Assembly: GCA_947453965.1 (NCBI GenBank)
Contig: CANGIQ010000014.1
Span: 1-64,000 of the forward strand
Direction of reading: 5' to 3'
DNA length: 64,000 nt
Source: Comamonadaceae bacterium
Lineage (GTDB): Bacteria > Pseudomonadota > Gammaproteobacteria > Burkholderiales > Burkholderiaceae_C
Below are positions 1-64,000 of this stretch, in pieces. Under the pieces are notes generated by a model, which worked only from the letters and a program-made list of their open reading frames with translations, searched no databases and was not told the origin of the DNA. Both the position numbers and the translations under genes were made by a program. The first letter of the stretch is position 1, and every line of letters begins with the position of its first letter.

Positions 1-168
1 ATGTTCCCGCAAGAGCAAATTCGAATTGTTCGTTTGCTCATCGAACGTGTCCAAATCACAGACACAGCGATTGAGATTGATTGGCTGCACTCAGGCTGGT
101 TGCAACTGGCGTGTGAGCTTGTGCCCAACAGCATCGGCGCTGAGTTGGCAGAAATGGAGCAAGCATGA
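1..168 (+). CDS. Large serine recombinase, C-terminal fragment (gene enters from left edge)
   Basis: Only the last 55 codons are in the window, read in frame 1 and ending in TGA at 166-168. The visible peptide (FPQEQIRIVRLLIERVQI near its start) matches the C-terminal region of resolvase/invertase-type large serine recombinases, where a 'LFPAEQ.RIV.LLVERV' segment is characteristic. Such enzymes cut and rejoin DNA at att sites through a serine nucleophile; the catalytic domain would lie left of position 1 and cannot be seen. The stop overlaps the ATG of the next gene (ATGA), so the two are probably co-translated. The true start is outside the window. Family assignment is fairly secure; substrate is unknown. 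Confidence 0.7.
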   Translation: MFPQEQIRIVRLLIERVQITDTAIEIDWLHSGWLQLACELVPNSIGAELAEMEQA

Positions 169-692
169 ACCGAGTCAAAACAATTCTGAGCCAGATGGGC
201 AACGCTAAGACGGTCCGTAGCGGAAAGAAGGAAGGGCTTCGACTCACCACAGTCATTCCAATGCGCATTGAGCGCCACCATGCAACCAAGGTCATCATCA
301 GCCCCGAAGATGAAGACCCCAGAACGAATGCCAAACCGTGGCGGTCGACTATGGATGCCAAGCTCATCAAAGCGTTGGGCAGAGCTGTCTTTTGGCAGCA
401 CCTCATCGACACGGGGCGTGTGGCCAACATGACTGAGCTTGCGCGCGCCGAAGGGATGGACAAGGTGCGTGTGCACAAGATCTTGAAACTGGCGCGTTTG
501 TCGCCCTCTATCGCCGAGCGAGTTGCCTGCGCTAAGGGGCCTGTAGGCCTCTCCTTTGAGTTCTTTATGCGAAAGCAACTGCCAGACAGCTGGGAGGAAC
601 AAGAGGCCTTAATCGCGGGTTTATCAACGAAGTTCAAATCGCCTGAGCTCACCACCTCTGAGCCCAAACACGATGCTCGCAAAGCCGCATAG
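165..692 (+). CDS. Recombinase-linked helix-turn-helix protein
   Basis: The 175-residue product starts at an ATG that overlaps the recombinase stop, implying translational coupling. Residues about 70-115 (LGRAVFWQHLIDTG, then TELARAEGMDKVRVHKIL) resemble the ParB/KorB-like helix-turn-helix of small proteins that accompany serine recombinases in proteobacterial islands. The first 60 residues are basic and polar with no recognisable domain. A role in DNA binding or in controlling the recombinase is inference from fold and neighbour. A strong hairpin with a T-run follows at 745-768. I do not recognise a named family beyond this association. Confidence 0.6.
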   Translation: MNRVKTILSQMGNAKTVRSGKKEGLRLTTVIPMRIERHHATKVIISPEDEDPRTNAKPWRSTMDAKLIKALGRAVFWQHLIDTGRVANMTELARAEGMDKVRVHKILKLARLSPSIAERVACAKGPVGLSFEFFMRKQLPDSWEEQEALIAGLSTKFKSPELTTSEPKHDARKAA

Positions 693-744
693 ATAGGGCA
701 TCTCAAAGGGGGACGACCAACGCAAAACAGAGAACAGAGACGAG

Positions 745-768
745 AAAGGGCTGCATGGCAGCCCTTTT
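745..768 (+). terminator. Intrinsic terminator after the recombinase/HTH pair
   Basis: AAAGGGCTGC and GCAGCCCTTT form a perfect 10-bp stem around a 3-nt loop, and the 3' arm runs on into further T residues. It lies about 50 nt downstream of the helix-turn-helix gene stop on the same strand. Confidence 0.75.
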
Positions 769-843
769 TGCTTGGATGTGTGAGGGGTGTGAAAACGCAT
801 CCCCTGCTCGAACCCCCCACACACTGGGGCTTCGCGCCAAAAG

Positions 844-872
844 AAAAAGCCTCGAGGATATCGAGGCTTTTC
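844..872 (-). terminator. Intrinsic terminator downstream of tRNA-Thr
   Basis: The arms AAAGCCTCGA and TCGAGGCTTT flank a short loop. On the minus strand the stem is followed by a T-rich run (TTTTTCTTTT). It begins 4 nt past the encoded CCA end of the tRNA and would end the transcript. Confidence 0.8.
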
Positions 873-875
873 AAA

Positions 876-951
876 TGGTGCCGCTTGTCGGATTCGAACT
901 GACGACCTACCGCTTACAAGGCGGGTGCTCTACCAACTGAGCTAAAGCGGC
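876..951 (-). tRNA. tRNA-Thr (anticodon TGT)
   Basis: The reverse complement folds as a 76-nt cloverleaf with CCA encoded: acceptor GCCGCTT/AAGCGGC, D-stem GCTC/GAGC, anticodon loop CTTGTAA giving TGT, and T-loop TTCGAAT. Two pairs are irregular: C27 faces T43 at the top of the anticodon stem, and A52 faces C62 inside the T-stem (GTCAG against CCGAC). The gene lies 29 nt downstream of sspB on the same strand and may be co-transcribed with it. Its 3' end faces the recombinase, which is the usual side for integration into tRNA genes. Confidence 0.93.
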
Positions 952-980
952 ATGTGCAATATTCTATGCGAAGAAACCAC

Positions 981-1469
981 TCATTTCACACGCGTGAGCG
1001 TCGGTCGACCATTTTGTGGTGTCGGATGGGGCGGCTCATCATCTGAATCGTGAGCCTCATGCGAGCTCTCGACAGCGCTGAGCGAAGGACGGGTTGTAGC
1101 AGCAACCGTTGGAGTTGCTGCCACCGACGCCTCCGACTTGCCTGCAACAGGCATCGGGAAGGCCATACCTTGACCATTCTCACGGGCGTAAATGGCCAGC
1201 ACACGACTGACAGGCACAATGATTTCACGCGGCACGCCGCCGAAACGGGCTTTGAATTCAATGAACTCATTGCCCAAGGTCATGCCCCCCGTGGCGTCGT
1301 AACTCACATTCAAAACGATTTCACCGTTCTTCACATACTCCATCGGCACCTGCACGGACTCGTCCACCAACACGGCCACATAGGGCGTGAAGCCGTTGTC
1401 GGTACACCACTCGTGCAAAGCACGAATCAGGTACGGCCGTGTTGAAGAAGCGTCTGGAGCGTTGAGCAT
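981..1469 (-). CDS. sspB: ClpXP specificity-enhancing factor SspB
   Basis: SspB is an adaptor that binds ssrA-tagged peptides from stalled ribosomes and delivers them to ClpXP. The 162-residue product has the conserved N-terminal peptide-binding domain (about residues 1-110, including RPYLIRALHEWCTDNGFTPY), then an Ala/Ser-rich linker with an acidic patch, and ends GRPTLTRVK. That ending matches the C-terminal ClpX-docking tail known from E. coli SspB (GRPALRVVK), so the adaptor should be functional. The ATG lies 5 nt after the sspA stop, consistent with an sspAB operon. Confidence 0.95.
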   Translation of the reverse strand: MLNAPDASSTRPYLIRALHEWCTDNGFTPYVAVLVDESVQVPMEYVKNGEIVLNVSYDATGGMTLGNEFIEFKARFGGVPREIIVPVSRVLAIYARENGQGMAFPMPVAGKSEASVAATPTVAATTRPSLSAVESSHEAHDSDDEPPHPTPQNGRPTLTRVK

Positions 1470-1474
1470 ACGAA

Positions 1475-2086
1475 TTACTTGCGCATGACTTTCTCAGAAG
1501 GCGTCAATGCTTCAATGTAGGCAGGACGCGAGAAGATGCGTTCGGCGTACTTGAGCAAAGGCGCGGCGTTCTTTGACAACTCAATGCCGTAGTGATCCAA
1601 ACGCCACAGCAAGGGTGCAATCGCCACGTCCAACATGGAGAAGTTGTCACCCAGCATGTACTTGTTTTTCAAGAACACGGGGGCCAATTGCGTCAAACGG
1701 TCACGGATGTGTGAACGCGCTTTTTCGAGCGCTTTGTCGTTGGCCTTGGTCACGCGAGATTCCAAAGTGGTCACATGCGTGAACAACTCTTTTTCGAAAT
1801 TCAACAAGAACAAACGAACACGTGCGCGGTCCACAGGATCACCAGGCATCAGCTGGGGATGTGGGAAACGCTCATCAATGTATTCGTTGATGATGTTGGA
1901 TTCATACAAAATCAAATCGCGCTCGACCAGGATAGGCACCTGGCCGTAGGGGTTCATCACATTGATGTCTTCGGGTTTGTTGTAAAGATCTACATCGCGG
2001 ATTTCAAAGTCCATGCCTTTTTCAAACAAGACAAAACGGCAGCGATGAGAGAAGGGACACGTGGTTCCCGAATAAAGCACCATCAT
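1475..2086 (-). CDS. sspA: Stringent starvation protein A (GST-fold)
   Basis: SspA is a glutathione-S-transferase-like protein that binds RNA polymerase and promotes stress and acid-tolerance transcription. The 203-residue product has a thioredoxin-fold N-terminal half (SGTTCPFSHRCR at about 6-17, NPYGQVPIL, YESNIINEYI) and an all-helical C-terminal half. An AGGAG Shine-Dalgarno sequence precedes tandem ATG codons at 2086 and 2083. The pet operon terminator lies immediately upstream, so sspA is either expressed by readthrough or has a promoter in the 90-nt gap. Confidence 0.93.
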   Translation of the reverse strand: MMVLYSGTTCPFSHRCRFVLFEKGMDFEIRDVDLYNKPEDINVMNPYGQVPILVERDLILYESNIINEYIDERFPHPQLMPGDPVDRARVRLFLLNFEKELFTHVTTLESRVTKANDKALEKARSHIRDRLTQLAPVFLKNKYMLGDNFSMLDVAIAPLLWRLDHYGIELSKNAAPLLKYAERIFSRPAYIEALTPSEKVMRK

Positions 2087-2100
2087 GATGGGCGGCTCCT

Positions 2101-2136
2101 AAAAATCAAAAAGAGTGACAGGCTGACCTGTCACTC
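2101..2136 (-). terminator. Intrinsic terminator of the pet operon
   Basis: GAGTGACAGG and CCTGTCACTC form a perfect 10-bp stem with a 4-nt loop, followed on the minus strand by TTTTTGATTTTT. It separates petC from sspA. Confidence 0.88.
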
Positions 2137-2144
2137 CGTGAGGT

Positions 2145-2167
2145 GATGATGGGACGAGCCCATCATC
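2145..2167 (-). other. Second hairpin directly after petC
   Basis: GATGATGGG and CCCATCATC form a 9-bp stem with a 5-nt loop, lying between the petC stop and the terminator stem. It has no T-run of its own. It could protect the mRNA 3' end or assist termination; that role is inference. Confidence 0.6.
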
Positions 2168-2179
2168 GATGTGGATCAA

Positions 2180-2938
2180 TTACTTGACGTCTTTCCAGAA
2201 CGACGCATTCAAGCGCCAAGCGATCACCATAAAGCAAGTCAAGAACAACAAGACCCACACACCAATGCGAACACGGGTATTTTGTGCAGGCTCGCCCATC
2301 CATTGCAAGTAACCCACGAGGTCACCCATGGCTTGGTCGTATTCCAAAGCCGACATAGTTCCTGGCGTAACTTGCTCCCAGCCTTTGAAGACCTGAACCT
2401 GATGGCCATGCTCTTCGTGCGTGTCGTAAACCGGACGACGCACGCCCTGCAATTGCCACAACACGTGGGGCATGCCCACGTTCGGGAATACCAAGTTGTT
2501 CCATCCTGTGGCCTTGGTTTCGTCACGGTAGAACGAACGCATGTAGGTGTAGAGGTAATCTGCACCGGTGCCGCCATGGCCCGCACGTGAACGTGCGATC
2601 ACGGTCAGATCGGGTGGGTTAGCGCCAAACCATTCTTTGGCTTGCTTGGGATCAATATTGGCCTTCATGGTGTCACCCACTTTTTCAGTGGTGAACAACA
2701 GGTTGTCCTTGATCTGTTGCGTTGTCAAACCGATGTCTGTCAAACGGTTGTAACGCATGAAAGCCGCCGAGTGGCAGTTCAAGCAGTGGTTGACAAAAAT
2801 CTTGGCGCCGTTTTGCAAAGCCGCCAAATCATTGGTTTTGTTGGGCGCTTTGTCCCAAGCGATGGTGTCGCCACCCGAAGCCTGTGCACCGGCCACCAGA
2901 CCGAGGGCAAGCGCCAAGCTGAGAATAATTTTTTTCAT
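2180..2938 (-). CDS. petC: Ubiquinol-cytochrome c reductase, cytochrome c1
   Basis: Cytochrome c1 carries electrons from the Rieske centre to periplasmic cytochrome c. The 252-residue product has a signal peptide (about 1-20, ending AQA), a haem-binding CLNCH motif at 52-56, a probable axial methionine at about 156 (NVGMPHVL) and a C-terminal membrane anchor (VWVLLFLTCFMVIAW) followed by basic residues. It is the third gene of petABC and is followed by two hairpins. The length is normal for betaproteobacteria. Confidence 0.96.
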   Translation of the reverse strand: MKKIILSLALALGLVAGAQASGGDTIAWDKAPNKTNDLAALQNGAKIFVNHCLNCHSAAFMRYNRLTDIGLTTQQIKDNLLFTTEKVGDTMKANIDPKQAKEWFGANPPDLTVIARSRAGHGGTGADYLYTYMRSFYRDETKATGWNNLVFPNVGMPHVLWQLQGVRRPVYDTHEEHGHQVQVFKGWEQVTPGTMSALEYDQAMGDLVGYLQWMGEPAQNTRVRIGVWVLLFLTCFMVIAWRLNASFWKDVK

Positions 2939-2958
2939 GGTTATGTGCTCCGTGAATC

Positions 2959-4368
2959 TCAGTGAGGCGTAAACGTCACGCGGTCAGGCACTGGCTTGGT
3001 TTGGCCAATGCGACTCCACCAAGGCATCAACAAGAAGAAGCCAAAGTAGAACAAGGTACCGACTTGCGACACGCGCTCGCCGATGGGCGATGGTGGTTGC
3101 ACACCCAAGTAAGCCAAGACCACAAAGTTGACGACGAACACGCCGTACATGTACTTGTGCCAATCAGGACGGTAGCGGATTGATTTGACTTCGCAATGGT
3201 CCAACCAAGGCAAGAAGAACAAGATCACCACGGCACCACCCATCACCACCACACCCCAGAACTTGGCGTCGATGGAGAGCATGAGCAAGGACACCACGAC
3301 GGCAGCACCCACGATGGCACCTTTGAAGATGTTGGCGAAGTTGGCACGGGTCGCGCCAAAGAAAGCCCCTGCCAAAACGCAAGCAATCAAGGCATACATC
3401 ATCTCGCTGGTGATGGCACGCAACATCGAATAGAAAGGCGTGAAATACCAGACAGGTGCAATGTGCAACGGTGTCTTCAGAGGGTCCGCAGGAATGAAGT
3501 TATTGTATTCGAGGAAATAACCACCGAATTCAGGCGCGAAGAAAATGATCGCGCTGAACACCAACAAGAAGCCGCTCACGCCCATGATGTCGTGCACGCT
3601 GTAGTAGGGGTGGAAAGGAATACCGTCCAAAGGATGGCCATGAGCATCTTTGGGCGCGTTCGGACCTTTGATTTCCACGCCATCAGGGTTGTTCGAACCC
3701 ACTTCATGCAACGCAATGATGTGCGCCACCACCAAGCCCAACAGGACGAGTGGCACAGCAATCACGTGGAAGCTGAAGAAACGGTTCAAGGTCGCATCGC
3801 TCACCACATAGTCGCCGCGAATCAGCAAAGCCAAGTCAGGGCCGACAAAAGGCACAGCAGCAAACAAGTTCACGATCACTTGCGCGCCCCAGTAGGACAT
3901 CTGACCCCAAGGCAACAAGTAACCCATGAAGGCTTCAGCCATCAAGCACAAGAAAATGGCGCAGCCAAAAATCCACACCAACTCACGTGGCTTGCGGTAA
4001 GAACCGTAAATCAAACCACGGTACATGTGCAAATACACGACGATGAAGAACGCAGAAGCGCCGGTCGAGTGCATGTAGCGAATCAACCAACCCCACGGCA
4101 CATCGCGCATGATGTATTCCACCGAGGCGAACGCCAACGTGGCATCCGGCTTGTAGTGCATGACCAAGAAAATACCGGTCACAATTTGGATCACCAGCAC
4201 CAACAGCGCCAAAGAGCCAAAGAAGTACCAGAAGTTGAAGTTCTTGGGTGCGTAGTACTCGGACAAATGCTCTTTGTAGAGCTTTGAGGCTGGGAAACGG
4301 TTGTCCACCCAGTTGAGCAATTTTTCGCCAGTGCTGGCGTTGGGAGAGATTTCTTTAAATTCAGCCAT
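2959..4368 (-). CDS. petB: Ubiquinol-cytochrome c reductase, cytochrome b
   Basis: This is the membrane core of the bc1 complex, holding two b haems and the Qo and Qi quinone sites. The 469-residue protein is full length and hydrophobic throughout, with characteristic segments WGWLIRYMHSTGAS, LLPWGQMSYWGAQV and PLHIAPVWYFTPFYSMLRA. The Qo motif reads PVWY instead of the mitochondrial PEWY; I recall PVWY as the beta/gamma-proteobacterial form, so it is probably not a defect. The gene lies 11 nt after petA and 20 nt before petC. Confidence 0.97.
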   Translation of the reverse strand: MAEFKEISPNASTGEKLLNWVDNRFPASKLYKEHLSEYYAPKNFNFWYFFGSLALLVLVIQIVTGIFLVMHYKPDATLAFASVEYIMRDVPWGWLIRYMHSTGASAFFIVVYLHMYRGLIYGSYRKPRELVWIFGCAIFLCLMAEAFMGYLLPWGQMSYWGAQVIVNLFAAVPFVGPDLALLIRGDYVVSDATLNRFFSFHVIAVPLVLLGLVVAHIIALHEVGSNNPDGVEIKGPNAPKDAHGHPLDGIPFHPYYSVHDIMGVSGFLLVFSAIIFFAPEFGGYFLEYNNFIPADPLKTPLHIAPVWYFTPFYSMLRAITSEMMYALIACVLAGAFFGATRANFANIFKGAIVGAAVVVSLLMLSIDAKFWGVVVMGGAVVILFFLPWLDHCEVKSIRYRPDWHKYMYGVFVVNFVVLAYLGVQPPSPIGERVSQVGTLFYFGFFLLMPWWSRIGQTKPVPDRVTFTPH

Positions 4369-4379
4369 GGTGTGTCCTA

Positions 4380-4979
4380 TCAGGCTTTCTTGTCTTCACC
4401 AATGAGCAACTTGGTGTCGGACAGGTACATGTGTGGCGGGATTTCCAGATTGTCTGGCGCGGGTTTGTTCTTGAACACACGACCTGCCATGTCGAAGGTC
4501 GAGCCATGGCATGGGCACAAGAAGCCACCTTGCCAATCGTCTGGCAAGGAAGGTTGCGCACCCATTTGGAATTTGTCTGAAGGCGAGCAGCCCAAGTGGG
4601 TACAAATGCCCACGGCCACAAACACTTCAGGTTTGATGGAGCGCGCTTGATTGCGCGCGTACTCAGGCGTCAGTTCAGAAGGCTTGCGCTCTGACTTGGG
4701 GTCAGCGAGCTGACCCTCTGTTTTGTTGAGCGCCTCAAGTTGCTCGGGCGTGCGCTTGACGACCCAAACAGGCTTACCACGCCACTCGACGGTCATTTTT
4801 TCGCCGGGTTTCAGGGCAGAAATATCGACTTCGACCGCAGCACCGGCGGCTTTCGCCTTTTCGGAGGGTTGAAACGTACTCACAAAAGGCACGGCAACTG
4901 CCGCGCCGCCAACTGCACCAGCGCAAGTCGAGGCGATGAGCCACGTGCGTTTACTGGTGTCTACTGGGGTGTCACTCAT
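4380..4979 (-). CDS. petA: Ubiquinol-cytochrome c reductase, Rieske iron-sulfur subunit
   Basis: PetA carries the [2Fe-2S] cluster that takes the first electron from ubiquinol. From the ATG at 4979 the protein has 199 residues; this start is chosen because GAGG lies just upstream, while the 4-codon longer frame lacks such support. Cluster ligands are C126 and H128 (CTHLGC) and C155 and H158 (CPCHGS). The N-terminus SKRTWLIAS followed by a hydrophobic stretch is a Tat-type signal anchor, but with Lys-Arg at 10-11 instead of the twin arginines. The tatABC genes are nearby in this window. Confidence 0.96.
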   Translation of the reverse strand: MSDTPVDTSKRTWLIASTCAGAVGGAAVAVPFVSTFQPSEKAKAAGAAVEVDISALKPGEKMTVEWRGKPVWVVKRTPEQLEALNKTEGQLADPKSERKPSELTPEYARNQARSIKPEVFVAVGICTHLGCSPSDKFQMGAQPSLPDDWQGGFLCPCHGSTFDMAGRVFKNKPAPDNLEIPPHMYLSDTKLLIGEDKKA

Positions 4980-5020
4980 GGATGTCCTCAAACAATTGTC
5001 ACTGGTTGGGTTAGCCGCAA

Positions 5021-5026
5021 ATTGTA
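5021..5026 (-). promoter_or_regulatory. Probable -10 box of the petABC operon
   Basis: TACAAT on the minus strand lies about 40 nt upstream of the petA start, in the divergent petA-mscL region. No good -35 hexamer is seen at standard spacing, so the call is tentative. Confidence 0.4.
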
Positions 5027-5123
5027 GCTGACCGCTGAAAAGGATTTTTTGAACACGCCCATCGGGTGGCTGAGAACGATTTGGTAATATTTTGAATACT
5101 TAAAAAGTAAATAAGGAAATCTC

Positions 5124-5540
5124 ATGTTCAAAGAATTCAAAACTTTTGCACTCAAAGGCAATGTGGTCGACTTGGCCGTCGGTGTCATCATTGGCGCAGC
5201 CTTCGGCAAGATTGTTGAATCAGCCGTGAACGACCTGATCATGCCCATCATTTCGGGGCTCGTGGGACGCGTTGACTTCTCCAATCTCTTCTTGGCGCTA
5301 GGGGCTGCACCAGAAGGCACAGCGCAGACCTTGGATGCCTTGCGCAAAGCCGGTGTCCCCGTCTTGGCCTACGGCAGTTTCATAACGGTGTGCGTGAATT
5401 TCATCATCCTTGCCTTCATCATTTTTGTGATGATCAAGCAAATCAACAAACTCAAAACCACCGAAGCACCGCCTGCCCCACCCGCCATCTCTGAAGAAAT
5501 TTTGTTGTTGCGCGACATTCGCAACAGCTTGCAAAAATAA
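5124..5540 (+). CDS. mscL: Large-conductance mechanosensitive channel MscL
   Basis: MscL opens a wide inner-membrane pore under extreme turgor and releases solutes on osmotic downshock. The 138-residue product has the typical amphipathic N-terminus ([20 protein letters not shown]), a first membrane helix through [16 protein letters not shown], a periplasmic loop, a second helix ([14 protein letters not shown]) and a short charged C-terminal bundle. An AAGGAAAT Shine-Dalgarno precedes the ATG. It is monocistronic, divergent from petA and convergent with pdxA, whose stop is 11 nt away. Confidence 0.96.
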
Positions 5541-5551
5541 ACGCGAATGGC

Positions 5552-6610
5552 CTACGGGCGCAGTTGACGCGCCGTCTGCAAGGCGGCCAACAAACTGGCC
5601 GGGTCAGCGCGTCCAGTCCCTGCCAAATCAAACGCCGTGCCGTGATCTGGACTGGTACGCACCAAGGGTAGACCTAAGGTGACGTTGACGCCCTGCTCCA
5701 CGCCCAGGTACTTCACAGGGATCAAGCCTTGGTCGTGGTACATGGCAATCACCACGTCAAACTCTCCAGGCGCGCCGTTCTTGGCGCGGGCGCGCATGAA
5801 GATGGTGTCGGGCGCCAACGGACCACTCACCCACAGTCCTTCCGCGCGCGCTTGCTGCACAGCAGGAATGATGATGTCGAGCTCTTCGCGCCCCATCAAA
5901 CCGCCTTCGCCCGCGTGGGGGTTCAGACCTGCCACCCCCATGTGGGGCGCGCGTCCTGTTGCGGCCAACTGCGCCTGATGCGTGATACGCAGGGTTTGCA
6001 ACACATTCTCAATCGTCACCGCCTCAATCGCATCGCGCAAAGACACATGGATGCTGACCAACACCGTGCGCAGCTCGGGATTGGCCAACATCATGCGCAC
6101 AGGCAAATCGTCCACCACCACACCCAGGTGCAAGGCCGCACAAGCTTGCAGCATTTCGGTATGCCCTGGAAAAGGCACACCCGCAGCGGCCAAGGCCTCT
6201 TTATGCAAAGGCGCAGTCACCACAGACGCCACCTCCCCTCGCAACGCAGCATGGGCAGCCCACACCACAGCGTCGGCGGCCAACTGCCCAGCAACCGCGC
6301 TGATTTGCCCCCAAGCGGGCAGCTGCGCAGCACTGAGCGCTTGGGACACTTGCAATACGGGCATGTCACCTGCTGCACGCATGCGAGGCAATTCGCTCAG
6401 TTGCGCCACAGGCAGCACCTGAATCCGGGGTGCCTGGGGCTGAACGCGGGCCAATAAATCGACCGCACGCTGCATGGCAGCTACATCTCCCACCACCACG
6501 CAGTTGTGCATTTGTGCTGGTGAATCACGGAACGCTTTGACAACGATCTCTGGCCCAATGCCCGCTACATCACCGAGCGTGATGGCCATTGGAAGCAAAG
6601 AATTCGCCAT
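5552..6610 (-). CDS. pdxA: 4-hydroxythreonine-4-phosphate dehydrogenase PdxA
   Basis: PdxA oxidises 4-phosphohydroxy-L-threonine in the DXP-dependent vitamin B6 pathway. The product has 352 residues from the ATG at 6610; a GTG at 6616 overlapping the preceding stop (GTGA) is the alternative. Recognisable segments are ITLGDVAGIGPEI at the N-terminus, PGHTEML (metal-binding His), HAGEGGLMGREE, YHDQGLIPVKYLG and TSPDHGTAFDLAGTG. It follows the Nif3-like gene with essentially no gap, suggesting one operon. Length matches the family. Confidence 0.95.
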   Translation of the reverse strand: MANSLLPMAITLGDVAGIGPEIVVKAFRDSPAQMHNCVVVGDVAAMQRAVDLLARVQPQAPRIQVLPVAQLSELPRMRAAGDMPVLQVSQALSAAQLPAWGQISAVAGQLAADAVVWAAHAALRGEVASVVTAPLHKEALAAAGVPFPGHTEMLQACAALHLGVVVDDLPVRMMLANPELRTVLVSIHVSLRDAIEAVTIENVLQTLRITHQAQLAATGRAPHMGVAGLNPHAGEGGLMGREELDIIIPAVQQARAEGLWVSGPLAPDTIFMRARAKNGAPGEFDVVIAMYHDQGLIPVKYLGVEQGVNVTLGLPLVRTSPDHGTAFDLAGTGRADPASLLAALQTARQLRP

Positions 6611-6612
6611 GC

Positions 6613-7380
6613 TCACGCCGGGTTGTCGATCTCAATGAACTGGTGTGTCACACCCAATTGCGCCGCCACATGGGTGGCCACAGCAGGCGCACCGTAGCGT
6701 TCGGTGGCGTGATGGCCACAGGCCAAAAAGGCGACACCCGTTTCGCGTGCCAAATGGGCCTGAGGCTCCGAAATCTCTCCCGTGATGAAGGCATCAGCAC
6801 CCGCCGCAATGGCCGCTTCAAAATAACTTTGCGCCCCACCAGTGCACCATGCCACACGGCGAATTTCACGTCCGTCACCCAAGGCAACCACCGGCGCACG
6901 GCCCAAGGCCTTGGCCACGCTGTGGGCCAAGGCATCAGCACCGGCAAAGGTTTGACCATCCGCACGCATGCCAGACAAACCTAAATCTTGCTCACCGAAG
7001 TTGCGATCTGCCACCAGCCCTAAGCGCAAACCAAATTGTGCGTTGTTGCCCCACTGTGGGTGCGCATCCAAAGGCAGGTGGTAAGCAAGCAAATTGATGT
7101 CATGCGCCAACAGCAACTGCAAACGCTGCTTCATCCAACCGGTCACCGTGCCATCTTGACCACGCCAAAACAAACCATGGTGCACAAAAATAGCGTCGGC
7201 TTTGACATCGATCGCGGCCTCAATCAGCGCACGGCTGGCCGTCACCCCTGAAACGATGTGCGCAATGCGATCGCGCCCCTCTACCTGCAGGCCATTGGGG
7301 CCATAGTCTTTGAAACGCTGAGGCTGCAACAGTTCATCACACGCAGCCAGCAGCGTTTGGCGCAAAACGTGGTGGCTCAT
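6613..7380 (-). CDS. Nif3-like dinuclear metal-centre protein
   Basis: The 255-residue product belongs to the Nif3/YbgI (DUF34) family of hexameric proteins binding two metal ions; related proteins have been annotated as GTP cyclohydrolase I type 2, but the biological role is unsettled. Metal-ligand signatures are visible as FVHHGLFW near the N-terminus and LACGHHATERYG near the C-terminus. It overlaps the protease gene upstream by 4 nt and also abuts pdxA, so the three are likely co-transcribed. Confidence 0.9.
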   Translation of the reverse strand: MSHHVLRQTLLAACDELLQPQRFKDYGPNGLQVEGRDRIAHIVSGVTASRALIEAAIDVKADAIFVHHGLFWRGQDGTVTGWMKQRLQLLLAHDINLLAYHLPLDAHPQWGNNAQFGLRLGLVADRNFGEQDLGLSGMRADGQTFAGADALAHSVAKALGRAPVVALGDGREIRRVAWCTGGAQSYFEAAIAAGADAFITGEISEPQAHLARETGVAFLACGHHATERYGAPAVATHVAAQLGVTHQFIEIDNPA

Positions 7381-8519
7381 CGTGGGGCCTCTTTCGTTTT
7401 AGGTCGTTGCGCGGGTGAGACATTCAGCGTCATGGCTTGGTTGCGACGCATCACCTCCAACTTGGCACTGACGCCCGGGGTGAGCGCCGCAATGTGGGTG
7501 AGCAATTCACCCACGCTCGACACCTCATGCCCGGCCACCCGCACCAGCACATCGCCAGGTTTCAAACCGGCTTTGTAAGCGGGGCCGTTTTGCAACACGC
7601 CCGTGATCAACACGCCTTGGGTTTGTTTCAAACCAAAGGTCTCGGCCAGTTCAGGCGTCAGCTCCAAGGGCTCTACCCCCACCCAGCCGCGCGTGACTTG
7701 ACCGTCGCGCACGATGCCCTCTAACACTTGCCGCGCGGTGGCCACAGGAATGGCAAAGCCAATGCCCAAATTGCCACCCGAACGCGAGTAAATCGCGGTA
7801 TTGATACCCAACAAATTGCCGTTCACATCCACCAGAGCGCCGCCTGAATTGCCAGGGTTGATGGCGGCATCGGTTTGGATGAAATTCTCGAAGGTGTTGA
7901 TGCCCAGCTGGTTGCGCCCCAAGGCCGACACAATGCCGCTGGTCACAGTTTGTCCCACACCAAATGGATTGCCAATCGCCAACACTCTGTCACCCACTTG
8001 CACCGTGTCCGAATTGCCCAGGGCAATGACCGGTAAACGGTCGAGCGTGATGTGCAAAATCGCCAAATCGGTATCGGGGTCGGTGCCAATCACTTTGGCA
8101 ATCGCGCGGCGGCTGTCACTCAAGGTGACTTCAATTTCATCGGCACCGTCAATCACATGGTTGTTGGTCAAGATGTAGCCCTCAGGGCTCACGATCACGC
8201 CACTGCCCAAGCCCATTTGCGGGCCCTCATCGTCACGATCGCCATAGAAGAAACGAAACCAAGGGTCGTTTTGCTGCGGATTGGCGGCTTTGGCTTGCGT
8301 CGTGGCAATGCTCACCACCGCAGGCGCAGCGCGCTTGGCTGCAGGGCTCAAACTGTCGGGCATCACGGCGCCAGGTGTGCCAGGCGCGGCCTCCAACAAG
8401 GTCACCCCCGCCAAGCTCGCACGTCGGTTCACCCATTCAGGCTTCAAGGTAGCGACCACAAACCACATGGCCACCAGCACGGTGACCACTTGAGAGAACA
8501 ACAACCAGTGACGTTTCAT
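7377..8519 (-). CDS. Membrane-anchored HtrA/DegS-like serine protease
   Basis: This is a 380-residue S1C-family trypsin-like protease with an N-terminal membrane anchor (about residues 5-24), placing the catalytic part in the periplasm. The catalytic triad is readable as H121 (TNNHVIDG), D151 (DTDLAILH) and S225 (GNSGGALV). One PDZ domain follows at about 285-365. The single PDZ and the anchor make it more DegS-like than DegP-like. Its position between tatC and the Nif3-like gene is, in my recollection, usual in Burkholderiales. Its substrate is not evident. Confidence 0.9.
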   Translation of the reverse strand: MKRHWLLFSQVVTVLVAMWFVVATLKPEWVNRRASLAGVTLLEAAPGTPGAVMPDSLSPAAKRAAPAVVSIATTQAKAANPQQNDPWFRFFYGDRDDEGPQMGLGSGVIVSPEGYILTNNHVIDGADEIEVTLSDSRRAIAKVIGTDPDTDLAILHITLDRLPVIALGNSDTVQVGDRVLAIGNPFGVGQTVTSGIVSALGRNQLGINTFENFIQTDAAINPGNSGGALVDVNGNLLGINTAIYSRSGGNLGIGFAIPVATARQVLEGIVRDGQVTRGWVGVEPLELTPELAETFGLKQTQGVLITGVLQNGPAYKAGLKPGDVLVRVAGHEVSSVGELLTHIAALTPGVSAKLEVMRRNQAMTLNVSPAQRPKTKEAPR

Positions 8520-8537
8520 TGGATGCTTTCGCGGCGT

Positions 8538-9314
8538 TTAAGACGCGTCAGCGTCCGGGGCTTGTGTGTGTTTGATAAAGAGCTGCGCAGCCCAAATACC
8601 GACTTCGTAGAGCAAGCACATGGGAATCGCCAAGGCCAGTTGCGAGACCACATCGGGCGGCGTGATGATCGCGGCAATGATGAACGCCAACACGATGAAG
8701 TACGAACGAAAGTCTTTGAGTTTTTGGATCGACACCACGTTCATACGCGCCAACACAATCACCACAATCGGCACTTCAAAGGCCATGCCAAACGCAATGA
8801 ACATGGTCAGCACAAAGCTCAAATACGCCTCGATGTCAGGCGCGGCCGTGATGCTTTTGGGGGCGAAGCTCTGAATGAATTTGAAGACCTGACCAAACAC
8901 AAAGAAGTAGCAAAACGCGACACCCATGAAAAACAACACGGTGCTTGAGATCACCAAAGGCAAAACCAACTTCTTCTCGTGTGAATACAAACCCGGGGCC
9001 ACAAACGCCCACACTTGATACAGCACAACAGGCAAGGCCAGCAAGAACGCGGCCATCAGCAAAATCTTTAAAGGCACCAAAAAGGGCGAGATGACCGAGG
9101 TGGCAATCAAGGTCGCGCCCGCGGGCAGCTGCGCCACCAAGGGGGCTGCCAACAAGTCGTACAACTCCGCAGGTCCTGGAAAAATCGCCAACACGGCCGC
9201 CGCAATTGCAACGCCGATGGTCGCTTTGACCAATCGATCACGTAACTCGATCAGGTGTTGAACAAACGGTTGTTCGGTTCCTGCGAGCTCATCGGGAGAA
9301 TTTGAATCAGACAT
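8538..9314 (-). CDS. tatC: Sec-independent (Tat) translocase subunit TatC
   Basis: TatC is the polytopic subunit that recognises twin-arginine signal peptides of folded proteins. The 258-residue product has six predicted membrane segments, the conserved [15 protein letters not shown]-terminal element, and SPFLVPLKI and [12 protein letters not shown] segments. It overlaps tatB by 8 nt. PetA and MsrP, encoded in the same window, carry Tat-type signals and are plausible substrates. Confidence 0.97.
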
Positions 9315-9792
9315 CGGCAGAACGTTTCACAGCTGGGCGAAACCGCGCCACACGGGCAGCACTCGACAGTGCCTTGGTGCGAACACCTTGGCGTGCTTTG
9401 TACCAATGCGGCGTGGTGCCGCGTTTGATGCGCCAATTTTTACCCGGGTGTTGGTATTGCGGCATAGAGGCCTGCAGCACACTCTTGGCAAAGGTGTCGT
9501 CATCCGACAAACCGGCGGTTGTACTGGCCCAGTCTTTTTCAAAATCTTGACTCGCGGTGTGCACCGACTGCTCGACATCGCGGGCGGCGCTCTCCATCGT
9601 GTCTTTCATTTTTTTGAGCTCATCGAGCTCCATCGAGCGGTTGACCTCGGCCTTCACATCGGCAACGTAGCGTTGCGCTTTGCCAATCAGCGTGCCGATG
9701 GTGCGTGCCACGCCTGGCAACTTCTCGGGGCCAATGACGATCAACGCCACGGCACCAATCAGCGCAATTTTGGAAATGCCAAGATCAATCAC
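9307..9792 (-). CDS. tatB: Tat translocase subunit TatB
   Basis: TatB pairs with TatC in signal-peptide recognition. The 161-residue protein starts with GTG ([19 protein letters not shown]), has one membrane helix, the GPEKLPG hinge and a long amphipathic helix ([19 protein letters not shown]). The C-terminal third is basic and poorly conserved, as is usual in TatB. No ATG fits the conserved N-terminus, so the GTG start is well supported. Confidence 0.93.
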
Positions 9793-9812
9793 AACAAACG
9801 ATCAGGTATGAA

Positions 9813-10046
9813 TCAAGACTTTTGCTTGGCTTCAACGTCGATGGTGGTCTTGTCACCAGCCACTGCGTTGACCTTGGTGGTCTCGGCAGGCTTTTCTTCT
9901 GTGGCTGAACCATCTTTCATGCCGTCTTTGAAGCCTTTGACAGCGCCACCCAGATCAGAGCCAATGTTTTTGAGCTTCTTGGTGCCAAAGACCATGATGA
10001 CGATCAGCAACACGATCAGCCAATGCCAAATTGAAAACGAACCCAT
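9813..10046 (-). CDS. tatA: Tat translocase pore subunit TatA
   Basis: TatA oligomers form the transport path of the Tat system. The 77-residue product shows the standard layout: membrane helix ([15 protein letters not shown]), FGTKKL hinge, amphipathic helix ([20 protein letters not shown]) and an acidic disordered tail. It is the first gene of tatABC and lies 20 nt before tatB. Confidence 0.96.
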
Positions 10047-10077
10047 ATGACTCTCCTTAGATACGAGGGAATTCTAA

Positions 10078-10434
10078 TCAGCCACGCAACCACGGACGCG
10101 GACCGCCCATGACGTGCCAATGCAAATGATGAACTTCTTGGCCGCCTTCTGCACCCGTGTTGGTCACGATGCGAAAGCCCCCTTCGGGGTAAGGGCGTGC
10201 GCCCTCTTGCAGCGCCAGCTTCGGCGCCAACAACATCATGCGACCCAGCAAACCTTCGTGTTCGGGCTGCACATGCGCCATCGATGGAATATGCAGTTTG
10301 GGAATGATCAAAAAATGAACCGGCGCCCAAGGGTTGATGTCGTGAAACGCAAAGATTTCATCGTCTTCATGCACCTTGCGTGAAGGGATCTGTCCCGCAA
10401 TGATTTTGCAAAAAATACAGTTCGCGTCGCTCAT
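10078..10434 (-). CDS. hinT: HIT-family purine nucleoside phosphoramidase (HinT-like)
   Basis: HIT proteins of this branch hydrolyse AMP-lysine and related adenosine phosphoramidates. The 118-residue product contains the histidine triad H103-x-H105-x-H107 (HLHWHVMG), an N-terminal CIFCKIIAGQIPS segment typical of HinT, and ALHDINPWAP-like core residues (FHDINPWAPVHF). The ATG at 10434 has an AGG about 8 nt upstream; an in-frame ATG at 10440 is possible. It lies between hisE and tatA, an arrangement I recall as common in Burkholderiales. Confidence 0.92.
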   Translation of the reverse strand: MSDANCIFCKIIAGQIPSRKVHEDDEIFAFHDINPWAPVHFLIIPKLHIPSMAHVQPEHEGLLGRMMLLAPKLALQEGARPYPEGGFRIVTNTGAEGGQEVHHLHWHVMGGPRPWLRG

Positions 10435-10446
10435 AACCATGCCTGC

Positions 10447-10815
10447 TTATTCACCAGATTGCTCACGGGCTTGCGCCTTGCGCAAGGCCTTCTCTTCCAA
10501 ACCGCTCAAACCTTCGCGCCGAGCCAGTTCGTTGACCACATCGGCAGGCGTCAAACCATAGTGCGCCAGCGCAATCATGCTGTGAAACCACAAATCGGCC
10601 ACTTCGTAGACCAGCTTGGCCGGGTCTGCACCATGGTCAATGTCTTTGGCTGCCATCACGGTTTCGGTGGCTTCTTCGCCAATTTTTTTCAAGAACGCAT
10701 CGGGTCCTTTGTGCAGCAAACGAGAGACGTAGCTTTTCTCGGGGTCGCCACCGTTGGCGGGCTTGCGGCTTTCAATCACGTCAGCCAGACGTTGCAGGGT
10801 GTCGAGAGAACTCAT
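10447..10815 (-). CDS. hisE: Phosphoribosyl-ATP pyrophosphatase HisE
   Basis: HisE removes pyrophosphate from PR-ATP, the second step of histidine synthesis. The 122-residue product begins [18 protein letters not shown] and contains the MazG-like motif [16 protein letters not shown], whose acidic residues bind magnesium. A longer in-frame extension upstream overlaps hisI and is not conserved, so the ATG at 10815 is preferred. HisE is separate from HisI here, unlike the fused enterobacterial HisIE. Confidence 0.94.
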
Positions 10816-10834
10816 GTCGTTCGCTTTTGAAAGT

Positions 10835-11230
10835 TCACTTGTAAATCGATTCAGGGTCTTTGAGCACAGGCTCGCAGGCTTGCCATTGGCTGCCATCCAA
10901 GCGTTGGTAAAAACAGCTGTGTCGCCCAGTATGACAGGCAATGCCAGGCGTATGACCTTCTTGCGTCACCTTGAGCAACACCACATCGCTGTCACAGTCG
11001 ATGCGAATGTCGTGCACGGTTTGCACATGGCCCGACTCCTCGCCTTTGAACCAGAGCTTGTTGCGTGAGCGGCTGAAATACACCGCACGCTTCAACTCGG
11101 CTGTTTTTTGCAAAGCCTCGCGGTTCATCCACGCAAACATCAGCACATTACCGCTGTCTTTCTCTTGGGCGATCACAGGCACCAGACCCTTGTCGTCCCA
11201 TTGGATCGCGTCCAGCCAAGTTGAGGTCAT
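10835..11230 (-). CDS. hisI: Phosphoribosyl-AMP cyclohydrolase HisI
   Basis: HisI opens the purine ring of PR-AMP, the third step of histidine synthesis. The 131-residue product carries the magnesium-binding DIRIDCDSD segment and the zinc-binding CHTGRHSCF segment. The ATG at 11230 is chosen; the frame opens further only to a TTG at 11245. It lies 24 nt after hisF. Confidence 0.94.
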
Positions 11231-11254
11231 GTCAGTTCTTTTCAAGAAAAGGGA

Positions 11255-12055
11255 TCACAAACGCACGGGTATGCCGCGCTCCCGCATGCGCGCTTTGGCC
11301 TGCTGCACGGTGTATTCGCCGTAGTGGAAGATGCTGGCGGCCAGCACCGCGTCGGCGCCGCCTTGCTGCACACCATCGGCCAGGTGGTCGAGGTTGCCCA
11401 CGCCGCCCGAAGCAATCACAGGCACCGCCACCGCATCGGCTACGGCACGGGTCAGGGCCAAGTCAAAGCCGCTCTTGGTGCCGTCACGGTCCATGCTGGT
11501 GAGCAAAATTTCGCCCGCGCCGTGCTCGGCCATTTGGGTGGCCCAGGCCACGGCATCAAGCCCTACATTTTTGCGGCCACCGTGGCTGAACACGTCCCAG
11601 CCAGGGCCCATGGGCACACCGTTGTTCCCCATGCGCAGCTCTTCTTCGGCGGTACGACGCTTGGCGTCAATGGCCACCACAATGCACTGGGCGCCGTACT
11701 TGGCCGATGCATCGCGAATCACTTGCGGATTGGCAATCGCAGCAGAGTTAAAGCTGACTTTGTCAGCGCCCGCGTTGAGCATGCGGCGCACGTCGTCCAC
11801 GGTGCGCACGCCACCACCCACGGTGAGAGGAATGAACACTTGGCTGGCCACGGCTTCGATGATGTGAAGAATCACATCACGCGCATCGCTGGTGGCCGTG
11901 ATGTCCAAAAAGGTCAGCTCGTCCGCACCTTGGTCGTTGTAGCGTGCCGCGATTTCCACCGGGTCACCGGCATCGCGCAACTCAACGAAATTGACACCTT
12001 TGACCACGCGACCGCCGGTCACGTCAAGACAAGGAATGATGCGCTTAGCGAGCAT
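11255..12055 (-). CDS. hisF: Imidazole glycerol phosphate synthase, cyclase subunit HisF
   Basis: HisF is the (beta/alpha)8-barrel half of IGP synthase and uses ammonia channelled from HisH to close the imidazole ring and release AICAR. The 266-residue product has both catalytic aspartates, D11 ([10 protein letters not shown]) and D130 (VVAIDAKRR), plus phosphate-binding glycines ([16 protein letters not shown]). It is separated from hisA and hisH by a mutarotase gene, which is unusual. Confidence 0.97.
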
Positions 12056-12073
12056 AGAGGTCCAAACAGTACG

Positions 12074-12922
12074 TCAAGAAACGGTCAAACGCTGCCAGCC
12101 CAACCATTGGCCACCAGCGGGGATAGAGATAGGTTCCAACACCTGCGCCGCTTCCACGCACAGCATGCGCGCAAAACCATCAGGCGGCATATCAGCCAGC
12201 GTCGCGCACTTGTGTTCACCGGGGTTCCACACGACCGACTCGGCCCATGAGGGGCTTTGTTCAATCTGCAACGTGGTGGTTCCGTCTTGCAACGCCAGGG
12301 CCTGGCCCGCCGTGCGCGCGCCAAGCGTGTACACACGGTCAAACTCACCGTCAAAGTACAGCACCTCGTCGGCAACACCGTGCACATCGGCCACAGCATC
12401 CCACTCCGGACTGCCGCCCAAGCCTCGCAGCTCGGTCAGGTCAATATCGTCCACCGCCAGATAGGTGTGCAAAGCACCCGTGAACTGCAGGTCCTGGTCT
12501 GTGTCGGTGTTACGCACCGTGAGTGTCAATGTCAGCTGCCCAGGCACCAGGGCCACCCGCAACTGAGCCACAAAAGCGTGCGGCCACAGGACCAAGGTGT
12601 CGGCATGGGCGCTGAACGTGAAGTCGATGTGGGCGGCATCACCGTTGATCACGGCCTCGCCAGCCGTCCAATTCATGTTGCGCGCAAAACCATGCTTGGG
12701 CAAAGTGCCGCGTTGGTTGAACTGGGGAAAGCACACTGGCACGCCACCGCGAATGGCCGAATGTCCATCCCACAGGTTGTTGGGGCTTAAAAACAATCGC
12801 TCACGGCCTTGGCTGACCCACGACAGCACGTGCGCACCTTGCAAGGCCACCAAGACGGTGTCGCCGCACGGCAGCGTCAAGCGCTGGCACGCCTGTTGGC
12901 CCGCAATCGCAGCATTAACCAT
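12074..12922 (-). CDS. D-hexose-6-phosphate mutarotase (YeaD-like)
   Basis: The 282-residue product belongs to the aldose-1-epimerase superfamily, branch of glucose-6-phosphate 1-epimerases, which interconvert alpha and beta anomers of hexose 6-phosphates. Diagnostic segments are [45 protein letters not shown] and [16 protein letters not shown]. The ATG at 12922 overlaps the end of hisA by 8 nt, so it is translationally linked to hisA and embedded in the his operon between hisA and hisF. No link to histidine synthesis is known to me. Confidence 0.9.
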
Positions 12923-13655
12923 TGAGTTCGTCAGCGCGGGCTTGGGCCTTCTCGAAATCCAAATCGCCGCTGTAAATGGCACGGCCACAAATCACACCCG
13001 CCACGCCTTCTTCTTCCACGGCGCACAGCTGCTCAATGTCGGCCATGTTGGACAAACCGCCCGAGGCAATGATGGGAATGCTCACCGCTTGCGCCAGCTT
13101 GACCGTTGCCTCGATGTTGATGCCGCTGAGCATGCCATCGCGACCAATGTCGGTGTAGATGATGGATTCCACGCCGTAGTCTTCAAACTTCTTGCCCAGA
13201 TCGGCCACTTCGTGACCGGTGAGCTTGCTCCAACCATCGGTGGCCACCTTGCCGTCTTTGGCATCCAAGCCGACGATGATGTGGCCCCCGAAAGCGCTGC
13301 AAGCATCGCGCAAAAAGCCGGGGTTCTTCACCGCGGCAGTGCCGATGATGACGTATTGCAGGCCCGCGTCGATGTATTTCTCAATGGTGTCCAAGTCGCG
13401 GATGCCACCCCCCAGCTGCACAGGAATGTCGTGGCCCACGGCTTTCAAGATGGCCTTGATCGCGGCCTTGTTTTGGGGCGTGCCAGCGAAGGCGCCGTTC
13501 AAATCCACCAGGTGCAAACGACGCGCACCTTTGGCCACCCAGTTGAGCGCCATTTGCGCCGGGTCTTCGCCGAAGGTGGTGGATTGGTCCATGTCACCTT
13601 GCTTGAGGCGCACGCAATGTCCGTCTTTGAGGTCAATGGCAGGAATTAAATACAT
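12915..13655 (-). CDS. hisA: ProFAR isomerase HisA
   Basis: HisA isomerises ProFAR to PRFAR. The 246-residue barrel has the two catalytic aspartates, D8 ([12 protein letters not shown]) and D131 (VGLDAKDG), and phosphate-binding loops QLGGGIRD and IASGGLSN. It lies 15 nt after hisH and its 3' end overlaps the mutarotase start. Confidence 0.97.
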
Positions 13656-13670
13656 GATGGCGATAAAGGT

Positions 13671-14330
13671 TCAAGGGTTCCAGTGCAGAAAGTTGCGGTA
13701 CAGGGCCAGGCCATGTTCCGCGCTTTTTTCCGGGTGAAATTGTGTCGCAAAAATATTGTCGCGCGCGATGGCACAGGTAAATAGGCCACCGTAGTCGGTT
13801 TGGGCCGCGCTATGCGCCGGATTGTGGGGTCGAGCATAGAAGCTGTGCACAAAATAGAAATAGCTGCCGCCTTGCTCCGAAGGCACGCCCGTCCACATGA
13901 AGTGCGGTTGCGTCGGCTGCACTTGGTTCCAACCCATTTGCGGCACTTTGAAGCGGCTGCCATCGGCTTGCAGACGACCGGTCAAATCAAACTTGACCAC
14001 CTCGCCTGGAATCAAGCCCAAGCCCGGCGTGTCGCCTTCGGCGCTGTGGTCGAGCATCATTTGCATGCCCACGCACACACCGAACAGCGGTTTTTTCTCA
14101 GCAGCATCAAGCACAGCGTCGAGCAAGCCCGATTCGCGCAATTCACGCATGCAATCCGGCATGGCGCCTTGGCCGGGCAAGACCACGCGGTGGGCGTCAC
14201 GCACCACCTGAGGGTCTGAGGTCACCACCACCTCGGCATGGTCCACCACCGAAGCGGCGTGCATCACCGCCTGCGCCACGGAGCGCAGGTTGCCCATGCC
14301 GTAATCGACGACGGCCACTTTGTTGTTCAT
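13671..14330 (-). CDS. hisH: Imidazole glycerol phosphate synthase, glutaminase subunit HisH
   Basis: HisH hydrolyses glutamine and passes ammonia to HisF. This 219-residue class I glutamine amidotransferase shows the triad C86 (FGVCVGMQ), H199 and E201 (QFHPEKS) and the N-terminal [10 protein letters not shown] segment. It sits 13 nt after hisB and 15 nt before hisA. Confidence 0.97.
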
Positions 14331-14343
14331 GCGCGTGCAGCCT

Positions 14344-14931
14344 TCACAAGCTGCCCTTGGTGGAGGGGATCACACCGGCCGAACGAGGGTCCAGTTCCAG
14401 CGCAGCACGCAAGGCGCGGGCGAAGGCTTTGAACACGGTCTCGGCTTGGTGGTGGGCGTTTTCGCCGCGCAAGTTGTCAATGTGCAAGGTCACGAGTGCG
14501 TGGTTCACAAAGCCTTGGAAAAATTCAAACGCCAACTGGCTGTCGAACTCACCGATCATGCCGGCCTTGAACGGCACATGCATGACCAAGCCAGGACGGC
14601 CCGAAAAATCAACCACCACGCGGCTCAAGGCCTCGTCCAGTGGCACATAGGCATGGCCGTAACGGCGGATGCCTTTTTTGTCGCCCACGGCTTTGGCAAA
14701 AGCTTGGCCCAAGGTGATGCCCACGTCTTCCACGGTGTGGTGACCGTCGATGTGCAAATCGCCTTTGGCTTGGATGTCGAGGTCGATCAGGCCGTGACGC
14801 GCGATTTGATCCAGCATGTGGTCAAAAAAACCAATGCCGGTCGACAGCTTGGATTGCCCCGTGCCGTCGAGGTTGATCTTGACGGTGATTTGGGTCTCGT
14901 TGGTGTTGCGGGTGACTTCGGCTTGTCGCAT
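14344..14931 (-). CDS. hisB: Imidazoleglycerol-phosphate dehydratase HisB
   Basis: HisB dehydrates IGP to imidazole acetol phosphate. The 195-residue protein is the monofunctional form, without the phosphatase domain fused in enterics. Metal-binding segments are [33 protein letters not shown] and [10 protein letters not shown]. The ATG at 14931 fits the family N-terminus [12 protein letters not shown]; an ATG at 14949 is an alternative. Because hisC beside it points the other way, hisB begins a new transcription unit here (a TATCAT -10-like box lies about 40 nt upstream). Confidence 0.95.
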
Positions 14932-15036
14932 AAAACGCTTCTCGACCATATAGCAAAAAAAGGCCTACATGATACCATCGACCCCCCGCAACCCGCATGA
15001 ACTGGGGCTTGCACGTTTTTTCTCACGCGAGACCTT

Positions 15037-16113
15037 ATGAGCCAATACTGGAGCACGACTGTCCACAGCTTGACCCCCTATGTGCCGGGCGAGCAACCCA
15101 AAATGGACAACCTCGTCAAACTCAATACCAACGAGCATCCCCTAGGACCCTCGCCTCGCGCTCTCGAGGCCATTCGCAACGCCACCAACGACAGTTTGCG
15201 TCTCTACCCCGACCCGAACGCAGATGCACTCAAAGCCGCCTTGGCCACGCACTACCACGTCACGCCGCAGCAAGTGTTCGTCGGCAACGGCTCCGATGAA
15301 GTGTTGGCGCATGCCTTCATGGCGCTGCTCAAACACCCCGGTGGTTTGTGGTTCCCCGATATCACGTACAGCTTTTACCCGGTGTACTGCGGTCTGTACG
15401 GCATCAACTACCGCACCATTCCCTTGGCAGACGACTTCACGATTCGCGCGCAAGACTACCTGCCGCACGACGGCCAGGCTGCGGGTGCCATCATCTTCCC
15501 CAACCCCAACGCGCCCACAGGCTGCCCGCTGCCGCTGGCCGATGTGGAGCGCATCGTGGCAGGCAACCCACAAGCGGTGGTGTTGATTGATGAAGCCTAT
15601 GTGGACTTTGGCGCTGAGAGCGCTGTGCGCTTGGTGAACCGCTACCCCAACCTGCTGGTCTGCCACACCTTCTCCAAGAGCCGCTCATTGGCGGGCTTGC
15701 GCGTGGGCTATGCCATTGGCTCGTCGGAGCTGATCGAAGGCTTGGAGCGCGTCAAAAACAGCTTCAACTCCTACCCGCTGGACCGCTTGGCCTTGGCAGG
15801 CGCTATCGCGTCCGTTGAAGATGATGCGTATTTTCAACAGAGCTGCGCCACCGTCATTTCAACGCGTGAACAGATGGTGGCTGACCTGAAAGCTTTAGGC
15901 TTTGAGGTACTGCCCTCGGCAGCCAACTTTGTGTTTGCACGCCACCCTGCGCACAGCGGCGCAGACTTGGCCAGCGGTTTGCGCGAACGCGCCATCATCG
16001 TGCGTCATTTCAAGCTGCCGCGCATTGATGCGTTTTTGCGCATCACCGTGGGCACGCCTGAGCAATGTGGTTCGTTGGTAGCGGCGTTGCAGGAAATCAT
16101 CGGTTCTTGCTGA
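15037..16113 (+). CDS. hisC: Histidinol-phosphate aminotransferase HisC, inverted in the his cluster
   Basis: HisC is a PLP enzyme that transaminates imidazole acetol phosphate. The 358-residue product has the aminotransferase fold-I signature with PLP lysine K214 ([14 protein letters not shown]), NPNAPTG at 156-162 and DEAYVDF at 185-191. The N-terminus ([23 protein letters not shown]) matches the pseudomonad HisC type, rather than the form I expect in Burkholderiales his operons. The gene is on the plus strand between hisD and hisB, which are on the minus strand. GAGA lies upstream of the ATG. Confidence 0.95.
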
Positions 16114-16131
16114 GCCCGCGCGCGATGCAGG

Positions 16132-17469
16132 TTACTTAAGCCGCATCTCCGCCGCCATCGCGTGGGCTTGCAAGCCTTCGCCGTGCGCCAGCACGCTGGC
16201 AATTTGGCCCAGCGTTTGCGCGCCCTGCTCACTGACCTCGATCAAGCTGCTGCGCTTTTGAAAGTCGTACACACCCAAGGGTGAGCTGAAACGTGCCGTG
16301 CCGCTGGTGGGCAGCACGTGGTTGGGGCCTGCGCAGTAGTCACCCAAGCTTTCGCTGGTGAACGCACCCAAGAAGATGGCACCCGCGTGCTTGAGCAGCG
16401 GCTCCCACTTGTGCGGCTCGTGGCTCGACACCTCCAAGTGTTCGGGTGCGATGCGGTTGCTGATGGCACACGCTTCTTCCATGCTGCGGGTGTGGATGAG
16501 CACGCCTCGGCCATTGAGCGATTTTTCGATGATGTCTTTGCGTGGCATCTGCGGCAGCAAGCGGTCGATCTCAGCTTGCACGCGGTCGATGTACGCGGCA
16601 TCGGGGCAGAGCAACACGCTTTGCGCCAACTCGTCGTGCTCAGCCTGGCTGAACAAATCCATCGCCACCCAATCGGCGGGCGTGGAGCCATCGGCCAACA
16701 CCAAAATTTCGCTGGGGCCTGCAATCATGTCGATGCCCACCGTGCCAAACACACGGCGTTTGGCCGCGGCCACATAGGCATTGCCGGGGCCAGTAATTTT
16801 GTCCACCGCTGGCACGGTGGCGGTTCCATAGGCCAAAGCGGCAACGGCTTGTGCGCCACCGATGGTGAAGGCGCGGCTCACGCCGGCCAAATAAGCGGCA
16901 GCCAAAACGAGTGGGTTCTTTTCGCCACGCGAGGCGTCAGCCGCGCTTCTGTCGCGTGCTGGTGTGGGCACCACCATGATGATTTCGCTCACACCAGCGA
17001 CGTGCGCAGGAATGGCGTTCATCAACACGCTGGATGGATAAGCGGCTTTGCCACCGGGCACATAAATGCCCACACGGTCCAGCGGCGTGACCTTTTGGCC
17101 CAGCAACGTGCCATCGGCATCGCGGTAGGACCAACTTTCACCGCTCGCTCGTCTTTGCGCTTCATGGTAGCTGCGCACCCGTGCAGCTGCGGCTTGCAAG
17201 GCGTCGCGTTGCTCTGCGGGCAAGCCATCAAACGCAGCTTTGAGTTCGATTTGCGTCAGCTCTAACGCGGCCATGTTGTCGGCCTTCAGGCCGTCAAAGC
17301 GCTCGGTGTATTCCAGCACGGCGGCATCGCCACGCTGTTGCACGTCGGCCAAGATGTCGGCCACGCGTTGCTCAATGGCAGCATCGGTGTCGGCCGACCA
17401 ATGCAGACGCGCTTTGAAATCAGCTTCAAAGGTGGGGCTGGTGGTCGAGAGACGAAGCGGTTTGGCCAT
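16132..17469 (-). CDS. hisD: Histidinol dehydrogenase HisD
   Basis: HisD performs the last two NAD-dependent oxidations giving histidine. The 445-residue product contains the zinc-ligand region [12 protein letters not shown] and the [14 protein letters not shown] segment, plus [16 protein letters not shown] substrate-binding residues ([15 protein letters not shown]). The ATG at 17469 lies after the hisG stop; the frame extends 18 codons into hisG but without conserved sequence. It converges with hisC, stop to stop, with 18 nt between. Confidence 0.96.
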
Positions 17470-17494
17470 CTTGTGTGCGTGTGTGGTGAAAGGT

Positions 17495-18157
17495 TTATTT
17501 GGCAAGCGCGGTAGAAAACGCATCGATGATGCGGCGAATGTCAGCCTGCTTCATCTTGAGCGCAGCTTGGTTGACCACCAAGCGCGAGCTGATGTCCATG
17601 ATGCGCTCGACTTCCACCAAGTGGTTGGCTTTGAGCGTGTTGCCAGTGGACACCAAGTCCACGATGGCATCAGCCAAGCCGGTGAGCGGCGCCAACTCCA
17701 TCGAGCCATAGAGCTTGACCAAATCGACGTGCACGCCTTTGGTGGCAAAGAAGTCACGCGCGATGGTGGTGTACTTGGTCGCCACTTTCAAGCGCGCACC
17801 TTGTTTGACCATTGCCGCATAATCGAAGTCGGAACGCACCGCCACGCTCATGCGGCATTTGGCGATTTGCAAGTCGAGCGGCTGGTACAAGCCGCCAGCA
17901 CCGACGCCAGCGGTCACGCCGCCACCATGCTCAATCAAGGTGTCCAAACCCGTCACACCCAAATCCGCGCCGCCGTATTGCACATAGGTGGGCACATCGG
18001 ACGCGCGCACCAGCACCACGCGCACATGGGGGTGGTTGGTCGGCAAGATCAGCTTGCGCGATTTTTCAGGATCTTCCAGTACCTCAATGCCGGCGGCTTT
18101 GAGCAGCGGCATGGTTTCGTCAAAGATGCGGCCTTTGGAGAGCGCGAGTGTGATCAT
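17495..18157 (-). CDS. hisG: ATP phosphoribosyltransferase HisG, short form
   Basis: HisG couples ATP and PRPP, the first committed step of histidine synthesis. At 220 residues it is the short form, lacking the C-terminal ACT-like regulatory domain; short HisG enzymes need the HisS-like partner HisZ, which is not in this window. Conserved segments are [13 protein letters not shown] and [18 protein letters not shown] (PRPP loop). Its ATG directly follows the murA stop on the minus strand with no gap. Confidence 0.96.
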
Positions 18158-19435
18158 TTATTTGACTCTTTCAATGTCAGCGCCAATGGCGCGCAACTTG
18201 GCTTCCATCTTGTCGTAGCCACGGTCCAAGTGGTAAATGCGGTCCACCAAGGTTTCGCCATCCGCCACCAAACCTGCAATCACCAAGGAGGCCGAGGCGC
18301 GCAAGTCGGTGGCCATGACGGTGGCACCTGAGAGTTGCTTGACGCCTTCGAGCACCGCCACTTTGCCATCGATCTGGATGTGCGCGCCCAAGCGCACCAA
18401 CTCGTTGACGTGCATGAAGCGGTTTTCAAAAATCGTTTCCGTCACCTTGGACGCGCCCTTGGCAATCGCGTTCAACACCATGAACTGCGCTTGCATGTCG
18501 GTGGGAAAGCCTGGGTATTCGGTGGTGCGAAAGTTTTGCGCCTTCAGGTGCTCGTACGCCGGCGCTGTGCCTTGGATGCGAATGCCGTCCGCACTGGCGG
18601 TCACGACAGCACCGGCATCGCGCAGCTTGTCGATCACGGCGTCCAAATGGTCGGCACGGGCGTGACGCAAAAACACATCGCCACCTGTCGCCGCCACTGC
18701 GCACAAGAAGGTGCCGGCTTCAATGCGGTCGGCCACCACCTTGTGGCTGCAACCGTGCAAACGCTCCACACCTTGGATATGGATGCGGCTCGTGCCATGG
18801 CCTTCAATCTTGGCGCCCATGGCGATGAGCATTTCAGCCAAATCGGGGATCTCGGGCTCTTGGGCGGCGTTTTCCAACACGGTTTCGCCTTCGGCCAAAG
18901 CAGCCGCCATCAAGAAGTTTTCGGTGCCCGTCACGGTCACCATGTCGGTGGCAATGCGTGCGCCTTTGAGACGCGTGCGACCGCCGCCCAACTTGGCGAC
19001 CATGTAGCCGTGCTCCACCTCAATTTCAGCGCCCATGGCTTGCAGACCTTTGAGGTGCTGATCCACCGGGCGTGAACCAATCGCGCAGCCGCCAGGCAAG
19101 GACACCTTGGCGTGGCCAAAGCGGGCCAACAAGGGACCGAGGGCCAGCACCGAGGCGCGCATGGTTTTCACCAACTCGTAAGGCGCTTCGGGGTTGTTCA
19201 ACCCGCCCGCATTCAAGCTGACCGTGCCGTCATCGGCACGCTCGGCGGTGACGCCCATGTTGCGGATGAGCTTGAGCATGGTGGCCACGTCTTGCAGCTG
19301 TGGCACGTTGTGCAAGGTCACGGGTTGATCGGTCAACAAGGCCGCGCACAGCTCAGGCAAGGCCGCATTTTTAGCACCAGAAATCAGCACTTCGCCCTGG
19401 AGTGGACGACCGCCACGGATTAAAAGTTTGTCCAT
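18158..19435 (-). CDS. murA: UDP-N-acetylglucosamine 1-carboxyvinyltransferase MurA
   Basis: MurA transfers enolpyruvate from PEP to UDP-GlcNAc, the first committed step of peptidoglycan synthesis. The 425-residue product has the fosfomycin-target cysteine C117 in [12 protein letters not shown] and K22 in the SGAKNAALP segment. It is the typical length. It sits between an IbaG-like gene (7 nt upstream) and hisG (immediately downstream), linking the envelope and histidine genes in one transcription unit. Confidence 0.97.
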
Positions 19436-19442
19436 AAATCGT

Positions 19443-19697
19443 TCAGGCCTTGTCCGCAGCGGGAAGCGCTTGCCACTCGGCAGGCGTGTAGGTTTTCATC
19501 GACAAGGCATGCACCTCATCGGTTTTGATTTTTTCGCCCAAGGTGGCGTACACGCGCTGGTGACGCTGAATCAAGCGCTTGCCCTCAAACTCGGCCGACA
19601 CCAAGGTGGCATACCAATGGCGGCCATCGCCCTCCACCTGCAGGTGCGCGCAAGGCAGGCCCGCAGCGATCAACGCTTGTAATTCTTGTGCTGTCAT
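19443..19697 (-). CDS. ibaG: BolA-family protein, IbaG-like
   Basis: The 84-residue product has the BolA fold ([23 protein letters not shown], then [16 protein letters not shown] and [12 protein letters not shown]). BolA proteins of this type work with monothiol glutaredoxins in Fe-S handling and acid stress. Placement between mla-type genes and murA is the standard site for ibaG in proteobacteria, which supports the subtype. Confidence 0.9.
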
Positions 19698-19710
19698 GTG
19701 GAGACTTTCT

Positions 19711-20490
19711 TCATCCTCGAATTTTGTAACCCGTGCGCAGCAAATGCAGCGCCACTGCCGAGACCACGCTCAAGCAGGCCCCGACCACGCCCAGGCTCAA
19801 CCAGGGTGAGACATCGCTTTGGCCAAAAAAGCCGTAACGAAAACCGTCGATCATGTAGAAGAACGGGTTGAGGTGACTCACGCTTTGCCAAAAGCTGGGC
19901 AATGAGTGGATGGAATAAAACACGCCGCTCAAAAACGTCATCGGCATGATGATGAAGTTTTGAAACGCCGCCATTTGGTCAAACTTATCGGCCCACAAAC
20001 CAGCGATCAAACCGAGCGAACCCAGCATGAAAGCGCCCGCCACAGCAAAAGTAATCACCCACACCGGCTCGCAAGGCATGAGCGAAAAATTCAGCACCGA
20101 CGATTGCCAAACGAACAACACGCCCGCCAACAACACACCCGCGCCGACCACCAGACCGCGCACCATGGCAGACAAGGCATAGGCAAAAAACCAGCTCCAG
20201 TGCGACAGCGGCGTGAGCAATAAAAATACCAAGTTGCCCATGATCTTGCTTTGCACCATGGACGACGAGCTGTTGGCAAACGCGTTTTGCAACACGCTCA
20301 TCATCACCAAGCCAGGAATCAAAAACGCGGTGTAGCTCACGTCCTTGTACACCTGCACATGCGCTTCAAGCACATGGCCAAAAATCATCAGATACATCAC
20401 CGCGGTCAACACCGGTGCGGCCACGGTTTGGAAACCGACTTTCCAAAAACGCAGCACTTCTTTGTAAAACAACATGCTCCAGCCGGTCAT
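19711..20490 (-). CDS. ABC-2 type transporter permease
   Basis: The 259-residue integral membrane protein has about six hydrophobic segments and the ABC-2 motif region around FLSGVFYSIHSLPSFWQSVSHLNPF near the C-terminus. It resembles the YadH family of exporter permeases. The ATPase gene is upstream on the same strand, separated by an 85-nt intergenic repeat. The exported substrate is not evident; proximity to the Mla genes hints at an envelope role, which is inference. Confidence 0.88.
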   Translation of the reverse strand: MTGWSMLFYKEVLRFWKVGFQTVAAPVLTAVMYLMIFGHVLEAHVQVYKDVSYTAFLIPGLVMMSVLQNAFANSSSSMVQSKIMGNLVFLLLTPLSHWSWFFAYALSAMVRGLVVGAGVLLAGVLFVWQSSVLNFSLMPCEPVWVITFAVAGAFMLGSLGLIAGLWADKFDQMAAFQNFIIMPMTFLSGVFYSIHSLPSFWQSVSHLNPFFYMIDGFRYGFFGQSDVSPWLSLGVVGACLSVVSAVALHLLRTGYKIRG

Positions 20491-20575
20491 CAGGACAGCC
20501 CTCCGCAGGGCCGCCCCAAGAAGGGCAGCGCCCCCTCGGGGGGCAGTGAGTACACGAAGTGACGAACGTGGGGGC
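20491..20575. repeat. GC-rich intergenic repeat, Comamonadaceae type
   Basis: The gap between two genes of one ABC transporter is filled by small nested palindromes: GCCCT/AGGGC (about 20498-20511) and GCCCCC/GGGGGC (about 20530-20543), followed by a CACGAAGTGACGAACGTG block. On the minus strand it begins at the ATPase stop codon as TGAGCCCCCACGTTCGTC. I recall closely similar sequences between genes of Acidovorax, Polaromonas and relatives, but I cannot run a search, so the family assignment is from memory. Confidence 0.55.
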
Positions 20576-21493
20576 TCATACTTTCACCTCTTCGTTGCGA
20601 TGCATCACGTCCAGGAACACGTCTTCCAAGTCGGCTTTGCGAATTTCCACATCTTCTGCGTGCAGCCCCGCTTCGCGCACGGCCGCGAGGTAGCGCTCGA
20701 TCTCCAGGGCGTCGTTCGCGGGGAACTGCACAATGCGCCCCGTCACGCGCGCCTTGGCCGCCAATGCGGGGGGCAACTCGGCATCTAATTTGAAACGCAG
20801 CACATTGCTCGAAGCCGCATTGAGCAACTCGCAGGTGGCGTCCAGCGCCACGACCTTGCCGTTTTTCAACATGGCGATGCGTCCGCACAAGGCTTCGGCT
20901 TCTTCCAAATAATGGGTGGTCAGCAACACGGTGCTGCCCTCGCGGTTGAGACGCGCAATGAATTGCCACAAGGTTTGGCGCAGCTCCACGTCCACACCTG
21001 CGGTGGGCTCATCGAGCACGATGACAGGCGGTTTGTGCACCAAGGCTTGCGCCACCAACATGCGGCGCTTCATGCCACCAGAGAGTTGGCGCATGTTGTG
21101 GCTGGCTTTATCGCTCAACCCCAAGCAGTGCAACAACTCGTCAATCCAGTCGTCGTTGTGTTTGACGCCAAAGTAGCCGGATTGAAACTGCAAAGCTTCG
21201 CGGACATTGAAAAACGGGTCAAACACCAACTCTTGCGGCACCACCCCCAACAGACGGCGCGCTTGGGCAGATTGCGTCGCCACATTCACACCCTGAACCA
21301 GCACGGCACCCGAGGTGGCTTGGGCCAAACCCGCCAAGATGCTGATGAGCGTGGTCTTGCCGGCCCCGTTGGGGCCTAAGAGGGCAAAAAACTCGCCTTG
21401 TTGAATGTCAAAACTCACGCCGTCGAGGGCCTGGAATGGACCTCGGGCGGTTTGAAAAGTTTTGGAGACGGATTGGAATGAGATAGCAGGCAT
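20576..21493 (-). CDS. ABC transporter ATP-binding protein (YadG-like)
   Basis: The 305-residue product is a complete ABC ATPase: Walker A GPNGAGKTT (40-48), signature LSGGMKRRM, Walker B VIVLDEPTAGVD and switch histidine TTHYLEEAE. An extended C-terminal domain of about 85 residues follows, as in drug- or polysaccharide-type exporters. It pairs with the ABC-2 permease downstream. The substrate cannot be deduced. Confidence 0.92.
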   Translation of the reverse strand: MPAISFQSVSKTFQTARGPFQALDGVSFDIQQGEFFALLGPNGAGKTTLISILAGLAQATSGAVLVQGVNVATQSAQARRLLGVVPQELVFDPFFNVREALQFQSGYFGVKHNDDWIDELLHCLGLSDKASHNMRQLSGGMKRRMLVAQALVHKPPVIVLDEPTAGVDVELRQTLWQFIARLNREGSTVLLTTHYLEEAEALCGRIAMLKNGKVVALDATCELLNAASSNVLRFKLDAELPPALAAKARVTGRIVQFPANDALEIERYLAAVREAGLHAEDVEIRKADLEDVFLDVMHRNEEVKV

Positions 21494-21543
21494 GGGCAGC
21501 CTTGGATTTTAAGGCTTTGCCAATGCCCTCGGGGAATTGAGGC

Positions 21544-21825
21544 TCAGACCAGCAATTCGCTGACGCCGTAGACCTTGGCCAGCGCCTGGGCACGTTCGGG
21601 CAAACCTGTCACCCGCAAGGTCCCGCCTTGGGCCAACACCGCGCGGCGGCACGCCAGCACCACGGCCAAAGCAGAGGAATCAAACTGGGTCAGCGCGGAG
21701 GCGTCCAGCACCGCATCACCGCCTTGGGCCAAACGCGCCAGCAAAGACGCGACCAAGCCATCGGCCACCGACTGTGCTTGGGCTTGGATCAAGGTGGCAG
21801 GCAAAGCCAAAGCGGTAGCAGACAT
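21544..21825 (-). CDS. mlaB: STAS-domain protein MlaB
   Basis: The 93-residue STAS protein (DAVLDASALTQFDSSALAVV) matches MlaB, the small cytoplasmic subunit that binds the MlaF ATPase and is needed for activity of the Mla phospholipid transporter. The conserved DSSALAV serine-containing loop is intact. It directly follows mlaC (2-nt gap). Confidence 0.88.
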   Translation of the reverse strand: MSATALALPATLIQAQAQSVADGLVASLLARLAQGGDAVLDASALTQFDSSALAVVLACRRAVLAQGGTLRVTGLPERAQALAKVYGVSELLV

Positions 21826-21827
21826 GT

Positions 21828-22487
21828 TTATTTACCGCTGCGTTGGTTGGATTTGTTGCGCTCAGCCAAGCTCGCGATCAAGCCGTCCACGCCCTTGGCG
21901 TTGATTTCTTGGGCAAATTGGCTGCGGTAGTTGTCGACCAACCAAACGCCCATGACGTTCAGGTTGTAAATGCGCCAACCCGATGCATCGCCAGACGCTT
22001 TTTCGACCCGGTAGTCGAGCTGAATCGGGTCACCCTTGCCACGCACTTCGGTGCGCACGATCACTTCTTTGTCGTCGGGCGCAGCACGCAGGGGCTTGAC
22101 CACAATAGTTTGATCGCTGACTTGGCTCAACGCACCCGAATAGGTGCGCACCAACAAAGTTTTGAATTCTTCTTGCAAGCGTTTTTGCTGCTCTGGCGTG
22201 GCTTGGCGCCAGCCTGGGCCCACAGCCGACGCCGTCATGCGCTGAAAATTCAAATGCGGCATGACGCGTTGGTCCACCAAGACACCAATCTTGTTGGTGT
22301 CGCCAGACAAGATCGATTTGTCGGCCTTGATGGTGTCCAAAATATCGGTGGACACACGCTTGATGAAGGCATCGGGCGTATCGTCCACCGCGGCTGCGGC
22401 GCCCGACATGGCCAAGCATCCGGCCAGCATCAACGCCAGCGCAGACAGCGCTTGGGCCCAAAAATGACGTGAAGACAAGTGTTTCAT
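21828..22487 (-). CDS. mlaC: Periplasmic phospholipid-binding protein MlaC
   Basis: MlaC shuttles phospholipids between the outer-membrane MlaA complex and the inner-membrane MlaFEDB complex. The 219-residue product has an N-terminal signal peptide (LSALALMLAGCLAMSGAAAA) and the family segments DTIKADKSILSGDTNKI, MPHLNFQRMTASAVG and WRIYNLNVMGVWLVDNYR. The signal region contains LAGC, so a lipid-modified form cannot be excluded. The ATG at 22487 has GGAA upstream; 22496 is an alternative. Confidence 0.92.
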   Translation of the reverse strand: MKHLSSRHFWAQALSALALMLAGCLAMSGAAAAVDDTPDAFIKRVSTDILDTIKADKSILSGDTNKIGVLVDQRVMPHLNFQRMTASAVGPGWRQATPEQQKRLQEEFKTLLVRTYSGALSQVSDQTIVVKPLRAAPDDKEVIVRTEVRGKGDPIQLDYRVEKASGDASGWRIYNLNVMGVWLVDNYRSQFAQEINAKGVDGLIASLAERNKSNQRSGK

Positions 22488-22532
22488 GGTGATCATTCCA
22501 ACGATTCGGTTTTTCTTTAACGCCTCAAGCCA

Positions 22533-23285
22533 TCACTTGGTCGACGCAGGTTCGGCGCTGGGGTCTGGCAAATCATCCTCTTCGGGCGGATTGCCGTCGT
22601 AAATTTGAGAACGGCGGTACTGCAAATACGAATCACGCGTGAAGCTGTATTTGTCCAAAGCCGCTTCTTCCAACATGTTCGTCGCTTTGAGCAAATCGGC
22701 ACGCTTTTCAACAATGCGCAAGCCCATGGCGCTGTTGCGGGTGGGGATGTGATCCAAGTGACGCACCACGTCTGCGGAGGTGTCCACTGGCAAACCTGCT
22801 GTGTCACGCAGCGTAGAGGGGCCTAACACCGGCAAGACCAGATAAGGCCCACTCGGAACACCCCAGTAACCCAAGGTTTGGCCAAAGTCCTCGGTGTGAC
22901 GTTGCAACTTGATTTCAGTCGCCACATCAAAAATGCCGTACACACCGAACACCGTGTTCACCACCACGCGCATGAAAGACTCAGCCGTGTCACGTCCCTT
23001 GAGCTGCAAACCGTTGTTGACGGTCGACCAGGCGTCCGAGAGGTTGTTGAACACATTGCGCACGCCTTTTTGCACCAAGTCTGGCGTGACATCGCGGTAG
23101 CCCGTGGCCACAGGCTTGAGCACGTTTTCATCCAAGCTGTCGTTAAAGCGCGAGATGCTGCGGTTCATCGGCTCCAACGGGTCTTTGGGGTTGGCATTCG
23201 GACCGGTGGCACATCCCGTGAGAGAAAGGCTGGCAACCAGTGCCAACCCCAGACTCAAGCGATGCAAGTGATTCGCAACCTTCAT
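22533..23285 (-). CDS. mlaA: Outer-membrane lipoprotein MlaA (VacJ)
   Basis: MlaA sits in the outer membrane and removes phospholipids from its outer leaflet. The 250-residue product has a lipobox LTGC with C25 as the lipidated cysteine, and the family segments DPLEPMNRSISRFND, VRNVFNNLSDAWSTVNNGLQ, TVFGVYGIFDVATE and GQTLGYWGVPSGPYLVLPVLGPS. It overlaps mlaD by 4 nt. Having mlaA in the mlaFED operon is usual for betaproteobacteria but not for E. coli. Confidence 0.95.
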   Translation of the reverse strand: MKVANHLHRLSLGLALVASLSLTGCATGPNANPKDPLEPMNRSISRFNDSLDENVLKPVATGYRDVTPDLVQKGVRNVFNNLSDAWSTVNNGLQLKGRDTAESFMRVVVNTVFGVYGIFDVATEIKLQRHTEDFGQTLGYWGVPSGPYLVLPVLGPSTLRDTAGLPVDTSADVVRHLDHIPTRNSAMGLRIVEKRADLLKATNMLEEAALDKYSFTRDSYLQYRRSQIYDGNPPEEDDLPDPSAEPASTK

Positions 23286-23761
23286 TTTTGACCTTGTTTG
23301 GCGTCAGGTTCAGCCGCTTTGTTGAACAAGAACTGGCTGATCAAATTCTCCAGCACCACCGCAGATTGGGTGGTTTGAATGCGGTCGCCCGCAGCCAAGT
23401 TCTCACCCTCGGCGCCTGCTTCAATGCCAATGTATTGCTCGCCGAGCAAACCACTGGTCAAAATTTTCAACGAACTGTCTTTGGGAAATTGGTAACGGCT
23501 CTCGAGCGACATGGTCACCGTGGCTTGAAAGGTCTTGTCATCGAAGGTGACCGACTCCACGCGCCCGACCACCACGCCCGCGCTCTTGACGGCGGCTTGG
23601 CGCTTCAAACCACCGATGTTGTCAAAGCGGGCGCTGACCAGGTAGTTGGACTGGAAATTCAAGCTCAACAAATTGGCTGACTTCAAGGCCAAGAACAAAA
23701 TGGCCGTGGCGCCCAACAGCACGAACAGGCCTACCCACACATCATTTTTGGAGCGTTGCAT
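23282..23761 (-). CDS. mlaD: MCE-domain protein MlaD
   Basis: MlaD forms a hexameric ring in the periplasm that carries lipid between MlaC and the MlaE permease. The 159-residue product has one N-terminal membrane helix (LFVLLGATAILFLAL) and the MCE domain (YLVSARFDNIGGLKRQAAVKSAGVVVGRV split over residues about 40-70; SGLLGEQYIGIEAG). Confidence 0.94.
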   Translation of the reverse strand: MQRSKNDVWVGLFVLLGATAILFLALKSANLLSLNFQSNYLVSARFDNIGGLKRQAAVKSAGVVVGRVESVTFDDKTFQATVTMSLESRYQFPKDSSLKILTSGLLGEQYIGIEAGAEGENLAAGDRIQTTQSAVVLENLISQFLFNKAAEPDAKQGQK

Positions 23762-23776
23762 AGCTTCCTCGATTCA

Positions 23777-24553
23777 TCAAATACTGAACATCATGGCGGT
23801 GAGGATGAAGTCCAACCCCAACACAGCCAACGAAGCGACCACCACCGTCTTGGTGGTGGCACGCGAAACACCTTCTGGAGTGGGCTGGGCCTCATAGCCT
23901 TGCAGCAGCGCCACAAACGTCACGGTCACGCCGAACACCACGCTCTTGACCACGCCGTTGCCCACGTCTTTCCACACGTCCACGCCGCCTTGCATCTGGC
24001 TCCAAAACGAGCCCGCATCGACACCAATCATCAAGACGCCCACCATCCAGCCACCCAAAATACCCACCGCGCTGAACACAGCCGAGAGCAAAGGCAAAGC
24101 GATGATGCCGCCCCAAAAGCGCGGGCCCAAAATGCGACGCACGGGGTCGACCGCCATCATGTCCATGGCGCTGAGCTGCTCACCGGCTTTCATCAAACCA
24201 ATCTCAGCGGTCAGCGAGGTACCGGCGCGGCCTGCAAACAGCAAGGCGCTCACCACCGGGCCGAGTTCGCGCACCAAACTCAAGGCCACCAACAAACCCA
24301 GCGCTTCAGAAGAGCCGTAGCGCTGCAAGGTGTAGTAGCCCTGCAAGCTGAGCACAAAACCCACAAACAAACCCGACACAGCAATGATGGCCAGCGAGTA
24401 GTTGCCCAAAAAATGCACTTGGTCACGCACCAGCCCAAAGCGGCGCATGTTCTCGCCAAACAAGCCCACCAAACGCATGAAGAGTCGCGCGCCATGACCC
24501 AAATCGGCCAAGTAGCTGCGCACTGCAAAGCCTAAATTGGCGACAAATTTCAT
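23777..24553 (-). CDS. mlaE: Lipid ABC transporter permease MlaE
   Basis: The 258-residue integral membrane protein is the MlaE/YrbE family permease. Signature segments include SGLFVGFVLSLQGYYTLQRYG, LGPVVSALLFAGRAGTSLTAEIG (given in part) and EQLSAMDMMAVDPVRRIL. Five to six membrane helices are visible. The ATG overlaps the mlaF stop by 4 nt. Confidence 0.95.
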   Translation of the reverse strand: MKFVANLGFAVRSYLADLGHGARLFMRLVGLFGENMRRFGLVRDQVHFLGNYSLAIIAVSGLFVGFVLSLQGYYTLQRYGSSEALGLLVALSLVRELGPVVSALLFAGRAGTSLTAEIGLMKAGEQLSAMDMMAVDPVRRILGPRFWGGIIALPLLSAVFSAVGILGGWMVGVLMIGVDAGSFWSQMQGGVDVWKDVGNGVVKSVVFGVTVTFVALLQGYEAQPTPEGVSRATTKTVVVASLAVLGLDFILTAMMFSI

Positions 24554-25383
24554 GCCGAACCTCCGACGCCAAAATCGTCCGCCACCGACGGGCCGGGGTA
24601 ATGAAAGCGCACAGGCCCCTCAGGCACTGCGCTGACAAACTGGTGCACCAAGGGGTCGGTGCTTTGGCGCACTTCATCAGGCGTGCCTTGTGCAGCAATC
24701 TTGCCGTTGGCCAACACAATCACTTGGTCAGCGATGTGGAAGGTTTCGTCCAAATCATGCGACACGATGATGCTGGTCAGCCCTAAGGTGTCGTTGAGCT
24801 GGCGAATCAAACGCGCTGCTGTGCCCAGAGAAATCGGGTCCAAGCCCGCAAATGGCTCGTCATACATCACCAGCTGGGGGTCCAAGGCCATGGCACGCGC
24901 TAAGGCCACACGCCGTGCCATGCCGCCTGAGACCTCACTCGGCATCAAATCGCGCGCGCCACGCAGGCCCACGGCTTGGAGCTTCATCAACACGATGTCG
25001 CGAATCATGGACTCGCTCAAGTCGGTGTGCTCACGCAAGGGAAACGCCACGTTGTCAAACACGCTCAAATCGGTGAACAAAGCGCCAAACTGGAACAGCA
25101 TGCCCATGCGACGACGCACAGCATATAGACCCGCTGGGTCGAGGGATGCAATTTCTTGACCGTCAAACGTCAAGCTGCCCGATTGCGCGCGGTACTGACC
25201 ACCGATCAAACGCAACACCGTGGTTTTACCGCCGCCCGAGGCCCCCATCAACGCCGTGACTTTGCCACGCGGCACGGTCAAGGTGATGCCATCCAGAATG
25301 ATGCGCTCGCCGTAGCCAAAGCGCACATCACGCAACGCGACCAGTGCATCGGGTTGGGTGGTAGGGGTAGGTGTGGAGGTCAT
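24550..25383 (-). CDS. mlaF: Lipid ABC transporter ATPase MlaF
   Basis: MlaF powers the Mla lipid transporter. From the ATG at 25383 the product has 277 residues with Walker A GASGGGKTT (47-55), signature SGGMARRV and Walker B LVMYDEPFAGLDPIS. The ATG sits within a few bases of the gltBD terminator hairpin and has no clear Shine-Dalgarno sequence. The frame continues upstream through the hairpin to a TTG at 25431, so the start is the least certain part of this call. Confidence 0.92.
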   Translation of the reverse strand: MTSTPTPTTQPDALVALRDVRFGYGERIILDGITLTVPRGKVTALMGASGGGKTTVLRLIGGQYRAQSGSLTFDGQEIASLDPAGLYAVRRRMGMLFQFGALFTDLSVFDNVAFPLREHTDLSESMIRDIVLMKLQAVGLRGARDLMPSEVSGGMARRVALARAMALDPQLVMYDEPFAGLDPISLGTAARLIRQLNDTLGLTSIIVSHDLDETFHIADQVIVLANGKIAAQGTPDEVRQSTDPLVHQFVSAVPEGPVRFHYPGPSVADDFGVGGSA

Positions 25384-25416
25384 AGAAAACAAAAGCCGGT
25401 AGGTGACCGGCTTTTG
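25384..25416 (-). terminator. Intrinsic terminator of gltBD, abutting mlaF
   Basis: AAAAGCCGGT and ACCGGCTTTT make a perfect 10-bp stem around a 5-nt loop; on the minus strand it is followed by GTTTTC and then at once by the mlaF ATG. Confidence 0.82.
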
Positions 25417-25461
25417 TGATTTTAAATCCAAGTCGTCACCGACTTGTAAAGTTGCGGTGAA

Positions 25462-26943
25462 TCAACGCGGTAAGTCGCTCGCACCCATCAAGAACTCATC
25501 CACAGCGCGTGCGGCCTGGCGACCTTCGCGGATGGCCCACACGACCAAGGATTGGCCGCGACGGATGTCACCGGCAGCAAACACTTTGGGCACATTGGTG
25601 GCATAGCCGCCTGTGAACTCAGTGCTGGCCTTGGCGTTGCCGCGTGCGTCTTTCTCGACGCCGAAGCCTTCCAAAATTGTGGCGACCGGGTTCACAAAAC
25701 CCATGGCCAGCAAGACCAAATCGGCTTTGACGATTTCTTCGGTGCCAGCCACTTCGACCATCTTGCCGTCTTTCCATTCCACGCGCACGGTTTTCACGCC
25801 TGTGACTTTGCCGTTTTCGCCCACAAACTCTTTGGTGGAGATGGCAAATTCACGCTTGAGCAAACCTTTTTCAGCGCTCTCGTCATGGCTGGAGCTGGTG
25901 CGCAGCTTCAGGGGCCAGTAAGGCCACACCAAAGGCTTGTTCTCATGCTCGGGCGGCATGGGCATCACTTCGAACTGAACCACGGCGGCAGCGCCATGGC
26001 GGGTGCTGGTGCCCACGCAATCAGAGCCGGTGTCACCACCGCCAATCACCACCACATGCTTGCCATCGGCACGCAATTGGTCTTTGAGCTTGTCGCCCGC
26101 ATTGACTTTGTTTTGCTGGGGCAAGAATTCCATCGCGAAGTGAATACCTGCCAAATCGCGGCCCGGCGCGGGCAAGTCACGTGACTGCTCGGAGCCACCG
26201 GTCAACAGCACGGCGTCAAAGTCTTTTTGCAACTGTGCAGGTGTGATGGTTTCCTTGGCCCAGTTGGTGACCTTGGATCCTTTGGGCAAGTCGCCCACCA
26301 TCACGCCGGTGCGGATGGTCACGCCTTCGGCTTCGAGCTGCTTAGCACGACGGTCGATGTGCGACTTTTCCATCTTGAAATCTGGAATGCCGTAACGCAG
26401 CAAGCCACCGATGCGGTCGTTCTTTTCGAACAAGGTCACATCGTGACCCACGCGTGCCAGCTGCTGCGCAGCGGCCATGCCGGCAGGGCCAGAGCCCACC
26501 ACCGCAATCTTCTTGCCGGTCTTGTGCGCCGCAGGCTTGGGCACCACCCAGCCTTCCGTCCAGGCCTTGTCGATGATGGCGTGTTCGATGGACTTGATGC
26601 CCACCGCGTCACCATTGAGGTTCACCACACACGCGGCCTCGCAAGGTGCGGGGCAAATGCGGCCGGTGAATTCGGGGAAGTTGTTGGTGCTGTGCAGCAC
26701 GTCGATCGCGTTCTTCCAATCGCCTTGGTAGACCAAGTCGTTGAAGTCGGGAATGATGTTGTTGACCGGGCAACCGTTGTTGCAAAACGGTGTGCCGCAG
26801 TCCATGCAACGTGCCGCTTGAGCGGTGGCTTGTTTGTCGTCCAGGCCAATCACAAATTCGTCGTAATTTTTCAAGCGCTCTTTGACGGGCTTGTAGCCCT
26901 CTTCGATGCGCTCAATTTCCATAAAGCCAGTGACTTTTCCCAT
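25462..26943 (-). CDS. gltD: Glutamate synthase (NADPH) small subunit
   Basis: GltD supplies electrons from NADPH to GltB for glutamate synthesis from 2-oxoglutarate and glutamine. The 493-residue product has the N-terminal Fe-S cysteines ([26 protein letters not shown]), an FAD-binding [10 protein letters not shown] motif and an NADP-binding GGGDTGSDC motif. It lies 41 nt after gltB and is followed by a strong terminator. Confidence 0.97.
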
Positions 26944-26984
26944 GATTCAAATCCTATGTGCTTGTGCTTTGCAATACGTCTGCT

Positions 26985-29900
26985 TTACTTGGCGGCAACG
27001 GCCTTTTTGGCTGCTGCGGCGGGTGCTTTGGCAGCCTTGGCTGCGTTCAATTCACCCAGTGCACGCTTGTATTCGTTGGGGAACACTTTGACGAACTTGG
27101 CACGTGCGGTCTCCCAGTGGTCCAGCAAGTCGCGGGCGCGCTTGGAGCCCGTCCAGCGGTGGTGGTCTTCGAGCAACTTCTTGAGTTGTGTTTCGTCGGC
27201 TTGGTCACGGTGCCAAATGGCGCGTGGCAAGGCCGCTTCTTGCTCAGCCACCGTCAACACTTTTTCCATGGAAACCATGGCGGTGTTGCACTTCTTGCTG
27301 AACTGGCCGTCTTCGTCGTACACATAGGCCACGCCGCCGCTCATACCCGCAGCAAAGTTGCGACCGGTTTTGCCCAACACGGCCACCGTGCCGCCGGTCA
27401 TGTATTCGCAACCGTGGTCACCTGTGCCTTCGACCACTGCAGTAGCTCCCGACAGACGCACCGCAAAGCGCTCGCCAGCCACACCGGCAAAGAAGGCCTC
27501 ACCACGTGTTGCACCAATCATCACGGTGTTACCGACGATGATGTTGTTGACCGCTTCACCACGGAAGTCGATGCTCGGGCGCACCACCACGCGACCGCCC
27601 GACAAGCCTTTGCCGGTGTAGTCGTTGGCGTCACCAATCAGATACAAGGTGATGCCGTTGCACAAGAAGGCGCCAAACGATTGACCGCCCGTGCCTTCGA
27701 GCTGGATGCGGATGGTGTCGTCAGGCAAACCTTCGGGGTGCACTTTGGTGAGCGCACCCGACAACATGGCGCCGACAGAACGGTTGACGTTGCGCGCCAC
27801 TTCCATGAATTGCACTTTTTCGCCGCGCTCAATCGCGGGCTTGGACTTCTCGATCAGCTTTTGATCCAGGGCTTTTTCCAAGCCGTGGTCTTGTGTCGAC
27901 GTGTGTAAACGTGGCACGTCAGCCGACACCTGTGGCACCGCCAACAAACGACCGAAGTCGAGGCCAGAAGCTTTCCAGTGTTCAATGCCCGCGCGCATGT
28001 CGAGCAAGTCAGCGCGGCCAATCATGTCGTCAAACTTTTTGATGCCCAACTGCGCCATGATCTGGCGCACTTCTTCGGCGATGAAGAAGAAGTAGTTCAC
28101 CACGTGCTCGGGCTTGCCCGAGAACTTCTTGCGCAATGCAGGGTCTTGGGTGGCCACACCCACAGGGCAGGTGTTCAAGTGGCATTTGCGCATCATGATG
28201 CAGCCTTCCACCACCAGCGGTGCGGTAGCGAAGCCGAATTCATCAGCGCCCAACAAAGCGCCCACGGCCACATCGCGGCCGGTCTTCATTTGGCCGTCGG
28301 CTTGCACACGGATACGACCGCGCAAACCGTTCAACACCAAGGTCTGCTGGGTTTCGGCCAAACCGATTTCCCAAGGGGAACCTGCGTGCTTGATGGACGA
28401 CCAAGGCGATGCGCCTGTGCCACCGTCATGGCCCGCGATCACCACGTGGTCGGCCTTGCACTTGGCCACACCTGCGGCAATCGTGCCCACGCCAATTTCA
28501 GACACCAGCTTCACGCTGATGTCAGCGTGCGGGGCCACGTTCTTCAAATCGTGGATCAGCTGCGCCAAGTCTTCGATCGAATAAATGTCGTGGTGGGGTG
28601 GGGGCGAAATCAGGCCCACACCTGGCACGCTGTAGCGCAGCTTGCCGATGTACTCCGACACCTTGGAGCCAGGCAGCTGACCGCCTTCACCCGGCTTGGC
28701 ACCTTGGGCCATCTTGATCTGGATTTGATCGGACGACGACAGGTATTCGGCCGTGACACCGAAACGGCCCGACGCCACTTGCTTGATGCGTGAACGCAGG
28801 CTGTCACCCGCTTGCAACTCCACATCGACTTCGACTTGCTCAGCGCCAATGACGCTCTTCAAGGTCTCGCCCTTTTTGATCGGAATGCCTTTGAGTTCGT
28901 TGCGGTAACGCGCAGGGTCCTCACCGCCCTCACCCGTGTTGGACTTGCCGCCAATGCGGTTCATCGCCACAGCCAAGGTGGCATGGGCTTCGGTTGAAAT
29001 GGAGCCGAGTGACATCGCGCCCGTGGCGAAACGTTTGACGATTTCGCTGGCGGGTTCCACCTCGTCCACCGAAATGGCTTTGGCGGGGTCGATCTTGAAA
29101 TCGAACAAACCGCGCAAAGTCAGGTGACGCTTGTTTTGGTCGTTGACGATCTGCGCATACTCTTTGTACGTGCTGAAGTTGTTGGTGCGTGTGCTGTGCT
29201 GCAATTTGGCAATCGCATCAGGCGTCCACATGTGTTCTTCACCGCGGGCACGCCAAGCGTATTCACCACCGGTATCGAGCATGTTGGCCAGCACGGGATC
29301 GTCACCAAAGGCAGCCTTGTGCATGCGAATGGCTTCTTCGGCCATTTCGAAAATGCCAATGCCTTCCACGCGGCTGGGGGTGCCGGTGAAATACTTCTGC
29401 ACGGTTTCGGTGTTGATACCGATGGCTTCAAACAACTGTGCGCCGCAGTACGACATGTAGGTCGACACGCCCATCTTGGACATGATCTTCGACAGGCCTT
29501 TGCCAATCGCTTTGATGTAGTTGTAAATCGCCTTCTCGGTCGACAAATCGGCTGGCAAATCCTTGTGCAGGTTGGCCAGTGTTTCGAGTGCGAGGTAGGG
29601 ATGCACAGCTTCTGCGCCGTAGCCGGCCAACACCGCAAAGTGATGCACTTCGCGGGCGCTGCCTGTTTCCACCACCAAACCGGCGGTGGTGCGCAAACCT
29701 TCGCGCACCAAGTGTTGGTGGATGGCAGACAAGGCCAAGGCCGCAGGAATGGCCACTTGGGTGGCGCTGACTGCGCGGTCGCTGATGATCAGGATGTTGT
29801 GGCCACCTTTGATGGCGTCCACGGCTTCTGCGCACAAGGACGCCAATTTGGCTTCCACGCCGTCGTGGCCCCACACCAGCGGATAGGTGATGTCGAGCGT

Positions 29901-31700
29901 GGCGCTCTTGAACTTGCCGTGTGTGTACTGTTCGATGTCGCGCAGCTTGGCCATGTCGGCAAAGTCGAGGATGGGCTGGCTGACTTCCAAGCGCATCGGC
30001 GGATTCACTTGGTTGATATCGAGCAGGTTGGGCTTGGGACCGATGAAGGACACCAGCGACATCACGATGGCTTCGCGGATCGGGTCGATCGGTGGGTTGG
30101 TCACTTGCGCGAACAACTGTTTGAAGTAGTTGTAGAGCGGCTTGTTTTTGCTCGACAACACAGCCAAGGGGCTGTCGTTGCCCATGGAGCCAATGCCTTC
30201 TTCGCCATTGATCGCCATCGGGGCCATCAAGAACTTGATGTCTTCTTGGCTGTAGCCAAACGCCTGCTGGCGGTCGAGCAAGGCCACAGCGCTGGTTTGC
30301 GCGGCTTCGCCTTCGTGGCCTTTCACATCGTCCAACTTGATGCGGACGTTTTCAATCCATTGCTTGTACGGCTTGGTGTTGGTCAGACCGGCTTTGAGTT
30401 CTTCGTCGTCGATCATGCGACCTTGTTCCAGGTCGATCAAGAACATCTTGCCGGGCTGCAGACGCCACTTGCGCACAATCTTGTTCTCAGGCACGGGCAA
30501 CACGCCTGACTCAGAGCCCATGATGACCATGTCGTCGTCGGTGATGCAGTAGCGTGAAGGGCGCAAGCCGTTGCGGTCCAACGTGGCGCCAATTTGGCGG
30601 CCGTCGGTGAACACGATAGAGGCCGGGCCATCCCAGGGCTCCAACATGGCCGCGTGGTATTCGTAGAAGGCCTTGCGGCGTTCGTCCATGGTGGTGTGCT
30701 GTTCCCAAGGCTCGGGAATCATCATCATCACGGCTTGGCTGATGGGGTAACCCGCCATCGTCATCAACTCCAAGCAGTTGTCGAAGGTGGCCGTGTCCGA
30801 TTGGTCAGGGAAGCTGATGGGGTAGAGCTTTTTGAGGTCATCGCCCAACACGGGAGAAGACATCACGCCTTCGCGCGCCTTCATCCAGTTGTAGTTGCCC
30901 TTGACGGTGTTGATCTCACCGTTGTGCGCCACATAGCGGTAGGGGTGGGCCAGAGGCCACTCGGGGAAGGTGTTGGTTGAGAAGCGTTGGTGCACCAAAC
31001 CAAGGGCGGACACGCAGCGCTCGTCTTGCAAGTCGAGGTAATAGGTACCGACTTGATCAGCCAGCAACAAGCCTTTGTAAATGATGGTGCGGCTTGACAT
31101 GCTGGGCACGTAATACTCTTTGCCGTGCTTCAAGTTCAAGTGCTGAATGGCCGCGCTGGCCGTTTTGCGAATCACATACAACTTGCGCTCCAGCGCGTCT
31201 TGCACGATCACATCGTTGCCACGGCCAATGAAAATTTGGCGGATGACCGGCTCTTTTTCGCGCACGCGGGGCGACATGGGCATGTCCAGGTTGACTGGCA
31301 CATCGCGCCAGCCCAACAGCACTTGGCCTTCGGCCAACACCGCACGTTCCAGCTCTTGCTCACAGGCCAAGCGCGAAGCATGTTCTTTGGGCAAGAAGAC
31401 CATGCCCACGCCGTATTCGCCGGGTGCAGGCAAGGTCACACCTAGCTTTGCCATCTCTTCGCGGTACAAAGCGTCGGGCAGTTGAATCAAGATACCGGCA
31501 CCGTCGCCCATGAGCGCATCGGCACCCACAGCACCCCGGTGATCCAGGTTTTCCAAAATTTTGAGCGCCTGACCGACGATGGCATGACTCTTTTGACCTT
31601 TGATGTGGGCGACAAAACCCACGCCACAGGCGTCATGTTCGTTGGAGGGGTCGTACAAACCCTGAGATTGCAGTTGTGCTTTATCGGCAGCCGTAGTCAT
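26985..31700 (-). CDS. gltB: Glutamate synthase (NADPH) large subunit
   Basis: GltB hydrolyses glutamine and transfers the ammonia to 2-oxoglutarate. From the ATG at 31700 (GAGGAA Shine-Dalgarno 9 nt upstream) it has 1571 residues. The glutaminase nucleophile is C25 (HDACGVGF), implying removal of a 24-residue propeptide. The FMN-binding synthase domain contains [27 protein letters not shown] and [15 protein letters not shown], and the 3Fe-4S cluster ligands are C-x5-C-x4-C in [16 protein letters not shown]. The C-terminal GXGXG helix domain is present. The last 20 residues are Ala/Lys-rich. Confidence 0.97.
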
Positions 31701-31733
31701 GGCGCATTCCTCAAAATATTCAGCGGGGGTAAG

Positions 31734-31762
31734 AGGATACTGCACTGCAGCATCCATGCCAA
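31734..31762 (-). promoter_or_regulatory. Probable sigma-70 promoter of gltBD
   Basis: On the minus strand, TTGGCA (31757-31762) and TATCCT (31734-31739) are separated by exactly 17 nt, giving a predicted start near 31727 and a leader of about 27 nt. The RAYT element ends 9 nt upstream of the -35 box. Confidence 0.6.
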
Positions 31763-31770
31763 GAAAAATA

Positions 31771-32625
31771 ATTAGGGTCAGATCCCAATTAATTGAAAGC
31801 GAAAATTTAAATCAAATTAATTGGGGACATGTTGAAAATCTAGCCATCAACCACGCTTCGCCTAGGTGGTGGACACATCGAATGGATTTTTCTGCTTTGC
31901 AAAAGGCCTGCCTGGCTTGCCTTTGGTCAACCGACGTGGCGTTTGCGCCTGCAAGCTGACCTTGAAATCTGGATCGCCCAACGCCCAACCACTGAGCGTG
32001 GCATCGGTCAATGCACCTTGCTGGTCCGCGCTGATGCCTGCCTGCACCAATTCGGCGTATGCCGCCTCGCGCGCGAACGGCGTATTGCCCAAACCCCAAT
32101 ACAGCGCATGCGGGGTGATGAGCCGATCGGTGCGCTGCCCGATGTAGCCACTGTGGCTGGACCAGACGTAATCCTCGGGTTGAGTCACGAGGTGCGCACG
32201 CACGGGGTTGAGGTCGATGTAGACCATGCAGGCCAACAAATAACGCTCGGTCTGAATCAAAGTGGAGCGGTAACGCCCTTCCCACAAGGTGCCGGTGCGG
32301 CCATGCGCTTTGTTGAAGGCTTGCACATAGCTGCGACCAACCGCCTGCATCATCTTGGGCAGGGCCTGATCTTCTTGCGGCGTGAGCAGCAAATGCAGGT
32401 GGTTGCTCATCAGCACATAGGCATGAATGTCAACGCCTTGCGCACGGCTGTGCTCAAACAGCAGATCGAGCATGCGCTGGTAATCGGCAGCGGTGCGAAA
32501 AATGTCTTGCCGGTTGTTGCCCCGCAAAATCACGTGATGCGGGTAGCCAGTGACAGTGAGACGAGGTAGGCGGGCCATCTGTAGATGGTAATTCGAACCC
32601 GACCCCAATTAATCGAGTTTCGAAT
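31771..32625 (-). mobile_element. RAYT element with palindromic ends
   Basis: The transposase gene is bracketed by matching direct copies: GATCCCAATTAAT at 31781-31793 and GACCCCAATTAAT at 32601-32613. Each copy is part of a palindrome. On the left, TCCCAATTAATT pairs with AATTAATTGGGGA across a 16-nt A/T-rich loop (31783-31826). On the right, ATTCGAA (32591) pairs with TTCGAAT (to 32625). This layout is typical of REP-associated tyrosine transposases mobilising palindromic ends. Confidence 0.65.
31862..32578 (-). CDS. REP-associated tyrosine transposase (RAYT, Y1_Tnp)
   Basis: RAYTs are single-copy HUH-type transposases linked to REP palindromes. The 238-residue product shows the HUH motif NHLHLLL, a probable catalytic tyrosine in GRSYVQAFN, and family segments YPHHVILRGNNRQDIF, LWEGRYRSTLI and YIDLNPVRAHLV. 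The ATG at 32578 (MARLPRL) is the family start. The ORF appears intact, with no frameshift or internal stop. It lies inside the palindrome-bounded element and is transcribed towards gltB. Confidence 0.9.
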   Translation of the reverse strand: MARLPRLTVTGYPHHVILRGNNRQDIFRTAADYQRMLDLLFEHSRAQGVDIHAYVLMSNHLHLLLTPQEDQALPKMMQAVGRSYVQAFNKAHGRTGTLWEGRYRSTLIQTERYLLACMVYIDLNPVRAHLVTQPEDYVWSSHSGYIGQRTDRLITPHALYWGLGNTPFAREAAYAELVQAGISADQQGALTDATLSGWALGDPDFKVSLQAQTPRRLTKGKPGRPFAKQKNPFDVSTT

Positions 32626-33514
32626 CGTGGCTTAACGGGGTTGATTGCCCCAATGGGTAGCGCTGCGCCAGCAGCTCTTCCACCCCAAACTCTTTGAGCA
32701 AAGCCTGCAAGCGCTCCGCCGCACTGCGTTTTTTCTGCCCGGTGTACTTGGCCAAGATGAGTTCGTTTTTCATGCTGTGCTCCCAGCCCACCAGCTCGGT
32801 CACGGTCACTTGGTAGCCCATGGCTTCGAGGTACAAGCAACGCAACACATTGGTGAGTTGGCTGCCCATTTCGCGCGTGTGCAAGGGATGGCGCCACAAC
32901 TCCGCCAAAGGCGTGCGTTGCAAATTCAACGCCTTGTTGTGGTTGAGCGCGCGCGCCAGCTCGGCTTGGCAGCACGGCACCAGCACCATGTACTTGGCTT
33001 TCTTTTGCAAACCGAACGCCATCGCGTCATCGGTGGCGGTGTCACACGCATGCAGCGCCGTCACCACGTCAATTTGCTCAGGCAAAGCATCGCTGTGCGC
33101 CGACTCAGCCACGCTGAGGTTCAAAAACTGCATGCGATCAAAGCCCAAGCGCTGCGCCAACGCTTTAGACGACGCCACCAACTCGCTGCGCGTCTCGATG
33201 CCGTAAATACTACCCTTGCCCAAGGCCTTAAAAAACAAGTCGTAAACGATGAAACCCAAATACGACTTGCCCGCGCCGTGGTCGGCCAGCGTAGGACCCG
33301 TCTCACTATCTGGCAACTCTTTGAGCAATTTCTCAATGAACTGGAACAGGTGATACACCTGCTTGAGCTTGCGACGCGAGTCCTGGTTGATCTTGCCCTC
33401 ACGCGTGAGGATGTGCAGCGCCTTGAGCAGTTCGATCGACTGCCCTGGGCGCAGGTCAAGCTGGGCACTGAGATCTTGAGCTTTAGATACCGCAGCTGGT
33501 TTGTGTTTAGACAT
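32609..33514 (-). CDS. Class I SAM-dependent methyltransferase
   Basis: The 301-residue product has a Rossmann methyltransferase motif I (LADHGAGKSYLGF), an acidic motif II (YGIETRSELV) and a conserved VTALHACDTATDDA segment, with a cysteine pair in VPCCQAEL. It fits the Methyltransf_32-type (GSTCD-like) family; the substrate is unknown. The ATG at 33514 is used; a TTG extension to 33535 exists. The last codons and the TAA stop lie inside the right palindrome of the RAYT element, so the original C-terminus may have been replaced. Confidence 0.82.
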   Translation of the reverse strand: MSKHKPAAVSKAQDLSAQLDLRPGQSIELLKALHILTREGKINQDSRRKLKQVYHLFQFIEKLLKELPDSETGPTLADHGAGKSYLGFIVYDLFFKALGKGSIYGIETRSELVASSKALAQRLGFDRMQFLNLSVAESAHSDALPEQIDVVTALHACDTATDDAMAFGLQKKAKYMVLVPCCQAELARALNHNKALNLQRTPLAELWRHPLHTREMGSQLTNVLRCLYLEAMGYQVTVTELVGWEHSMKNELILAKYTGQKKRSAAERLQALLKEFGVEELLAQRYPLGQSTPLSHDSKLD

Positions 33515-33568
33515 GCGTGAATTGTGCCCGTGCAAACAAAGCGAACCAACTCAAGCACTACAACAGCA

Positions 33569-33657
33569 GCCAATCGACATGGCCAGTGCCCGATGCGGCG
33601 CCATCACGGCGCGCCAGCGACGTTAAGCCGAAGCGGGCACTGGCCATGTCGATTGGC
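33569..33657. repeat. Long perfect hairpin (IR1) with shared loop core
   Basis: A 24-nt arm at 33569-33592 is exactly complementary to 33634-33657, around a 41-nt loop. The loop core (GGCGCCAT ... CAGCGACGTTAAGCCG) resembles the loop of the hairpin at 54094-54174, while the arms differ. It lies 49 nt downstream of the DUF1415 stop. No T-run follows on either strand, so it is not a normal terminator. The rest of the 33515-33706 gap holds an AACGC-repeat-rich stretch. Confidence 0.75.
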
Positions 33658-33706
33658 GGAGCGCGCAAAGCGCAACGCAACGCAACGCATTTCAACAAAG
33701 AACACA

Positions 33707-34282
33707 CTAAGCTTTGAGCCGCGCCTGAATCCCCAACGCCTCCCACCCCGCATGCCCCAACTTATTCAGCACCTCCATATTGCGCTCAAAGATCAGTGAC
33801 GCATCCGGATAGGCCTCTACCGCCTTGTCAATGCTCGCCTCGCGCAACAAATGCAAGGTGGGATAGGGCGTGCGGTTGGTGAAGTTCTCAATATCGTCCT
33901 CGTCTGTGCCGCCAAATTGGTAGCGCGGATGAAAGTCGGCCACTTGCAGCACGCCATCAAGCGCCAGGTCTATCAGCACAGCATCGCACTCGGCCAGAAA
34001 ATCGTTGAAGTCTAAAAAATCGGGCAGCGCGTTCGGCGTAATCAGCAGCGTGGTGTCCAGCGTATCTGGATCGGCAGTGGCCAAGTACAGCAGTTCTTCG
34101 CGCAGCAAGGTCAACACATCGTCAGGCTCGGCCAAAGTGCAGACGCGGTAACGCACCATGTCTTTGACCACCACCGACTTGGCAAAGGGACACAAATTCA
34201 AGCCCACCACGGCTTGCAGCAACCAGTGCTGCGTGTCTTCAATGGCTATGCGTGCCAACGCATCGTTTGCGTTATCAGACAT
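33707..34282 (-). CDS. DUF1415 family protein
   Basis: The 191-residue product matches the DUF1415 family, recognisable by VVGLNLCPFAKSVV near the N-terminus, TTLLITPNALPDFLDFNDFL, FHPRYQFGG and NRTPYPTLHLLRE. Function is unknown. The ATG at 34282 overlaps the MFS gene end by 8 nt, so it is the last gene of a dgt-MFS-DUF1415 run. The long hairpin IR1 follows its stop. Confidence 0.88.
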   Translation of the reverse strand: MSDNANDALARIAIEDTQHWLLQAVVGLNLCPFAKSVVVKDMVRYRVCTLAEPDDVLTLLREELLYLATADPDTLDTTLLITPNALPDFLDFNDFLAECDAVLIDLALDGVLQVADFHPRYQFGGTDEDDIENFTNRTPYPTLHLLREASIDKAVEAYPDASLIFERNMEVLNKLGHAGWEALGIQARLKA

Positions 34283-35504
34283 GGTTCGCTTCTTTCGCCG
34301 CCAAGGCACGGCCGATCAAGCGCGCCAGCACAGCGCCCCCCACGCACAGCGCAACAGTCACCGTCCACGTCCATTGCCAACCGCCCACACGGGCCGCCAC
34401 CCAGCCCACCAAGGGCGGGCCTGCAAACTGGCCCAAGGCCGACCATTGCTGCATATAGCCCACGGTGGTCGACACCGTGCCTTCGCTGGGCGCCAAACGC
34501 AACGCGCAAGAGAACAAGGTGCCAGGAATCAAACCACCCACGGCAGAAAACACCAACACGCTCGCAAAACGCCAGCTGGTGGACAGCCCCTCGCCCTGCC
34601 AGGTGGCATAAGCACCGACCGCACCCAAAGCCATGCAGGTGAAACCGATGAGCAACAAGCGCTGCGCCGGCCAGCCGCGTTGCAGCAAACGCCCAGACAG
34701 GATGTTGCCGCTGACATTGACCAAAGCCACACAGGCCGACAACACGCCCGCCATGCCAGCGCTCAAACCCAGCTGCGCATAGACCGTGGGCAAAAAGCCA
34801 ATCACCGCCATCCATTGCGAGGCATAGACCGCAAACGTGAGCGCCACCAACCAAGGCCCCCGACTTTGCAGCGTGAGCGCCAAGCGTTGCGGCCACGCTT
34901 GGTTCACCACCTGCGTGTCTGCGGGGGCTTGCGCATCCGGCACGCATAGCCACACGGCCACAAACGCGAACCCGGCCACCACACCCAACAGCCACCACCA
35001 GGCCGACCAATTCAAGCCGCCAATGACCCAAGGCCCCAGCAATAACGCCAAGGCACTGCCCGTGGGCATGTAGGTGCCCCACCAGCCCATGCGCCCGCTG
35101 AGTTGCGTCAGCGTCACGGTGCGGCGAATCAAAGCCGGTGCGGGCATGACGACCAGCAAGAACCCCAAGCCTTCCAAAGCACGCAAACACAGCAAGCTGG
35201 TGGCGTCATCCACACAACCGCCCGCCACACTGGCCAGCGACAACAAACCCAAACCGGTCAACATGCTGCGGCGCAACCCCAAGCTGTCGGCACTCAAACC
35301 CACGGCCAGACCCAGCGTCATGCTGGCCATTTGCACCGCCGACAACAAAAACCCGGCCTGCACCAAGCTGATGTTCAAGGTGGCTTGCAACACCGGCAGC
35401 GCAGGTGGTAATTTGCCCACATGCAGCGCGGCGCAGACACCGGCAAACACGATGACCCAAGACGGATGAATACCAAAGCGGTGCGTGTTCATGTGTGTGT
35501 TCAC
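34275..35504 (-). CDS. Major facilitator superfamily transporter
   Basis: The 409-residue protein has about 12 membrane segments and an MFS motif-A region (GLSADSLGLRRSML) between helices 2 and 3. Overall it resembles CynX/NimT-type or cyanate/drug-efflux MFS proteins, but the substrate cannot be read. A GTG start at 35504 overlaps the dgt stop (GTGA); an ATG at 35492 is the alternative. Confidence 0.85.
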   Translation of the reverse strand: MNTHMNTHRFGIHPSWVIVFAGVCAALHVGKLPPALPVLQATLNISLVQAGFLLSAVQMASMTLGLAVGLSADSLGLRRSMLTGLGLLSLASVAGGCVDDATSLLCLRALEGLGFLLVVMPAPALIRRTVTLTQLSGRMGWWGTYMPTGSALALLLGPWVIGGLNWSAWWWLLGVVAGFAFVAVWLCVPDAQAPADTQVVNQAWPQRLALTLQSRGPWLVALTFAVYASQWMAVIGFLPTVYAQLGLSAGMAGVLSACVALVNVSGNILSGRLLQRGWPAQRLLLIGFTCMALGAVGAYATWQGEGLSTSWRFASVLVFSAVGGLIPGTLFSCALRLAPSEGTVSTTVGYMQQWSALGQFAGPPLVGWVAARVGGWQWTWTVTVALCVGGAVLARLIGRALAAKEANHV

Positions 35505-36625
35505 GCCGTCAAACGTGCGTGTTCGCGGGTGGCAAAGCGGTCGGTCATGCCCGACAAGTAGTCGGCTACCGCACGCGGCAAATCGCGGCCTTGTGCATAG
35601 GCTGCAGGCATTTCATGGGGCTGGTTCAAATACGCAGCAAACAGTTCACGCACCACCTCACGGGCCCAGTCGGTGGTCTGCATGACTTGCGGGTGACGGT
35701 ACAAATTGCGAAACAAAAACGACTTCAATGCTTTGGATTCGTCGTACATGGCGGCGCTGAACTGCACCAGCGGCGAACACTGACGCGCCGCCTCGGCACT
35801 GTTGGGCAGATGGCTCTCCAGCGCCTCACGCGTGGCGTTGATCACGTCGTACACCTGGTCGCTCAACATGCGACGTATGGTTTCGTACAACACGCGACGG
35901 CCGTGGAGCTGTGGGTGCTCGTCCAAGGTTTGCGCGTGGTAGCGGGCAAACAGTGGCACGTCTTGCATGTGTTCGAGCGTCAGCAGGCCTGAGCGCACGC
36001 CATCGTCAATGTCGTGGGCGTTGTAGGCAATGGCGTCGGCCAAGTTGCACAACTGCGCTTCCAAGCTGGGTTGGGTGCCGTTCAAAAAACGCGCTGCCAC
36101 GCCGCCCGGCTCTTGCGCGTTGATCAATTCCGCGTTGCGACGTGCGCAGTGTTTCAAAATGCCTTCGCGGGTTTCAAAGCTCAGGTTCAAACCGTTGAAG
36201 CTGGGGTAGCGCTCTTCCAATTCGTCCACCACGCGCAGGCTTTGCAGGTTGTGTTCGAAGCCGCCATAGGGCGCCATGCATTCGTTCAACGCGTCTTGGC
36301 CTGCATGGCCAAACGGGGTATGACCCAGGTCATGAGCCAAGGCAATAGCCTCAACCAAGTCTTCATTCAAGCCCAGCGCGCGGGCGATAGAACGGCCCAG
36401 TTGCGCCACTTCCAGCGAGTGGGTCATGCGGGTGCGAAACAAATCGCCTTCGTGATTCAAAAAGACTTGGGTTTTGTAGACCAAGCGCCTGAACGCAGTG
36501 GAGTGGACGATGCGGTCGCGGTCGCGTTGGTGGGGGTTGCGAAAGCTGGGGGCGTGTGCGGGGGCTTCGGGCTCTGAGTGGCGTCTGCCGCGAGAGTGCT
36601 CTGGTAAGCAGGCGTAGGGTTTCAT
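35501..36625 (-). CDS. dgt: Deoxyguanosinetriphosphate triphosphohydrolase-like protein
   Basis: The 374-residue HD-domain protein belongs to the dGTPase family, which hydrolyses dNTPs to nucleosides and triphosphate. HD-motif residues are visible in RTRMTHSLEVAQLGR and ALAHDLGHTPFGHAGQ; the N-terminus has the typical NPHQRDRDRIVHSTAFRRL segment. It is the short, type-2 form common in proteobacteria. The gap upstream holds the hairpin IR2. Confidence 0.93.
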   Translation of the reverse strand: MKPYACLPEHSRGRRHSEPEAPAHAPSFRNPHQRDRDRIVHSTAFRRLVYKTQVFLNHEGDLFRTRMTHSLEVAQLGRSIARALGLNEDLVEAIALAHDLGHTPFGHAGQDALNECMAPYGGFEHNLQSLRVVDELEERYPSFNGLNLSFETREGILKHCARRNAELINAQEPGGVAARFLNGTQPSLEAQLCNLADAIAYNAHDIDDGVRSGLLTLEHMQDVPLFARYHAQTLDEHPQLHGRRVLYETIRRMLSDQVYDVINATREALESHLPNSAEAARQCSPLVQFSAAMYDESKALKSFLFRNLYRHPQVMQTTDWAREVVRELFAAYLNQPHEMPAAYAQGRDLPRAVADYLSGMTDRFATREHARLTA

Positions 36626-36653
36626 GTGGGGTGCTCTTTATTGGCTGAGCGCG

Positions 36654-36727
36654 CTGTCGGCATGGGGTATGTGCCGCTTCTTCATACTGGTCCAGAAATC
36701 ATCAGCGGCACATACCCCATACCGACA
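36654..36727. repeat. Long near-perfect hairpin (IR2) between aroB and dgt
   Basis: A 25-nt arm (36654-36678) pairs with 36703-36727 with one mismatch, around a 24-nt loop. It starts 38 nt downstream of the aroB stop. No T-run follows. Its loop does not obviously match those of IR1 and IR3, although the arm pattern (TCGnCATGG ... GTGCC) is faintly similar to IR1. Confidence 0.7.
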
Positions 36728-36765
36728 GACTGCGTCTTGGCTTTGCTCGCCTTGCTTCGCCACAC

Positions 36766-37860
36766 TTACGGCTCGCAGCAATCGTTGATGACTTGCGCCA
36801 CCAGGGCATCGGGGGCGCCACGCACGATGGCGCTGCCGGGTTGGTCGATGAGCACGAATTTGATTTCACCGGCTTCGGCTTTTTTGTCCACGCGCATGTG
36901 GTGCAGGTATTCGTCGGCGCCGAGCTTGGGGCCGACGGTGGGTAGTCCTGCGCGGGCAATGAGGTTGGTGAAGCGCGTGACGAAGGCTTCGTCGACCAGC
37001 CCCAAGCGCTGCGACAGATGCGCGGCCATGACCATGCCGCAACCGACGGCTTCGCCGTGCAGCCATTCACCAAAACCAAGACCCGCTTCAATCGCATGAC
37101 CAAAGGTGTGGCCGAAGTTGAGGATGGCGCGGATGCCGCCTTCGCGTTCGTCTTGGCCCACCACCCAGGCTTTGATTTCGCAGCTGCGTTTGACCGCATG
37201 GGCCAGGGCGCTGGCATCACGGGCCATCAGCGCGTCAAGATTGGCGTCAATCCAATCCAAAAACTGCATGTCAGCAATCGGGCCGTATTTCATGACCTCG
37301 GCCAAGCCCGCGCTCATTTCGCGCTGGGGCAAGGTTTGCAGGGTATCGAGGTCGCACACCACGCGCTGCGGTTGGTAGAACGCGCCGATCATGTTTTTGC
37401 CAATGGGATGGTTGATCGCGGTCTTACCGCCCACCGACGAATCCACCTGGGCCAGCAAGGTGGTGGGCACCTGCACAAAAGGCACGCCGCGCATGTAGCA
37501 GGCCGCCGCAAAGCCGGTCATGTCGCCGACCACGCCGCCGCCCAAGGCAAAGAGCACGGTTTTGCGATCCGCACCTTGGCCCAGCAAGGCGTCAAAAATC
37601 AGGTTCAGCGTGGGCCAGTCCTTGTGGCTCTCGCCATCAGGCAAGACCACGGTGTGCACTTGTTTGTACAGGGGCGCAAGGGCTGCTTGCAAACGCTGGG
37701 CATACATCGGACCCACGGTGTCGTTGGTGACGATGAAGGCGGCTGCCGCTTTGGGCAAATCGGCCCAGGTGCTGGGCGCATCCAACAACTGCTGGCCGAT
37801 CAAGATGTCGTAGCTGCGCTCAGCAAAGTCAATCGACACGCGGGCGGAGGAGGTGGACAT
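36766..37860 (-). CDS. aroB: 3-dehydroquinate synthase AroB
   Basis: AroB converts DAHP to 3-dehydroquinate, step two of the shikimate pathway. The 364-residue product has the NAD-binding [15 protein letters not shown] segment, [21 protein letters not shown] and the metal-binding [11 protein letters not shown]. The ATG at 37860 follows the aroK stop by 20 nt; the aroK-aroB order is standard. Confidence 0.97.
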
Positions 37861-37880
37861 GGCGGCAGCCTTTGGAAAAA

Positions 37881-38465
37881 TCAAACAGCGGGGGAAGATG
37901 ACGGCGGCGTCGACAACGGCGATATCGGCGCGGGCTTGGGCCCGGTGATCGATTCCAACTGCCCCGCCAACTCGAGTTGCGTCACGATCATGTTGACCAA
38001 GGTCGCCACGGTCGGGCGGCCGGTCTCGATCACATAATGCGCGGCTTCACGGTAAATCGGATCGCGCAATTCAAACAACTCACGCAAACGCCCCAAGGGA
38101 TCAGCCACTTGCAACAACGGGCGGTTTTGGTCGTGGCGCAAGCGGCGAAACACTTCTTCGGGCGTGGAGCGCAAATAAAACACTTGGCCACGCGCATGCA
38201 AGCGTTCACGGTTTTCAGGCCGTAGCACTGAACCACCGCCCGTAGAGAGCACGCCTTTGGCGCGCTGGCTCAGCTCGTCGATCATTTCGGCTTCTACATC
38301 GCGAAAGCGGGCCTCCCCTTCGCGCTCGAAATACTCGCGAATTGAACAACCCAAACGGTTTTCAATCGCATGATCCGAGTCCACGAAAGGGATGTTGAGC
38401 CGTCGGGCCAATTGACGCCCCACGGTGGATTTGCCAGAGCCTGGCAGACCAACCAAAACCAACAA
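37881..38465 (-). CDS. aroK: Shikimate kinase AroK (TTG start)
   Basis: AroK phosphorylates shikimate with ATP. The product of about 194 residues has the P-loop GLPGSGKST (6-14), substrate residues in [26 protein letters not shown] and the lid region [13 protein letters not shown]. There is no in-frame ATG or GTG before the P-loop: the frame offers only tandem TTG codons at 38465 and 38462, with weak AAGAAAG upstream. The C-terminus has a Pro/Ser-rich tail. The gene lies 11 nt after pilQ, a classical pilQ-aroK-aroB linkage. Confidence 0.93.
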
Positions 38466-38476
38466 TGTGTGCTTTC

Positions 38477-39994
38477 TTAGCGTGCTGATGCACTGTGAGT
38501 CAGCATTTTAGGGGTTATGAACACCAGCAATTCTTGCTTGGCCACCACGCGGCGTTGGTTTTTGAACAAGTGCCCCAACACGGGCAAGTCGCCCAGCAGA
38601 GGGACTTTGTACGTGTCGTCTTGTTCGGTGGTTTCGTAAATACCGCCAATCATCACCGTGCCGCCGTTGTCGACCCGCACTTGGGTGTTGACGTGTTTGG
38701 TGTCAATCGCAAACCCGGCGGGTGTGATTTGCCCGACGCTGTCTTTGTGAATATCCAAATCCAGCACGATGTCGCCCTCTGGCGTGATTTGCGGCGTGAC
38801 CTCCAGTTTGAGGTTGGCTTTGCGAAACGCAATCGCCGTCGCCCCGCTGGCCGCTGCCATTTGGTAAGGCAACTCGGTGCCTTGCTCAATCACCGCCTTG
38901 GCCTGATCGGCCGTGACCACGCGTGGACTCGACACCACCTTGCCTTTGCCATCGGCCTCCAACGCCGAGAGTTCGAGGTTCAGAAATCTGTTTTTGGCAG
39001 CATTGAAAATCGACACCGCAAAACTGGCAGAGTCGAACCCGTTCAAGCTGGCTGCGGGCAGGTTGACGAACTGGCCGCTGGTGTTGAGCGCTTTGTCGGC
39101 GATGTTGAAGTTCGTGGCTTGCAGGGCCGTGGGGTTGGCATTGGCCACCACATTGGCTTGCGTCGTGCCCCACACCGCCTGCCCACCCGCTGGGCCCAGG
39201 CCGCCCAAACGCACGCCCAAGGTTTGGCCAAAGGTGTCGTTGGCTTGCACGATGCGCGCTTCAATCATCACCTGGCGCAAGGGCACATCGATGCGTTGGA
39301 TCATTTGCGCCACTTGGTCCAGCCGCTGCGGGATGTCGGTGACAAACAATTGGTTGGTCCGTGGCTCGGCCATGACGCTGCCACGTGGACTCAGGATACG
39401 TGCTGTCGTGGTCACCATCGGACTTACCGGTCCCGCAGCCAAGCCGCCCAACACAGGTGATGAGTTGCCCCAAGTCGCCGCAGGCAAAGCAACAGAAGGC
39501 GCGCCTGAGCCCTGGATGTAGCCCTGCACATCCACTGCTTTGGCGTAGTTCAGCGCAAAACTGCGCGTTTGCACAGGCTCGAGGTTTTGCAAGGCCAGCA
39601 AGCTTTCAAACGCCAACTTGTCGCGCGCAGCCACTTCGGCACGCGGCGCCACCCAAATCACACGCCCTTGGCGGCGTTGGCTCAAGCCTTTGGCCTGGGC
39701 AATGATGTCGAGCACCTGGTCCCAAGGAACTTGGTGCAAACGCAGGGTGAGAGAGCCGGTGACGCTGTCCGAAGTGACGATATTGAAGCCTGTGAAATCG
39801 GCCAAGATTTGCAAGGCCGTGCGCACCTCGATGTTTTGAAAATTCATCGACAAAGGCTGACCGCTGTACACCGGCGCTGTGTTGGGATTGGGCTCTTGGG
39901 TCTGGCTCCAAGCCGATCCGAGCATGCTCAAACACAACAGCCAAGCGGCCGCCTCACACGCCAGTTCTTTGTTGCGCATAGCCCAACCCCTCAT
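38477..39994 (-). CDS. pilQ: Type IV pilus secretin PilQ, short form
   Basis: PilQ forms the outer-membrane pore for the pilus. The 505-residue product has a signal peptide (about 1-30), an STN/secretin N0 domain (about 38-105, [20 protein letters not shown]), one N1-like domain and the C-terminal secretin domain ([35 protein letters not shown]). The N-terminal AMIN domains present in typical PilQ of about 700 residues are absent. The ATG at 39994 overlaps the pilOP stop (ATGA) and has a GGGGTGAG Shine-Dalgarno. Confidence 0.9.
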
Positions 39995-41040
39995 GGACTC
40001 ACCCCCTCGAACGGCAACGCCACCTGACGCGCGGACCACACACCCTCCGGGTTGCGCACCAACTCACGCAGGTGCACGTGTTCAGGCGTGACGGTGGAGA
40101 CACGTCCCCAGTCTTGGCCCAAATAATTACCAACGCCCACGCGGTACACGGTATCGCCCAAACGTGATGTGGTTTTGTTGCTGCCACTGGCGTCTTCACG
40201 CACCTGCACCAAGGCCTGTACGCCCGTACCTTGCGACACCCAGCCCACATAACGCAAACGCTCACGTGCAAAAGCCTCTAGCGGTTCGCGCATACGGCGC
40301 CTTTCTGGGGCCACCCAGGTTTTAAAACTGGGATGCTGCTGCGCATGATGCATTTGAAGCTGAGCCCAGTCATCGGCGCTAAACGGGTCGTGTCGCGCTT
40401 CATGATGGGGCGCACCCTCCGTTGGATGGAGCCCCCCTGCCAAGGCCCAGTCTTGGTCTAGCGGTGCTGAGCGTTGCGGCAACAACAGCTTGAGCTGAAC
40501 CACCACCGCATCAGCCGCTGCGACCTTGACCTCCAAAGACGACACCGTCGCAGCAGGTGCCCAGGTGGGCCACTGCGCCCACCAATTCAACCAAGCTTTG
40601 CCTGGGCCTTGCACCTGTATATGCAGGGGCAGATACTGCAAAGACAAGGCGTGCAAAGCTGCGGGCTGTTGCAGCGCCTCAAACGACAGGTGAGACACCT
40701 GCAACTGGTGTGTGTGCGCAGACGCCATCAAACCACGCGTGACAACCTCGGCCTGACCTGCACCGTTCGGCAACTTGGCGAGAGAAAGTGTTGCTTGCGT
40801 CAGTTGTTTTTGGAGGTATGCCGTGCGTTGCTGGTAACTGCGTGTGTCCTCTTGTTGTTGCGCTATTTTTTCAGCCAACGCCTGTACATCGGCCCAGGTT
40901 TGCCAACGGTCCAGCCACCAAGGACTGGCCGCACACATGCCCACACACACAGCCACACACCACCATGCCCGTTGCGCCGGTATAGGCCATTGCCAAGGGT
41001 GACGCCAGTCGAGCGATAAGAATGAATGCAGCGTCATCAT
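39991..41040 (-). CDS. PilO-PilP fusion protein
   Basis: The 349-residue product looks like two pilus alignment proteins in one chain. Residues 1-190 have a membrane helix (about 25-40), a coiled coil (about 45-90) and a PilO-like ferredoxin-fold region (VSHLSFEAL, LHIQVQGPGKAWLNWWAQ). Residues from about 218 match PilP: DPF, RRRMREPLEAF, YVGWVSQGTGVQALVQV, YRVGVGNYLGQDWGRV. PilP is normally a separate lipoprotein; here the lipobox is lost. The gene overlaps pilMN and pilQ, so the unit is translationally coupled. Confidence 0.8.
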   Translation of the reverse strand: MMTLHSFLSLDWRHPWQWPIPAQRAWWCVAVCVGMCAASPWWLDRWQTWADVQALAEKIAQQQEDTRSYQQRTAYLQKQLTQATLSLAKLPNGAGQAEVVTRGLMASAHTHQLQVSHLSFEALQQPAALHALSLQYLPLHIQVQGPGKAWLNWWAQWPTWAPAATVSSLEVKVAAADAVVVQLKLLLPQRSAPLDQDWALAGGLHPTEGAPHHEARHDPFSADDWAQLQMHHAQQHPSFKTWVAPERRRMREPLEAFARERLRYVGWVSQGTGVQALVQVREDASGSNKTTSRLGDTVYRVGVGNYLGQDWGRVSTVTPEHVHLRELVRNPEGVWSARQVALPFEGVSP

Positions 41041-42248
41041 CCACTGACTTTCAAATCAGCTTCAATGCGAAATTGCCAGGTGGACGCCATGCGCGTTGAG
41101 GCGCCGTGGCTGAGCTGCAAACGCTGCGCACGCGGCGCGTGAGTCCAAATATCCAAAGCCGTGAGCGCTTGCAGCAGCTGATGCACATGGGCCGACGACA
41201 AGGCCTCGCCCTGCACCACCCAATGCCCCTCGTGCTGCTGCACCTCGGACACCCAAACGCCATGCGCTTGCTGCGCCAACACACGGCCCCACTGCGCCGT
41301 CTGGTGTTGCAACGCCGTTTGAGCGTGCCACCACTGGGTCAGGGCTTGGGTTTGCTGCACTTGGGTGCGAAGTGCCAACTCTTGTTGCTTGGCGGCATCC
41401 AACGCACGCTGACTCGCCGCCACATCCACGCCATCGGTAGGCGGCTGCAACCATGCGGCCCATCCTGACACCCCCACACAAGCCAGCAAAGCCCCGGCAC
41501 TGGCCGCAGCCGCCGTGCGTGCCCACCAAGCACGACGGGTCTGAAGCGCTTGTTGGGCACGGCTGGGTGAAAAGCGCAAACCGGCGTCAGCCCAACTACC
41601 GAGCGCCAAACCGAAGGCCGCATCACATTGCAAACCCACTGCCACACTGGCCGCGGGCAATGCTGCCAGCAGATCGTTCTGTTGCGTGCGTTGCACCGCA
41701 TCAGCGTGAGGCTCAATCGCCCACACGGGCACACCGGCTGTGCGCGCCATCTGCTCCAGCACCTGGACATGCGCTTGTGCGACGACGCCTACCCGGTAAC
41801 GTTGCACAGCAGAGGGTGGCTCTTGTGTCGATGCCACATCCACCCGCGCGTAGGCCACACACATCTGCGACAAACCCGGAAGATGCAAGGCCTCCAACTC
41901 GGCCATGAGCTGAAAGTGCAAATCGTCGCCGTTCAGCACCTGGGGAAGGCCTATCGTGTAGGTGCTCACCCAAGCGTCGTTCACAGACATGCAGATGCCA
42001 TCAATGGAATGATCTTGCCCCCGCAAGAAGGCGCGCAGCCACTGCCCGAAAGCTTGACCATCCCATGCCGCTGTCACGCCAGCCTGCAAATCAGCGGGGA
42101 TATCCAACTGCTCGGCACAGCACAAGGTATCTGGCGCCATCGAGGAACCCGCCAAGACCACCCAATCCATGCCATCAGGACGCAACACACAACCGGCCAC
42201 GGTACGTCGCGTCTGACGCCAAGGTCTGAGCCATGAAGGAAAGCGCAT
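41037..42248 (-). CDS. PilM-PilN fusion protein
   Basis: The 403-residue product starts with a PilM-like cytoplasmic domain (about 1-235; SVNDAWVSTYTIGLP, QYRVGVVAQAHVQVLEQMA-like region, VPVWAIEPHADAVQR, VAVGLQCDAAFGLALGS), although the usual N-terminal GIDIG nucleotide-binding motif is replaced by AGCVLRPDG. It continues into a membrane helix (about 245-267), a coiled coil (270-320) and a PilN-like periplasmic domain. PilM normally binds the N-terminus of PilN; here they appear covalently joined. AAGGAG precedes the ATG. Identification rests on order and fold, not strong motifs. Confidence 0.7.
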   Translation of the reverse strand: MRFPSWLRPWRQTRRTVAGCVLRPDGMDWVVLAGSSMAPDTLCCAEQLDIPADLQAGVTAAWDGQAFGQWLRAFLRGQDHSIDGICMSVNDAWVSTYTIGLPQVLNGDDLHFQLMAELEALHLPGLSQMCVAYARVDVASTQEPPSAVQRYRVGVVAQAHVQVLEQMARTAGVPVWAIEPHADAVQRTQQNDLLAALPAASVAVGLQCDAAFGLALGSWADAGLRFSPSRAQQALQTRRAWWARTAAAASAGALLACVGVSGWAAWLQPPTDGVDVAASQRALDAAKQQELALRTQVQQTQALTQWWHAQTALQHQTAQWGRVLAQQAHGVWVSEVQQHEGHWVVQGEALSSAHVHQLLQALTALDIWTHAPRAQRLQLSHGASTRMASTWQFRIEADLKVSG

Positions 42249-42345
42249 ATCGACTCCTTACACAAAGGGTCTGTCGTTTTTAGCGCGCACGCCTTATACC
42301 GCGGGCGTGCTTGACTTGGGGATTTTGTGATTCAGGCGTGGTTTT

Positions 42346-42351
42346 TATAAT
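42346..42351 (+). promoter_or_regulatory. -10 box (TATAAT) immediately upstream of PBP1a
   Basis: A consensus TATAAT ends 11 nt before the ATG of the PBP1a gene; a weak -35 (TTTGTG) lies 16 nt upstream. The predicted start would leave a leader of 3-6 nt, with no Shine-Dalgarno sequence. Confidence 0.55.
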
Positions 42352-42362
42352 GCCTCTTACTT

Positions 42363-44732
42363 ATGGCGACCAACCCCACCCCCGACCGTTCGAAAGAACA
42401 AGCCGCTGCCCCCGCAGCCCCGCGCTCTTTGGTGAGCCATCTCTTGATGTGGGCCTTCGGCATTGCAGCCGCCGGCGCCCTGATCGTGGCCTTGTTGGTG
42501 GGGGTCGCGCTGGCGATGGCCTACCCGCAATTGCCCGATGTGTCGGACTTGTCCGATTACCGCCCCAAACTGTCGATGCGGGTGTATTCGGTGGAAGGCA
42601 CGCAAATTGGTGAGTTCGGTGAAGAGCGTCGCAACCTGATGCCCTTCAAGGAAATCCCCAAGGTCATGAAAGACGCGGTGCTGGCCATCGAGGATGCACG
42701 GTTTTACCAACACGGCGGGGTCGACTACATCGGCCTGATGCGTGCGAGCTTGGCCAACTTAGGCCGCGCCAAGAGCCAAGGCGCATCGACTATCACCATG
42801 CAGGTGGCGCGCAATGTGTATTTGTCGTCCGAGAAAACTTTCACCCGCAAGATTTACGAAATCTTGCTGACGACCAAGCTCGAGCACATGCTCACCAAGG
42901 ATCAGATTTTTGAGATCTACCTGAACCAAATTTATTTGGGCAACCGTGCCTACGGTTTTGCGGCGGCCTCCGAGGCTTACTTTGGCAAGCCGCTGAAAAA
43001 CATCAGCATTGCCGAAGCTGCCATGCTGGCCGGCTTGCCCAAAGCCCCATCTTCCTACAACCCCATTGCCAACCCCAAGCGGGCGCGCTCACGCCAGCTC
43101 TACATCATTGAGCGCATGGAAGAGCACGGCTTCATCACCAAAGCCGAGGCCGCAGCCGCCAAGCAAGAAGAGCTCAAGATCCGTACCGCCATGAGCAGCC
43201 TCAACACCCACGCCGACTATGTGGCCGAGATGGCACGCCAGCTCATGTTCGCCCAATACGGCCCCGAGATTTACACCCGTGGCCTGAACGTTTACACCAC
43301 CATCCGCGCCAGCGACCAACAAGCGGCTTACTTCGCTTTGCGCCGCGGCATCATGGACTACGAGCGCCGCCAGCATTACCGTGGCCCCGAAAAGTTCATC
43401 AACTTACCGACCAACCCCGCCGAGCAAGAAGACGCGATTGACGACGCCTTGATTGAACAAGGCGACAAAGGCGATTTGTTGGCGGCTGTGGTGATTGAGG
43501 CCACGCCCAAAAAAGTACGCGCTGTGCGCCAAAACAGTGAGATCTTGGAAATCACCGGCGAAGGCTTGCAACCCGTGCAATCGGGTTTGTCAGACAAAGC
43601 ACCGCCGAATATTCGCTTGCGCCCTGGCGCTTTGATTCGCGTCACCAAAACCGTCAAAGGCGCATGGGAAATCACCCAACTGCCCGAAGTGGAAGGTGCG
43701 TTTGTGTCGGTCGACCCACGCGATGGGGCCATTCACGCCTTGGTCGGCGGCTTTGACTTTGACAAAAACAAGTTCAACCACGTGACCCAAGCTTGGCGCC
43801 AGCCAGGTTCGAGCTTCAAGCCCTTTATTTATTCGGCGGCGCTTGAAAAAGGCTTCACGCCCATGACAGTGGTCAACGATGCGCCGCTGTTCTTTGACGC
43901 CAGCGTCACCGGCGGCCAACCGTGGGAACCTAAAAACTACGACGGCACCTTTGAAGGCCCGATGACTTTGCGCAGAGGTTTGGCCAAATCGAAAAACATG
44001 ATTTCGATTCGCGTGCTGCAATCGGTCGGCGCGCAAAACGCACAAGAATGGATTTCCCACTTTGGGTTTGACCCCGAAAAACACCCGCCCTACCTGACGA
44101 TGGCCCTGGGTGCAGGCTCGGTCACGCCCATGCAAATGGCGGCGGGCTATTCGGTGTTTGCCAACGGCGGCTACCGCATCAATCCCTACCTGATCACCAA
44201 AGTCACCGATCAAATGGGCAAGGTCTTGTCTGAGTTTGCGCCACCAGCACTGGACGAATCGGCACGTGCTATCGATGCACGCAATGCCTTTGTGATGACC
44301 AGCTTGCTGCAAGAAGTCACGCGCTCCGGTACGGCAGCACGCGCATCAGCCACCTTGAAACGCTCGGACATTTACGGCAAAACAGGTACCACCAACGATT
44401 CGATGGACGCCTGGTTTGCGGGCTACCACCCGACCCTCACCGCCGTCACTTGGATTGGTTACGACACCCCACGCAAACTGGGCGACCGCGAAACCGGCGG
44501 TGGCTTGAGCTTGCCGGTGTGGATCAGCTACATGCAACACGCGCTGCAAAACGTGCCGATTGCTGAACCTGCTGTGCCGCCCGGCGTGAGCCATGACAGC
44601 GGCGACTGGACCTACACCGAATTCAGCAGAGGCGGCGGGGTCAGCAGTTTGGGGGTCGATGGCAAGTCCGGTAACAGCGAACTGCCCGCCAGCGACGAGA
44701 AGAAACGCATTCTCGATTTGTTCAAAAACTAA
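42363..44732 (+). CDS. mrcA: Penicillin-binding protein 1A
   Basis: PBP1a is a bifunctional peptidoglycan glycosyltransferase and transpeptidase. The 789-residue product has a short cytoplasmic Pro/Ala-rich tail, a membrane helix (about 31-53), a GT51 domain with catalytic E110 (AIEDARFYQHGG) and GASTITMQVARN, an OB-like insertion, and a transpeptidase domain with SSFK (serine 483), SKN (KSKNMIS) and KTGTT (K673). It is divergent from the pil operon, the usual neighbourhood for mrcA. Confidence 0.97.
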   Translation: MATNPTPDRSKEQAAAPAAPRSLVSHLLMWAFGIAAAGALIVALLVGVALAMAYPQLPDVSDLSDYRPKLSMRVYSVEGTQIGEFGEERRNLMPFKEIPKVMKDAVLAIEDARFYQHGGVDYIGLMRASLANLGRAKSQGASTITMQVARNVYLSSEKTFTRKIYEILLTTKLEHMLTKDQIFEIYLNQIYLGNRAYGFAAASEAYFGKPLKNISIAEAAMLAGLPKAPSSYNPIANPKRARSRQLYIIERMEEHGFITKAEAAAAKQEELKIRTAMSSLNTHADYVAEMARQLMFAQYGPEIYTRGLNVYTTIRASDQQAAYFALRRGIMDYERRQHYRGPEKFINLPTNPAEQEDAIDDALIEQGDKGDLLAAVVIEATPKKVRAVRQNSEILEITGEGLQPVQSGLSDKAPPNIRLRPGALIRVTKTVKGAWEITQLPEVEGAFVSVDPRDGAIHALVGGFDFDKNKFNHVTQAWRQPGSSFKPFIYSAALEKGFTPMTVVNDAPLFFDASVTGGQPWEPKNYDGTFEGPMTLRRGLAKSKNMISIRVLQSVGAQNAQEWISHFGFDPEKHPPYLTMALGAGSVTPMQMAAGYSVFANGGYRINPYLITKVTDQMGKVLSEFAPPALDESARAIDARNAFVMTSLLQEVTRSGTAARASATLKRSDIYGKTGTTNDSMDAWFAGYHPTLTAVTWIGYDTPRKLGDRETGGGLSLPVWISYMQHALQNVPIAEPAVPPGVSHDSGDWTYTEFSRGGGVSSLGVDGKSGNSELPASDEKKRILDLFKN

Positions 44733-44748
44733 ATACGCCCAACGCGCT

Positions 44749-45078
44749 TCAGGCCGTGAAATGCAGCGCCAGCCCCGTTTGGGTGCTGGCGTCTTGGCTC
44801 AGTCGGGCAAAAAATTCGCCTTGCCCTTTGGTGTCGGCCCATTGCTGACCGTCAAACTTGAAGTGGTAGCCGCCTGAGCGCGCTGCCAACCACACCTCAT
44901 GCAGGGGCTTTTGCAGGTTGATGATGATCTGGCTTTTGTTCTCAAACGTCAGCGTGATCATGCCGCCCACGCGCTGGTTGTCGATGTCGGCCTCGCCATC
45001 GTCATTGATGCGGTCGCAGGCCAGTTCAACGGCTTTGAGCAGAAGTTCTGCGCGGTCTAAGAATTCGAGATCGGTCAT
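44749..45078 (-). CDS. cyaY: Frataxin-like iron protein CyaY
   Basis: CyaY binds iron and modulates Fe-S cluster assembly by IscS. The 109-residue product has the acidic first helix ([19 protein letters not shown]), the [25 protein letters not shown] strand region (seen in parts) and [17 protein letters not shown]. The ATG at 45078 fits the family; upstream in-frame Met codons overlap the lptM start. It is convergent with PBP1a. Confidence 0.93.
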
Positions 45079-45091
45079 TACAATTTGCGCC

Positions 45092-45346
45092 ATGGGTATT
45101 GAGCAAAAGATTCTAGTCAGGGCCAGTGCCCTTGGTGCCAGTGTGGCAACCTGCATCGTCGTGCTGTTGAGCGCTTGCGGTCAAAAAGGCGCGCTCTATA
45201 TGCCCAATGACCCCGAGTTCAAACAGCGCGCCACTTTGCCCGAGATCGTGCGTCGCCAATTGCCTGATTTGCCCGGCACGGCCAACGCGCCTGCCACCCC
45301 ACCCGCCAGCGCAGCCTCTGCACCTGTGGCGCCTGCGGGTCGTTAA
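45092..45346 (+). CDS. lptM: LPS assembly lipoprotein LptM (YifL-like)
   Basis: The 84-residue lipoprotein has a signal peptide ending in the lipobox LSAC (C29), followed by GQKGALYMP, the hallmark of LptM, which helps LptD mature in the LPS export machine. The remainder is Pro/Ala-rich. The ATG is 13 nt from the divergent cyaY ATG. A TACAAT box ends 7 nt before the start, and no Shine-Dalgarno is visible. The cyaY-lptM-lysA arrangement is conserved in proteobacteria. Confidence 0.9.
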
Positions 45347-45369
45347 TTCTTTTTTTCACGAGCCGTCTG

Positions 45370-46647
45370 ATGACACATTCCACGCTTGCCGGTGCGCCCT
45401 TCGTCGCCACACAGAACAACGCTTTGTATTTGGAAGGCGTTGAGCTCGCCGCCTTGGCCCGCACGCATGGCACGCCCTTGTTTGTGTACTCCAAAGCCGC
45501 CATGCTGTCGGCCTTGGCCGCCTACCAACGCGGCTTTGCAGGCCGCAATGCGCGCATTTGCTACGCCATGAAGGCCAATTCCTCCTTGGCTGTTTTGCAG
45601 GTCTTTGCGCAAGCCGGTTGCGGCTTTGACATCGTGTCTGGCGGCGAGTTGCAGCGCGTGATCGTCGCAGGTGGCGATGCCGCCAAAGTCATCTTCTCTG
45701 GCGTGGGAAAAACACGCACTGAAATGCGCCAAGCCTTGGAAGCGGGCATTGCCTGCTTCAACGTCGAAAGCGAAGCCGAGCTCGAGGTGCTGAGCGAGGT
45801 GGCGCAAAGCATGGGCCAACGCGCACCGGTGAGCATTCGCGTCAATCCCAACGTCGATGCCAAAACACACCCCTATATTTCAACGGGCCTCAAGGGCAAC
45901 AAGTTTGGCGTTGCCCACGAGCGCGCCCTGCAAACCTACCAACGGGCGGCCAGCCTGCCCGGCCTGGAAGTGCGGGGCATTGACTGCCACATCGGCTCGC
46001 AAATCACCGAGTCCACGCCCTACCTCGATGCCATGGACCGCGTGCTCGACTTGGTACAGGCCATTGAAGCGGCGGGCATCGAGATTCATCACATCGACTT
46101 TGGCGGTGGCCTAGGCATCAACTACAACGGCGACACGCCCCCTGCAGCCGATGCCTTGTGGGCACAGCTGCTGGCCAAATTGGACGCGCGTGGTTATGGC
46201 CAGCGTCAGCTGATGATTGAACCAGGCCGCTCCTTGGTGGGCAATGCGGGTGTGTGTTTGACCGAGGTGCTGTACTTGAAGCCCGGTGAGCAAAAGAATT
46301 TCTGCATCGTTGATGCGGCCATGAACGATTTGCCGCGCCCTGCCATGTACGAGGCGTTTCACCAAATCGTGCCACTGGCGCAGCGCAGTGGCGAGGCCGT
46401 GACCTATGACGTGGTGGGCCCCATTTGCGAAAGCGGTGACTGGTTGGGCCGTGACCGTTCTTTGATCGTGCAAACAGGCGACGTGTTGGCCGTTTTATCG
46501 ACCGGGGCCTACTGCATGGCCATGGCCAGCAACTACAACACGCGGGGACGCGCGGCTGAAATTTTGGTCGATGGTGACAAGGCGCACGTGATTCGCCGTC
46601 GCGAAAGCTTCGCCGATCAAATCGCCTGCGAAGCTCTGGTGCGCTGA
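45370..46647 (+). CDS. lysA: Diaminopimelate decarboxylase LysA
   Basis: LysA decarboxylates meso-DAP to lysine with PLP. The 425-residue product has the PLP lysine K68 (YAMKANSSLAVL), the HIGSQITE segment, the glycine-rich DFGGGLGI, EPGRSLVGNAG, and the second-subunit cysteine motif CESGDWLG. It follows lptM by 23 nt. Its 3' end overlaps the convergent msrQ gene by 31 nt. Confidence 0.97.
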   Translation: MTHSTLAGAPFVATQNNALYLEGVELAALARTHGTPLFVYSKAAMLSALAAYQRGFAGRNARICYAMKANSSLAVLQVFAQAGCGFDIVSGGELQRVIVAGGDAAKVIFSGVGKTRTEMRQALEAGIACFNVESEAELEVLSEVAQSMGQRAPVSIRVNPNVDAKTHPYISTGLKGNKFGVAHERALQTYQRAASLPGLEVRGIDCHIGSQITESTPYLDAMDRVLDLVQAIEAAGIEIHHIDFGGGLGINYNGDTPPAADALWAQLLAKLDARGYGQRQLMIEPGRSLVGNAGVCLTEVLYLKPGEQKNFCIVDAAMNDLPRPAMYEAFHQIVPLAQRSGEAVTYDVVGPICESGDWLGRDRSLIVQTGDVLAVLSTGAYCMAMASNYNTRGRAAEILVDGDKAHVIRRRESFADQIACEALVR

Positions 46648-47213
46648 ACCCAGCGGCGCACGCGCCAGCCCAGCAACACAGCCAACACACCGGCGTACAG
46701 CCAGACTTCGGCAAAGTTACTTTTGGCTGCACGCATCCAAAAGAAATGCAGCACGGCCAGCACGGCCACAAGGTAGACCGCTTTGTGCAACAGATGCCAA
46801 CGCCGGGCCCCCAAGGCGCGGATGGCGCGGTTAAACGATGTGGCGGCCATCGGTGTGAGCAGCACAAACGCGGTGAAGCCCACCAGGATGAAAGGCCGCT
46901 TGGCAATGTCATGGGCCATATCACTCACCTCAAAGCCCATGTCCAACCAGCTGTAGGCGAGCACATGCCACACGGCATAGAAGTAGGTGAACAAGCCCAG
47001 CATGCGTCGAAATTTGGCCAACACAGGCCACGCAAATTGGACACGCAAAGGCGTGATCGCCAAGGTGAGGCAAAGCAAACGCAGCGTCCAGTCACCTGTT
47101 GAGCGGATCACATACTCAGCTGGGTTCGCCCCGAGTGCGTCATGGAAGGCGCCCCAGGTAAGCCATCCAAAGGGCAGCAAACACAGCCCTGCGAGTGCGA
47201 AGCGAGCCATCAT
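46617..47213 (-). CDS. msrQ: Haem-binding membrane subunit MsrQ
   Basis: MsrQ passes electrons from the respiratory chain to MsrP for repair of oxidised methionines in periplasmic proteins. The 198-residue membrane protein has about six helices and the ferric-reductase-like segments RRMLGLFTYFYAVWHVLAYSWLD and RRWHLLHKAVYLVAVLAVLHFFW (each seen in parts), with the haem-ligand histidines. It lies 13 nt after msrP. Confidence 0.94.
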   Translation of the reverse strand: MMARFALAGLCLLPFGWLTWGAFHDALGANPAEYVIRSTGDWTLRLLCLTLAITPLRVQFAWPVLAKFRRMLGLFTYFYAVWHVLAYSWLDMGFEVSDMAHDIAKRPFILVGFTAFVLLTPMAATSFNRAIRALGARRWHLLHKAVYLVAVLAVLHFFWMRAAKSNFAEVWLYAGVLAVLLGWRVRRWVQRTRASQAI

Positions 47214-47226
47214 GAACGGGGGCGCT

Positions 47227-48240
47227 TCAGAAGAACTTTTTCAAATCCATGCCGGCGTACAGGCCGCCGACTTGTGCTTCGTAACCATTGAACATCAAGG
47301 TCTTGCGTTTCTTGGCGAACAAGCCGTCTTCGCCAATGCGTCGCTCGGTGGCTTGGCTCCAGCGTGGGTGGTCCACCAGGGGGTTCACGTTCGAATAAAA
47401 ACCGTACTCTTGCGGTGCGGCACGACCCCAGGAATTGACGGGTTCTTTTTCCAGAAAACGGATCTTCACCAAGCTCTTGGCACTCTTGAAACCGTATTTC
47501 CAAGGCACCACCAAGCGCACCGGCGCGCCATTTTGATTCGGCAGCACTTCGCCGTACATGCCAAACGACAGCAAGGTGAGCGGGTGCATGGCTTCGTCGA
47601 GGCGCAGGCCTTCGATGTAGGGCCAATCCATCACACGCGAACGCACGCCAGGCATGGTTTTGGCATCCGCCAAGGTGGTGAACTCGATGTATTTGGCGCT
47701 GCCCAAGGGCTCCACCCGCTTGATCAACTCCGACAAAGAATAGCCCACCCACGGAATCACCATGGACCAACCCTCGACGCAACGCATGCGGTAAATGCGC
47801 TCTTCCATGGGGCTGAGTTTGAGCAAGTCCTCCAAGTTCAGGCGGCCTGGTTTTTTCACCAAGCCTTCGATCTCCACTGTCCAAGGTTGGGTGGGCAAGG
47901 TATACGCGTACTTGGCCGGGTCGGCTTTGTCGGTGCCAAATTCGTAATAGTTGTTGTAGCTGCTGGCATCCGCGTAAGGCGTGATTTTTTCCATGGTGTT
48001 GGCCCCGCTGATGCGGCTAGGCCCACCCACCAAAGACGCCAACTTGCCCTGGCGTGCTGCCGGCGTTTGCGCCCAGGCATCGCGCACCGCCCATGCGGCC
48101 AACGAGGCTCCTGCCGCACCTGCAGCGAGCTGCTTGAGCCAGTCGCGGCGTTGCAAATAAGCCGCTGGCGAAGTGATCTCGCTGCTCAAGGCATGGGTAA
48201 AACCGGAATCGCTGGAAGCGGAATATGAATTGCGGCGCAT
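47227..48240 (-). CDS. msrP: Methionine sulfoxide reductase catalytic subunit MsrP
   Basis: MsrP is a molybdopterin enzyme that reduces methionine sulfoxide in periplasmic proteins. The 337-residue product has a Tat signal with twin arginines R31-R32 ([12 protein letters not shown]), a Moco-ligand cysteine C154 ([13 protein letters not shown]) and segments NPLVDHPRW and [23 protein letters not shown] lies 9 nt before the ATG at 48240. The longer frame upstream is not conserved. It heads an msrPQ operon and is a probable substrate of the Tat genes at 8538-10046. Confidence 0.96.
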
Positions 48241-48369
48241 GGTGGTCTCCTGCCAAACAGATGGCGCATTGTCGTGTGTTGACGTTTTGTTTGCTGCGTC
48301 AGGGGCAAAAACTGACGATGTGTACTGAAAGGCCAGGACGGAAGCAGCCTCATTGGAAAAACATGGAAC

Positions 48370-48400
48370 AAAAAAAAGCTGGCTCATGGCCAGCTTTTTT
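48370..48400 (-). terminator. Intrinsic terminator after cytochrome c4
   Basis: AGCTGGC and GCCAGCT form the stem core, extended by A- and T-runs on the two sides, so it can act in both directions. It begins 20 nt after the cytochrome c4 stop. Confidence 0.85.
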
Positions 48401-48419
48401 GAGGAGTACGTTGATCAGA

Positions 48420-49049
48420 TCAACGCAGACCTGCGATGTAGTCCGACACGGCTTTGATTTCGCGGTCGTTCAGCTTGGCAGCCACTTGGGTCATTTGCAC
48501 GCTGTTTTTACGCACGCCATCGCGGAAGGCGGTCAACTGAGCCGAGGTGTAGTCCGCATGCTGAGCCGCCAAACGGGGGTACTGTGCAGGAATGCCAGCG
48601 CCATTAGGGGCATGGCAGCCTGCGCATGCGGGGATTTGACGATCGGCAATGCCACCGCGGAAGATGCGTTCGCCCAAAACCACCAAGTCTTTGTCTTTGG
48701 CGAAGCCATTTTTGGCTTGCTTAGAACCCACATAAGCCGCGATATTTTTCATATCGGCTTCGCTCAAGGCAGCGGCCATGCCGCTCATGATGCCGTTGGC
48801 ACGCTTGCCGGACTTGAATTCGCTCAATTGCTTGACGATGTAGTCAGGGTGCTGCTGGGCCAATTTGGGGTTGGCGGGCAAGGACGAGTTACCGTCAGCG
48901 CCGTGGCAAGCCGCACAGACAGCGGCATAGCTGGCTTCGCCTTTGGCCGCATCGGGCTTGGCTACTTTGGCAGCTGGCTCATTGGCTTGAGCGGAAAAAA
49001 CAGGGGCCACCAAGGCGGCAGCGATCAGCAAAGAGGCGAACAGTTTCAT
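48420..49049 (-). CDS. Dihaem cytochrome c4
   Basis: Cytochrome c4 is a periplasmic dihaem electron carrier to terminal oxidases. The 209-residue product has a signal peptide (about 1-22, ending SAQA) and two haem motifs, CAACH at 45-49 and CAGCH at 143-147, in two similar halves; methionine ligands are plausible in GIMSGMA and SVQMTQVA. The ATG at 49049 begins MKLFASLLIAA, a normal signal start. It could take electrons from the bc1 complex encoded at 2180-4979. Confidence 0.93.
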   Translation of the reverse strand: MKLFASLLIAAALVAPVFSAQANEPAAKVAKPDAAKGEASYAAVCAACHGADGNSSLPANPKLAQQHPDYIVKQLSEFKSGKRANGIMSGMAAALSEADMKNIAAYVGSKQAKNGFAKDKDLVVLGERIFRGGIADRQIPACAGCHAPNGAGIPAQYPRLAAQHADYTSAQLTAFRDGVRKNSVQMTQVAAKLNDREIKAVSDYIAGLR

Positions 49050-49112
49050 ATGTGTGCTTTGGTTAATTACGCGCAAAGACGTCGAAAAACTCAGCAGATT
49101 CTACAATGCCGT

Positions 49113-49859
49113 ATGAATCAGTCTGACCCACACGCTCACCCCACCCCGATCGACATGCCGGAGGTGCTCGCGAACTCGGCGCCAGACCCCGAAAAAGCAG
49201 GACTTTCCAAAGAGGCCTTCGCCCTGCTCAGCCCCGCTGACCGGGCCAAATACGCCATGGGCTGGCTGCACACAGCCCGTTTTTTGACCACGGCCGCCCA
49301 GTTGCACCACTTGCCTGCCTACGATTTGCCCGAAATCGCCTTTGTGGGCCGCTCCAACGCGGGTAAATCGACCTGCATCAATGTGTTGACGCAGCAAAAA
49401 CGCCTGGCCTATGCCTCCAAAACCCCAGGCCGCACACAGCACATCAACTTGTTTGCACTGGGCCGCCAAGGCCAGACCGATGCGGTGCTGGCCGACTTGC
49501 CCGGCTACGGCTATGCCGCCGTGCCCAAACAAGACAAGATCCGTTGGCAACAGGTGATGGCCAACTACCTGCTGACCCGCGACAACCTGCGCGCCGTGGT
49601 GCTGATGTGCGACCCCCGCCATGGTTTGACCGAGCTCGATGACATCTTGCTGGAGGTGCTGCGCCCCCGGGTGGAAGAAGGATTGAAGTTTTTGGTCCTG
49701 CTGACCAAAGCCGACAAGCTCAACCGAACCGAAGGCGCCAAAGCCTTATCCATCGCCAAGCTGCAAGCCGGCGGCGGTGAAGTCAAACTGTTCTCAGCCC
49801 TCAAGAAACAAGGCGTGGACGAGGTGGCCAGCCTGCTTTATGAATGGATGCACACGTGA
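49113..49859 (+). CDS. engB: Ribosome-biogenesis GTPase EngB (YsxC)
   Basis: EngB is a GTPase needed for large-subunit assembly and cell division. The 248-residue product has G1 GRSNAGKST (79-87), G3 DLPGYGYA, and G4 TKADKLNR. An N-terminal extension of about 40 residues precedes the domain compared with E. coli. The TACAAT box at 49102-49107 ends 5 nt before the ATG. It is divergent from cytochrome c4. Confidence 0.95.
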   Translation: MNQSDPHAHPTPIDMPEVLANSAPDPEKAGLSKEAFALLSPADRAKYAMGWLHTARFLTTAAQLHHLPAYDLPEIAFVGRSNAGKSTCINVLTQQKRLAYASKTPGRTQHINLFALGRQGQTDAVLADLPGYGYAAVPKQDKIRWQQVMANYLLTRDNLRAVVLMCDPRHGLTELDDILLEVLRPRVEEGLKFLVLLTKADKLNRTEGAKALSIAKLQAGGGEVKLFSALKKQGVDEVASLLYEWMHT

Positions 49860-50830
49860 TACAGACCCTCACACACGCCCTACCCCACGGCATCAGCTTG
49901 AGTTGCCGGGTCAGTGGCGAGGTGGGGCGCCCCGTGCTGATGTTTTTGCATGGTTTTCCAGAGGCGGCCTTTGTGTGGGACGACCTGCTGCGTCACTTTG
50001 CGCAACCCGAGCACGGCGGCTACCGCTGCATCGCCCCCAATTTGCGGGGCTATGAGCACTCCAGCGCCCCCAGCGATGCCAAGGAATACCGGGCCAAATA
50101 CCTGGTGCAAGACCTGGCTGCATTGATCAAGGCGGAAAGCCCCAACGCACCCTTGGCCGCCTTGGTGGCCCACGACTGGGGTGGTGCTGTGGCCTGGAAT
50201 GTGGCCAACCAACATCCCGAGTTGTTGCGTCGGCTGGCCATCATCAACTCGCCCCACCCCGGTACCTTCTTGCGCGAGCTGCAAAACAACCCTGCCCAGC
50301 AAGCCGCCAGCGCGTACATGAATTTTCTGATTCGCCCCGATGCAGAAAACTTGCTGGCCGAAGACGACTACCGCCGCTTGTGGGAGTTCTTCACCAATAT
50401 GGGCGCCATCGACGGCCCGCATCCTTGGTTGACCGAAGACGTCAAAGCGCAATACCGTGCCGTGTGGGGTCAGGGCCTGACTGGCCCTTTGAACTACTAC
50501 CGTGCCTCGCCCATGCGCCCCGCACGGGCGGGCGACCCGGCCGCAGCGGCCCTGCATTTGCCACACAGCATGCTCACCATCGATGTGCCCACCTGCGTGA
50601 TCTGGGCCATGCAAGACATCGCGTTGCCAGCCGGTTTGATCGATGGTTTAGACGCCTTTGTGCCCAAGCTCACGCTGCACCGCGTGGCCGACGGCACCCA
50701 CTGGTTGGTGCATGAGCAACCTCAGTTGGTGGCCGGGTTGTTGGAAGATTTTTTACGTGAAGACAAAGCGGCGCGATCGGCCAAAGACCGCACCCAGGCC
50801 ATCAGTGCGCGCACGCACGACGGTAAGTGA
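49844..50830 (+). CDS. Alpha/beta hydrolase, epoxide hydrolase-like
   Basis: The product of up to 328 residues is an alpha/beta hydrolase with the oxyanion segment HGFPEAAFVWDD, nucleophile aspartate D111 (AHDWGGAVAW), and a C-terminal catalytic histidine in GTHWLVHEQP. An aspartate nucleophile points to epoxide hydrolases or haloalkane dehalogenases, rather than to esterases. The start is either ATG 49844 or GTG 49856; the GTG would overlap the engB stop as GTGA. Substrate unknown. Confidence 0.85.
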   Translation: MDAHVIQTLTHALPHGISLSCRVSGEVGRPVLMFLHGFPEAAFVWDDLLRHFAQPEHGGYRCIAPNLRGYEHSSAPSDAKEYRAKYLVQDLAALIKAESPNAPLAALVAHDWGGAVAWNVANQHPELLRRLAIINSPHPGTFLRELQNNPAQQAASAYMNFLIRPDAENLLAEDDYRRLWEFFTNMGAIDGPHPWLTEDVKAQYRAVWGQGLTGPLNYYRASPMRPARAGDPAAAALHLPHSMLTIDVPTCVIWAMQDIALPAGLIDGLDAFVPKLTLHRVADGTHWLVHEQPQLVAGLLEDFLREDKAARSAKDRTQAISARTHDGK

Positions 50831-50863
50831 GCCGCCTCACACAGTTATCTGACACAGGCGCCC

Positions 50864-51730
50864 TCAATAGAGGTCAGGCGCACCGGGTGGACGGGTTTTG
50901 AAACGCTTGTGAACCCAAAAATATTGCGTGGGCATGGTGTTGATCAACGCCTCTAAGCGCTGATTCATCAAGGCCGTGTCGGCCACCACATCGTGGGTGG
51001 GAAAGTCCGTCCACACGGGGTGGACCACCACCTCGTAGCCCCTGGGTGTCATGCGGGTGGTCACAGGCATCACGCGGGCACGGCCCAACTTGGCAAAGCG
51101 CGAGAGCGATGGCACAGTGGCAGCGGGCTCGCCATAAAACGGCACAAAGATCGACTCGTTGGCGCCGAAATTCATGTCCGGCAGCAGGTACAGCACCTCG
51201 TTGTCACGCAAGGCGCTGACGATGGGTTTGACCCCATCTTCGCGACTGAACAAACGCACCTGGCCAAAACGCACACGGCCTTGTGCCACCCACGCATCGA
51301 CGGTTGCGTTGGACTGCGGCGTGAAGATGGTGGTGAAACGCAATGGCAACTGCAAAGTCAGCGCAGTCCAGCCCACATCCAAGCCCACAAAATGCGGCGC
51401 AAACAAGACTGTAGGTTGAGCAGCCAACAAACTGGACACCTCTCCCGTCAATTGCACACGCGCCTGAATGCACGCCGCACTGCGGTGCCACAACCAACTG
51501 CGGTCCAGCCAAGCCTGCGCAAAGCGCACAAAAGATTCACGCGCCATGGCCTCACGTTCAAGGTCTGTGCGTTCGGGAAAGCACACCCGCAAATTGGTCA
51601 GCAGCACATGGCGACGCGAACCCACCACGCGGTACAAGATCCAGCCCAAGCCTGCACCCAGCGCGCGCAACCAGCGCAAAGGCAGGTACCCCAACAAACG
51701 CAACACCACGAGCCCCAAAGCGCTGAACAT
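50864..51730 (-). CDS. Lysophospholipid/lipid A acyltransferase (LpxL family), HX4D form
   Basis: The 288-residue product belongs to the LpxL/LpxM (HtrB) family, which adds secondary acyl chains to lipid A. It has an N-terminal membrane segment and the acyltransferase motif H113-FVGL-D118, followed by LYLLPDMNFG and a basic C-terminus. It is the second of two paralogues in tandem. Chain specificity cannot be read. Confidence 0.88.
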   Translation of the reverse strand: MFSALGLVVLRLLGYLPLRWLRALGAGLGWILYRVVGSRRHVLLTNLRVCFPERTDLEREAMARESFVRFAQAWLDRSWLWHRSAACIQARVQLTGEVSSLLAAQPTVLFAPHFVGLDVGWTALTLQLPLRFTTIFTPQSNATVDAWVAQGRVRFGQVRLFSREDGVKPIVSALRDNEVLYLLPDMNFGANESIFVPFYGEPAATVPSLSRFAKLGRARVMPVTTRMTPRGYEVVVHPVWTDFPTHDVVADTALMNQRLEALINTMPTQYFWVHKRFKTRPPGAPDLY

Positions 51731-51733
51731 GGC

Positions 51734-52600
51734 TCAGGCCTCCGAACGTGGTTGCTTGTCGCGGGCGTAGCCCCACAGGTACTGGCCCGGGGCATGCCGC
51801 ACCATGGCTTCGACCGCACGGTTCACGGCCGCGGCCGCTTGCTCGGGCGTGGCTGTGCTGTCTTGCAACTCAGGCGCCTCCCAAGGGCGCATGTGCATGC
51901 AAAAGCCTTGTCCGGGGGGCAAACGCTCGCACCAGGTGAGGAGAACACGGGCTCCGGTTTGCTGGGCCAGCTTGGCCAGCAAGGTCATGGTGTAGACATC
52001 ACGGCCAAAAAAAGGCGCCCAGACGCCTTGCCCCAGCGGTGGCACCTGGTCGGGCAAGATGGCGGTGTAGCCGCCACCTCGCAAGGTGCGAATCAGCGTG
52101 CGCACGCCTGCCAACGAGGTAGGGGCAGACTCTAAGTAAGGGCGGGTCCGTGCATTGGCCACCAGTGGCTCCAACCAAGCTTTGCGAGCCGGGCGAAACA
52201 GGGCAACCATGGGCCCGTAGGTGGGACCGAATTTTTCAGCAATCGCTTGCGCGCCAATTTCCCAACAGCCCAAATGCGGCGACAGAATGATGGCGCCCCG
52301 GCCGGCTTGCATGGCCGCTTCAAAATGTTCGGCGCCTTCCCACCGGATCAAGCCCTCTAAGGACGCGCCATGGGGACGCATCCACACCCAGGGCAGCTCA
52401 GCCACCATGGCCCCAATAGCGCCCACCGCAGGACGCGCATCCCGCCAAGCTACACCTGCCGCACGCACATTCGCTTGGAAAGTGCGGCGGTAACTGGGTG
52501 ACAGCGCCCACACCAACCAGCCCAACACCCGCCCCAAGCGCTGCATCACAGGCAGCGGCACGCGCGCGAGCAAATGAAAGAGTCGGGTCACGGCAGACAT
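51734..52600 (-). CDS. lpxL: Lipid A lauroyl acyltransferase-like protein, HX4E form
   Basis: The 288-residue product is a second LpxL-family acyltransferase with the motif H109-LGCW-E114 and the segment ILPDQVPPLGQGVWAPFFG. It shares low obvious identity with the downstream paralogue. The two genes are 3 nt apart and divergent from metK, an order I recall from Burkholderiales. Which one makes the first and which the second acyl transfer is not evident. Confidence 0.87.
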   Translation of the reverse strand: MSAVTRLFHLLARVPLPVMQRLGRVLGWLVWALSPSYRRTFQANVRAAGVAWRDARPAVGAIGAMVAELPWVWMRPHGASLEGLIRWEGAEHFEAAMQAGRGAIILSPHLGCWEIGAQAIAEKFGPTYGPMVALFRPARKAWLEPLVANARTRPYLESAPTSLAGVRTLIRTLRGGGYTAILPDQVPPLGQGVWAPFFGRDVYTMTLLAKLAQQTGARVLLTWCERLPPGQGFCMHMRPWEAPELQDSTATPEQAAAAVNRAVEAMVRHAPGQYLWGYARDKQPRSEA

Positions 52601-52606
52601 GGACGG

Positions 52607-52636
52607 TTGTCAATACACAAAGAGTTGAACTAGAAT
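52607..52636 (+). promoter_or_regulatory. Probable sigma-70 promoter of metK
   Basis: TTGTCA (52607-52612) and TAGAAT (52631-52636) are separated by 18 nt. The predicted start near 52643 leaves a leader of about 155 nt. Confidence 0.6.
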
Positions 52637-52642
52637 ACAGAT

Positions 52643-52797
52643 TGTCGCCGAGTTAAAGAACTACTTGCAGGGCGACAACACACCACGGTGTGACGGCGAG
52701 GGGCCAGCCCCGAGCTTCTGCTAAAGCGTTCGCTGGGCTCCAAGTTTTCAGGGTCGGCAACGCCGAACAACCTGTTGAAAACTTAGGAGCTTTTTTC
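52643..52797 (+). promoter_or_regulatory. Structured metK leader, candidate attenuator or riboswitch
   Basis: The leader can form GTCGCC/GGCGAC (52644-52676), a CACAC/GTGTG hairpin, a GGGG/CCCC hairpin (52700-52711), and a long terminal stem-loop. In the last, GCTCC (52737-52741) pairs with GGAGC (52786-52790) and AAGTTTTCA (52742-52750) with TGAAAACTT (52776-52784), followed by six T residues. The AGGAG Shine-Dalgarno is in the 3' arm. GAGC (52712-52715) could instead pair with GCTC (52737-52740) around an AGCG/CGCT hairpin, opening the terminal stem. No known SAM riboswitch consensus is recognised. Confidence 0.65.
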
Positions 52798-53982
52798 ATG
52801 TCTCACGACTTTCTCTTCACCTCTGAATCCGTCTCAGAAGGCCATCCCGACAAAGTGGCTGACCAAATCTCGGACGCGATTTTGGACGCCATCTTCGAAC
52901 AAGACCCCCGCAGCCGCGTGGCTGCCGAAACCCTGACCAACACCGGCTTGGTCGTGCTGGCGGGTGAAATCACCACCAACGCGCACGTCGACTACATCCA
53001 AGTCGCCCGCGACACCATCAAGCGCATCGGCTACGACAACACCGACTACGGCATCGACTACAAAGGTTGCGCCGTGATGGTCTGCTATGACAAGCAATCC
53101 AACGATATTGCCCAAGGTGTGGACCACGCCTCTGACGACCACCTCAACATCGGCGCCGGTGACCAAGGCCTGATGTTTGGCTATGCATGCAGCGAAACGC
53201 CTGAGTTGATGCCTGCCCCCATCTATTACGCCCACCGTTTGGTCGAACGCCAAGCCCAGTTGCGCAAAGACGGCCGCCTGCCTTTCTTGCGTCCTGATGC
53301 CAAGAGCCAGGTAACCATGCGCTATGTGGACGGCAAGCCCCACAGCATCGACACCGTGGTGTTGTCGACCCAACACAGCCCTGACCAAAGCGAGTCGGCC
53401 ACCAAGATGAAGGCCAGCTTCAATGAAGCCATCATCGAAGAGATCATCAAACCCGTGTTGCCCAAAGAGTGGTTGCAAGACACCAAGTATTTGATCAACC
53501 CCACCGGTCGTTTCGTCATCGGCGGCCCACAAGGCGATTGCGGTTTGACCGGCCGCAAGATCATTGTGGACACCTACGGTGGCGCCTGCCCCCACGGTGG
53601 TGGCGCGTTCTCCGGCAAAGACCCCTCTAAAGTGGACCGCTCTGCCGCTTACGCCGCCCGCTATGTGGCGAAAAACATCGTGGCCGCTGGCTTGGCCAAG
53701 CAATGCCAAGTGCAAGTGGCTTACGCGATTGGCGTGGCGCGCCCCATGAACATCACGGTGAACACGGCGGGTACTGGCGTGATCTCTGACGACAAATTGT
53801 CAGCACTGGTGGCCGAGCACTTTGACTTGCGCCCCAAAGGCATCATTCAAATGCTCGACTTGCTGCGTCCCATCTACAGCAAGACGGCGGCTTATGGTCA
53901 CTTTGGTCGTGAAGAGCCTGAGTTCACTTGGGAGCGTACTGACAAGGCTGCTGCATTGAAGGCTGCGGCTGGCGTGAAGTAA
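52798..53982 (+). CDS. metK: S-adenosylmethionine synthetase MetK
   Basis: MetK makes SAM from methionine and ATP. The 394-residue product begins [18 protein letters not shown] and has the signature [12 protein letters not shown], the phosphate-binding [19 protein letters not shown] and VDTYGG. Length is standard. The ATG at 52798 is chosen for the family N-terminus and the AGGAG 8 nt upstream; the longer frame lies in the structured leader. A terminator follows at 54006. Confidence 0.98.
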
Positions 53983-54005
53983 ACGCTTCTTTGCTTGTTA
54001 AGCCT

Positions 54006-54043
54006 AAAGGGCCTCTTGTGTTTGCGAGAGGCCCTTTTTCTTT
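54006..54043 (+). terminator. Intrinsic terminator of metK
   Basis: AAAGGGCCTCT and AGAGGCCCTTT form an 11-bp stem with a 10-nt loop, and the T-run continues beyond the stem. It begins 23 nt after the metK stop. Confidence 0.88.
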
Positions 54044-54093
54044 GTCTTGTGAGATGCAAGTTGAGGTATTCGGTTTCGCAACGTTCGCCAATA

Positions 54094-54174
54094 GAAGCTT
54101 GGGTGGCGCACACCAATAAGGCGCCATTCATCGCGCAGCGATGTAAGCCGTTTGGGGTGCGCCACCCAAGCTTC
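54094..54174. repeat. Long hairpin (IR3) sharing a loop core with IR1
   Basis: An arm at 54094-54111 is perfectly complementary to 54157-54174; after one mismatch, four more pairs extend the stem to 54116 and 54152. The 35-nt loop core (GGCGCCATTCATCGCGCAGCGATGTAAGCCG, in parts) resembles the IR1 loop, whereas the arm (GAAGCTTGGGTGGCGCAC) does not match IR1. It lies 36 nt past the stop of the outer-membrane efflux gene. No T-run follows. Confidence 0.72.
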
Positions 54175-54210
54175 GTCCCAGCAGCAATAACGCACAACAG
54201 CAAGAGGGCC

Positions 54211-55614
54211 TCAGCCTTCCCCACCCCCCAAAGCCTTATACAACTGCGCCGTGGTGCCTAACAACTGACGCAGCACCTGCACACGCGCCTGCTGTGCGTT
54301 CAACACATCACGTTGGACATCCAGCAAATCGAACTGATTGGCCGCCCCTTGTGCATAACGCAGTTCCATCACACGCAAACGTTGTTGTTGGCCTTGCACC
54401 CCATCAGTTTGCGCGGCGAGTTGCTGTTGCAAGGTATCGCGGGCCACCAGCAAGTCGGCAACTTCACGAAAGGCCTGCTGCACAGTTTTTTCATACATGA
54501 CCACCGACTGGACTTTGCGCGCCTCGGCAATGTCCAAGTTACCCGTGGTGCGGCCCCAGTCAAACAGAGGCATTTGCAAAGTAGGAATGAAACTCCAGCT
54601 GCGCGAACCCGCATCAAACAAACCATTCAAACTCGTGCTGGCCGAACCGGTCGCGCCTGTCAATTGAAGCCGTGGCAAAAAGGCCGCACGCGCTACACCA
54701 ATGTTGGCGTTAGCGGCCATCAGACGCTGCTCGGCAGCACGCACATCGGGGCGACGCAACAGCACCTCGGAGGGCAAATTCGCCCCCCAGCTCAACGACA
54801 GGTTTTGTGCCTCCAGCGAACTTGGAGCAGGCAGCCCTTGAGGCAAACGCCCCCCCACCAACAGCTCCAAAGCGTTGCGGGCTTGCGCCAACGCACGGTC
54901 GGTGGTGAGCTGGTCGCTTTGCGCCGTGGCCAGTGCCGTTTGCGCCGTGGCCACATCGACCTCACTGGCCGCACCCAAGGCCTGCTTGCGCAGCGTCAAA
55001 TCCAGCAATTGTTGGCGTCCTTGTGCAGTTTGCTTGGCCCACTGGCTGCGCAATTCCAAGTCTTGCACCAGGTAGTACCCATTCACCACATCGCTGATCA
55101 GGCCCAAGCGCACCACGCGTTGGTCTTCGGCCGTGGCCTGGTAGTTGGATTGGGCCGCCTGGGTCAAGTCCGCCACGCGGCCCCAAAAATCAAGCTCAAA
55201 CGAGACCAAGTTCACATTGGCGTCGTAGCGGTTGATGCGTGTAGCCACCGGGTTGTTGATCACCCCTGCAGGTGTGAGCGAGGCCGTGCGCCCCACCGAA
55301 GCGGTGGCACTGGGCACGCGGTCTGCCGCCTGTACATCCCACACGGCGCGCGCTTCCTGCATACGGGCAACAGCGATTCGCACATCATGGTTGCGTTCTA
55401 AGGCGGTACGAATGAGCACGCGCAAATGCGCATCGGTATAGAGCGACTCCCAGGGAATGTCTTGCAGTTGCGCTGTGCTGAGCGCTTGCGTGCGCTCGCC
55501 CCAATGCGGCGCGAGATCGACCTCGGGTCGCTTGTATGCGGGCGCCAGGCTGCAGGCAGTCAAGCCGCACGTGATGGCCAGCGCCCAGGCGGTCCAACGG
55601 CAACGATCAGTCAT
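54211..55614 (-). CDS. RND efflux outer-membrane lipoprotein (OprM/NodT family)
   Basis: This 467-residue protein is the trimeric outer-membrane channel of the tripartite pump. It has a lipobox LTAC with C21 lipidated, the SLAPAYKRPEVDLAPHW start typical of OprM-like factors, and two repeated halves of long helices (VATAQTALATAQSDQLTTDR; LLDVQRDVLNAQQARVQ). It overlaps the RND gene by 8 nt and is the last gene of the operon. Confidence 0.93.
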   Translation of the reverse strand: MTDRCRWTAWALAITCGLTACSLAPAYKRPEVDLAPHWGERTQALSTAQLQDIPWESLYTDAHLRVLIRTALERNHDVRIAVARMQEARAVWDVQAADRVPSATASVGRTASLTPAGVINNPVATRINRYDANVNLVSFELDFWGRVADLTQAAQSNYQATAEDQRVVRLGLISDVVNGYYLVQDLELRSQWAKQTAQGRQQLLDLTLRKQALGAASEVDVATAQTALATAQSDQLTTDRALAQARNALELLVGGRLPQGLPAPSSLEAQNLSLSWGANLPSEVLLRRPDVRAAEQRLMAANANIGVARAAFLPRLQLTGATGSASTSLNGLFDAGSRSWSFIPTLQMPLFDWGRTTGNLDIAEARKVQSVVMYEKTVQQAFREVADLLVARDTLQQQLAAQTDGVQGQQQRLRVMELRYAQGAANQFDLLDVQRDVLNAQQARVQVLRQLLGTTAQLYKALGGGEG

Positions 55615-58600
55615 GGTGGGCTCCTTCCTGATTCACAGCATGTGTGGGCTTGCCCGGGAAGTAACGCCGCACCACCACAAAAAACACCGGCACCAAAAAC
55701 ACGGCCAACACCGTGGCGCCCAACATACCGCCAGCCACCCCTGTGCCAATCGCCTGTCGACTCTTAGCGCCTGCGCCGCTCGAAATCGCCAACGGCATGA
55801 CGCCCAGAATGAACGCGATCGACGTCATCAAAATCGGGCGAAACCGCAAGCGGCAAGCCTCCAAGGTGGCGTCGATCACGCTGCGCCCGCGGTCATTTAA
55901 CTCGCGCGCAAATTCAATGATCAAAATCGCGTTTTTAGAGGCCAAGCCAATGATGGCGATCATGCCAACCTTGAAAAACACATCGTTGGGCAAGCCACGC
56001 AACAGCACGGCCAAAACCGCACCAAACACGCCCAGAGGCACCACCAACATCACCGCCATGGGGATGGACCAGCTTTCGTACAAAGCCGCTAAGGCCAGGA
56101 ACACCACCACCACCGAAATGGCAAACAAGGCAGGGGCTTGGTTGCCCGACACACGCTCTTCCAACGACGTGGACGACCACTCGAAGCCAAAGCCAGGCGG
56201 CAGTTTGGCGGCCAACTCTTCCATGGCTGCCATGGCTTCACCCGAGCTGCGTCCAGGTGCGGCGGAGCCAGAGAGCTTGACGGAGGGCAAACCGTTGTAG
56301 CGGTCTACACGCGGCAACCCGACCATCCAACGGACCTTGGCAAATTCACCCAAGGTCACCATCTCGCCCCGCGTGTTGCGCACAGGCAAACGCAGCATGG
56401 TTTGGGGGTTGCTGCGCAAATCGGCGTCGGCTTGCATTTGCACCCGCAAGATGCGGCCATCGCGCACAAAGTCGTTCACATACGACACGCCCAAGGTGGC
56501 CTGCAGGGTGTCATTCAAACTGGCCAAATCCACCGACAAAGCACGCGCCTTGACACGGTCAATGTCGAGCAGAACTTGCGGCGCAGGTTCTTGCCCTTCG
56601 GGTCGCACCCCGGCCAAAGCCGGGTGCGTGGCAGCCATGCCCAACATCATGTTGCGCGCATCCATCAGGCGCTCACGCCCAAGACCTGCGCGATCTTGCA
56701 ATCGGAAATCAAAACCTCCGACAGCGCCGAGCTCTGGAATCGGCGGCACATTGACCGCCAGCGCAAAGGCTTGTTTGAGCGAGAACAAATACATGTTGGC
56801 GCGCTGAATCACCGCCTGCACCGATTGGTTGGCCGTTTTGCGTACATCCCAATCTTTGAGCTTGACAAACACCAGCGCGGCGTTTTGACCGCGGCCAAAG
56901 AAGGAAAAGCCCAACACGCCAATCACATGGTCGACTTCAGGTTGCTTCAAAAAATATTGTTCGGCCTGACTCACCACATCGCGGGTACGCTCGGTAGAGG
57001 CCCCTGGCGGCAACTGCACCATGCTGATGAAATAGCCCTGATCTTCGTCCGGCAAAAAGCTGCCGGGCAAACGGGTGAACAACCAGCCCGTGGCGACACA
57101 AATGGCCAAGAATACCGCCACCCAACGCATAGGGCGCCTGATGATGGTTTCCACACGCTCGGCATAGCGCCCGCTGATGCGTGTGAAGTAACGGTTGAAC
57201 CAACCCAGCAAACCGGTTTGCGTGGGGGCATGCCCTTTTTCAATCGGTTGCAGCAAGGTGGCGCACATGGCCGGTGTGAGGGTGATTGCCATCAACGCCG
57301 ACAGCAGCATGGTCAACACCAAGGTGACAGAGAACTGGCGGTAAATCACACCCACCGAGCCGCCAAAGAAGGCCATGGGCACAAACACCGCGCACAACAC
57401 CAGGGTGATGCCGATGATGGCGGCAATGATTTGGTCCATCGCTTTGCGCGTGGCGTCACGTGGCGACAAGCCCTCATGGCTCATGATGCGTTCCACGTTC
57501 TCGACCACCACAATCGCATCATCCACCACGATGCCAATCGCCAGCACCATCGCAAACAGGGTGAGCACGTTGACCGAATAGCCCAGCAAAAACAAACCGG
57601 TGAAGGTACCCAACAAGGCCACGGGCACCACCACTGCAGGAATCAGCGTGGCACGCAAATTACCCAAAAACAACCACATCACCAAAAACACCAGCACCAT
57701 GGCTTCAAACAGGGTGTGGACCACTTCGGAGATGGAGATTTCAACAAACCTGGACGTGTCATAAGGCACTTCCCAACCCACACCTTCCGGGAAATAACGT
57801 GCCAACTCTTCCATGCGTTGCTTGACGGCTTGCGCCACCTCCAAGGCATTGCCATCCGGCGCTACACGCACGGCAATGGCCGCAGAAGGAGCGCCATCGG
57901 TGCGCGCCATGATGTCGTAACTCTGAGCGCCCAGCTCAATGCGCGCCACGTCTTTCAAACGCACAGCCGCACCATCAGGCTGGGTTTTGACCAGAATTTC
58001 ACCGAACTCTTCGGGTCGATTCAGACGGCTGCGCACCACCACCACGGCATTGAGTTGCTGCCCTTCGGGCGCTGGGTTTTGTCCCATCTCACCCGTGGCC
58101 AGCTGTACGTTTTGCGATCGCACAGCCGCCGCCACATCGCTGGGGGCAATGCCGTAGGCATGGAGCTTGGCCGGGTTGAGCCAAATGCGCATGGAGTACT
58201 CGGTGCCAAACAAGGTGGCCTCACCGACGCCGCGCACGCGACGAATTTGATCCAGCACATTGGCTGCGGCGTAGCTGCCCAAGGCCACTGCGTCTTTGCT
58301 TTTGTCGGGCGATGTCAGCACCGTGAACAACAAGTAGTTGCGCTGCGGCTTGGTCACAGGAACGCCCAAACGGCGTACATCGTCAGGCAAGCGCGCCTCT
58401 ACGCGTTTGTAGCGGTTTTGGGCTTCGACCGACGCGATGTCCACATTGGTGCCGGCCTCAAAGGTGAGGGTCAGCGTGCCCGTGCCCAGCTCAGAGGAGG
58501 ACTCCATGTAGAGCAAATGCTCGATGCCGTTCATCTCTTGTTCGATCAGCGCCGTGACCGTTTGCTCCACCACCTCGGCCGATGCGCCTGGATAGGTGAT

Positions 58601-58741
58601 GTTGAACGCAATCGAGGGTTGGGCCACCTGCGGGTATTGGGACACGGGCATCTTGCGTAAAGACAAGACCCCAGCCATCACAATCGCAATCGCAATCACC
58701 CACGCAAACACGGGACGGTCAATGAAAAACTTGGCGAACAT
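55607..58741 (-). CDS. RND multidrug efflux transporter, HAE1 family (AcrB/MexB-like)
   Basis: The 1044-residue inner-membrane pump exports hydrophobic and amphipathic compounds using the proton gradient. The N-terminus MFAKFFIDRPVFAWVIAI is typical, and the proton-relay aspartates fall at D407 and D408 (GIVVDDAIVVVENVERIM), the same numbering as AcrB. GASTERTRDVV and VGFDFRLQD-like porter-loop segments are present. It is preceded by the adaptor gene (3-nt gap). Exact substrates cannot be read. Confidence 0.96.
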   Translation of the reverse strand: MFAKFFIDRPVFAWVIAIAIVMAGVLSLRKMPVSQYPQVAQPSIAFNITYPGASAEVVEQTVTALIEQEMNGIEHLLYMESSSELGTGTLTLTFEAGTNVDIASVEAQNRYKRVEARLPDDVRRLGVPVTKPQRNYLLFTVLTSPDKSKDAVALGSYAAANVLDQIRRVRGVGEATLFGTEYSMRIWLNPAKLHAYGIAPSDVAAAVRSQNVQLATGEMGQNPAPEGQQLNAVVVVRSRLNRPEEFGEILVKTQPDGAAVRLKDVARIELGAQSYDIMARTDGAPSAAIAVRVAPDGNALEVAQAVKQRMEELARYFPEGVGWEVPYDTSRFVEISISEVVHTLFEAMVLVFLVMWLFLGNLRATLIPAVVVPVALLGTFTGLFLLGYSVNVLTLFAMVLAIGIVVDDAIVVVENVERIMSHEGLSPRDATRKAMDQIIAAIIGITLVLCAVFVPMAFFGGSVGVIYRQFSVTLVLTMLLSALMAITLTPAMCATLLQPIEKGHAPTQTGLLGWFNRYFTRISGRYAERVETIIRRPMRWVAVFLAICVATGWLFTRLPGSFLPDEDQGYFISMVQLPPGASTERTRDVVSQAEQYFLKQPEVDHVIGVLGFSFFGRGQNAALVFVKLKDWDVRKTANQSVQAVIQRANMYLFSLKQAFALAVNVPPIPELGAVGGFDFRLQDRAGLGRERLMDARNMMLGMAATHPALAGVRPEGQEPAPQVLLDIDRVKARALSVDLASLNDTLQATLGVSYVNDFVRDGRILRVQMQADADLRSNPQTMLRLPVRNTRGEMVTLGEFAKVRWMVGLPRVDRYNGLPSVKLSGSAAPGRSSGEAMAAMEELAAKLPPGFGFEWSSTSLEERVSGNQAPALFAISVVVVFLALAALYESWSIPMAVMLVVPLGVFGAVLAVLLRGLPNDVFFKVGMIAIIGLASKNAILIIEFARELNDRGRSVIDATLEACRLRFRPILMTSIAFILGVMPLAISSGAGAKSRQAIGTGVAGGMLGATVLAVFLVPVFFVVVRRYFPGKPTHAVNQEGAHHD

Positions 58742-58744
58742 GGC

Positions 58745-59926
58745 TTAACGCCCCTGTTGCGAAGTAGCCGATGCGGGCGCCGCAGCGGAGGAGGCAAGCA
58801 TCGACGCAGAAGCCGCCGAAGCGGCAGGACTGGCAGGGTCAACCGGTTTGACGGTCGCCCCAGGCTTGGCTTTTTGTACCCCATCGACCACGATGCGGGT
58901 GCCTTCGCTCAAACCACCAGTCACCACCCATAGGTCCCCACTCATGGGGCCGATTTGAATCGGTGTGGGAACCACCTTGTTATCAGGCGTGAGCGACAAC
59001 ACATAGGCACCGTTGGAATTCATTTGCACCGCGCGTTGTGGCACGGCGATGGCTTGGTCCATCCGCGCTTGCGAAATACGCACCCGCACAAAGCTGCCGG
59101 GCAAGAGTTCGCGCTGGGGATTGGGGAACTCGGCGCGCAAAAACACATTGCCGGTGTTCACATCCACGGTTTGCTCAGACAGTCGCAGCTTGCCGCTTTG
59201 GGCATACACCGATCCATCGGGCAAGAGCAACTGCACGTTCAGGCTCGCGCCGACTTTCGCCCGGCCTTGCTTGATCGACTGGCGCAAACCAAACAGCTCG
59301 CTTTCGCTTTGGTTGAAGTTCACATAAATCGGGTCCATCTGATCGATGGTCACCAGCGGGGTCGCGTCCCCGCGCCCCACCAAAGTGCCTTCAGTCACCA
59401 AGGCATGCCCCACGCGGCCGCTGATGGGCGCTGTGGTCATGGCGTTTTCGTAATCGATGGTGGCTTTGGCCAAAGCGGCCTGCGCTTGCTTGGCTCGGGT
59501 CTGGGCCGCTTCGTACTCTTGTTGGCTCACACCGCGCGCGCTCAGCAAGGCTTGGCTGCGTTGCAGCACCTGGTCAGCGGCTTGTGCGTCAGCGCGGGCC
59601 GCATCCAGCGCTGCGCGGTAGGCGCGGGGATCGATCTGAAACAGCGGTGCGCCAGCTGTAATGTCTGCACCTTCTTTGAACAAAATCTTGTCCACCATGC
59701 CTTCTACCCGTGCACGCACCTGTGCCGTGCGCACAGCTTGCAAACGCCCAGGCAAATCGGTGGTCAAGTCCACACTGGCGGCCTTGACCGTCATCACATT
59801 CACTTCGGCCGGCGGTGGCCCACCCGCACCAGCAGGCGGTTTGTTGTCTGGGGAGGGGCTGCATGCGGCCAAACTGGCCAGCGCAACAGAACAAAGAACC
59901 AGCTTGTGAAAACGCGAGGGGAACAT
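58745..59926 (-). CDS. RND efflux periplasmic adaptor (MFP, AcrA-like)
   Basis: The 393-residue adaptor joins the pump to the outer-membrane channel. It has a lipobox LAAC with C22, a lipoyl domain (LPGRLQAVRTAQVRARVEG ... GAPLFQIDPRAY), an alpha-hairpin (QAADQVLQRSQALLSARG) and a beta-barrel domain (DPIYVNFNQSESELFGLR). The C-terminus is a long Ala/Ser tail. The ATG at 59926 is used. Upstream lie an attenuator-like hairpin, a seven-codon ORF and a promoter; no regulator gene is adjacent. Confidence 0.94.
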   Translation of the reverse strand: MFPSRFHKLVLCSVALASLAACSPSPDNKPPAGAGGPPPAEVNVMTVKAASVDLTTDLPGRLQAVRTAQVRARVEGMVDKILFKEGADITAGAPLFQIDPRAYRAALDAARADAQAADQVLQRSQALLSARGVSQQEYEAAQTRAKQAQAALAKATIDYENAMTTAPISGRVGHALVTEGTLVGRGDATPLVTIDQMDPIYVNFNQSESELFGLRQSIKQGRAKVGASLNVQLLLPDGSVYAQSGKLRLSEQTVDVNTGNVFLRAEFPNPQRELLPGSFVRVRISQARMDQAIAVPQRAVQMNSNGAYVLSLTPDNKVVPTPIQIGPMSGDLWVVTGGLSEGTRIVVDGVQKAKPGATVKPVDPASPAASAASASMLASSAAAPASATSQQGR

Positions 59927-59948
59927 GGAAAAACCTTTTGCAAACACC

Positions 59949-59976
59949 AAAAAGGGCCGCCGAGCAGGCAGCCCTT
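59949..59976 (-). terminator. Attenuator-like hairpin in the efflux operon leader
   Basis: On the minus strand AAGGGCTGCC pairs with GGCGGCCCTT (10 bp, one G-T pair) around a 5-nt loop and is followed by TTT. It lies within the transcript leader, 22 nt before the adaptor ATG and 7 nt after the stop of a seven-codon ORF. Confidence 0.6.
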
Positions 59977-59983
59977 GTGAAAC

Positions 59984-60007
59984 TTATGAACGGGCGTTGG
60001 TGCTCAT
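59984..60007 (-). CDS. Candidate leader peptide MSTNARS upstream of the efflux operon
   Basis: ATG at 60007 opens seven sense codons ending in TAA, with a purine-rich GAGAGAC about 6-12 nt upstream that could serve as a Shine-Dalgarno sequence. The terminator-like hairpin begins 7 nt downstream, so ribosome position on this ORF could affect folding. Translation is not demonstrated; an ORF this short can occur by chance. Confidence 0.4.
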   Translation of the reverse strand: MSTNARS

Positions 60008-60050
60008 TGTGCCGTCTCTCTATGAACGGCCCATGAAGCCGTTGAAAGAC

Positions 60051-60080
60051 CTAACACTTGACTGGGGTTGGGTTGTCAAG
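60051..60080 (-). promoter_or_regulatory. Efflux operon promoter with overlapping dyad operator
   Basis: On the minus strand TTGACA (60074-60079) and TGTTAG (60051-60056) are spaced 17 nt. A perfect dyad CTTGAC-N12-GTCAAG (60057-60080) covers the -35 box and the spacer, suggesting a repressor or activator site. The predicted start is near 60044, leaving a leader of about 118 nt. Confidence 0.55.
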
Positions 60081-60104
60081 CCCCTGATGTTGTGAACAAG
60101 CATC

Positions 60105-61916
60105 TCAGTCCGCCTGTTGCTGCAAGGCCCACATGCGCGCATACACACCACCTTGCGCCAGCAACGCGGCATGGGTACCCCGTTCAACAATACGGCCCAA
60201 CTCCATCACCAAAATCTCATGCGCCTCCACCACCGTTGACAAGCGGTGCGCGATCACCAAAGTGGTTTTATTCTGCGCCGTACTTTGCAACTCGGCCTGA
60301 ATGGCACGCTCATTGGCGCTGTCCAGCGCCGAGGTGGCCTCATCAAAAATCACCATCGGCGGGTTCTTCAACAAGGTGCGCGCAATCGCCACGCGTTGTT
60401 TCTCGCCGCCTGAGAGCTTCAAGCCACGCTCGCCCACCATGGTGTCATAGCCCTTGGGGGTGGCGGCAATGAAGTCATGGATGTGCGCCGCACGGGCGGC
60501 TTGCTCGACCTCGGCCTCACTCGCGTCGGTGCAGCCATAGGCGATGTTGTAGCGCACCGTGTCGTTGAACAGCACCGTGTCTTGCGGCACGATGCCCATG
60601 GCACGACGCACACTGCTTTGCGTGACCTGGCGAATGTCTTGCCCATCCAAGGTGATGGCGCCGCTTCCCACGTCATAAAAGCGAAACAGCAAACGCGCCA
60701 AGGTCGATTTGCCCGAGCCCGAAGGGCCTACCACGGCCACGGTTTTTCCTGCTGGAATTTCAAAGCTGATGCCATGCAAGATCGGGCGCGATGGCTCGTA
60801 GGCAAACACCACCGACTCAAACTTCACCGTTGGTGGACCCTTCAATTGCAGCGTGGGCGCATGCGGTGCATCGGCAACCTCACGCTCTTTTTCAAGCAAC
60901 GTAAACATGCGGTCCAAGTCCGTCAGGCTTTGCTTGATTTCACGGTACAGCACACCCAAAAAATTCAGCGGAATGTAGAGCTGGATCATGAAGGCGTTGA
61001 TCATCACCAAGTCGCCCAAGGTCATCCGGCCATCGACCACGCCTTGCGTGGCACGCCACAACATGCCGACCAAGGCCACCGCAATGATGAGCTGCTGCCC
61101 TGTGTTGAGCAAGGACAGCGAGGTTTGTGCTTTCAGACGGGCACGGCGCAAGGCCTCCAAGCTTTTGTCATAACGCGAAGCCTCAAACGCTTCGTTGTTG
61201 AAGTACTTGACGGTCTCGTAGTTGAGCAGCGAATCTACCGCCTTGGTGTGGGCGGCGGAGTCAAACTCGTTGGCTTGGCGTCGAAAGTGGGTGCGCCACT
61301 CGGTCACGCTGATGGTGAAGATGATGTAGAGCACCAGCGCACTCAAGGTGATGCCCGCAAACCACACATCAAACTTGATCGCCAAGATACCGAGCACCAA
61401 GGCCACTTCAATCAAAGTCGGCACCACGCTGTAGAGCGAGTAGGAAATGAGCGACTCAATGCCACGCACACCGCGCTCAATGTCGCGCGTCATGCCGCCG
61501 GTTTGGCGCTCCAGGTGAAACCGCAGACTCAAGCCATGCAAATGCTGGAAGGTTTCCAACGCAATCTGCCGCGCTGCGCCTTGGGTGGCTTTGGCAAACA
61601 CCAACTCGCGCAACTCGGTGAAGGCTGAGACCGACAAGCGCAACAGACCGTACACCAGCAGCAAGGCCACCGGCACCACCAACACCGCCTGTGGATCGCC
61701 GGGTTTGATAGACATGTCGTCGATCAAGTTTTTCAACAAAATCGGCACGCTCACATTGGCCACCTTGGCGCCCACCATGAAGGTCAAGGCGGCCAAGACG
61801 CGCCATTTGTATTGCCACAGGTAAGGAAAAAGCCTTTGCAGGGTTTCGCGGTCAGGCCGTTGTTTGGTGGTGACCACCCCTTGCGGAGGGTTAGAAGAAT
61901 GGGCGTGATGACGCAT
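60105..61916 (-). CDS. Atm1-type ABC exporter (fused permease-ATPase)
   Basis: The 603-residue half-transporter has a six-helix membrane domain and a C-terminal ATPase with Walker A GPSGSGKST, signature LSGGEKQR and Walker B VIFDEATSALDS. Segments such as RFHLERQTGGMTRDIERG and SLLNYETVKYFNNE are typical of the Atm1/HMT1 family, which exports glutathione-linked sulfur species or metal-glutathione complexes. It probably works as a homodimer. The short divergent gap to the thioesterase holds a GCACAAT/ATTGTGC dyad. Confidence 0.92.
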   Translation of the reverse strand: MRHHAHSSNPPQGVVTTKQRPDRETLQRLFPYLWQYKWRVLAALTFMVGAKVANVSVPILLKNLIDDMSIKPGDPQAVLVVPVALLLVYGLLRLSVSAFTELRELVFAKATQGAARQIALETFQHLHGLSLRFHLERQTGGMTRDIERGVRGIESLISYSLYSVVPTLIEVALVLGILAIKFDVWFAGITLSALVLYIIFTISVTEWRTHFRRQANEFDSAAHTKAVDSLLNYETVKYFNNEAFEASRYDKSLEALRRARLKAQTSLSLLNTGQQLIIAVALVGMLWRATQGVVDGRMTLGDLVMINAFMIQLYIPLNFLGVLYREIKQSLTDLDRMFTLLEKEREVADAPHAPTLQLKGPPTVKFESVVFAYEPSRPILHGISFEIPAGKTVAVVGPSGSGKSTLARLLFRFYDVGSGAITLDGQDIRQVTQSSVRRAMGIVPQDTVLFNDTVRYNIAYGCTDASEAEVEQAARAAHIHDFIAATPKGYDTMVGERGLKLSGGEKQRVAIARTLLKNPPMVIFDEATSALDSANERAIQAELQSTAQNKTTLVIAHRLSTVVEAHEILVMELGRIVERGTHAALLAQGGVYARMWALQQQAD

Positions 61917-61918
61917 GT

Positions 61919-61953
61919 TGCACAATGATCAAGAAGTTATCTTTCGATTGTGC
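61919..61953. promoter_or_regulatory. Divergent promoter region with a GCACAAT/ATTGTGC dyad
   Basis: GCACAAT (61920-61926) and ATTGTGC (61947-61953) are perfectly inverted, 20 nt apart, in the 39-nt gap between two divergent ATG codons. Each arm contains a possible -10 box (CACAAT) for the strand reading inward, or the dyad could be an operator. Confidence 0.4.
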
Positions 61954-61955
61954 CT

Positions 61956-62366
61956 ATGTCCTCACCTGTCAATCCCCACGCCGTGCCTTTACCCACCGAC
62001 CAAGAGTTGGTACTCAAGGTGATCCCCATGCCTGCGGACTGCAACGCCAATGGCGATATTTTTGGCGGCTGGGTCATGGCCCAGGTCGACTTGGCCGGGG
62101 CCGTGCTGCCGGCGCGCTATGTGCGCGGCCGCATGGCCACGGTGGCAGTGAATGAGTTCATCTTCAAGCAACCCGTCAAAGTGGGCGATATCTTGAGTTT
62201 TTTCTCACGCGTGCAACGCATTGGCAACACCTCGATCAGCGTCAAAGTGGAGGTGTTCGCCGAACGCTTCAGCACCCAGGGCGAGTACATGAAGGTCACC
62301 GAAGCCACGCTGACCTATGTGGCGATTGACGACCAGGGCAAACCGCGCCAGATCCCCAAAGCTTAG
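61956..62366 (+). CDS. Acyl-CoA thioesterase, YciA-like hotdog protein
   Basis: The 136-residue product is a hotdog-fold thioesterase hydrolysing acyl-CoA. Family signatures are PADCNANGDIFGGWVMAQVD (with the catalytic aspartate), VAVNEFIFKQPVKVGDILSF and EATLTYVAIDDQGKPRQIP. The ATG at 61956 is preferred over an in-frame GTG at 61950. It resembles YciA, which acts on a broad range of acyl-CoA. Confidence 0.92.
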   Translation: MSSPVNPHAVPLPTDQELVLKVIPMPADCNANGDIFGGWVMAQVDLAGAVLPARYVRGRMATVAVNEFIFKQPVKVGDILSFFSRVQRIGNTSISVKVEVFAERFSTQGEYMKVTEATLTYVAIDDQGKPRQIPKA

Positions 62367-62368
62367 TT

Positions 62369-62851
62369 TTAAGAAACGATGTACGCCGCTGCGCCGGTGG
62401 ACATCAGCGTGCCATCGGGCCCACAAAACTCCATGCGCGACGAACCCACACGAGAGCCCACGCGCAAGGCATGGGCATGGATGGTGAAATGTTCGCCAAT
62501 GCCCGGGCGCAAATAATCCACCCGCAAATCGATGGTGCCGAGCTTGGTGAAACGCTGCAAGCGCTGTGCAGGCGACTCGTTCATGTGCTTGGCCGCCAAG
62601 GCCGCCATGACAGCGGCACTGCCAATCGCATCCAGCACCGCGCTGATCACGCCGCCATGGATGCGGTTGTAGCCGTAGTGCCCTACCAGCTCAGGCTTCA
62701 TGTCGATACGTGCCACCACCGCTTCGGGCGTGACGCTGACAAGCTTTAGCCCCAAGGTTTTGTTGAAGACAATTTTTTCTTCATAGATCTCACGAAACCC
62801 TTCCAGGTATTCGGGTTCAAGAACCACAGGGGTCTCGGAAGGTTGGGGCAT
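62369..62851 (-). CDS. PaaI-like hotdog thioesterase
   Basis: The 160-residue product has the PaaI-type hotdog segment NRIHGGVISAVLDAIGSAA and TKLGTIDLRVDYLRPG. It lies next to a crotonase-family gene, 31 nt downstream of it on the same strand, suggesting joint work in acyl-CoA metabolism. Substrate unknown. The ATG at 62851 is chosen because the 42-codon upstream extension overlaps the crotonase gene. Confidence 0.87.
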   Translation of the reverse strand: MPQPSETPVVLEPEYLEGFREIYEEKIVFNKTLGLKLVSVTPEAVVARIDMKPELVGHYGYNRIHGGVISAVLDAIGSAAVMAALAAKHMNESPAQRLQRFTKLGTIDLRVDYLRPGIGEHFTIHAHALRVGSRVGSSRMEFCGPDGTLMSTGAAAYIVS

Positions 62852-62882
62852 GCTGTGGGACTTTCTTCGATGCGCAACGCGC

Positions 62883-63647
62883 TCAGAGTTTGGAGAAATC
62901 AGGTTTGCGCTTTTCCATGAACGCACCAAACGCTTCTTTGGCAGCTGGCTCACGCAACATGCGACCAAACGACACACCCTCTTCTGCCATTTGCGCCTTG
63001 ATCTGCGCCGCCTGGCCTGCCTTCATCAAGCGCTTGGTTTCGATCAATGAAGTGATGGGCTTGGCCGCCAGCTTACGCGCCTGGGTTTGGGCATACAGAT
63101 TGAGCTCGAGTGGCGGCACCACACGGTTGACCAAGCCCACCTCTTGCGCGGCCTCGGCCATGAAGGGGTCACCCATCAGCAGCGCTTCGGCGGCGCGGTG
63201 GTAGCCCATCATCTGCGGCACCAACAGGCTCGATGCGGCTTCAGGGCACAAACCCAAATTCACAAACGGCATGGAGAAGGCCGCGTTGTCGCCGGCATAG
63301 ACCAAATCGCAATGGAACAAGAGCGTGGTGCCAATGCCCACCGCGGGCCCGGCCACGGCTGCAATCAAGGGTTTAGGGAAGGCTGCGATGTTGCGCAAAA
63401 AGCGGAACACGGGTGAGTCTTGCCCAGAAGGTGGTTTGTTCAAGAAGTCGGCAATGTCATTGCCTGCACTGAAGATGGATTCATGGCCTTGGATCACCAC
63501 CACACGCACGCTGGCGTCTTGTTCGGCTTGTTCAATCGCATCCGCAAGTGCCGCGTACATGGCCGAAGTGATGGAGTTCTTTTTATCGACACGGTTGAAG
63601 GTGAGCGTCATCACGCCCTGGTCGATGTGGTTCAAGATGTCTGTCAT
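62883..63647 (-). CDS. Enoyl-CoA hydratase/isomerase family protein
   Basis: The 254-residue crotonase-fold protein has the oxyanion-hole segments FSAGNDIADF and GPAVGIGTTLLFHCDL, the latter followed by FVNLGLCPEAASS with a candidate catalytic glutamate. It acts on CoA thioesters; whether it is a hydratase or an isomerase cannot be settled. It ends with a KRKPDF tail common to this family. Confidence 0.9.
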   Translation of the reverse strand: MTDILNHIDQGVMTLTFNRVDKKNSITSAMYAALADAIEQAEQDASVRVVVIQGHESIFSAGNDIADFLNKPPSGQDSPVFRFLRNIAAFPKPLIAAVAGPAVGIGTTLLFHCDLVYAGDNAAFSMPFVNLGLCPEAASSLLVPQMMGYHRAAEALLMGDPFMAEAAQEVGLVNRVVPPLELNLYAQTQARKLAAKPITSLIETKRLMKAGQAAQIKAQMAEEGVSFGRMLREPAAKEAFGAFMEKRKPDFSKL

Positions 63648-63659
63648 GGTGTTTTCCGA

Positions 63660-64000
63660 TCAAGGCTGACGTAGCCAGTATTGGGTGCGGTAAAAGGGAC
63701 CAATGTAGCCACGCACCTGAAGTTTTTTGCCACCCTCTTTGGGGACCATTTTGACGGTGTATTCCTTGCCATTCTCGGGGTCGAGAATCTTGCCGCCACC
63801 GGCCCACAAGAATTCACTCAAGGGTTCATGCTTGACCCCTCGGATGATTTCCATGCCGATGATGTCTTGGCCTTTGCGGTCGTCTTTGCAGGCGTCGCAA
63901 GTTTTCTTGGCCTGCGCATCTTTGCCCAAAGACTTGACCACACGGCCACTGAGCACACCGTCTTTTTCAACAATTTGCACCTCGGCTTTGGCTTCGCCCG
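63660..64000 (-). CDS. DUF2147 protein, N-terminus beyond window edge
   Basis: The visible 113 codons match DUF2147: GEAKAEVQIVEKDGVLSGRV at the edge, CDACKDDRKGQDIIGMEI, GGGKILDPENGKEY and QVRGYIGPFYRTQYW at the C-terminus. Members are usually secreted with a signal peptide, which would lie beyond 64000. The frame is open to the edge, so the gene is partial. Function is unknown. Confidence 0.85.
   Translation of the reverse strand, partial: GEAKAEVQIVEKDGVLSGRVVKSLGKDAQAKKTCDACKDDRKGQDIIGMEIIRGVKHEPLSEFLWAGGGKILDPENGKEYTVKMVPKEGGKKLQVRGYIGPFYRTQYWLRQP

Follow-up and report, generated by a model that had tools for sequence, protein, structure and literature searches.

Eight classes of SAM riboswitch are set out in PMC13314739, and none of them corresponds to the metK leader element analysed here. 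The most similar system is SAM-II (RF00521, SAM_alpha), with which the leader shares an H-type P1/P2 pseudoknot, a GA.UU, UUGC and GCUAAA core, an association with methionine and SAM genes (here metK) and a promoter right before P1. The fully conserved pocket positions of SAM-II are U10–U12, U20–C23 and G42–A47 (PMC3764141), and SAM-II elements with terminators are described in alpha- and betaproteobacteria (PMC2258182). SAM-V (RF01826) shares the type of pocket, the H-type pseudoknot and translational OFF control (PMC6061858), and a SAM-II and SAM-V tandem has been reported to act at two levels (PMC11508383). Two other families invite comparison: RF01726, by its name SAM-II with expanded loops, reported from Bacteroidetes and marine sequences (PMC2864571), and the SAM/SAH riboswitch (RF01727), a pseudoknot that precedes metK in Rhodobacterales. 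In betaproteobacteria, Leyn et al. (2014, PMC4239095) described a pseudoknot element with six conserved regions and, as in the leader studied here, a second, competing pairing; it was assigned no ligand and differs in preceding metX and metZ, not metK, and in its reported terminators. The same survey of methionine control in Proteobacteria gave the betaproteobacterial metK regulator as unknown, its own search having been unsuccessful. Our searches of the open-licence literature turned up no description of a betaproteobacterial metK leader of the SAM-II type.

The window is a 64,000-nucleotide stretch of contig CANGIQ010000014.1 from a Comamonadaceae bacterium. On its forward strand, which carries all features of the leader given below, metK (52798–53982; ATG at 52798–52800) encodes a 394-aa SAM synthetase whose three S-AdoMet_synt Pfam domains (N, M and C) all score above their cut-offs; its leader is about 155 nt long. 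A consensus scan (10 of 12 positions matching) found a promoter-like element at 52607–52636, made of TTGTCA (52607–52612), an 18-nt spacer and TAGAAT (52631–52636), and transcription is expected to start at about 52642, the predicted first base of P1. A −10-like hexamer directly 5′ of the first stem recurs in 84 of 87 metK-type leaders (shuffled mean 17.8), with an additional −35-like hexamer in just 22 of the 87 (2.0 in shuffles). The preliminary description had held that a start downstream of 52737 would speak against its proposal; the promoter signals give such a start no support. The divergent neighbour of metK (51734–52600, minus strand) encodes a lipid A acyltransferase (PF03279).

Searched against Rfam 15, the whole window gave a single match, to a tRNA, and the leader, at E up to 10, gave a chance snoRNA match (8.5 bits) and nothing else. 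RF00521 matched neither the window at its gathering score nor the leader at E up to 10, and RF01826, RF01726 and RF01727 had no leader match at E up to 10. SAM-V differs from the leader also in its P1/P3 layout and its hosts, and RF01727 in its lineage. The preliminary description had seen a candidate new regulatory RNA before metK with no known SAM riboswitch consensus. The lack of an Rfam match agrees with it, and a regulatory RNA at this place stands; what it overlooked is a SAM-II-like aptamer at 52642–52731, which makes the RNA a variant of a known riboswitch class rather than a new and unrelated one.

The conserved RNA (52642–52734) opens the leader, upstream of the long stem before metK. 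Judged by comparison of related sequences, it is an H-type pseudoknot (52642–52731) arranged like SAM-II, of which the stem, the Shine–Dalgarno sequence (SD) and the T tract would be only the expression platform. P1 pairs UUGUCGCC (52642–52649) with GGCGACAA (52671–52678), the latter strand identified by covariation. Between the two strands lie the third-strand loop GAGUUAA (52650–52656; SAM-II G8–A14, with G at 52652 replacing U10), the P2a 5′ strand GAAC (52658–52661) and the P2b 5′ strand CUUGCA (52664–52669), which holds the SAM-II core U20 U21 G22 C23 as a UUGC that all 82 aligned elements share without change. The P2b 3′ strand and pocket form one conserved block, UGCUAAAG (52719–52726; SAM-II G42–A47, U44 being 52722 and A47 52725), in which GCUAAA and the next G are identical in 82/82. 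GUUC (52728–52731), recognised by covariation, pairs with GAAC to complete P2a.

Aligning metK leaders and looking for covariation had been proposed in the preliminary description, and in 82 relatives the P1/P2 pseudoknot covaries. The alignment drew on 81 loci, and 82 elements were aligned to R1, a covariance model of 10 sequences that contains P1 only, the P2 pairs being named separately; the sets of 82, 84 and 87 elements used throughout are non-random, their loci having been chosen by match to the window or to R1. Across P1 and P2, 96.3% of cells are paired, and nine pairs show two-sided changes, amounting to 144 compensatory cells (58 in P1 and 86 in P2). Since R1 holds P1 only, the 86 P2 cells were not fitted by the model. 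The covariation score of 0.302 compares with 0.139 under shuffling (reached in 0 of 500), a control that leaves relatedness in, and with at most 0.105 for slid partners, a control that removes it. In P1, two-sided changes occur at 5 of 6 counted pairs. In P2a, column pairs 20–107 (C-G 25, G-C 20, A-U 4, U-G 4, 26 unpaired), 21–106 (G-C 44, A-U 27) and 22–105 vary on both sides, with 23–104 invariant; the last pair of P2b (31–95) is A-U in 44, G-C in 32, G-U in 3, other in 1 and gapped in 2, and five P2 pairs are invariant overall.

By our own mapping, which assigned SAM-II numbering to alignment columns through the conserved blocks, 12 of the 13 SAM-II pocket positions (U11, U12, U20, U21, G22, C23, G42, C43, U44, A45, A46 and A47) are identical in 82/82, columns 13 and 14 (U11 and U12) being U throughout. 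The exception is U10 (column 12), where 65 of the 82 have G and the other 17 have U. A simple parser, run on 167 elements after removal of doubles (with one misparse, L025), found G10 in 92 of 120 elements of the metK-leader kind modelled by R1 (type B) and in 2 of 47 SAM-II (type-A) elements, one of the 2 being a misparse. An exact G10 pattern, which fixes G10 and is uninformative on U10, occurred in at least 120 stretches of the named genomes; among the matches listed, 105 lay before metK by script and one more (L219) by eye. Two exact patterns searched in viral contigs gave 0 matches each.

This skew raises the possibility that the same pseudoknot binds another ligand, with U10→G shifting specificity to a different adenosyl compound such as SAH, which we regard as quite unlikely. 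The occurrence of types A and B in tandem, as different sensors might be arranged, would fit it, and the structure of SAM-V can be read both ways: the U10-equivalent base there is bonded to the very U with which the SAM adenine pairs, but makes no contact with SAM itself (PMC6061858). Against a change of ligand, the readers of the sulfonium charge, U11 and U21, are retained, and type-B elements before metK carry either base (G10 in 79 and U10 in 7, by the parser), even within a single family, f4, where L115 has U and L155, L171 and L175 have G, all before metK. This interchange argues for one ligand, and the pocket, the gene and neighbouring SAM riboswitches together point to SAM.

Rfam's SAM_alpha model matched 9 of 20 given loci, at type-A places only (36.2 to 22.5 bits), and exceeded its cut-off of 36 in one locus (36.2 bits; next best 35.3). 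Our own model of 15 betaproteobacterial type-A elements (R2) reached the short-loop metK copies L045, L098, L116, L038, L141, L127 and L139 with 43.4 to 33.9 bits. On the window copy it found only a fragment (11.6 bits, E 0.17), with other given metK copies likewise weak; R1, the type-B model, scored the window at 84.9 bits, the window itself being part of that model. The sequence link from the window to accepted SAM-II members is in this sense an indirect one. We attribute the weak R2 score to the window's enlarged, two-hairpin loop. Predicted folding of the loop segment gives an extra hairpin at 52679–52692 (CACAC CACG GUGUG) and a second at 52695–52716. In the window's genus this two-hairpin loop has a median of 43 nt and replaces a loop of median 25 nt; fold z-scores were used here instead of covariation because MAFFT failed to line up the hairpins, and 30 of 31 same-genus loops folded with z < −1 (mean z −3.05 against mononucleotide shuffles). 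Three same-genus metK leaders (L025, L028 and L036) have loop insertions of about 100 nt and keep both pseudoknot strands.

Compared with SAM-II, then, the window differs in its G at position 10, its two loop hairpins, its metK target, its SD-sequestering platform with an anti-pseudoknot helix, and its lack of a match to the Rfam model. We class the leader as a variant because its workings would be SAM-II-like, but U10 is replaced and the Rfam cut-off, tested directly, is not reached. Type-A elements, a sister form of the window's element, occur by the parser in 9 of 12 fetched betaproteobacterial metX leaders, and we take the metXZ element of Leyn et al. to be this type-A (SAM-II) element, a likeness drawn in outline from the published description. 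The metX leader of the window's own genome (L081), read by eye, holds no such element. RF02424 (Bp2_287, a Burkholderia sRNA) gave below-cut-off matches on the strand opposite SAM_alpha-type elements at L121, L120, L104, L112, L085 and L086, and this family may describe SAM-II elements of betaproteobacteria as read from their antisense strand.

Downstream of the pseudoknot, the long stem before metK noted in the preliminary description is present at about 52735–52792: segment 52730–52798 folds at −26.7 kcal/mol (z −3.90), with 0 of 200 shuffles equally good. Its 5′ foot, an anti-SD at 52735–52741, pairs in the predicted fold with about 52786–52792, placing the SD AGGAG (52785–52789) in the 3′ arm, as described; six T residues (52791–52796) follow before the ATG. 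The earlier suggestion was that this stem could block both transcription and translation. Its capacity to hide the SD holds up, and the SD pairs with the upstream leader through at least five consecutive pairs in 73 of 84 leaders (a raw count, without a shuffle control). Termination at T6 as a general mechanism we reject, the T tract not being conserved: of the 31 same-genus leaders, 17 have a run of at least five T before the start, but such runs mostly disappear outside the genus (3 of 53). Translation control is accordingly the common feature of these leaders.

That the aptamer acts mainly on transcription, with the T6 stem as an intrinsic terminator formed when SAM is bound, therefore appears doubtful in view of the 3 of 53 leaders with T runs set against the 73 of 84 with SD complementarity, and a simple terminator scan did not list the metK leader stem. 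It would nonetheless agree with the position of T6 right after the stem, with the T runs of same-genus leaders, with the terminators reported to be linked to betaproteobacterial SAM-II (PMC2258182) and with the one that type A at L104 appears, by eye, to have too. Far less credible, indeed scarcely so, is a terminator governed by a GAGC/GCTC antiterminator and unrelated to known riboswitches, the pairing put forward in the preliminary description. GAGC (52712–52715) and GCTC (52737–52740) are complementary in the window, but only in 16 of 84 metK leaders could the flanks form any 4-bp pairing at all (shuffled mean 13.1, maximum 20), and what is conserved in the leader is the pseudoknot. This lack of conservation contradicts the scheme, and in the predicted fold GAGC sits inside the second loop-insertion hairpin.

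A different competing pairing is better conserved. The 3′ strand of P2, GCGUYGCC, is complementary to a downstream GGYAACGC-like element; in the window, GCGUUCGCU (52726–52734) can pair with GGCAACGC (52756–52763) through one bulge, and since the former overlaps P2, the two structures exclude each other. Of the 84 metK leaders, 60 contain the 3′ element, GGY(n0-2)RCGY, and 24 lack it; shuffled sequences gave a mean of 8.0 and a maximum of 14. Two leaders with GCGUCACC carry GGUAACGC (L140 and L159), a compensating change. Duplex energy reached p 0.05 in just 34 of 84 leaders (mean z −1.52; window z −1.51, p 0.085). This anti-pseudoknot helix appears in the predicted folds of 59 of 60 nascent segments, a partly circular figure because those leaders were selected by the element, and of 29 of 60 full leaders. 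Three or four SD bases were paired in 44 of 59 cases with the 5′ part free and in 56 of 59 with the first 14 nt held as in P2; the SD is thus more often paired when P2 is held, the direction expected of an OFF switch.

On this comparative evidence, we consider it likely that a variant aptamer of the SAM-II type makes the metK leader an OFF riboswitch responding to SAM. At low SAM, the nascent RNA would form the anti-pseudoknot helix, with the anti-SD inside its loop and the SD open; the strand that closes P2, GCGUUCGC, would pair instead with the downstream GGCAACGC, an alternative backed by the comparison of leaders. At high SAM, the pseudoknot would be locked, GGCAACGC would fold into a small hairpin of its own and the long SD-hiding stem would form, which in the window's clade may additionally end transcription at its T6 end. 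In the window, the SD stem stands at −28.7 against −12.9 for the nascent anti-pseudoknot helix, and whether or not P2 is formed, the equilibrium fold hides the SD, so switching would need a kinetic order of folding. So strong and fixed a stem could also belong to a leader that sequesters the SD constitutively, or binds a protein, without any small-molecule ligand. With the SAM-II pocket retained and other SAM riboswitches adjoining, we hold such a leader to be very improbable.

A DNA search of 61 genomes had matches in 48, and 33 of the 36 same-genus relatives were among them. Short parts of the 5′ hairpin were matched at further places too, for instance at a second site in the window's own genome (contig C6) and at one in G017. 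The shared motif consists of the P1 hairpin, the loop GA(G/U)UUA...CAACUUGC(A/G)GGGCG, a variable linker and (U/C)GCUAAAGCGUYG. With E up to 0.01 as the limit, R1 found matches in 170 of the order's 399 genomes searched. In a class-wide draw it matched 27 of 369 genomes; three of these were the own genome and members of its family, and many of the remaining matches were weak. A metK gene was present in 139 of 140 drawn order genomes; 138 of these were compared, G128 being left out for its broken metK. An R1 (type-B) match lay no more than 330 nt upstream of metK in 37 of the 138, leaving 101 without one. For this count, 112 R1 matches were placed relative to metK, 72 by script and 40 by eye, none of the 40 lying that close to a listed metK. 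The element is thus common across the order without being anywhere near universal, and the strict R1 filters may lose some elements.

At 17 loci, a type-A element is followed 97–201 nt downstream by type B. Several such tandems (L120–L123, L126, L128, L151 and others) precede a protein that starts with MYDC and has about 97 aa, and the frame after it at L121 resembles, by eye, a MATE transporter. At L104, the terminator seen by eye lies between the two types. It is possible, though unlikely, that G10 metK-type aptamers are a distinct sub-class with a re-tuned pocket, in which the base buttressing U44 has changed from U to G and confers another affinity or another ligand such as SAH. If so, a tandem of type A (terminator) and then type B (start codon) would compute on two different signals.

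Other SAM riboswitches also adjoin type-B elements. At L110 (1501–1715, minus strand), the element immediately upstream of type B, on the strand that type B occupies, is a SAM-I/IV aptamer scoring 44.5 bits against a cut-off of 41.1; by eye, a terminator-like hairpin separates the two aptamers and the following ORF resembles the MoxR-like ATPase of L032. L032 itself (1347–2433; contig C17 of G017) has a DUF3293 gene preceded by SAM-I/IV (57.3 bits) and an AAA_5 (MoxR-like) gene preceded by type B, bringing several SAM riboswitch classes into a single small cluster. In the own genome, a cluster of island-like genes (L124 10586–13490; C6 28585–31489) contains three SAM-type elements: one type B before a 159-aa orphan, a SAM-V-like match of 40.3 bits, just under its cut-off of 41, ahead of a 210-aa orphan, and another type B after a DUF3293 gene; an HD_4 gene is also situated in between.

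The natural pair of U10 and G10 offers a handle on what the pocket's second shell does in SAM-II, and the leader illustrates how a 50-base loop insertion together with one pocket change can conceal a known riboswitch from a curated model. For the betaproteobacteria, the element fills the gap left by the missing metK regulator with a precise model, and this leader RNA probably explains how many of them lower metK when SAM is plentiful.
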